From the NCBI GenBank assembly GCA_016926915.1, contig JAFGNR010000326.1, positions 1 to 33,127 on the forward strand: 33,127 nucleotides of DNA, in the 5' to 3' direction. Both the position numbers and the translations under genes were made by a program. The notes beneath the pieces are model-generated. The model searched no databases, was not told the origin of the DNA, and saw nothing but the letters and a program-made list of their open reading frames with translations. Each line of letters begins with the position of its first letter. Positions within the stretch are counted from its first letter, which is position 1. This DNA comes from Anaerolineae bacterium (lineage in GTDB: Bacteria > Chloroflexota > Anaerolineae > B4-G1 > SLSP01). This document shows, one piece after another, positions 1 to 33,127 of this stretch.

Positions 1-402
1 AGCCGGAATGACGCCCAACGTGACGAAAGTCTCCGGCGCTTCCCAGTGATGATTGAAGATGCGCGTGCCCGCATACGTCGTGGCCCGTTCCGCCGTCGTG
101 ATGCCCACCAGGCGACAGCGCGCCTCCTCTGACATCAGCGGGTGCGTGCCCAACGCGACCAGGAAATCCAGGGCGGCGACGCGCTCCCGGAGCAGGTGGT
201 TGAGCAACCGGAACAGCAACGGGAGCGGCGCCGTGCGGGTGCTATCGGGGATGATGACCAGGACACGCTCCCCCGCTCGAACGGCGCTTTCCAGACCCTT
301 TGCCAGGATGGCGTGGACTTCGGCAGGACTCAGGCAAGTAGCTGGCGGGTCGCCGGTGGAGGCAAGCGCCCCGGCGCTTTGCGTAGGGACAGAGACGTTC
401 AC
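1..402 (-). CDS. LarA-like (nickel-dependent lactate racemase family, N-terminal domain) protein, runs off left edge
   Basis: Reading the minus strand from a GTG at 402-400 gives an open frame to position 1: MNVSVPTQSAGALASTGDPPATCLSPAEVHAILAKGLESAVRAGERVLVIIPDSTRTAPLPLLFRLLNHLLRERVAALDFLVALGTHPLMSEE...IFNHHW. The 'IIPDSTRTAP...LGTHPLMSEE...NHHW' pattern resembles LarA/DUF2088 N-termini. Missed by the ORF track because of the GTG start and the window edge. Confidence 0.75.
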   Translation of the reverse strand, partial: MNVSVPTQSAGALASTGDPPATCLSPAEVHAILAKGLESAVRAGERVLVIIPDSTRTAPLPLLFRLLNHLLRERVAALDFLVALGTHPLMSEEARCRLVGITTAERATTYAGTRIFNHHWEAPETFVTLGVIPA

Positions 403-1295
403 CGGTCCAGCTCCCAAGGGGGGAGTTCCGGCAGGAGCGCCTCGAATTCCGCGATACGCGCGGCTTCGTACCCCCCTGCATACTCCCCGTCCAAGAACCT
501 GGCGGCGGCCTCCTCATGGAAACGCTGCCACGCTTCCGCCTCATGGCCCGGCAAGATGGGGTAGAACAGGGCAGCGTTGGCCTTGGCGGCGCGCATATCG
601 CCCGGCGCATCCCCAATCATCAGGATATGCTCAGGAGCATATTTGCCTTTTGCCGCCAGCGCCAGATGCTGTTTCTTCGACCCCATCTCCTGCCCGGCGA
701 TGAGGCGCACATACTGCGCCAGCCCATGTTCCGCCCATTCGCGCTCCAACGCTTCAAGCGGCGTCGCCGAGACCACGATCATATCGGCGCGCCCGGACAG
801 CTGTTGCAGGCTCTCGCGCACGTAGGGGTAGGGACCCACACCGTGGACAATGTCGGCGACGGAGGCATTCACCCCTTCGGTCCAGGCCAGGGCCGTCTCC
901 AGTTCGGCATCCCCGGGATGATCTGCCATGTAAGCGGCCAGCCCGGCGTTGCTCTTGGGATACCCGTCGCTGGCGATGAAGGCCCGTAAACTGGCGGCCT
1001 GGGGCGGGGTGAAGCCCCGCGCCTGTACCTCCAGACGTTCGCGCAGCAGATCGAAGACTTTGACCAACGCGGGCCAGCGATTCACGCCGCGCCATTGCGA
1101 GTAGAGATTCACGAACTCCGCCGCTTCGCGCGCGTATCTGGCCACGGGTTGTAATCCCCAATACTTGATCGTGTTGGGGATGAAGCACTCCTGGTGCTTG
1201 ATTTCCATCGTATCGAACGCGCACCCGTCCGAATCGATGCCGACGAAGAAGTCATGGTCTGGGGTCAACTGCATGAGTTTCTGGGTGTGGGTCAT
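399..1295 (-). CDS. HAD-superfamily hydrolase/phosphatase
   Basis: ORF 399..1340; likely start is the internal ATG at 1295 (MTHTQKLMQL...) preceded by GAGGAGCG. HAD motifs: FVGIDSDGCAFDT (motif I), VVSATP (motif II), ILMIGDAPGDMRAA (motif IV). Confidence 0.8.
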   Translation of the reverse strand: MTHTQKLMQLTPDHDFFVGIDSDGCAFDTMEIKHQECFIPNTIKYWGLQPVARYAREAAEFVNLYSQWRGVNRWPALVKVFDLLRERLEVQARGFTPPQAASLRAFIASDGYPKSNAGLAAYMADHPGDAELETALAWTEGVNASVADIVHGVGPYPYVRESLQQLSGRADMIVVSATPLEALEREWAEHGLAQYVRLIAGQEMGSKKQHLALAAKGKYAPEHILMIGDAPGDMRAAKANAALFYPILPGHEAEAWQRFHEEAAARFLDGEYAGGYEAARIAEFEALLPELPPWELDR

Positions 1296-1372
1296 GATCG
1301 CTCCTCGTTTTGGAATGATGATACTCAATTCTGACGCCACTGCAAAAAGTGGGAACTCACCGCGAGCCGGGT

Positions 1373-1400
1373 TTTACAAGACGAATATCTTTGATATAAT
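1373..1400 (+). promoter_or_regulatory. Predicted sigma70-type promoter with extended -10 (TTTACA-16-TGA-TATAAT)
   Basis: TTTACA at 1373-1378, 16-nt spacer, TATAAT at 1395-1400 preceded by TGA; about 40 nt upstream of the ORF at 1440. Confidence 0.6.
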
Positions 1401-1439
1401 AGGGAAAACGCCCGTATCACGAGCCTGACAAGGAGAATT

Positions 1440-2597
1440 ATGGTGGTCGCTTTCGTCAAACGCACAGCCTCCGCGCGCCGGAGGGTCTTTTCGCTTGCGC
1501 TGGTGCTGGCCGCGGTGCTGGTCGCCTGTAGCCCGGCGCCAAGCCTCACCCCCACGCCATCCCCCACGTCCACGGCGCCCCCTACCCCAACGCCCACACC
1601 GCTCCCCACGGCTACCCCGATGCCCACCCTTACGCCAACGCCTACCGCCACGCCCTCGCCAACGCCGACCCCCAAGCCTACGCACCCGCTGATGATCGAG
1701 GTGATGCGCGAGCAGGTCTATCCCGGCAGCGACATCGTGATCGAGGAGACGCTGGCGCCGGGCGCCAACTACGATCGCTATCTGGCCTCGTATTTATCGG
1801 AGGGTCTCAAGATCTATGCCTTGCTCACCGTGCCGTATGGCGACCCGCCGGAGAGCGGCTGGCCCGCCATCATCTTCAACCACGGATACATTCCCCCCGA
1901 CCAATACCGGACCACGGAGCGATATGTGGCCTACGTGGATGGCTTCGCCCGCAGCGGCTACATCGTCTTCCGGCCCGACTACCGGGGACATGGCAATTCA
2001 GAAGGCGAGCCCTCCAACGCTTATGGGGCAACCGATTATACGGTTGACGTCCTCAATGCCATGGCCTCGGTCCAGCGCCACCCGGCGGCAGACCCGGACC
2101 GGATCGGAATGTGGGGACATTCGATGGGCGGGACGCTGACGCTGCGCGCCATGGTGGTCAATCCGGAGATCAAGGCCGGGGTAATCTGGGCCGGCGTCGT
2201 GGCCTCCTATCCGAATCTGGTGGAACGGTGGCGGGAATGGTCGGCCAGCGCCCCGACGCCGACGCCAGGCGCGCGCAGCGGGCGGCGCTTGTGGGTCGCT
2301 ACGATGTTCGAGGAGTACGGTTCATTCGAGGAGAACCCGGAGTTCTGGGCCGCCATCGATCCTATCACTTACGTGAGCGAGATTTCAGGACCGGTGCAGT
2401 TACACCACGGGACAGCGGATAGCTCCGTACCCGTGGCGCATTCCGAAGAGCTCTTCGCGGCGCTCCAGGAGGAGGGGATCCTTTCCGAGCTCTATATCTA
2501 CCCGGGGGATGATCACAATCTTTCGCCTAGCTTCGGCGCGGCCATGCAGCGCTCGGTGGCCTTCTTCGATGCACACGTGAAGGGGACGGAAGAATAG
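1440..2597 (+). CDS. Alpha/beta-hydrolase (prolyl-oligopeptidase/dienelactone-hydrolase-like) lipoprotein
   Basis: Lipobox-like signal ([12 protein letters not shown]), Thr/Pro-rich linker, then hydrolase fold: [30 protein letters not shown] (nucleophile elbow GHSMGG), [15 protein letters not shown]. Confidence 0.85.
1543..1685 (+). repeat. Low-complexity Thr/Pro-encoding tract (PTPTPTP linker)
   Basis: Imperfect ACN/CCN codon repetition encoding [47 protein letters not shown]. Confidence 0.8.
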
Positions 2598-2629
2598 AGA
2601 GTCGCCCACGTGTGAAGGTTGGTGAATAA

Positions 2630-2700
2630 GGTTCGTAGTAGCGACTTCAGTCGCTCTTCTCTGCTGTGCGGAAGAACGACTAAAGTCGTTACTACGAACC
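2630..2700. repeat. REPIN/MITE-like inverted-repeat element in a convergent intergenic region
   Basis: GGTTCGTAGTAGCGACTTCAGTCGCTCTT ... AAGAACGACTAAAGTCGTTACTACGAACC: about 29-nt inverted arms with 3 mismatches. Each arm contains its own perfect hairpin (AGCGACT-TC-AGTCGCT and AACGACT-AA-AGTCGTT). Confidence 0.75.
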
Positions 2701-2705
2701 CATCA

Positions 2706-3953
2706 TTACGCGGCCGGGGCTTCGGAAGGGGGCGTAGATACCGGGAGAGCGCTGGCCTTTTCGGCGCGTTTCCGCAGCGTCAGCGGCACGACGATGACGC
2801 CGGTGAGCGCCAGCAACGCCAACGCCGCCAGTAGGATAACGCCCACCACGGCCATTGCCGCCTGGAACTGGGGCATCTCCGAAGCCAGCAGGTCCACCGA
2901 CACGCTAGAGGCAGAGATCAGGCCGACGGCGCTGAGATTCCACAGCCCGTGAAAAACGATGGCGACGCCATAGAGCAGCGGCAGCATCCACCGACGGCGT
3001 TTCTGCCAGAAGTAGCCCCATCCCAGACCGGTCAACCCGCAGGTGAGGATATGCATGGCCGTAGCCGGAACACGGGATCCCACGGCCGCGAGCCACTCCG
3101 AAGTTGCTCCCAGACCCATCCCCCCGTTGAGCACACCCTCGACGAGAGCAAAGCCCAATCCGCAGGCCGCCCCCCAGAGAAAGGCAGTCAGCAAGCCAGG
3201 ACGGCGCCAATAGCCAATAACGGCGACCAGCAATGTCTTGACCAGTTCCTCGATAATGGGCGTGGCGACCGCCAGGGTCAGGGCCAACACCCCAATCACC
3301 ACCGGCGACCCCAATACCGCTATCAGATCCTCGGTGGCGGCCATACCCGGCGGCATCTGGGACCAGCGCTCAAACTCCATCAGAAGCCGGTCGACCTCTG
3401 CCTGACCGCCGGGCACGAGTAGGGCCACGGCGATTACGACGACAATGCTGATGAAAAGCGCAACGACCTCGAAGGTAAAAGCCAGCGTGGTAGACGATGC
3501 GCCGGCTGTGGCCATCACGACCACCTGCCTAACGCTGAGGCGGCTTGCACGTCCGGCCGCCAGCAGGCTCCAGGAGAAGAGCGCCAGCGCCGGCAGCACC
3601 ATCGCCAGCACGTGAAAGAAGGCAAACACCGGACGGCTTTGCACCGCCTCCGGGAGCAAGAAGCCGCCCCCCACAATCAGGACCCAGATAGCGACCAGCG
3701 CGGGCCAGGCCTTGGGGAAAAGCAACTCGGCCGGCCGGCCCTGCACCGCGCGAATCCCCATCACGACCCAGACGATGGAAAATCCCAGTCCCAGGAGTCC
3801 CACCATGGCTATCAGGACCGCAGCCAGGGCAGCATCCACCGCCGGTATGAGGGGAAGGATGAACCCGAATAGGAGCAGGCCCGCACTCAACAGGCCGATA
3901 AGGGCGGCGCCAACAATTGCCGCTAACCAGGCTACACGTTTCGTTTGCGTCAT
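2706..3953 (-). CDS. PrsW-family intramembrane metalloprotease-like membrane protein
   Basis: Multi-TM protein with TPIIEELVKTL (EE-K motif), GLGFALVEGVLNG, HILTCGLTGLGWGYFWQKR and YGVAIVFHGLWN, as in PrsW-like proteases. Confidence 0.8.
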   Translation of the reverse strand: MTQTKRVAWLAAIVGAALIGLLSAGLLLFGFILPLIPAVDAALAAVLIAMVGLLGLGFSIVWVVMGIRAVQGRPAELLFPKAWPALVAIWVLIVGGGFLLPEAVQSRPVFAFFHVLAMVLPALALFSWSLLAAGRASRLSVRQVVVMATAGASSTTLAFTFEVVALFISIVVVIAVALLVPGGQAEVDRLLMEFERWSQMPPGMAATEDLIAVLGSPVVIGVLALTLAVATPIIEELVKTLLVAVIGYWRRPGLLTAFLWGAACGLGFALVEGVLNGGMGLGATSEWLAAVGSRVPATAMHILTCGLTGLGWGYFWQKRRRWMLPLLYGVAIVFHGLWNLSAVGLISASSVSVDLLASEMPQFQAAMAVVGVILLAALALLALTGVIVVPLTLRKRAEKASALPVSTPPSEAPAA

Positions 3954-4017
3954 GTTCTATACCTCCGTCCCAGCATCACACCCTGCGTGATTATCGACAG
4001 AATCCGGCAAAAGAAAA

Positions 4018-4041
4018 GGGGATAGAGTCTCCTCTATCCCC
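4018..4041 (-). terminator. Rho-independent terminator (serves the minus-strand gene 4063..5325)
   Basis: Perfect 10-bp stem GGGGATAGAG-TCTC-CTCTATCCCC; on the minus strand it is followed by TTTTCTTTT. Confidence 0.8.
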
Positions 4042-4062
4042 CCTGTTTTCTCACGGAGCCGC

Positions 4063-5325
4063 TCAGTTTTCGACGATGGTAACGCTTTCGACGCGGTCGC
4101 GAGTCACGCCCTCGACGCCCACCGCCGTCTGCACCAATTGCTCGATGACTTCCTTCCCTTCGATGACCTCGCCGATCAAGGGGAAGTTGCCGCTCAGGCT
4201 GGCGGCATCGGCGCCCAGGGAGAAGAAGAACTGCCCGTTGGGCACCATGCCGAACAGACCGGCGCGGTCGAAGGTACCCTGCACCTCGCCGCCGCAGTAA
4301 TACCCCGGCGCGCCATTACCGGTGTTCGTGGGATCCCCGGCTACCGCCGCGAACCCCTCTTGCACGAAGAAAAACTCGGTGTTGTCGTACCAGCCTTCAC
4401 GCGCCAGGAAGAGGAAATTGTTCACGTGGGTCGGCGCCACGTTCGGCAGCAGCGATACGACGATATCCCCCTTGGTTGTGGTCAACGTCACCACATATTC
4501 GGCATCGCTATCAACGGTCATGGCCGGGATCTCGGCGTATTGTCGCTCGCGCAAGGCCAGAAGAGAATCCAGCACCGGCAAGAACGCCTCCAACCCCTGG
4601 TAAGAAAGCCCGTATTGCTGGGTAGGGTAAAGAAGTCCCTCGAAGACAAACGAAGGCGTGCCCGGCAGCTGGATGTCTTGCGACTCCTGCAGCTGCGCCT
4701 CAATCTTCGGCACATGCACATCCTCGTCCAACTCGCGATCGAATTGCTCCACATCCAGCCCCAACTCTTCGGCGTAATCGCTCATTTTGACTCGCGCTTC
4801 GTCCACCGAAAGCGCATTCCACTCGTCGACGCGCCCGAAGAGCAAATTGTACATTTCCCAGAATTTACCCTGCGCGCCGGCAGCTTCAACAGTTTCGGCT
4901 GTGACCATGGCCTTGTCGTGAAAGCTCAACGGGAAGTGACGGTAGACCAGGCGAATATTGGGATGGGCTTTCAAGAACTCGTCGAGGATCGGCACCACGG
5001 CAGAGCAGCCGGGGCACTGAAAATCGGCGTACTCGATCAACGTGATTTCTGCCTCGCCATCGCCGGCGCTCTTGACCCAATCGTCCTCGGTGACGGGACT
5101 CACGGGCAGGGTCATGTCGACGACTTCGCAAATTCCCGGTTCCACCGGCAATTCATCATTGGCGGTCGCCGTCTCTTCCGTGGGCGCCGCAACCGTCTCC
5201 TCGGTGGGGATTTCGGTCGGCTCCGGGCTCGGTTCCGGTGTGGCGGGTTCCGTCGGACTACAGGCACTCAACAGTAAAACAACGGCCATCAAGATGGCCG
5301 TAAATGCCACGAACTTCCGTTTCAT
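4063..5325 (-). CDS. Lipoprotein fusing a DsbA-like thioredoxin domain to a cyclophilin-type PPIase-like domain
   Basis: Likely start at ATG 5325 (MKRKFVAFTAILMAVVLLLSACSP, lipobox). EYADFQCPGCSAVVP...YRHFPLSFHDKA (DsbA/DSBA_4-like with CxxC), then TTKGDIVVSLLPNVAPTHVNNFLFLAREGWYDNTEFF...GDPTNTGNGAPGY...GLFGMVPNGQFFFSLG (cyclophilin-like). Confidence 0.85.
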   Translation of the reverse strand: MKRKFVAFTAILMAVVLLLSACSPTEPATPEPSPEPTEIPTEETVAAPTEETATANDELPVEPGICEVVDMTLPVSPVTEDDWVKSAGDGEAEITLIEYADFQCPGCSAVVPILDEFLKAHPNIRLVYRHFPLSFHDKAMVTAETVEAAGAQGKFWEMYNLLFGRVDEWNALSVDEARVKMSDYAEELGLDVEQFDRELDEDVHVPKIEAQLQESQDIQLPGTPSFVFEGLLYPTQQYGLSYQGLEAFLPVLDSLLALRERQYAEIPAMTVDSDAEYVVTLTTTKGDIVVSLLPNVAPTHVNNFLFLAREGWYDNTEFFFVQEGFAAVAGDPTNTGNGAPGYYCGGEVQGTFDRAGLFGMVPNGQFFFSLGADAASLSGNFPLIGEVIEGKEVIEQLVQTAVGVEGVTRDRVESVTIVEN

Positions 5326-5439
5326 GTGTATACTCCTCATGACCAATTTAGCAGAATTATACCACCAAAATTCTTCGAAACAAGCCTTTGCCGGTGAAAA
5401 CCAGGCGCTTATCCTTCTCCATTCCGCTACAAAAGGCTC

Positions 5440-5540
5440 ACAGATACACACGGATGAACACCGACTCCTCTGTGTACCCCACCTACGATCCGAGATCTCA
5501 ACACAGAGATTCACAGAGACGTCACGGAGATGCACAGAGG
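5440..5540. repeat. Degenerate ACAGAG/CTCTGTGT-type intergenic repeat tract
   Basis: CACAGATACACACGGATGAACACC...CTCTGTGT (5468-5475)...ACACAGAG (5501-5508) ATTCACAGAG ACGTCACGGAGATGCACAGAG; repeated CACAGAG words and an inverted CTCTGTGT/ACACAGAG pair. Confidence 0.5.
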
Positions 5541-5550
5541 GGATTCGGCA

Positions 5551-6591
5551 TTATTTCGCGGCGGGCCGGGATTTAGTCTTCGAACCAGGGGGCCAGAACG
5601 GCGGGCGTTCCATGCGCCACAAGGCATAGCCTCCGGCTGCTACGGTCAAGCCGCCAACGGTGTAGCTCTCCCAGACCCCGGCCTGGGTCACGAACAGGGC
5701 CGCCAATCCCAGCAGGAAAGCCACGATGTAGAGCACTAACACCGCCTCCCGCCGCGTAAGACCGGCATAGGTCAGGCGGTGCGAGGAGTGGTCGGTGCCG
5801 GGCGTCGTCAGGGGATTCAATCTGCGCCGTAAACGCGAGAGGGTGACGAGGGTCGTATCGAAAATGGGCACCCCAAGCACGAAGAGCGGAATCATCCAGG
5901 TGACGAAGGGGACGTTGTTCGGGAAACCGATCTTGATGCCAATCGCCGCCAGCATGAAGCCCAGGAAAAGGCTGCCCGAATCTCCCATGAAGATCGTGGC
6001 CGGGTTCCAATTGTAGATGAGGAAGCCAATACAGGCGGCGGCGACCGCGATCGACAGGGCGCCGACCAGATATTGGCCGGTAAAGGCGCACATCAGCGCG
6101 AAATGGGCCGCCGCGATGGCCGCGATGCCCCCGGAAAGGCCATCCATGTTATCCAGCAGGTTCAGGGCATTGGTAATCCCCACGACCCACAAGACGGTCG
6201 CCCCGTAATTCAACAGCGGAATGCGCAGGGTGGAAATCGAAACGCGGGTGAGCAACAGCAACCCGACGGCGATAAACTGTCCCCCCAGCTTGACCCAGGG
6301 ACTGAGCGTGAAACGATCATCCCAGAATCCCATGAACGAGACCAGGGAAGCGCCCAGCAGAATGCCAAAGAGCTGGTCGAGATTGTATTCCCGGCCGAGA
6401 AACAGGGTGACGATGAGAGTGCTCAAGAAGATCGCCACACCTCCCAAACGAGGCGTGGCGATCGTGTGTACTTTGCGAGAAGGGTCCGGCTGGTCAATGG
6501 CGTTGAGCCGCAGACCCAGCCGCCGCGCCAGCGGCGTTCCCACCACCGCCAGAAACAGCACGCCGGCGAACACCAGCAGGTACGTTGTCAT
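5551..6591 (-). CDS. MraY/WecA-family undecaprenyl-phosphate glycosyl-1-phosphate transferase
   Basis: VHTIATPRLGGVAIFLS, GFWDDRFTLSPWVKLGGQ, ITNALNLLDNMDGLSGG, NWNPATIFMGDSGSLFLGF, DHSSHRL: canonical glycosyltransferase family 4 motifs. Confidence 0.9.
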   Translation of the reverse strand: MTTYLLVFAGVLFLAVVGTPLARRLGLRLNAIDQPDPSRKVHTIATPRLGGVAIFLSTLIVTLFLGREYNLDQLFGILLGASLVSFMGFWDDRFTLSPWVKLGGQFIAVGLLLLTRVSISTLRIPLLNYGATVLWVVGITNALNLLDNMDGLSGGIAAIAAAHFALMCAFTGQYLVGALSIAVAAACIGFLIYNWNPATIFMGDSGSLFLGFMLAAIGIKIGFPNNVPFVTWMIPLFVLGVPIFDTTLVTLSRLRRRLNPLTTPGTDHSSHRLTYAGLTRREAVLVLYIVAFLLGLAALFVTQAGVWESYTVGGLTVAAGGYALWRMERPPFWPPGSKTKSRPAAK

Positions 6592-9500
6592 CAGGGCTCC
6601 TGTATGTCAGGGGTCTCGCCCTGGGGCTGAATCGCCGCAAGCAGCTGCTCGACCACCGCTTTCTGGCTCTCAGGGGCCAGCGTAAGGGCGGTCTGGGCCG
6701 TCTGCACAGCGGTCGCCTGCTGCCCCTCGTAATAGTAGGCAATGGCCAACATCCGGTAGATGTCCCAGAGTTCGCTCATGGTCGGGCAGTACCCAATCGT
6801 GGCTTCCAGATTTTCAATGGAATCGGTCCACAGGCTCTGTTGGGTCTGCAGAACGCCCAGCGCCCGGCGCACTGTGCAATCCTTCGGCTTGATCTCCAGG
6901 GATTGCTCGTAGGCCGCAATAGCGCCGGGAATATCCTGCTCCCGGTTTGCGCGGACATCCGCGATCAGGCTCCATGTCTGCTCGTATTCGGTATCCAGGG
7001 CCAGAGATTGGTCCACTGCCATCTGATAGTTTTCCATAGCATCCAAGTCAAAGGCATAGAGGATAGCCAACTCGTTCCAGAGAATCGGGTTATTGGGACT
7101 CAACACCAGCGCCATCAAGTAATTATCCTCAGCCAGGCCCAGCAAGGCGTTGCGGCTCCCCTCTCCGACGCGCGCGGCCCAGCTGCGATAGAAGCGGGCC
7201 AGGTTGGCGCTGTGGTCGGTGTTCAAAGGATTGATCTCGCGGGCCTCCAACAACACCGACTCGGTCGTGCGGAAAACCTCGGCCCGCTGCGTGTCGGTGA
7301 TCAGCTCGGAAGGCGTTTGGGCCAGTTCGAGATAGGCTTTGCCCAGGAAGAGGAAATAGTAGTCCTCACGCGGCGCCAGTTCAATAGCCCGCTCATAGTG
7401 CGCGATGCCGATTTGCCGCTGGGTAGCATCGGAGTTGTTGGCGAAGGCGCCTCCCTGCTTGTAGATGATGTCGGCGCGAATCAGATCATAGCAATAACGC
7501 CCGATAAGCGGCACGCTGAGTACCAGCAGCACCAGGAACACCACCCAGCTGGCCGTGTGCCCCCAGGACTTGGGTAAATCGGATTCCCACATCAGGATGA
7601 GACCGATAGCGATCAGACTGACGAAAATCAGGCCGTAATAACGCCCCAACACGTTGGCCAGGGTTTCGGCCACGGCTACGACGTCCTCCACGGTCTGAAC
7701 GGGGATTTGCGGCAAGAGCGCCTGCACCCCGGCCAGGATACCGGCAAAGATGAGGAAACCAAAGAAAGCAATCCCGACAAAGGTCAAGGCGATGTTCCAC
7801 CACTCCCGGGGGTCGCGAACCTCCAGCAGCCCCTCACGATGGTATTCGCTAAGGCCAATCACTCCAAAGATGGCTCCGGAAAAGACAACGATCACCAGCC
7901 CACCGGGAGAAGCAAGGTCCTTGGAGCTGATCACGGTCAGCGAGCGCCACATAATCGCGCCGGGATCCGTCGAACGGTTGGGATTGTTGATGAAATCATA
8001 GGCCAGCGTCCCCAGGAGGAACACCGCCATCAAGCTGAGCGCCACCACGGCCGGCCCCCAACTCTCACTCGCCGCGCGCGCCACGCGGCGGCGCGCGCTG
8101 CGCGACCGGTGGGCGTTCTGACCGGATTTCGCGGTGGGTTTGGACGTCCCATTTGCGGCTTCTGCCACCGGCGAGACCAACGCCGGCAACCATTCCAGGC
8201 CCAAAATCACGAGCAGGCCCACAAAGGCCCAGAACGTCGTTCGCGTGGCAGCAATCGCGATACCGAAGTTGATTTCCACAAAATGGCCCAGAATCGCCAT
8301 CAGCAACGCCGCCAGCAGCGTGCTATGGGAATGGAGCACGATTTCACCGGCGACAATCTGGCGGCCGCGCACCCGCAGGCGCAGGGCGTACCAGGTCATA
8401 TAAAGCGCCGTCCCCACCACGAAACCAATGGGAATGGCCACAGCAAAGAAATAAAAACGGCCGATGACGGCGAAGAAAATCGCCAGGCCCAGGGAAATCG
8501 CCGCGATAAGCCCAAAGTAGAGCCAGGCTTGCCCGCGCGTCGTCAACAGACCCAACCAGCGCAACCCCCAATAGAAGACCGCGCCAAACAATACCAGGTA
8601 GACGATCGCTCCCAAGGCCCCCGTAATCACAACCGCATCCAGAGTTTCGTTGTGCGACCGATCCGGAGAAGCCGTGCGAGATTCGTAGTGTCCCAGTTCA
8701 GGCGGATAGAAGCTATTGTAGGCCACGTACATCGACTCCGGCCCATAGCCCACGAGGGGACGAATGGCGTTGAAGGTGTCCTCAGAACCATCGGGGAAAG
8801 CGATCGGTTCATGAGGAGAGACCAGTTCCATGGCGCCTTCCCAGATCAGCGTGCGCACTTTGCCTGAACCGCTTTCCCACTGGAGAATGCGCGTCATACG
8901 GCTAATGGTCGGAACCTGCTGCGCCATGTCCTGGAGCGGCCCTGGAACGTTGATGACCAACAAGACGGCTGCTGCGGCCATCCCCACTACGGCCCATCCC
9001 ATCCATAACCAACGCCAGCCGATACGTTCCACGATGAAGTAAAGCCAGATGCCGCCGAAAGCTAATAGCGCCAGACCGCCCCCCAGGAGCGCGCCGAGAT
9101 TGCCGGGAATGAGTAAGATGAGGGGAGCCGCCAGCAAGCCGGCGCCGGCCAGAGAGCCCACACCCAGAGCGACGCCGTACAAAAGATCCAGGCCCCATTT
9201 CCCGGCGGCCTTGCTTTCCGCGGCAGCCTCCTCCCCCCGCGCTCTCTCATCCGCTGCGGCGGCTGCCGCCTGGCGCTGCAAAAGGATCAGAAGGAGATAG
9301 GGCAGCAGCAGGCCCGCAACGCCAATCCCCAGGAAAGGACCACGACTCTTCGAGTAAACCGTGGTCAAGATTTGCACGACGAAGATGAAAATATAGCCCG
9401 AGGCGCGCAGGATATCGGTTACCCGGGCCTTTTCGCGCCGCAGGATGTCGCCGAAGCTCTCGATGATCCGCGCAACGGTCAACGGCGCAATCATGATCAG

Positions 9501-10067
9501 GTAGGCGGCAACGAAGATGGCATTTCCCATATTCGATGCCACGCGGGTCTGCACGTCGCCGGCCCAGGGCAGAGGATCGAGACCCTCGTGCTGCACGATA
9601 CCGTAAAGCGCCACCGGCAGACTGTTCAGAATCAACACGGTGATCAAACGGCTGAGCTGCGCACGGGTCCGCAGGCTGGTCAGAATGGCGAAGAAGATGA
9701 CCAGATAGCCGAACCACGAATAGGTCCCCTGGAGACGTTGGTAGGAACCGACAAAACTTGTATAAGGCGTCAACGAGAGCAGGGACGTGATGACGTATAC
9801 CGCCATCGTCGCCAGGGCCGGCCACACCAGCGGCGTGCGCCACGAGAACCGCAGCGGTTCGGCAGAGCCATGCAGCCGCTCATCCAGGAATCGCACCAGC
9901 CACACTATTGCCATCACCGTCGCCAGAGCGCGCAAGGTGGTCAACTTGTCCGGTTCGAACACGCGGCTGGAATAAACGTTGAAGAAGACCGGTGTGATGG
10001 TGACGCCGATCAACCAACCGGCCTCCAATGCCCGCTCGCAGAAAAGACTTAATTTCGATGAACGCAT
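6591..10067 (-). CDS. O-antigen ligase/polymerase-like membrane protein with C-terminal TPR repeats
   Basis: 1158 aa; many TM segments with a large periplasmic loop ([47 protein letters not shown], as in Wzy_C/PglL-like proteins), then TPR-like repeats to the C-terminus. Its TGA overlaps the ATG of 5551..6591. Confidence 0.8.
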   Translation of the reverse strand: [1158 protein letters not shown]

Positions 10068-10279
10068 CCTTCACTCCTCTATCGCAAGACGTGGAGCCGA
10101 GCCGCCCACCTCCCGGCGATTCAATATCAGGCCAGATCCATCGCGCAGGACCGCCTTGCTGGCGCCGCCTGATCCCAAAGCGACAGACGGAGTTACCGGC
10201 GGCAGTCTCGACACAACGAGAAGCATAATACCCCACCCGATTGAAAAGGCAAGGGCGCTGCCAGCGCGCTGTTCTCAAT

Positions 10280-10308
10280 TTGACAGCTTGGATCAGATAT
10301 GCTAGACT
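10280..10308 (+). promoter_or_regulatory. Predicted sigma70-type promoter of the hydrogenase-like operon (TTGACA-17-TAGACT)
   Basis: Perfect -35 TTGACA at 10280-10285, 17-nt spacer, -10-like TAGACT at 10303-10308; about 85 nt upstream of the first start codon. Confidence 0.6.
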
Positions 10309-10392
10309 TCACCCACACACCAAACACCGCTTATAGTAACAACTACTCTTTACTGCGACGTGTTACCGTACAAATGTGCCGGAGGAATTGGG

Positions 10393-10650
10393 ATGCACGC
10401 CGGAATCTACCTGTTGTTGGCGATTATGATGGTCGCCAGCGCCATTGCCGCACTGTTCTCCAAAACCCTGACGCGCGCTGTCATCGCTCTGGGGGCGAGT
10501 AGCGCCAGTTTGGCCACGCTACTCTTCTTCCTCAAGGCCCCCTACGCCGGGGCCTTTGAGTTAAGTGTAGGGACCGGTCTCATCAGCGTCCTCCTTATCA
10601 TTGGACTGAGTTTGACGCGCACCTCACGGGAGTATGCCGATGCGGAGTGA
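10393..10650 (+). CDS. MbhD/DUF4040-like small membrane subunit
   Basis: ATG at 10393 with GGAGG upstream at 10381. MHAGIYLLLAIMMVASAIAALFSKTLTRAVIALGASSASLATLLFFLKAPYAGAFELSVGTGLISVLLIIGLSL resembles MbhD/MrpB-type TM pairs. Confidence 0.7.
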   Translation: MHAGIYLLLAIMMVASAIAALFSKTLTRAVIALGASSASLATLLFFLKAPYAGAFELSVGTGLISVLLIIGLSLTRTSREYADAE

Positions 10651-10906
10651 ACGATTGATTTGGGCAGGTCTCATTATCGCTGCCCTTTTTGTGGGGTGGC
10701 TGATAGGGCACGGCTTCAGCACTGACGAAGACACTGAGATGCCGCAACCCAGCAGTTTCCGCAGTTGGTTCTGGGAAGATCGCACACTGGATCTATTGGT
10801 GCAGGTTGGCTTGATCTTCGCGGGCGCATTGGGCGTCGCCGCGCTGCTGCCGGGACAAAGCGAACTGCACACCCAACACGAGGATCCGCATGTCCCCCTG
10901 GCTTGA
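10634..10906 (+). CDS. MbhE-like small membrane subunit
   Basis: Overlaps the previous CDS; RTLDLLVQVGLIFAGALGVAALL resembles the 'R..D.l.ev.v...a.lgv' segment of MbhE/MrpB; operon context. Confidence 0.6.
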   Translation: MPMRSERLIWAGLIIAALFVGWLIGHGFSTDEDTEMPQPSSFRSWFWEDRTLDLLVQVGLIFAGALGVAALLPGQSELHTQHEDPHVPLA

Positions 10907-11201
10907 CATCGCCAACACCACGCTAAGCCTGATCCTCTTCATTACTGGCCTGTTGGGATTGCTGACACAGCGCCAGTTGATCAAGCAGGTGATCGGTCTC
11001 AAAGTCATGCTTCAAGGGGTAACATTGGGATTGATTCACGCGGGCCAGGTCAGCGGCAACCCGGATTTCGCCCAGTCTATGGTGGTCTCCGCGCTCATTG
11101 TAGAGGCGGTCTTGATCGCCGTAGCGCTGGCTTTGATTGTCAACATCTTCCGTCACTATCCCTCCGGGGATGTAGACGACCTACAAAGACTGGAGGGCTA
11201 G
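10890..11201 (+). CDS. NuoK/MrpC (MbhG)-like subunit
   Basis: Three-TM protein: LSLILFITGLLGLLTQRQLIKQVIGLKVMLQGVTLGLI...AQSMVVSALIVEAVLIAVALALIVNIF; overlaps the preceding gene. Confidence 0.8.
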   Translation: MSPWLDIANTTLSLILFITGLLGLLTQRQLIKQVIGLKVMLQGVTLGLIHAGQVSGNPDFAQSMVVSALIVEAVLIAVALALIVNIFRHYPSGDVDDLQRLEG

Positions 11202-11207
11202 ACTGAT

Positions 11208-12650
11208 ATGGCACAGACTGCTTTGTTAGCCGGATTGCTGGGGCTGCCGGTAGCCGTAGCGATCTGGCTAGTTTTGACCGAACACGGCCCACCGGGCCAG
11301 GTCCGGTGGGTGGTGAGTTTGACGGCAGGTGCGACAGCAATATGCGCACTGAGCCTTCTTCCGTTTGCCGGACAAATCCCGCCTCCCACCCTGACGTGGT
11401 TGCCAACCGCCGGGGCCATGCGCCTGAGCCTGGCAACCACCAACCTTCTCGCAACAACGGCGACCGCAAGTGCGGCCGTCGTTGTTTATCTGGTAGGAGA
11501 CACTAAACAGGTCGAGTCTCCTGGCCCGCGAAGCGGCGCGCTGACGCTCCTGGCGCTGGCTGCGGGGAATCTGACCTTCCTCTCGGGGCATTTCCTTTTG
11601 CGGTACGTGGCGTTAGAAATTGTGGGATTATGCATTGCCCTTGCTCCCTTGCTCGAACGGCGAGGACCCGCTCCGTTTAGCCGTGCTGGCTGGGTTTATT
11701 TCTTGTTGCGTTTTGGCGACGCCGGGCTACTTGCTGCTATTCTGCTGACAGGGGCACAGAGCGGCGTCTATGAAATCCAGGGCGCATTGGAGGCCGTCCA
11801 TACCCTCTCCCCCCAGACCCAGACCTGGATCAGCCTGGGGTTCTTCCTGGCGGTCGCTGTCAAAGTAGGAATGTGGCCCTTCCATGCCTGGATCGACAGT
11901 GGGCGCCATCTATCCCGGAGTACGTACACCTGGCTCTACGCTACGCTCATGCCCAATCTGGGTCTCTACCTGCTCTACAAGGTGGCGGGGCTACCGCCCA
12001 CCGCGCCGCCGTTACGCAATGGCTTGCTCGTCTTCGGCGTGGGGGCGGGCGCGTTGCCCCTCCTCTCCATACTCATCCAACCGCTGAGCAGGAAGCGTCT
12101 GCCGGCGCGAAGCGCCGCCCTATTGGGCGCCATACTCTGGTGTCTGACTTTGCTAGGCAATGACAAATTGGCCTGGTGGGGTCTGCTGGCGCTGAGTGTT
12201 ATCCGCCTGCCGCTTTACCTCAGCCTATCCCATGAAGAAGAACCTACGGAGAACCGCCAGACCCTAACCCGGTGGGTAGGCTGGAATCAGAGGGGAGGCG
12301 CGCTCGTGCAACGACTCCATGCCGGCCTGGAATTGGGCATCCTCAAGCGGGGGCCAGAGGCGCTCGCCAGAGGTCTGGCCAAGATGGCCGAATTTCTTCA
12401 CACGAGGGTAGAGGTAAAGATTCTCGAACAGGGCGTGGATGCATCGGCTGCTAAGATCGTCGATTCAGCGAAATTGCTCCATGTGGCGGTGGAACAGCGA
12501 AGTCTAGAGGCGCTATTGCACATCGCCGTGAACAAGATCTTGCAGCTCAGCCACCGGCTACGCGATTGGCACACCGGCCGCCTGCGCGCCAATCTCCTGT
12601 GGGTGGTGCTCTGCCTGATTCTGGCGATTGGCCTGGCCCTTGCTTATTGA
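11208..12650 (+). CDS. Divergent NuoL/antiporter-like subunit with amphipathic C-terminal extension
   Basis: RYVALEIVGLCIAL (TM5-like Glu), FFLAVAVKVGMWPFHAWIDSGRHLSRSTYTWLYATLMPNLGLYLLYKVAGL (TM7/8-like), C-terminal helical segment ending RDWHTGRLRANLLWVVLCLILAIGLALAY, as in NuoL lateral-helix/TM16. Confidence 0.75.
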   Translation: MAQTALLAGLLGLPVAVAIWLVLTEHGPPGQVRWVVSLTAGATAICALSLLPFAGQIPPPTLTWLPTAGAMRLSLATTNLLATTATASAAVVVYLVGDTKQVESPGPRSGALTLLALAAGNLTFLSGHFLLRYVALEIVGLCIALAPLLERRGPAPFSRAGWVYFLLRFGDAGLLAAILLTGAQSGVYEIQGALEAVHTLSPQTQTWISLGFFLAVAVKVGMWPFHAWIDSGRHLSRSTYTWLYATLMPNLGLYLLYKVAGLPPTAPPLRNGLLVFGVGAGALPLLSILIQPLSRKRLPARSAALLGAILWCLTLLGNDKLAWWGLLALSVIRLPLYLSLSHEEEPTENRQTLTRWVGWNQRGGALVQRLHAGLELGILKRGPEALARGLAKMAEFLHTRVEVKILEQGVDASAAKIVDSAKLLHVAVEQRSLEALLHIAVNKILQLSHRLRDWHTGRLRANLLWVVLCLILAIGLALAY

Positions 12651-12713
12651 TGCCGGGAGGAAAGAGGCGTCGCTGTCTTATCTATGGACAACTAAACACA
12701 AAGGAGACTATCT

Positions 12714-14186
12714 ATGACCAGGGACATAGTCTTTCTCGAGCTTATTTTGGGGTTCCCTTTAGCGACCGCGCTGATTCTGGCGTTGTTGCGCGGGCGTGGA
12801 TCGCGGTCCGCCGGGTGGATTGCCGGTGGCAGCGCTCTCGTAACGCTGGGTTCGGCCTTTGCCCTCCTGCCGGCGCTCTACGGCGGCAGCGAACCTGCCG
12901 TGGCCTTTTCCTGGATCCCGGCGGCGAATATCCAGCTGCGCCTGCACGTGGATTGGCTGACGCTCCCCTTTTTGGTGACGGAAGCGGCGGTCACGTTGGC
13001 CGCCATTGTCTACAGCTGGGGCTACCACAAAGTTGACGCGCGCAGCGGCTATTTCTACGCGCTCTTGTTGCTCTTCGGCGTGGGTATGTCCGGCACCACA
13101 CTGGCAGATGATCTTTTCCTCTTCTACATCTTTTGGGAGTTGATGCTCATCGCCTCCTGTGTGCTCATCCTGATCTGGGGTGAGGGGGAACGACGCGGCA
13201 TCGTAGCGCTCAAATACTTCATCTTCACGCACATAGGCTCCCTGATGGTGCTGGTGGGGTTGCTGATGCTCTACGGAGCGACAGGAAGCGACAGTCTCGC
13301 GATGATGCGCGCCGGAGGCTGGTCCCTGGAACCAGCGTTGCTGAACACCGTGTTGCTCCTCTTCTTCATCGGTTTTTCCGTTAAGATGGCCATCTTCCCC
13401 GTGCACCTCTGGCTACCCGACACACACACGGTCGCCCCCATGCCCGTCACCATTATGCTGGCTGCGGCTATGTTAAGCATGGGAACCTACGGTATACTGC
13501 GCTTCCCTTTCAGCCTCTTCAGCATCGAGCACATCGCGCCCTTCGCCCTGCCCCTGATGATCGCCGGGCTGGTATCGGAAATCTACGGAGCGCTGATGGC
13601 CCTGGCCGAGCAAGATATCAAGCGCATTATCGCCTACTCCAGCGTGAGCCAGATGGGATACATCCTCTTTGGCCTGGGAACATTGACGCGCGCGGGAATC
13701 GAGGGCGCAACGCTGCACGTCATCTACCATGCCATCGTCAAGGCGCTGCTCTTCATGGTCACAGGATTGGTCATTCGCGCTACGGGTACGCGCAAGATCG
13801 AGGCGCTCGGCGGGTTAGGCAAGGCGTTGCCCGGCGTAGCGGTCTGTACCGCCATCGGCGCGCTGGGTATCGCTGGCATGCCCCCGCTAGGCATATTCAA
13901 CAGCGAATGGATGATCTTTGCCGGCGGTTTCGAGACCGCGCGCATCGTTCCATCGATGCTTACCCTCTTCGGATCCTTGCTTACTGTTGTCTACGCGCTG
14001 CGCTTCTTTGGCCGTATCTTCTTTGGGGAGCAGCCTCAGAACCTCAAGATACGCTCCCTACCCCGTGCGATGCTATACACTACCGTGGCAATAACCGTGC
14101 TACTCATCGTCGAAGGACTCTTCCCTGCGCCGCTTTTCGACTGGGTAGCCCAAGAGTTAACGCTGCTCCTGGGGGGCGGGCTTTGA
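12714..14186 (+). CDS. NuoM/MrpD-like proton-translocating antiporter-type subunit
   Basis: FYIFWELMLIASC, VKMAIFPVHLWLPDTHTVAPMPVTIMLA, EQDIKRIIAYSSVSQMGYILFG, LHVIYHAIVKALLFMVTG, GMPPLGIFNSEW: all canonical motifs. Confidence 0.9.
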   Translation: MTRDIVFLELILGFPLATALILALLRGRGSRSAGWIAGGSALVTLGSAFALLPALYGGSEPAVAFSWIPAANIQLRLHVDWLTLPFLVTEAAVTLAAIVYSWGYHKVDARSGYFYALLLLFGVGMSGTTLADDLFLFYIFWELMLIASCVLILIWGEGERRGIVALKYFIFTHIGSLMVLVGLLMLYGATGSDSLAMMRAGGWSLEPALLNTVLLLFFIGFSVKMAIFPVHLWLPDTHTVAPMPVTIMLAAAMLSMGTYGILRFPFSLFSIEHIAPFALPLMIAGLVSEIYGALMALAEQDIKRIIAYSSVSQMGYILFGLGTLTRAGIEGATLHVIYHAIVKALLFMVTGLVIRATGTRKIEALGGLGKALPGVAVCTAIGALGIAGMPPLGIFNSEWMIFAGGFETARIVPSMLTLFGSLLTVVYALRFFGRIFFGEQPQNLKIRSLPRAMLYTTVAITVLLIVEGLFPAPLFDWVAQELTLLLGGGL

Positions 14187-15655
14187 TGGCTGAGAGTACC
14201 TGGGTCATCCTCCCCCTGCTCTGGTTGTTTGGTGGGGCCTTTGCCCTGGGACTTCTCGGACGGTTGGGGCGTATGCGCAACACATTCCTGGCGGGCGCGA
14301 CCGCCTTGATTTGCACGGGCGGCCTGCTGTGGCTGATCCCCCTCTTCGCCCTGACCCAATCGGCATGGGTGAATCAAACTGCCCTTCCCAGCTGGTCCGG
14401 CACGGCTTCCGGCGGTATCCAGCTGCGGGCGACCCCCAGCGCCCTGGTAATGACCGCCCTCGCATTGGGGCTGGGGCTACTCATCGCCATCTATTCAGGG
14501 CAATACTTAGCGCGGGATCGTCGCTACGCGACCGCGTACCCCCTGTTGCTCCTGATGTTGACCGGGCTCCTGGGCATGCTGTTGACCACCGACCTCTTCA
14601 ATCTTTACCTCTTCTGCGAACTGCTGAGCATCGCCGCCTACGTACTGGTAGCCTTCCGCCGTCACACCGACACCTCCATTGAAGCAGGTTTCAAATACCT
14701 CATAATGAGCAGTGTCGCCACGCTCATCATGCTGTTAGGAATCTCCTGGATTTACCGGGAGGTGGGCAACGTGACCCTGCCAATTATAGAAGGGCAAGAT
14801 AGCCTATGGCTTCGCCTGGGGATCGCTTGTTTCCTGGTAGGGCTGGCCCTCAAGAGTGGCGTGGCGCCGTTGCATACCTGGTTACCCGACGCCTACGGGC
14901 GTGCTCCTAGCAGTGTCAGCGCGCTGCTGGCCAGTGTTATCTCCAAAAGCACCCTGCTCGTCTTGCTCAGAGTTACGTTGGGGCTAGGCTTGCCGGCGCC
15001 CATACTCGGAATAGTATTCATCTTCTTCTCCTTCTTGAACATGACCCTGGGCAACGCCCTGGCGTTGATACAACGCAACATCAAACGGCTCCTGGCTTAC
15101 TCCTCCATCGCCCAAACTGGCTACATTCTGTTCGCTTTAGGGATAGGATTGCGTTATGACATACCAGCGGCGCTCAACGCCGGCTTCTTCCTGCTCTTGG
15201 TTCACGCTTTGCTCAAAGCATTGGCCTTCTTGAGCAAGGGCGTTTGCCACTTCTACTGCGGCGCGACACAGGTGAAGGATCTACAAGGGACGGCGCATCA
15301 GTTCCCCCTGGTAGCCCTTACCTTCAGCGTCTCCCTGGCGGGGTTAGCTGGGATCCCGCCGCTGGCGGGGTTCGCGGCCAAATGGTTTATCCTGGCCGCA
15401 AGTCTGACAGCGCAAGATACGTTGGCTTACGTGGGCGTGGCGATCTTTCTACTGAACAGCGTCTTGGCCCTGGGCTATTACCTCCCGCTTATCGTACAGA
15501 TCTTCACCCCGCCGCCAATCGGGGACACCGCGCGCCAGCGCGTTTCGCTGTGGATAAGCATCCCGCTAATACTGCTGGGGGCGCTGACACTGTCCGCCGG
15601 TTTGCAATCCACACCCTGGCTGGACATTGCAACCTGGCTGAACTTTTTTGAGTAG
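14186..15655 (+). CDS. NuoN/MrpD-like antiporter-type subunit
   Basis: ATG at 14186 overlaps the TGA of the previous gene (TGATG). LFNLYLFCELLSIAAYVLVAFR, LALKSGVAPLHTWLPDAYGRAPSSVSALLASVISK, QRNIKRLLAYSSIAQTGYILFA, HALLKALAFLSKG, GIPPLAGFAAKW. The ORF-track start at 13907 overlaps the upstream gene and is not credible. Confidence 0.9.
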   Translation: MAESTWVILPLLWLFGGAFALGLLGRLGRMRNTFLAGATALICTGGLLWLIPLFALTQSAWVNQTALPSWSGTASGGIQLRATPSALVMTALALGLGLLIAIYSGQYLARDRRYATAYPLLLLMLTGLLGMLLTTDLFNLYLFCELLSIAAYVLVAFRRHTDTSIEAGFKYLIMSSVATLIMLLGISWIYREVGNVTLPIIEGQDSLWLRLGIACFLVGLALKSGVAPLHTWLPDAYGRAPSSVSALLASVISKSTLLVLLRVTLGLGLPAPILGIVFIFFSFLNMTLGNALALIQRNIKRLLAYSSIAQTGYILFALGIGLRYDIPAALNAGFFLLLVHALLKALAFLSKGVCHFYCGATQVKDLQGTAHQFPLVALTFSVSLAGLAGIPPLAGFAAKWFILAASLTAQDTLAYVGVAIFLLNSVLALGYYLPLIVQIFTPPPIGDTARQRVSLWISIPLILLGALTLSAGLQSTPWLDIATWLNFFE

Positions 15656-15679
15656 AAACAGAATATCGAGGAGCAAGAT

Positions 15680-16018
15680 ATGATACAACAAATCCTATTA
15701 AGTCCTCCGGGAGCCTTTGTGTTTTTCCTGACGTTGACCTATGGCATATACAGATTAGGCGGGAGCATTGCTGCGCCGGGCGAACCACATGAGGACAAGC
15801 ATCTCTCCTATACCGGGGGGGAAAAGGTGCCGCCGCCGACAACCGGCCAACTCTCCTACCACGCCTTCTTCCGACTGGCATTACTCTTCGCTATCTTGCA
15901 CGTGGCAACGCTGGTGCTCGCCATGCTACCCAGAGACGTCGTCTCTCATCGAGTCGCATCACTCTATACCATAGGCATTGCCATTAGCGCCCTCGTGTTA
16001 GCAAAGGAAGAAGCCTAA
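15680..16018 (+). CDS. NuoA/MbhI-like small membrane subunit
   Basis: N-terminal TM, EDKHLSYTGGEKVPPP loop resembling NuoA-type 'K..pY.cGe', two further TM segments; position directly before the NuoB-like gene. Confidence 0.65.
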   Translation: MIQQILLSPPGAFVFFLTLTYGIYRLGGSIAAPGEPHEDKHLSYTGGEKVPPPTTGQLSYHAFFRLALLFAILHVATLVLAMLPRDVVSHRVASLYTIGIAISALVLAKEEA

Positions 16019-16019
16019 G

Positions 16020-16463
16020 ATGCAGCAATGGCTTACTAAACAGGTTCATAACATCGTGAGTTGGGCGCGCCGCAAATCCCCCTGGATTCTGCACTTCAAC
16101 AGCGGGGGTTGCAACGGTTGTGATATCGAGATACTCGATCTCCTGACACCCCGCTATGACGTGGAACGCCTGGGTATCCTCAAGGAGGCATCGCCGCGCC
16201 ACGCCGATATACTCATCTGTACCGGCCCGGTGACACGCCAATCACGGGATCGCCTGCGGCAAATTTATGAGCAGATACCCGAACCCAAATGGGTGGTGGC
16301 CGTAGGGAGCTGTAGTTGCTCTGGCGGCGTTTTTCAGGGGGGGCACAACATCTTGGGTGGTGTAGAAAACGTGCTGCCCGTCGATATCTACATCCCCGGA
16401 TGTCCTTGCCGCCCTGAGGCCATCATTGACGGACTCGCCCAGTTACTGGAGACTATCACATGA
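16020..16463 (+). CDS. NuoB-like / group-4 [NiFe]-hydrogenase small subunit
   Basis: HFNSGGCNGCDIEILDLLTPRYDVERLGILKEASPRHADILICTGPVTRQSRDRLRQIYEQIPEPKWVVAVGSCSCSGGVFQGG...GGVENVLPVDIYIPGCPCRPEAIIDGL; CxxC plus two further conserved cluster cysteines. Confidence 0.92.
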   Translation: MQQWLTKQVHNIVSWARRKSPWILHFNSGGCNGCDIEILDLLTPRYDVERLGILKEASPRHADILICTGPVTRQSRDRLRQIYEQIPEPKWVVAVGSCSCSGGVFQGGHNILGGVENVLPVDIYIPGCPCRPEAIIDGLAQLLETIT

Positions 16464-16909
16464 GCAATGTGAAATTCAACCTAGAAGCATTACTAGCCGC
16501 GTGGCAAAGGGCCTTTCCTAAGCTCAAGTTGACAATGGAAACGCTGCCTCTGGACGAAGTCGTTGTGGCCTTTCCACCTGAGTATCTCGTCCCGGCAGTC
16601 TGCGTTCTCACAGAGCAATTCAACGTGAGACACCTTTCCACTATCACCGGCGACGACACAGGCGAGGGGATTGCGTTACTCTATCATTTCTGGAGCGGAT
16701 CAGGTCTCACCTTACGCACGCGCCTGCCCTACGATGCGCTGCACATCCCCTCGCTTACCGGGATAATTCCGGGCGCCGTGTTCTACGAGCGCGAGGCGGC
16801 GGAGATGCTGGGCGTTATCTTCGAAGGTCATCCCGCCCCCCAACCGTTGCTCATGCCGGATGACTGGGAGGGCGAGCACCCCTTACGCGCTTCTGCAGAA
16901 GATAGATGA
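16460..16909 (+). CDS. NuoC-like (30-kDa) subunit
   Basis: Overlaps the previous stop (ATGA). LTEQFNVRHLSTITGDDTGEGIALLYHFWSGSGLTLRTRLPYDALHIPSLTGIIPGAVFYEREAAEMLGVIFEGHPAPQPLLMPDDWEGEHPLR is a typical NuoC/HycE N-domain pattern. Confidence 0.9.
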   Translation: MSNVKFNLEALLAAWQRAFPKLKLTMETLPLDEVVVAFPPEYLVPAVCVLTEQFNVRHLSTITGDDTGEGIALLYHFWSGSGLTLRTRLPYDALHIPSLTGIIPGAVFYEREAAEMLGVIFEGHPAPQPLLMPDDWEGEHPLRASAEDR

Positions 16910-17006
16910 ACTATTGCGCGCTACCTGATATATCGACAGCACAGAATACCGGTCCTTGCTGCCAGAAGAGCCGATGAACCATGAATCATATAGACAAGGG
17001 AGAAAC

Positions 17007-18089
17007 ATGAATCGAATAACGGTGCCCATTGGCCCGCAACACCCGCTGCTCAAGGAACCCATGGCTTTCCAGCTAACGGTGGAGGGGGAAAGCGTCATCG
17101 AAAGCACCCTGCGCCTGGGCTACGTGCATCGCGGCATTGAGCGGCTCTGTCAGGAACGCACTTACGTGCAAAATATCCACCTTGTTGAGCGTGTGTGCGG
17201 TATCTGTTCGCATGTCCACACGACGACCTATTGCCAAGGCGTCGAAGCGTTGTTGGGCTTGGAAGTTCCGCTGCGCGGTCTATATCTACGTACCCTGCTC
17301 TGTGAATTGGAACGAATACATAGCCATCTACTCTGGCTCGGCGTGCTGGCGCGTAACATCGGCTTTGACACCATTTTCATGTATGCCTGGCGCGATCGTG
17401 AGATCGTTCTGGACATCATGGAAGATCTCTCAGGCGGGCGGGTCTCCCACGCGGTCAATGTCATTGGCGGTGTCCGCATCGATCTGACAGAAGAACACCG
17501 TGACACGATCCTGTCCCAGCTGGATCTATTGGACAAGCAGGTTGCCCACCTATTGGGCATTGTGGAACACGAGCGATCCTTGAAAGCACGCACCCAGAAT
17601 ATCGGGCATCTATCCTTAGAAGATGTGCGCCGTTACTGCGTCGTGGGGCCGGTAGCACGGGCTTCCGGATTGAACGTAGACCTACGCCGCGACCGACCGC
17701 CGCCCCCCTATGACCGGCTTACTTTCACAGTGCCTGTCCATGAAGATGGAGACGTATGGGCACGCACCTGGGTGCGTATGCGAGAGACAGTCGAAAGCGT
17801 GCGTCTCTGTCGCCAGATCTTGACCCTATTACCCGATGGCCCAGTCGCTGCACGCGCCCGTCGTCGTGTGCCTGCTGGCGAAGTCATCAGCCGCTCCGAG
17901 GCGCCCCGGGGTGAAGTCATCTACTACATCCGTAGCGACGGCAGCGATATACCCGCCCGTGTCAAAATCCGCACCCCCACGCTGACCAGTCTGATCACGC
18001 TGCCCACACAACTTGAAGGAGTCAATATGGCCGATGTCTCCGTGGTGCTTGCCGGCGTCGATCTCTGTATTGCCTGCGCGGACCGATGA
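17007..18089 (+). CDS. Group-4 [NiFe]-hydrogenase large subunit (NuoD-like)
   Basis: Likely start MNRITVPIGPQHPLLKEP at 17007 (GGGAGAAAC upstream). GYVHRGIERL, RVCGICSHVHT (L1 CxxC), CELERIHSHLLWLGVLARNIGFDT, GGRVSHAVNVIGGVR, C-terminal GVDLCIACADR* (L2 CxxC). Confidence 0.92.
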   Translation: MNRITVPIGPQHPLLKEPMAFQLTVEGESVIESTLRLGYVHRGIERLCQERTYVQNIHLVERVCGICSHVHTTTYCQGVEALLGLEVPLRGLYLRTLLCELERIHSHLLWLGVLARNIGFDTIFMYAWRDREIVLDIMEDLSGGRVSHAVNVIGGVRIDLTEEHRDTILSQLDLLDKQVAHLLGIVEHERSLKARTQNIGHLSLEDVRRYCVVGPVARASGLNVDLRRDRPPPPYDRLTFTVPVHEDGDVWARTWVRMRETVESVRLCRQILTLLPDGPVAARARRRVPAGEVISRSEAPRGEVIYYIRSDGSDIPARVKIRTPTLTSLITLPTQLEGVNMADVSVVLAGVDLCIACADR

Positions 18090-18153
18090 GTACTACGAAT
18101 GAATCAAACTGAACACACGCTGACTATGGCAAGCCAAACCATCAGGAGTTCCT

Positions 18154-19074
18154 ATGGCGCTAATTAACCTGTTGTTCTTTCCCGGCTTTACCTTTCTCTT
18201 CATGTGCGCGCTCTTCTTCGAGTGGCTGGACCGGCGCATCATCGCCCGCTTTCAAGAGCGTGTGGGACCACCCTGGTTCCAGCCGCTGGCCGACTTCATC
18301 AAACTGCTGGCTAAGGAGGATATCGTGCCGAGCGGCGCGCACGCCAAAGCGGCGGCCCTACTCCCCATGTTTTCCCTGACCGCTGTACTGACGGCGGGAC
18401 TCTACGTGCCGGTCGGCAACGTAGTCACAGCTTCCTTTGAGGGCGATCTCATCGTCGTGCTGTTCCTGCTCAGTTTACCCGCGTTGGGCTACTTCCTGGC
18501 GGGATGGACTTCGGTAGGCGTTTACAGTCTGATCGGTGGACATCGCTCGCTGTTGCAATATTTCTCCTACGAGGTGCCTTTCCTAATGGCGGTGGCTAGT
18601 CCGGCGATCCTCAGCGGGTCCTGGCGCATCGCGTCTATCGCCGCATACCAATCCCAGACAACGTGGGGAGCGTTGATGCAACCCTTGGGATTCATCCTGG
18701 CTATCATCGGACTCATCGGCAAGCTCAAACGCGATCCCCTGGACATCCCCAAGGCCAAGTCCGAAGTCGTCGCCGGGTCGCTAACTGATTTCAGCGGACG
18801 GAAGATCGCGCTCTGGCACCTCAGCATTTACATCCAAACCGTGGTCGGCATATTTTTGCTGGTCAATCTTTTCCTGGGGGGAAGCAGTCACCAGAGTTTG
18901 TTCGTCGCATTGCCGATCTTCGGATTGAAGGCGCTGGGAATCTTGATCCTTCTTTCCATGATTAGCGTGCTCTATGCCCGGTTACGCATTGATCAGTTGG
19001 CCAACCTCGGCTGGCGTGTGCTGGCCCCGCTAGCGCTCATACAATTACTGGTCACGATCTGGAGTGGAGGATAA
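18154..19074 (+). CDS. NuoH/EchB/MbhM-like membrane subunit
   Basis: EWLDRRIIARFQERVGPPWFQPLADFIKLLAKEDIVPSGA, GHRSLLQYFSYEVPFLMAVASP, KRDPLDIPKAKSEVVAGSLTDFSGRKIALWHL. Confidence 0.92.
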   Translation: MALINLLFFPGFTFLFMCALFFEWLDRRIIARFQERVGPPWFQPLADFIKLLAKEDIVPSGAHAKAAALLPMFSLTAVLTAGLYVPVGNVVTASFEGDLIVVLFLLSLPALGYFLAGWTSVGVYSLIGGHRSLLQYFSYEVPFLMAVASPAILSGSWRIASIAAYQSQTTWGALMQPLGFILAIIGLIGKLKRDPLDIPKAKSEVVAGSLTDFSGRKIALWHLSIYIQTVVGIFLLVNLFLGGSSHQSLFVALPIFGLKALGILILLSMISVLYARLRIDQLANLGWRVLAPLALIQLLVTIWSGG

Positions 19075-19077
19075 CGT

Positions 19078-19458
19078 ATGAGATGCCTTGAATCGATTGC
19101 CTACCTCTTCCCCCGCATTTGGAGGACATTGGCGCGTGGCCCGCAGACGGTAGCCTACCCCCTCAGCCCGATCGATCTGCCCGCAGGCTACCGGGGGCGG
19201 GTACACATCCGCGCGGAGCTATGTCGAGGCTGCGGTCTCTGCGTGCGCGACTGCCCCGCTTTCGGGCTGGAACTGGAACGAGAGGACCGCGAAACCTTTC
19301 GCCTAATCTACCACCCTGATCGCTGCGCCTATTGTGGGCAATGCGAGGAAAGTTGTAACTTCGGAGCAATCTATCTCGACAATGACTTCGTGCACGGCAC
19401 TTTTAATCGCGAAGCATTGATCGAGGTATTGGTGGATCGGAAAAGAACCAACAAATAG
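19078..19458 (+). CDS. NuoI-like 2x[4Fe-4S] ferredoxin-type subunit
   Basis: Two cluster motifs: CRGCGLCVRDCPAFGLEL and CAYCGQCEESCNFGAI; last gene of the operon. Confidence 0.92.
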   Translation: MRCLESIAYLFPRIWRTLARGPQTVAYPLSPIDLPAGYRGRVHIRAELCRGCGLCVRDCPAFGLELEREDRETFRLIYHPDRCAYCGQCEESCNFGAIYLDNDFVHGTFNREALIEVLVDRKRTNK

Positions 19459-19483
19459 CTCGACAACCCAATGATGACGCTAC

Positions 19484-20833
19484 TTAAAGCGTGGCATCTG
19501 GAGCAACGAGGATGACCAAAAGGTCGTTCACGTTGGTGCCGGTGGGGCCGGTCACCAGAAGATCTCCGGTAGCAGTCAGAAAGGGATAGGTATCATTGTC
19601 GTCCAACGAAGCATAGGGATCCAATCCCAGAGAGCGCGCCCGCGAGAGCGTCGCGCCGTCAACAACAGCGCCAGCAGCATCGGTGGGGCCATCGGTGCCG
19701 TCGGTGGCCAGCGCCATAATTGCAACGCCCGCCAGCCCGTCGATGCCCAAGGCAGCCGCGACTGCCAATTCCTGATTACGCCCGCCCCGCCCCCGCCCCC
19801 GCACCGTGACGGTCGTCTCACCGCCCCAGACGAGACAGGCCGGCGGGGATAGGGGATCGCCGTGTACTCGAAGGCTGCGAGCCAGCGCAGCTGCTACCCG
19901 CCCCACTTCCCGCGCCTTTCCCTCGACGAAAGTTGAAAGCAGCAGCGAGGCGTAGCCCAAACGTTCAGCTTCGGCGACGGCGGCGCGCGCCGCCAGCCGG
20001 TTGGACCCGATCACAATGTTGTGTACAGTTCGGAACAGAGGATCGCCGGGTTTGGGAGTCTCCGCAATGGCGCCGGCTACACCGCGCACCAGGCGCAGAC
20101 GCACCGCCGGCGGCGCCTGCTCCACGAGGCTGTATCGTTCCAGGATGGCCCAGGCTTCGGCGAAGGTCGAAGGGTCGGGCGCCGTGGGACCGGACGCAAT
20201 CACATCCAGGAGATCGCCCACCACGTCTGAAAGCACCAGGACAATCATCTGCGCGGGCGCGGATAACGCCGCCAGCTGCCCGCCCTTGATCCCCGACAGG
20301 TGCTTGCGGATGGTGTTGAGTTCGCCAATTGAAGCGCCCGCGCGCAACAGCGCGAGCGTCGCGGCCTGCAGATCATCCAACGAAAGGCCCTCCACAGGAT
20401 AGGGCAAGAGCGCCGAAGCCCCGCCCGAAAGCAAGACAAGAACCAGGTCCTGGGGTGTGGTCGTTTCGAGAAGACGCACTACGGCGGCGGCGCCTTGCAG
20501 GCCGGCGGCGTCAGGCGCCGGATGCCCCGCTTCGAATACCTCCAGGCGCGCCGGTAGGGAATACCCGGCGGTGTGGCCGTATTTGGTGATCACGACGCCA
20601 GACGTCAACGCCGGACCTAGAAGCGCCGCCGCTTCGGCAGCCATAGGGACAGCAGCTTTTCCCGCAGCCACGAGCAGCCGGCGACCTCCGGTAGCAATCG
20701 GCCAGGCCTCGTGGGAAACGCGCAGAACGCCGCTATCGCAACTGAGAACCCGCCGGACAGCCTGACCGGGATCCACCGCCCGCAAAGCCGCGTCACGAAT
20801 CAATGCCAGATCGGCGCGCAGATCCATAGCCAT
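19484..20833 (-). CDS. Glycerate 2-kinase (GckA/TtuD-type, DUF4147)
   Basis: AAGKAAVPMAAEAAALLG, VVITKYGHT, VFEAGHPAPD, VLVLLSGGASALLPYPVEGLSLDDLQAAT, TIRKHLSGIKGGQLA, LSDVVGDLLDVIASGPTAPDPSTFAEA, LVWGGETTVTVRGRGRGGRNQELAVAAAL, ATDGTDGPTDAAGA. Confidence 0.92.
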   Translation of the reverse strand: MAMDLRADLALIRDAALRAVDPGQAVRRVLSCDSGVLRVSHEAWPIATGGRRLLVAAGKAAVPMAAEAAALLGPALTSGVVITKYGHTAGYSLPARLEVFEAGHPAPDAAGLQGAAAVVRLLETTTPQDLVLVLLSGGASALLPYPVEGLSLDDLQAATLALLRAGASIGELNTIRKHLSGIKGGQLAALSAPAQMIVLVLSDVVGDLLDVIASGPTAPDPSTFAEAWAILERYSLVEQAPPAVRLRLVRGVAGAIAETPKPGDPLFRTVHNIVIGSNRLAARAAVAEAERLGYASLLLSTFVEGKAREVGRVAAALARSLRVHGDPLSPPACLVWGGETTVTVRGRGRGGRNQELAVAAALGIDGLAGVAIMALATDGTDGPTDAAGAVVDGATLSRARSLGLDPYASLDDNDTYPFLTATGDLLVTGPTGTNVNDLLVILVAPDATL

Positions 20834-20835
20834 CT

Positions 20836-22134
20836 CTAATTTCGCAAGACCGTGAGGGCGTGGGCCGCGGCCTGCTCCGGCGTGACGGCCTCTCCCTCAA
20901 AGAGCAGCTGGAGACCGGACTGCATCGCGCGCCGCACCGCCAGATCGATGGCAGGCGACGGCGCAGGAACCGCCCGCGAAAGCAAGGTGTCGAGGAAGGC
21001 GATCTCGTCCGGCGTCAGAGGCCACAGGGCAAGCGCCTCCCGTTGTGAGGGTAAAAGAGAGGTGTCCTTGGCCAACCCGGAAACACGTCCGGGATCGATC
21101 AGCCATTGAGCCAATACCAGCGCCGCTTCCCGTCGCAACGGCTCCTGGGCAACGACCACCAAGGCCCACGACCGGCCCAGGGAGAACACCGAACCATCCG
21201 CCGTGGGGATGAACGCCGGGCGTCCGACCCGTTCTGCCGCCGTCCAGTATTCGCCGGCCGGCGCTACGGTCATCGTGGTCTCCGCTCCGCGCCACAATGT
21301 CCAGCAAGATGAAGCATCGGATAACGTTGTCGCAACTTCCGCGTCCAGAAGTCCGGCATCCCGCATCACCGCCAGGAAACGATAGAGGCTTTCCAAATAG
21401 GTACGCTCCAACAGGGGCTTCCCCTCTTCGTCGACGATGGTCCCACCCGATCCCAGGTACGCCGTCAACACCGCATCGGAAGCTAAATCCCCTGAAGCCG
21501 CGAGAGGAAACAGCATGGAATACCCGTTGGTCAGCACACCGGTCCAGGAAATGGGCAAGGTTGTCGTGACGCTGGAAGAATAGACCGTGTGTTCTACTTG
21601 ATTCAGGTAAGGAATGCCATAGCGTTGCGCGTCCACCGTGAGCGCGCTTTCGGTAAACGGCAACCAGGCGGCGGGAAGCGCCTCTGTTTCCGTCATCACC
21701 AGGGGCAAAATCACGCCACTTCTGGCCGCAGCCTGCACATCCACTTCACGCATGATGACCAAATCCGGCAAAACTGTTGGCGCGGCCTTCGCTGCCGTTG
21801 TCAGCAAATCCAGAATACCGCCGGCGCCCTCGGTCTTCTTGATCAGAGTCTGCACCTGGATTTCACGGTTATCGCGCGCAAAACTGTTGATCTGGGTAGC
21901 AAGCGACCGGGCGTTGCTCTCCCCACTGTAGGGATCGAGGAAGTCAGGGATCCAGAAGGTGATCGTCGTCAACCCCTCTTCCGGGATCGGGGTAGAGGTA
22001 GGAGCAGGTGCAAGCGTAGGCGCCGGCGATGGCATCTCCGTCTGGGGACGTTCGACTACTGGTGTACCGGTTGTGCAGCCGGCGAACAGTACCATACAGA
22101 ATACCCCCAAGGCAAGAAAGCACTGTATCTTCAT
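20836..22134 (-). CDS. Extracellular solute-binding lipoprotein (ABC sugar-type)
   Basis: Lipobox signal MKIQCFLALGVFCMVLFAGCTTG; TTITFWIPDFLDPYSG..., DLVIMREVDVQAAARSGVILPL, IPYLNQVEHTVYSS. Confidence 0.75.
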   Translation of the reverse strand: MKIQCFLALGVFCMVLFAGCTTGTPVVERPQTEMPSPAPTLAPAPTSTPIPEEGLTTITFWIPDFLDPYSGESNARSLATQINSFARDNREIQVQTLIKKTEGAGGILDLLTTAAKAAPTVLPDLVIMREVDVQAAARSGVILPLVMTETEALPAAWLPFTESALTVDAQRYGIPYLNQVEHTVYSSSVTTTLPISWTGVLTNGYSMLFPLAASGDLASDAVLTAYLGSGGTIVDEEGKPLLERTYLESLYRFLAVMRDAGLLDAEVATTLSDASSCWTLWRGAETTMTVAPAGEYWTAAERVGRPAFIPTADGSVFSLGRSWALVVVAQEPLRREAALVLAQWLIDPGRVSGLAKDTSLLPSQREALALWPLTPDEIAFLDTLLSRAVPAPSPAIDLAVRRAMQSGLQLLFEGEAVTPEQAAAHALTVLRN

Positions 22135-22173
22135 GGGTCTCCTTCTTCAATTTCTCTCCAATCCGGCCGGCGT

Positions 22174-23433
22174 TCATTCAATGGCGCCGGTCAGCGCAGA
22201 TTGAACGTAATGGTAAATGGGACGCTCGCGGAAGTCGGGCGTCACAAACGAAAAGTAATCCTGGTAATTGTGGAGTTTGCGGGGGGTTCGAAACACCCAC
22301 ATTGCGACGGTGGGACACCAAGGCCAGTTTTCCTGAGCCCACGCGTAAGCATCAAGTGTATACGTAATCCGCGTAACCGGCTGTACCGCCCACGTCCAGC
22401 GGGGGTGATCATTCCAACCGGCTTCCGTGATATAGAGCGCTTTTTCCTCGTCGCCGTGGGCGCACATGATCTCGCGCAACAACTCGACACGCCGGAAATT
22501 AACGTGGTCTGGAGCCGGAGCCGCGTCCGGCGGAAACGCAAACCCGTAGGCATGGACGGCTAAGGCATCTAGATAGGCCGAGGCGCCGTGCGCATACATG
22601 CGCTCCAGGTAGACGAGATCATTGAGACCAGCAGCGCTGCCTTCCGGCATCAAGGTAGGCGCCAACGCGCCGCCCAACACAACGATATCGGGATTGACCT
22701 CGTGAGCCGCCTGGTAAGCCACGCGCAGGAGCGCCACGTATCCCTCCGGATCAACCGGACGAAAGCCCCACTCGGAAGTTAGATTTGGTTCATTCCAGAT
22801 AACGATATGGCGTACACTGTCACGGTACCGCGCAGCAAAGGCGCCCACGTAACGCGCAAAGTCGGCATAATGCGCTTCATCAAGATAGGTGAACGTCGTC
22901 TCCAGATCGTCGGGGTTGGGCCGCGCCCATGCAGGCGTCATTCCCAAACGCGCGATCACCGTCAATCCCTGGTTTTGAGCGTGCGCGATGATCAAGTCGC
23001 TCTGATTCCAATCGAAGCGTCCGGGGGTATTTTCGACATAAGCCCAGGGGAAATATTCCACAATCCACGCTGCTCCCATCTCACGTGCCATAGCCAACGT
23101 CCGCTGTATCTTCCAGGCTTCGACCTCATCGATCAGGCGAGTATGGACAGCGGCCTTTGGATTGCTAGTAAGCACCTGTTGAGGATTACCCAACGTCACC
23201 AAGACGCCAGGGGGATGCAGCACAAAACCGAGCAAGAGCAGCAAGGCGACCAGGGCCAGATATGGCGCCCATTCGCGATAGAGAACTGCCAGGCGCGCAC
23301 CCGACAGACGATGACGTTCCTTAGTTGCGCTCACGCAGGCATTATACTCGAGCCCTCGAGAAAGCCACAATGCACACAAGGTCACACCTGTGGTAGATTC
23401 GCCGTTCATGATTTCCTTGCGTTCCTGTCCCAT
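22174..23433 (-). CDS. Membrane-anchored glycoside-hydrolase (GH-A clan, cellulase/GH39-like)
   Basis: N-terminal TM (LALVALLLLLGFVLHP), WNQSDLIIAHAQNQGLTVIARLGMTPAWARP, HIVIWNEPNLTSEWG (acid/base Glu), ALYITEAGWNDHP (nucleophile Glu). Exact start uncertain; an internal start is possible. Confidence 0.8.
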   Translation of the reverse strand: MGQERKEIMNGESTTGVTLCALWLSRGLEYNACVSATKERHRLSGARLAVLYREWAPYLALVALLLLLGFVLHPPGVLVTLGNPQQVLTSNPKAAVHTRLIDEVEAWKIQRTLAMAREMGAAWIVEYFPWAYVENTPGRFDWNQSDLIIAHAQNQGLTVIARLGMTPAWARPNPDDLETTFTYLDEAHYADFARYVGAFAARYRDSVRHIVIWNEPNLTSEWGFRPVDPEGYVALLRVAYQAAHEVNPDIVVLGGALAPTLMPEGSAAGLNDLVYLERMYAHGASAYLDALAVHAYGFAFPPDAAPAPDHVNFRRVELLREIMCAHGDEEKALYITEAGWNDHPRWTWAVQPVTRITYTLDAYAWAQENWPWCPTVAMWVFRTPRKLHNYQDYFSFVTPDFRERPIYHYVQSALTGAIE

Positions 23434-23481
23434 GACCTATTTCCCATTGCGGCTTCTGGGTCTGGGTAGTACAATAGTCCT

Positions 23482-24144
23482 ATGGTGTGTGGATCAACCG
23501 TAACAAGTGACGCAAAGACTTTCATCAAGCAACTTAAACATGGCTTCCTTTCACCGCTACCTGGACGAACCGCCCAAATTCAAATGGCGCCGGTTCCGCG
23601 CCAGCTTGATCCTCCCCCTGGTGAAGCGCTGCGGGAATCTGCCGTTTTGATCCCCCTGTTTCTTCGGCAGGGAGAGATTACGGTCTTGCTCATCGAGCGC
23701 CAGCAGCACCTTTCCTATCATGCCGGGGAAATCGGCTTTCCCGGAGGCGGCCGGGAACCGCAGGATGCAACCCTCATCGAGACAGCCTTGCGCGAAGCTC
23801 AGGAAGAGATTGGCATTGCCAGTGCAGGCATCGAAATCCTGGGAGAACTGACCCCCCTCTATATCCCCCCTAGCCGGCACTTCGTTCATCCCTACGTGGG
23901 ATGGCTGAACGGCACCGCCCAAGTGCGCGGCAATCCCGGTGAAGTAAACGCCATTCTCGAGGTGCCTTTGTGCGCCCTGGTGCAGCCGGATGCCATGCGG
24001 CGGCAAACATGGATTCGCAACGGGCGCACCCTGATGGTTCCATTCTTTGAATATCAACAGCACCAGATCTGGGGAGCTACCGCCATGATCTTGAGCGAGA
24101 TGCTGGCTTTGATCCGGCAAAGTTCCAAGGATAGTCTTTCATGA
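23482..24144 (+). CDS. NudL-like Nudix hydrolase (CoA pyrophosphatase family)
   Basis: TVLLIERQQHLSYHAGEIGFPGGGREPQDATLIETALREAQEEIGI: UPF0035/NudL signature plus Nudix REAQEEIG; start codon uncertain. Confidence 0.85.
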   Translation: MVCGSTVTSDAKTFIKQLKHGFLSPLPGRTAQIQMAPVPRQLDPPPGEALRESAVLIPLFLRQGEITVLLIERQQHLSYHAGEIGFPGGGREPQDATLIETALREAQEEIGIASAGIEILGELTPLYIPPSRHFVHPYVGWLNGTAQVRGNPGEVNAILEVPLCALVQPDAMRRQTWIRNGRTLMVPFFEYQQHQIWGATAMILSEMLALIRQSSKDSLS

Positions 24145-25655
24145 TATCGATCCCGGCCCCACATACCGCGCTGAAGAACTTCGATAGCTTCTGGCAGGCG
24201 CTACAATCGTTGCTGGCGCTGCCTCCAGAATCCCCACCCGCGCCGCATATCCCGGAACCGGGCGATTCCTCCCTGGAGCAGCCCTTACAACTCTCCCTGC
24301 AACAGTTACTCGGAGAGACCAAAATCACCTACGCACCGGAAGACCGGCGCAAGTATGGGGAAGGCATGGGGTACGACGGCTTTCTGAATCTGATCAATCA
24401 GGGGCTTTTTCCGTCCGCCGTTGTGTACCCCGAATCCGAACAAGAGATCGCGCTGTTGATGCTGTGGGCCGGGCAGCGGGAAATCCAGCTATTGCCGTGG
24501 GGCGGCGGCGGCGCTCCCTACCGCGCTAAGTCCACACCCCAGGGGGCATTTCTGGCCGTGGACCTGCAACGCATGAACCGGATTCTCGATCTCGACACAG
24601 AACAGCGGCGTATTCGGCTGCAGGCTGGCGTGCGTTGGCAAGACCTGCACAGCCAGTTGACCGCCTGGACAACCGGACAGGTCTTCCCTTTCGATGAAGC
24701 CACGGTAGGCGGGAGCCTGGCGACCAGCAGTATCGGCACACAAAGCCTGGGCTATGGCACGTTGATCGAAAACACCCCCTTCATCAAGGCGGTTTGCCCT
24801 ACCGGGCCCCTGGAATTGATGCAACCGGCAGCTTTCAGCAGTGATTTGAGAGGTATGATGTTGGGGAGCCAGGGAGCCTGGGGCTTCATTACCGAGGTAT
24901 CCTTGCGGATTTTCCCACAGCCCCAGGAAAAGGGTCTGATCCTCGCCAGTTTTATGTCCCGTAACGAGGCACTGGAAAAATTGCGGACACTCCTCAGGTC
25001 CGGCGTTCCGCTGAGCGCCGCGCGCATCGTGGATGCAGAAGACCTGTTACTCTTCAATGCCTCCCCACCCCCAAGTCTAGGGAGACTGCTGCGTTCCCTG
25101 CGGGGCAATACCCCGGCCTGGGCCGCACATCTGATTCTAGAAATCCATGGCAGCCGCGAAGCCTACACCACTACGCGCCAATACGTCGACGAATGGTCGA
25201 AAAACAGCGAGGGGCAGATCGCGCTGGGACCCCGGACGGTCCCCTTCCCCCTTCAAAACTGGTCGCAACGCTTCGCCCTCATTCGCCCCTTGTGGGAGCA
25301 GGGCGTTCTGGGACATCTTATCACGGCAGTGGTTCCGTGGCACCAGACGAACGGCTTCCTCAAAGATTGGGAAGAGGCCCTGCGCAGCGTCCTGCTGGCA
25401 ACAGGCGGCGTTCCGGGCGTGCTACTCACCACTGTGTATGCCTCGCCCCAACACGCTCTGATCTACACACTATTGTTCGGACGTCAGGCCTCAGGGGATC
25501 CGCCGGCTCTGCAGGAACAGCTGGACGACATCCAGGCCGTCGCACTGGAAACCAAGCGCCGCTGGGGCATGAACACCGAACAGCCGCAACTGATCCAGCA
25601 CACGCTACAATGCGTCGCCGAGGTACTGGACCCTCTGGAAGTCATTCTACGTTAA
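24141..25655 (+). CDS. FAD-linked oxidase (FAD_binding_4, GlcD/ADHAPS-like)
   Basis: ATGA overlap with the upstream Nudix gene. SAVVYPESEQEIALLMLWAGQREIQLLPWGGGGAPYRAKSTPQGAFLAVDLQRMNRILDLDTEQRRIRLQAGVRWQDL...GGSLATSSIGTQSLGYGTLIE...LRGMMLGSQGAWGFITEVSLRI. Confidence 0.85.
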   Translation: MISIPAPHTALKNFDSFWQALQSLLALPPESPPAPHIPEPGDSSLEQPLQLSLQQLLGETKITYAPEDRRKYGEGMGYDGFLNLINQGLFPSAVVYPESEQEIALLMLWAGQREIQLLPWGGGGAPYRAKSTPQGAFLAVDLQRMNRILDLDTEQRRIRLQAGVRWQDLHSQLTAWTTGQVFPFDEATVGGSLATSSIGTQSLGYGTLIENTPFIKAVCPTGPLELMQPAAFSSDLRGMMLGSQGAWGFITEVSLRIFPQPQEKGLILASFMSRNEALEKLRTLLRSGVPLSAARIVDAEDLLLFNASPPPSLGRLLRSLRGNTPAWAAHLILEIHGSREAYTTTRQYVDEWSKNSEGQIALGPRTVPFPLQNWSQRFALIRPLWEQGVLGHLITAVVPWHQTNGFLKDWEEALRSVLLATGGVPGVLLTTVYASPQHALIYTLLFGRQASGDPPALQEQLDDIQAVALETKRRWGMNTEQPQLIQHTLQCVAEVLDPLEVILR

Positions 25656-25683
25656 GACCGACCGCCCTTCACGCGTGAATCAA

Positions 25684-25710
25684 AAACGGGCGCATTTCGT
25701 GCACCCGTTT
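25684..25710. terminator. Stem-loop between convergent genes (probable terminator)
   Basis: AAACGGGCGCA-TTTCG-TGCACCCGTTT, 11-bp stem with one mismatch and flanking A/T runs; lies between 24141..25655(+) and rimO(-). Confidence 0.65.
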
Positions 25711-25783
25711 CATTTCACAAGCCGCATCAGGCCACGTCGTGCGCCCTGATTTTCGCGGCGTCAGAATCCATACTGGCAGCCAC

Positions 25784-27145
25784 TCAAGATGTCTCCAGGC
25801 GGCCAATGAGATCGTACTCCAGCGCATCGACAATAACGACCTCTGCCATGCGGTCCACCGGGACCTCTTCGTAGATCAGAACCAGACCGTCAATCTCCGG
25901 AGCATCACGATAGGTGCGCCCGATAGTAAGCCCTTTGCCCATCCCTTCCAACAGTACCGGCAACCGCTTTCCAACAAAGGCGCGATTCTTCTCGAAAGAG
26001 ATATCTTGTTGGGCTACCATCAAGATATCCAGGCGTTCCTGCTTGACATCATCCGGGACATTGTCATCCAACGCCCCGGCCGGCGTCCCCAATTCGTGCG
26101 AATAGGTAAAGGCGCCTAACCGGTCGAAACGTTGCTCCCTGACGAACGCCTCCAGTGTAGCGAACTCCGCATCCGTCTCGCCGGGGAATCCGACGATCAT
26201 TGTGGTCCGCAGGGCCACGCCGGGCAGACGGGCGCGCACGAAATCGAGCGTTTTGCGGACCGCATCCACATCGGCAGGCCGCCGCATGCGCCGCAGTACG
26301 TCGGGATGCGCATGCTGCAAGGGGATATCGACGTAAGGAATCAGCTGGTCGTAAGCCGCCATAACATCCACCAACCGGGGGGTCACATACCCGGGGAACA
26401 TATAGAGCACACGAATCCAGGGGATCTCAGGGACTGTGGCAACTAATTCTTCAAGAAGACGCGCCAGACCATCCTGCATGCCCAAGTCATGACCATAATA
26501 GGTGCTGTCCTGGGCAATGAGATTAATCTCCAGAATACCCGCATCGCGCAGCTGCCGGGCATCATCCAGAATGCCGGACAGGGAGCGGCTCATCGTCGGG
26601 CCTTTGATGGCAGGAATCGCACAGAAGGCACACTGCCGGCTACACCCGTCCGCGATCTTCAAAAAAGCGCTGGCGCCGAACCGGGCATACCCAGAAACAC
26701 CCGCATCTTCCGGCATGACCATGTTCCGGGATTCCGTCACTACCAGACGTTCCCCTGTCCCTTCACTCAATGCCTGCACCAGTTGGGGCAGCCGATGCCA
26801 GGAACGCGTCCCAATCACGGCATCCAATTCCGGCGCCCAGGACAATAGCGCCTCCGGCTCGCGCTGCGCCCAACACCCAGCAGCGATGAGCCGTTGGTGA
26901 GGCCGCAGAGACGCGGCCAGTGATTCCAGCATTTCCAGAGATTCCCCCCGGGCCTGGGCAATGAACCCGCACGTATTGACGATCAGGACGTCGGCGAACT
27001 GAGGGATTCCCACCTGGCGGTAGCCGGCGCGCTGCAACAAAATAGCCATCCCTTCAGAATCCACGGTGTTTTTGGGACACCCCAGGGAGGCTATGTAGAA
27101 ACGGGTGGCGCCATGACGGCGTCCGGACTTCGATGATCGTCGCAT
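25784..27145 (-). CDS. rimO: Ribosomal protein S12 methylthiotransferase RimO
   Basis: RFYIASLGCPKNTVDSEGM, NTCGFIAQARGESLE, radical-SAM CSRQCAFCAIPAIKGPTMSRS, LIAQDSTYYG, YMFPGYVTPRLVDVMA, YVDIPLQHAHPDVLRRMRRP, TTMIVGFPGETDAEF, TRAM-like C-terminus. Confidence 0.95.
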   Translation of the reverse strand: MRRSSKSGRRHGATRFYIASLGCPKNTVDSEGMAILLQRAGYRQVGIPQFADVLIVNTCGFIAQARGESLEMLESLAASLRPHQRLIAAGCWAQREPEALLSWAPELDAVIGTRSWHRLPQLVQALSEGTGERLVVTESRNMVMPEDAGVSGYARFGASAFLKIADGCSRQCAFCAIPAIKGPTMSRSLSGILDDARQLRDAGILEINLIAQDSTYYGHDLGMQDGLARLLEELVATVPEIPWIRVLYMFPGYVTPRLVDVMAAYDQLIPYVDIPLQHAHPDVLRRMRRPADVDAVRKTLDFVRARLPGVALRTTMIVGFPGETDAEFATLEAFVREQRFDRLGAFTYSHELGTPAGALDDNVPDDVKQERLDILMVAQQDISFEKNRAFVGKRLPVLLEGMGKGLTIGRTYRDAPEIDGLVLIYEEVPVDRMAEVVIVDALEYDLIGRLETS

Positions 27146-27146
27146 C

Positions 27147-27977
27147 CTAAGGGCCTTGCACGCTTAGCTCGCCCTCAGGCGACCACGCGCGCCGCACAAC
27201 CTCTCCCTCTACCCCCAACAGCCCCCACTCAACGCCATTGACAACCAACGTAAATGCGCCCCCATTCCCGGTTTCCACGAGACTCGATGTGCTGGCGACA
27301 GCTTCCAGAGTTTGACCAGGGACAGCGATCCCCTGGAACACGACCTCATCATCGGCGACCAGGCGAACCCAGACGTGCTGCTGCGGCGCCAGACGCACGG
27401 TCACGGTACCATCCGTGGCAGGAACAAAATCAGCTGATGGCGACACCTCTACAACCGGCGCCTCGGTCGCCGGCGAAACAACTTCCTGGGTAGGAACCGG
27501 TGTCGCCAAGGACACATCGAGATCGGCAAAGAACAACAGGTAAAGATACCCGCCGCCCGCAATCAGGGCGAAGACCAGCATCGCCCCCAACAAGACCTGG
27601 AGTAGGCCCCGGGGAACCCCCGGGGCCGTCAGACGCTCTTCTTCCTCGGTTGGCGGCGGCGCGAAGACCGTAGGACGTTCTACAGACTGGCCACGCGCCT
27701 CGTCCACGACCTGGTGAACACGGGGCTGCATAGGATGGCCCGCAAGTTCCGCTTCATACCTTGCCAGGGCCTCTTCACTGGGCAAGCCCAGAAAGCGCGC
27801 ATAATTCCGCAGAAAGCCTCTAGCCTGGATTTCCCCTGGCAACGCGGCATAATCGCCCATCTCAAGCGCCTGCAAATAACGCCGGCGAATGCGCAGAGCC
27901 GATTCCACCTCATCCAGGGAGAGTTTGCGCACCTCGCGCGCTCTACGGAGCCACAGGCCCAACCCTTCCGCCATCAA
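27147..27977 (-). CDS. RodZ-like protein: N-terminal HTH (HTH_25), TM, C-terminal DUF4115-like domain
   Basis: GLWLRRAREVRKLSLDEVESALRIRRRYLQALEMGDYAALPGEIQARGFLRNYARFLGL; single TM (LLGAMLVFALIAGGGYLYLLFF); C-terminal beta-rich domain. Confidence 0.85.
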   Translation of the reverse strand: MMAEGLGLWLRRAREVRKLSLDEVESALRIRRRYLQALEMGDYAALPGEIQARGFLRNYARFLGLPSEEALARYEAELAGHPMQPRVHQVVDEARGQSVERPTVFAPPPTEEEERLTAPGVPRGLLQVLLGAMLVFALIAGGGYLYLLFFADLDVSLATPVPTQEVVSPATEAPVVEVSPSADFVPATDGTVTVRLAPQQHVWVRLVADDEVVFQGIAVPGQTLEAVASTSSLVETGNGGAFTLVVNGVEWGLLGVEGEVVRRAWSPEGELSVQGP

Positions 27978-28423
27978 GCCTCCGCCTCAACCACCAGACG
28001 AACCTGCGCAGCAACGTTGCCAGCCAGCTTGAGATCGACCAAATGAATACCAATGTCGCGAATGGGATGTTCGAGAATGATTTGGCGCCTATCGAACGGC
28101 GCCCCCAACACCTTGGAAATAGCCTGAGCAATATCCTTGTTGGTAATCGAGCCATAGAGGCGCCCCGTCTCGCCGGCTTTCACCTGGAAGACCAACGGCA
28201 CGACCCGCAACTTCTCCGCAACGCGTTCCGACTCGGCGCGCAACCGCTCTTCACGTTTTTGCGAATCCATCACGTGGCGTTCTGCGGCTGTAATCGCCTC
28301 CTTGGTCGCGGGAATCGCCAGACCTCTGGGAAGCAGATAATTCCGTGCATACCCCTCGGATACGGCTTTGACCTCGTTGGCCTTGCCAACGCCTTTTACG
28401 TCGCGCGTCAAGACTACTTTCAC
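27974..28423 (-). CDS. rplI: Large ribosomal subunit protein bL9
   Basis: MKVVLTRDVKGVGKANEVKAVSEGYARNYLLPRGLAIPAT...LYGSITNKDIAQAI...LEHPIRDIGIHLVDLKLAGNVAAQVRLVVEAEA; ATGA overlap with the RodZ-like gene. Confidence 0.96.
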   Translation of the reverse strand: MKVVLTRDVKGVGKANEVKAVSEGYARNYLLPRGLAIPATKEAITAAERHVMDSQKREERLRAESERVAEKLRVVPLVFQVKAGETGRLYGSITNKDIAQAISKVLGAPFDRRQIILEHPIRDIGIHLVDLKLAGNVAAQVRLVVEAEA

Positions 28424-28500
28424 CCGACACCTCCTCCAGAATTTAGCCCACTGGGCCTCGGTCCCTTTCCCCGCAACAGCCTGACCGGAACCGCGCGCAA

Positions 28501-28516
28501 TGTTTCACGTGAAACC
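28501..28516. promoter_or_regulatory. parS centromere-like ParB-binding site
   Basis: TGTTTCACGTGAAACC: 15/16 match to the consensus TGTTTCACGTGAAACA, with a perfect 14-bp palindrome core GTTTCACGTGAAAC at 28502-28515; intergenic. Confidence 0.9.
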
Positions 28517-28556
28517 TCGCGCCCTACATCACGCGACCGCACACGCCGGCAAATCG

Positions 28557-29108
28557 TCAACGGCTGCCCAACAAGCGAACCTGCAGCGCAATAAGCAGGC
28601 GCGTGATCCGCTGCATTAGCGTAGGATTGGAAATCATCTGCAGGCCGGATTGGTAGGCAGCGTAACCGGCCTGGCGCTGTCCAGAACGGAACAAGGCCAC
28701 GCCCAGGGTCAACAAGGTTTCCCCCTGGCGCTGCCGGTCATTCAATTCCTCGAAGATCAAACTGGCCGTTTGCCAGGCCGGAATTGCATCTTCGCGACGT
28801 CCCATAGCGGCATAGACGCCGCCCAGATTACCCCAGACCTGCGCCTCACGGGATTTATCTTCTAGGCGTGTGAACACGCGTTTGGCCTCGTTCAGCGACT
28901 CCAACGCTTCATCCCAACGTGATTGCTTACGCCGGATCAGGCCGATGTTGTTCAACATTTCTCCGGCCTCGATTTCGCGCCCCTCCTCGGCGAAATGCTC
29001 TAGCGCCTCGCCGAAACGCAAAGCGGCCTCGTCGTACAATCCCTCCTGAAACAGTCGCAGCCCTTCTTTTTGCAGTTCGTCAGCATTCGGCATGATCTCA
29101 CACTCCAT
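28557..29108 (-). CDS. TPR-repeat protein
   Basis: Repeats GLRLFQEGLYDEAALRFGEALEHFAE, AGEMLNNIGLIRRKQSRWDEALESLNEAKRVF, AQVWGNLGGVYAAMGRREDAIPAWQTASLIF, GETLLTLGVALFRSGQRQAGYAAYQSGL. Confidence 0.85.
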   Translation of the reverse strand: MECEIMPNADELQKEGLRLFQEGLYDEAALRFGEALEHFAEEGREIEAGEMLNNIGLIRRKQSRWDEALESLNEAKRVFTRLEDKSREAQVWGNLGGVYAAMGRREDAIPAWQTASLIFEELNDRQRQGETLLTLGVALFRSGQRQAGYAAYQSGLQMISNPTLMQRITRLLIALQVRLLGSR

Positions 29109-29779
29109 CAGTAGGTGATTTCAAGAAGCCCTTCGGCGATTGTTCGCAAGGCGCCGGCCGGCATCTCGGCCAGTTTCATTGCCAGCTCCAGGTAGCTCAT
29201 GTTGATAGGACGCACAACAAATTCGCGCAGCTCGGCAGGTAACTCTGCAAATCTCGTAAATTGCGCCTTCAATGCATGCCATTCCCCCACCGGACTTTCT
29301 TGATCCAGGAAGGCATCCAACGGCACGCCCAATGCCCGCGCCACCAGTTCCAGCTCCGCCATGGGGACTGGTTTCTCTCCATACTCGTAGGCCGATATCG
29401 TTGATGTTGAATGTTCGACAAGATCCGCCAGATCACTCTGCGTACGCCCCGCATCGTGGCGCGCTTGCCGCAAACGGGCGCCGATGATCCGGTGGCGCAA
29501 CGGCAGGAACATCTCGGGATCGGGGAGAGCAGGACGATCATCCAGCTCGGCGCGCTCGTCGCGTAAGGCTTGCAGCGATACATCCAGATAACTGCAAAGC
29601 AACTCCAGTTCGGGAAGCGAGATATCACCTGAACCATCCTCATACCCCGCAAACCGGCGGCCGGAAACTCCCAAAACTTCCGCGCAGGCCGAGCGCGATG
29701 CACGAACCCGCTCACGCGCCCGCCGCAGCAGCACGCCCAGAACCCGCTTGCGCAATTCAATCACTTGCTGATTCGGCAT
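29108..29779 (-). CDS. XRE-family regulator with two tandem HTH domains
   Basis: HTH1: LLRRARERVRASRSACAEVLGVSGRRFAGYEDGSGDISLPELELLCSYLDV; HTH2: IGARLRQARHDAGRTQSDLADLVEHSTSTISAYEYGEKPVPMAELELVARALGVPLDAFL. Stop overlaps the start of the TPR gene. Confidence 0.85.
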   Translation of the reverse strand: MPNQQVIELRKRVLGVLLRRARERVRASRSACAEVLGVSGRRFAGYEDGSGDISLPELELLCSYLDVSLQALRDERAELDDRPALPDPEMFLPLRHRIIGARLRQARHDAGRTQSDLADLVEHSTSTISAYEYGEKPVPMAELELVARALGVPLDAFLDQESPVGEWHALKAQFTRFAELPAELREFVVRPINMSYLELAMKLAEMPAGALRTIAEGLLEITY

Positions 29780-30022
29780 ATTTCGCCTCCCCCGACACTC
29801 CAGATTCCCTAATCCGGCTCACGAGAACTTGAGAACACCAAACGGACCAGGGTATTAAATTGCACCCCCCAACCCTTCTCACATGTAGAACTGACTTATT
29901 TGCATTATAGCATATCCCAACATCGGAGCAATAGTGTGGTTAGATTAAGGTTCAGCATTTCCCATGCTTCCCACACACCCCATCCGCAACCAGGAGCGTG
30001 GTCCAATACCAACAGAGCGAAG

Positions 30023-30458
30023 TTTTCCACAGACGCTGCAGACACAAATCACCCGGATAGAGAGGGTCGCATGCCCCTAGATATAGGATGACACACGGGG
30101 TTTCCGTCACACACAACCAGCCAAGAAATATCCCACCTGTGGAAAACTGGCGTTTTTTGGTGGAAAACCATGCCATTCTGGGGAAAACTTAAGTTTCCTT
30201 ATACCAGTCTCGTAGAGTATACCCGCCGTCGCCCTGAGATTTATACCATCGCCGCTGACACTCAGCAGGAAACCTCGGGAGCTTCTCCCCAAGTTTTCCC
30301 CACCCATACACCCAGCAAAACGCGTACTTGTATGAACCAAACCGTTGGTTGGACACGAGATATAGGGAAGCGAAGCCGGATTTTCCCCGTTATCCACTGT
30401 TCTACTACCACGACTATCTATCCCAATTCTATACAGGGAAAAGGGATTACTTTCCACA
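30023..30458. promoter_or_regulatory. Candidate oriC: cluster of DnaA-box-like 9-mers
   Basis: TTTTCCACA 30023-30031(+) and 30138-30146(-) match TTWTNCACA exactly. One mismatch: TTTTCCACC 30159-30167(-), TTTTCCCCA 30179-30187(-), TTTTCCCCA 30294-30302(+), TTATCCACT 30390-30398(+), CTTTCCACA 30450-30458(+). All in a long intergenic region (29780-30622). Confidence 0.75.
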
Positions 30459-30549
30459 CACAGCTGCCTGAAATCTAAACCCAGTATGCATCTATGCGCC
30501 GCTTCGCTTCGGGAGTAAGATAAGACTTGGTCGCCTTTTGAAGCATGAC

Positions 30550-30577
30550 TGGACAAAAATGAGAAATCAAGTATACT
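30550..30577 (+). promoter_or_regulatory. Predicted promoter of rpsT (TGGACA-16-TATACT)
   Basis: TGGACA at 30550-30555, 16-nt spacer, TATACT at 30572-30577, about 45 nt upstream of rpsT. Confidence 0.55.
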
Positions 30578-30622
30578 TTTGGCTCATAAAGATACCTGTG
30601 AGTTGAGAAGTTGGAGGATTAG

Positions 30623-30886
30623 GTGGCCAATACTAAGTCTGCTCAAAAAGCTGTTCGCAGTTCTTACCGCAAGTGGTTGCGGAATCGTTATGTCAAAGGC
30701 AAAATGCGTAGCGCCGTCAAAGCCGTGCGCCATGCCGTCGCGGCCGGCGATGCAGCGCAAGCTCGAACATTGATGCCCCGCGCATACAAGGAACTGGATA
30801 AGGCGGCTCGCAAGAATGTCATCCATAAGAACAAAGCGGCGCGTTTGAAGTCGCGCTTGATGCGCCAGGTAAACACGCTCTCTTAG
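30623..30886 (+). CDS. rpsT: Small ribosomal subunit protein bS20 (GTG start)
   Basis: MANTKSAQKAVRSSYRKWLRNRYVKGKMRSAVKAVRHAVAAGDAAQARTLMPRAYKELDKAARKNVIHKNKAARLKSRLMRQVN; GGAGGATTAG upstream of GTG. Confidence 0.95.
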   Translation: MANTKSAQKAVRSSYRKWLRNRYVKGKMRSAVKAVRHAVAAGDAAQARTLMPRAYKELDKAARKNVIHKNKAARLKSRLMRQVNTLS

Positions 30887-30928
30887 GAGCGTTATCTGTA
30901 GTCTTCACTGTTACACGTTTTCTCGCCC

Positions 30929-30946
30929 GGCGGGTATCTACCCGCC
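30929..30946 (+). terminator. GC-rich stem-loop downstream of rpsT
   Basis: GGCGGGTA-TC-TACCCGCC, 43 nt after the rpsT stop; no U-tract follows, so intrinsic termination is uncertain. Confidence 0.45.
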
Positions 30947-30974
30947 CGGTGAATGTGTTGAAGCTATTATACCG

Positions 30975-31002
30975 TAATGGGCCCTTTGCAAAGGGCCCAT
31001 TA
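30975..31002. terminator. 28-bp perfect palindrome between convergent rpsT and proC (possible bidirectional terminator)
   Basis: TAATGGGCCCTTTGCAAAGGGCCCATTA reads identically on both strands; convergent intergenic placement. Confidence 0.55.
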
Positions 31003-31021
31003 TTGGTTTCTTGAAGGCCGG

Positions 31022-31834
31022 TTATTCCCGTTTCCCTAACTGTGTGGCCCGCACGTAGGCCGCCCAGATTGCCCGCGATAGGATCGTGCGAAAGCCCCCC
31101 TTCTCCAGATGGTAGAGCGCTTCTGCCGTAGTACCACCCGGCGAAGTGACCTGATTTCTTAGGATCGCCTGGTGTTCGTGGGATTGTTGGGCGTAGCGCA
31201 CTGATCCCAGGACGGTCTGGTAGACCAATTGTTCCGCTACACGCCGCGAGAACCCCAAATGCACGCCGGCGTCGATTAGACCTTCCATGAAGAGATAGAC
31301 ATAAGCCGGACCGGTGCCGGAAAGCGCTGTGGCCATATCGAGGTAGTGCTCGTCTTCCACGTAGACTTCTTCCCCCAGGGCGCGTAGCAGGGTCAGGGCA
31401 TGCGTTCGTTGTTCTTCTGATACGTCGGGCGTCGCGGTCCAGACAGTGATTCCTTGTCCGATTTGCGCCGGCGTATTGGGCATGGCGCGCACGATGGCCG
31501 GCGTCCCCAGTGCGGCATGAATGGTCTCGATGCGGATACCTGCTGCAATGGAGAAAACGAGAGCGTCTGGGGCCACATGGCCTTGGATTTCGTGCAATAC
31601 TCTCGGCATGACCTGGGGTTTGACGGAAAGGAAGATGACTTCTGCTTCCTGCGCGGCGGCCACGTTGTCGGTCGTGGTGCGGATGTCAAAGAGCGTTTTT
31701 AGCTCGGCGCACCGTTCCTGGCGTGGATTGGTGGCCAGGATGTCTTGCGGTTCGATTTCGGTTTCCCTCAGAACGCCTTTGACAAGCGCGCCTCCCATCG
31801 TTCCGCATCCAATAACAGCAATTGTCGGTGACAT
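31022..31834 (-). CDS. proC: Pyrroline-5-carboxylate reductase
   Basis: Likely start MSPTIAVIGCGTMGGALVKGVL at 31834; VIFLSVKPQVMPRVL, IVRAMPNTPAQIGQGITVW, ATALSGTGPAYVYLFMEGLIDAGVHLGFSR, QVTSPGGTTAEALYHLEKGGFRTILSRAI. Confidence 0.95.
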   Translation of the reverse strand: MSPTIAVIGCGTMGGALVKGVLRETEIEPQDILATNPRQERCAELKTLFDIRTTTDNVAAAQEAEVIFLSVKPQVMPRVLHEIQGHVAPDALVFSIAAGIRIETIHAALGTPAIVRAMPNTPAQIGQGITVWTATPDVSEEQRTHALTLLRALGEEVYVEDEHYLDMATALSGTGPAYVYLFMEGLIDAGVHLGFSRRVAEQLVYQTVLGSVRYAQQSHEHQAILRNQVTSPGGTTAEALYHLEKGGFRTILSRAIWAAYVRATQLGKRE

Positions 31835-31908
31835 TAGTTTCCCCCCTCTATGGGTAACTCGACCATGCCGGTGGGCGGCGCTTACCGAGTGTCCTACCGG
31901 CCAGATCT

Positions 31909-33127
31909 TTAGGGTGCATGCAACCAGGTGCAGGCTGCTTCCACGTAGGGATCGGCGGTTTCGGGAATCTCTTCCCACCGCCCGTTAACGTGAATGTCGG
32001 GCGTCAGTCCGGCGCCTTCGAACGAAGAGCCATCCAGCCGGACGAATGACTCCTCTGCCAGCCACAGTCGCGATCCATCCTTGAAACCGTGTGGATAGAC
32101 GCCTTCCACGTTGCCGGCCGTGGGTTGCCCGATAAGGATGGCGCGCCCGCGTTCCTGCAGCGCGCTGCTGAAGACCTCGGCATAGCTTTCCGTCATGGGG
32201 CCAATCAGCACGGCCAACGGAAGTGTGAGCGTCTCTCCGATCGGGTCGCTTGCGATATCCAGCGTCTCGACTGTTCCCCCCTGATGCTGAAAACTGCCGA
32301 TAGGTCCGGAGATGAAAAGCGCCAAGAGACTTTCCAGTTCCGTATAGATGCCCCCGCCATTGATGCGGAGATCAAGGATCAGACCGTCAACGGGATAGGT
32401 TTCGAGTAAACCGGTAATGGCCTCCCGCGTGCGTTCTGCAATCGTCATATCCCAGAATGTAGGAATCAGCACGTAGCCAAAGAGCATCTCGCCGCTGTGA
32501 ATAGGGCGCGTCAATACCGGCAGTTGCGTGGCAATGCGCGCGCGTGTGACGCTGATAGTACGGGGTGCGCTTTCGGGCGTCTGAATGGTGAGCGTGACCA
32601 TGCTGCCCTCCGGTCCCGAGAGTAAATCGAGATTGTCAAAGCCGTCCGGTGTACAGCACGTGGGAAGCCCCTCGATGGAGAGGATACGATCGTGCGCGCG
32701 GATTCCTGCCTGTTCTGCCGGACTGTCCGGGAAAGTGAGGAGCACCACGCCGTAGGCTGCATTTTCCGGCACGGTGCTGTAAATGCCAATACCCACATAA
32801 TTTAAATCCCCTCTGACGGCCTGTTCTTCCTCGAATACCTCAGCGGGGGAAAGGTAGATCGAGTGCCGGTCCTCCAGGCGTCCGATGAGGTCTTGCATTA
32901 ACAACCAGAACGCCTCATCATCCGGCGCCATGGCAACCAGCGGCCGGAAATCGATGCACACCTGATCCCAAGCGACGCCGTTGAAGTCGGGGTAGACGTA
33001 GTTGTCGTGTACCAGTTCACAAATCTGTTCGAATTGCATCAGATACCGGCTGTCCTTGGCGATGTGGGCGACGCCGGCCTGATCGCTGATGTGGGACGCG
33101 ATATCCGGTTGATCGCGATTCCGAAGG
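31909..33127 (-). CDS. S41-family (C-terminal processing) peptidase with PDZ-like domain, runs off right edge
   Basis: DNYVYPDFNGVAWDQV, PDZ-like GIGIYSTVPENAAYGVVLLTFPDSPAEQAGIRAHDRILSIEG, VDGLILDLRINGGGIYTELESLL, VLIGPMTESYAEVFSSAL, ILIGQPTAGNVEG. The frame stays open upstream of the ATG at 33039 to the window end. Confidence 0.85.
   Translation of the reverse strand, partial: LRNRDQPDIASHISDQAGVAHIAKDSRYLMQFEQICELVHDNYVYPDFNGVAWDQVCIDFRPLVAMAPDDEAFWLLMQDLIGRLEDRHSIYLSPAEVFEEEQAVRGDLNYVGIGIYSTVPENAAYGVVLLTFPDSPAEQAGIRAHDRILSIEGLPTCCTPDGFDNLDLLSGPEGSMVTLTIQTPESAPRTISVTRARIATQLPVLTRPIHSGEMLFGYVLIPTFWDMTIAERTREAITGLLETYPVDGLILDLRINGGGIYTELESLLALFISGPIGSFQHQGGTVETLDIASDPIGETLTLPLAVLIGPMTESYAEVFSSALQERGRAILIGQPTAGNVEGVYPHGFKDGSRLWLAEESFVRLDGSSFEGAGLTPDIHVNGRWEEIPETADPYVEAACTWLHAP

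Follow-up and report, generated by a model that had tools for sequence, protein, structure and literature searches.

In Escherichia coli, oriC is separated from dnaA. The gene dnaA is the default indicator gene of origin-finding software (PMC10225481). For origins with a basal unwinding system (BUS), as in Bacillus subtilis, the published rule allows one DnaA box up to 2 mismatches to TTATCCACA and another box up to 4, with a spacer of at most 16 bp, and the published minimum is at least three consecutive DnaA-trios (3'-NAN-5'); a BUS was reported in 85% of 2,070 predicted origins (PMC8287927). The BUS is described as broadly conserved (PMC8287927; PMC6669920). An open-access literature search returned no experimentally mapped oriC described for the class Anaerolineae.

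The window analysed here is one entire contig (C265; 33,127 bp) of an uncultured Anaerolineae bacterium (Chloroflexota), the source genome of which is a 4.3-Mb draft in 460 contigs that is 88.7% complete. A sequence-only reading had proposed a candidate oriC in this window, and the proposal is supported by the skew minimum, the box density, parS, the trios and the AT-rich stretch. The cluster of DnaA boxes, the skew minimum, the sole parS, the single match of a profile and of a box triple, the recurrence in relatives and a closed related genome together indicate that the stretch is the chromosomal oriC, with a core at about 30,020–30,460, away from dnaA and probably of the BUS type, which would work like that of B. 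subtilis. The probability of this reading was put at roughly 95%.

DnaA Boxes and Their Order in Related Genomes

The intergenic gap between an XRE gene and rpsT was measured as 843 bp (29780–30622), in agreement with the some 840 bp claimed earlier, and an Rfam search of the window gave no RNA inside it. Seven DnaA boxes with at most one mismatch to TTWTNCACA are located in 436 bp of this gap. The sequence-only reading had counted two exact boxes and at least five one-mismatch boxes on both strands, all of which were found: the exact boxes are at 30023 (+) and 30138 (−), and the one-mismatch boxes at 30159 (−), 30179 (−), 30294 (+), 30390 (+) and 30450 (+). The variant that was said to recur in both orientations is TTTTCCCCA, at 30179 (−) and 30294 (+). 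The array and its outer parts are as follows.

30023–30458, no strand: proposed core oriC, DnaA-box array (seven boxes with at most one mismatch; array kept in relatives; adjacent skew minimum)
30023–30031, + strand: outer DnaA box TTTTCCACA (most family origins have a + box −337 to −374 from the unwinding element)
30138–30187, − strand: three co-oriented DnaA boxes (30138, 30159 and 30179) with spacings of 21 and 20 bp (sole such triple in the genome; kept in relatives)
30283–30302, + strand: two weaker DnaA boxes, TTCTCCCCA and TTTTCCCCA (relatives commonly have a + box near −80)

With 21 such boxes in the remaining 32.7 kb of the window, 0.28 would be expected per 436 bp, and the Poisson probability of seven or more is about 2e-8 before correction for some 76 windows. 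Moreover, no other 600-bp stretch reached half the score of the cluster when 186 kb of the source genome was scored. Across the genome, exact TTWTNCACA boxes by themselves show no enrichment (97; reversed control, 110), and a pair of exact boxes at such close range is unremarkable. Hence, it is the seven-box array and its order that carry the argument.

The order recurring in relatives is a + box, the palindrome described below, three − boxes (spaced by 21 or 22 bp and then by 20 bp) and + boxes, and the array continues there with the tandem pair TTWTCCMCA/AATCCMC, the motif CTACTA..NACTA and, at a fixed offset, a peak in AT content. A scoring matrix built on five sequences recovered six more family members outside the training set, and in families f2 and f3 it also matched sites next to dnaA. 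At E ≤ 0.1, 245 of the 396 genomes of the class were matched by a class-wide profile of 71 positions, which was trained on 14 sequences, the window included. Exactly one match to this profile was found in the source genome, at the cluster (E 2e-11). The 48-bp pattern of the 21/20 triple also had a single match there (30139–30186); it matched once in each of 25 of the 48 genomes of the order, whereas the reversed control gave a single match in one genome. The box density in the rest of the genome, which had been proposed for comparison, is far lower than in the cluster, and the profile and the triple each match once in the whole assembly. A single such site per chromosome holds within the 88.7% of the genome covered by the assembly. 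Judged by sequence, box order and spacing are conserved across genera, and the architecture is class-wide. Even where an assembly is fragmented, the 48-bp pattern or the 71-position profile points to the origin and thereby makes coverage-based growth-rate estimates possible.

Putative Unwinding Element

The putative unwinding element consists of tandem boxes, trios and an AT-rich stretch.

30381–30398, + strand: tandem DnaA boxes TTTTCCCCG and TTATCCACT, predicted counterpart of B. subtilis boxes 6/7 (alignment; rule of PMC8287927)
30399–30419, + strand: DnaA-trio stretch GTT CTA CTA CCA CGA CTA TCT (alignment with relatives; leave-one-out profile score)
30418–30458, no strand: AT-rich stretch directly past the trios (62% AT), presumed to be the first duplex to melt (DUE)

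With 1 mismatch in TTATCCACT, 3 mismatches in TTTTCCCCG and a spacer of 0–3 bp, the tandem pair falls within the BUS box rule. The strand that DnaA would bind reads, from the second triplet, 3'-GAT GAT GGT GCT GAT-5'. The triplets GTT CTA CTA amount to three consecutive trios only with the box-adjacent GTT included; the middle adenine is missing from trios 3 and 4, and trio 5 is canonical. Four consecutive trios are present in relatives such as G015. The AT content at the same offset (+40 to +80) was 53–80% in all 15 aligned origins, and the window, at 62%, shares the peak position with its relatives. Because the window was among the 14 training sequences of the profile, a leave-one-out test was done, in which the unwinding element of the window scored 42.4 bits and the next-best site in the 474 kb scanned scored 4.6 bits.

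GC Skew Around the Array

The cumulative GC skew, which the sequence-only reading had named as a check, has its contig minimum at 30,510, some 50 bp off the cluster, with a sign change across the origin from −0.055 to +0.028. Such a flip might come from divergent gene orientation, with the boxes as a chance coincidence in AT-rich DNA, and the flanking genes are indeed divergent (XRE on the − strand, rpsT on the + strand). Since divergent genes could mimic a skew turn, the + and − strand genes were measured separately. The strand-separated values in the window were −0.034 and −0.063 in the left arm and +0.028 and +0.027 in the right arm, which is short, with 2.7 kb of contig to the right of the origin. 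In the relative G234, with a 77-kb contig that extends 63 kb to the right, the skew was −0.099/+0.038, the strand-separated values were −0.097/−0.110 on the left and +0.055/+0.016 on the right, and the global minimum was beside the array. G003 behaved as G234, and G002 in part only. The flip holds in three genomes with the strands separated and over 30–63 kb of mixed gene orientation, and the array keeps its order and spacing across genera, all of which argues against an orientation artefact; this explanation has almost no chance of being correct.

In nine of 11 family loci, of which the window is one, the distance between the local minimum (within 8 kb) and the unwinding element was 107–540 bp; the exceptions were G007 (1.5 kb) and G008 (array at the contig end). 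The lowest skew of the 124 kb examined in G016 (f2) is 56 kb away from the array, and the skew of the closed genome G265 was flat and uninformative. No clear skew minimum was seen in G222 at the XRE locus on the parS contig, and its profile match is on a different contig. Most of the relatives tested have the array at or near their own minima.

The closed relative G181 (4.13 Mb in one contig) has a profile match at 555,865. Sampled along this genome, the skew is below zero before 531 kb, on the whole positive from 551 kb, and back to negative at about 2.3–2.5 Mb. Three parS sites are found at 540–542 kb, 15 kb from the match, and dnaA is at 1.486 Mb, 0.93 Mb from it. The match is at the skew switch and dnaA is distant; hence, the profile identifies the skew origin, and the distance to dnaA can be large.

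Relation to dnaA and Neighbouring Genes

In the source genome, dnaA is on contig C119 (open frame 3950–5362) and the origin on C265, so the two are not adjacent. An origin at dnaA, as in most bacteria, with the cluster as a former or secondary origin, would agree with the presence of the same module directly downstream of dnaA in G012 (f2) and in G015 and G378 (f3), as well as in G261 and G282. However, the 69.7-kb dnaA contig of the source genome has no skew switch at dnaA and no match to the unwinding element, and in each of the 13 family genomes with both positions listed, dnaA and the array are on separate contigs. An origin at dnaA was therefore given a negligible probability. Around the 15 loci examined in the window's family (f1), no dnaA was found within the flank, which was usually about 1.5 kb. 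With dnaA on another contig, the unusual gene context is real, and the simplest reading is that the module left dnaA in the lineage of the window. Origin finding based on dnaA would mislead in this family.

Class-wide profile matches far from dnaA, or on another contig, were also observed in other families, for example in G043, G181, G111, G201 and G218. Such separation in several other Anaerolineae families suggests that it may be common in the class.

The neighbours of the origin are as follows.

27974–28423, − strand: rplI, ribosomal protein L9
28501–28516, no strand: parS TGTTTCACGTGAAACC, ParB-binding palindrome (sole exact copy in the 4.3-Mb assembly)
28557–29108, − strand: TPR protein gene (parS is between this gene and rplI)
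29108–29779, − strand: XRE-type protein with two helix-turn-helix domains (HTH_31, two stretches), directly left of the origin
30623–30886, + strand: rpsT, ribosomal protein S20, right neighbour

The sequence-only reading had described this context as uncommon, which is borne out by dnaA being on another contig. The conserved neighbour is the side with XRE, TPR, parS and rplI. The rpsT neighbour occurs in genera g1 and g11 only, and rpsT adjacency was rejected as a conserved feature. The array adjoins the XRE gene in 9 of 15 f1 loci (genera g1, g2, g3, g8 and g11), is 5 kb off on the other side of parS in genus g4, and is elsewhere in g5, g6 and g9. Adjacency to XRE as a family-wide rule was also discarded, as G004, G005, G008, G222 and G254 carry the module elsewhere. 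For XRE relatives at 35–45% identity, no unwinding element was found in the stretches examined. The XRE protein is a candidate binder of the origin or of the palindrome. Its C-terminal tail, SYLELAMKLA..PAGALR.IAE.LLEIT, is strongly conserved.

The distance from parS to the first DnaA box is 1.5 kb, as had been claimed. Exactly one exact parS was found in 20 of 24 family genomes and none in the other 4, and its place between the TPR gene and rplI was kept in all six family members examined. Farther to the left in the window, a run of ORFs at 10360–19458 resembles an NADH dehydrogenase/hydrogenase-type membrane complex (nuo/mnh-like, named from translations alone).

Palindrome Shared With dnaA Promoters

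Two copies of a palindrome are present in the array, and an exact AGATATAGG is inside both (30079 and 30358).

30074–30089, no strand: palindromic element CCCCTAGATATAGGAT (family consensus CCCCTAGANNTAGGGG, 16 bp), the top-scoring site of the window at 19.3 bits
30353–30368, no strand: second, weaker copy ACACGAGATATAGGGA at 11.5 bits

In a set of 33 origins, the density of CCC...GGG palindromes was 8.6 times that of the flanks; 22 were counted, compared with 1.6 in shuffles, nested matches being counted more than once. A matrix of the origin copies was applied to 7.9 kb upstream of 17 dnaA genes, where it gave 9 sites (8 genes), compared with 0.21 expected from other intergenic DNA. The f1 dnaA promoters have two DnaA boxes, mostly 12 bp apart, and then the palindrome; in the source genome (locus L025), the boxes are at C119:3689 and 3701 and the palindrome at C119:3717–3732. 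At one mismatch, the palindrome was rejected as an origin-specific element; loose matches are found genome-wide, below the control rate, and only strong matches are informative.

The presence of CCCCTAGANNTAGGGG in the origin and in many dnaA promoters suggests one candidate protein, an initiation regulator, which would bind at both places; this is a natural interpretation of the shared element. The palindrome thus offers a direct handle on the putative regulator. A wider proposal, held tentatively and at slightly less than even odds, is that Anaerolineae origins are a conserved module of outer box, palindrome, 21/20-bp box triple and unwinding element, moved as a unit from dnaA in some lineages, and that an undescribed regulator binds CCCCTAGANNTAGGGG in the origin and, behind the pair of DnaA boxes, in the dnaA promoter and couples initiation to the supply of DnaA.

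DnaA boxes occur at promoters too, as the two boxes 12 bp apart in the source dnaA promoter illustrate, and the array sits between two divergent genes. It might then be a DnaA-titration or regulatory site (datA/DARS-like, or a DnaA-controlled XRE or rpsT promoter) and not an origin. However, the dnaA promoter is without the triple array and the unwinding element, whereas trios, an AT-rich stretch, the skew minimum and the only parS go with the array, which relatives retain whatever the right-hand neighbour. A titration or regulatory site is thus very improbable.

Proposed Mechanism

As a chromosomal oriC, the locus may be expected to work by analogy with B. subtilis and other species in DnaA binding, unwinding, helicase loading and ParB action. 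DnaA would occupy the outer box, the co-oriented triple and the inner boxes. A DnaA filament would extend from the tandem boxes (30381–30398) onto the trio strand (30399–30419) and open the AT-rich DNA to the right (30418–30458), where the helicase would be loaded and from which two forks would depart. ParB would load at parS, 1.5 kb away, and separate the new origins.

Comparison With Known Origins

The element is of an ordinary kind (oriC, probably of the BUS type) in an unusual, well-supported place, with one possibly new regulatory site. Its outer box, triple, unwinding element and AT peak have the same order as in the sister-family origins G012, G015 and G378, in which the module is directly downstream of dnaA, whereas that of the window adjoins an XRE gene. 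As in E. coli, oriC is apart from dnaA, but the neighbours and the box arrangement are different; the usual neighbours in the window's family are parS and the XRE/TPR pair.

Like the B. subtilis BUS (PMC8287927), the element has a tandem pair of DnaA boxes followed, after a short spacer, by CTA-type trios and then AT-rich DNA, and in both the 3'-GAT-5' trio is the most frequent and the nearest to the boxes. Unlike in B. subtilis, the trios follow GAT GAT NNT NNT GAT, several of them lacking the middle adenine; the element is also remote from dnaA, and the fixed 21/20-bp box triple precedes it.
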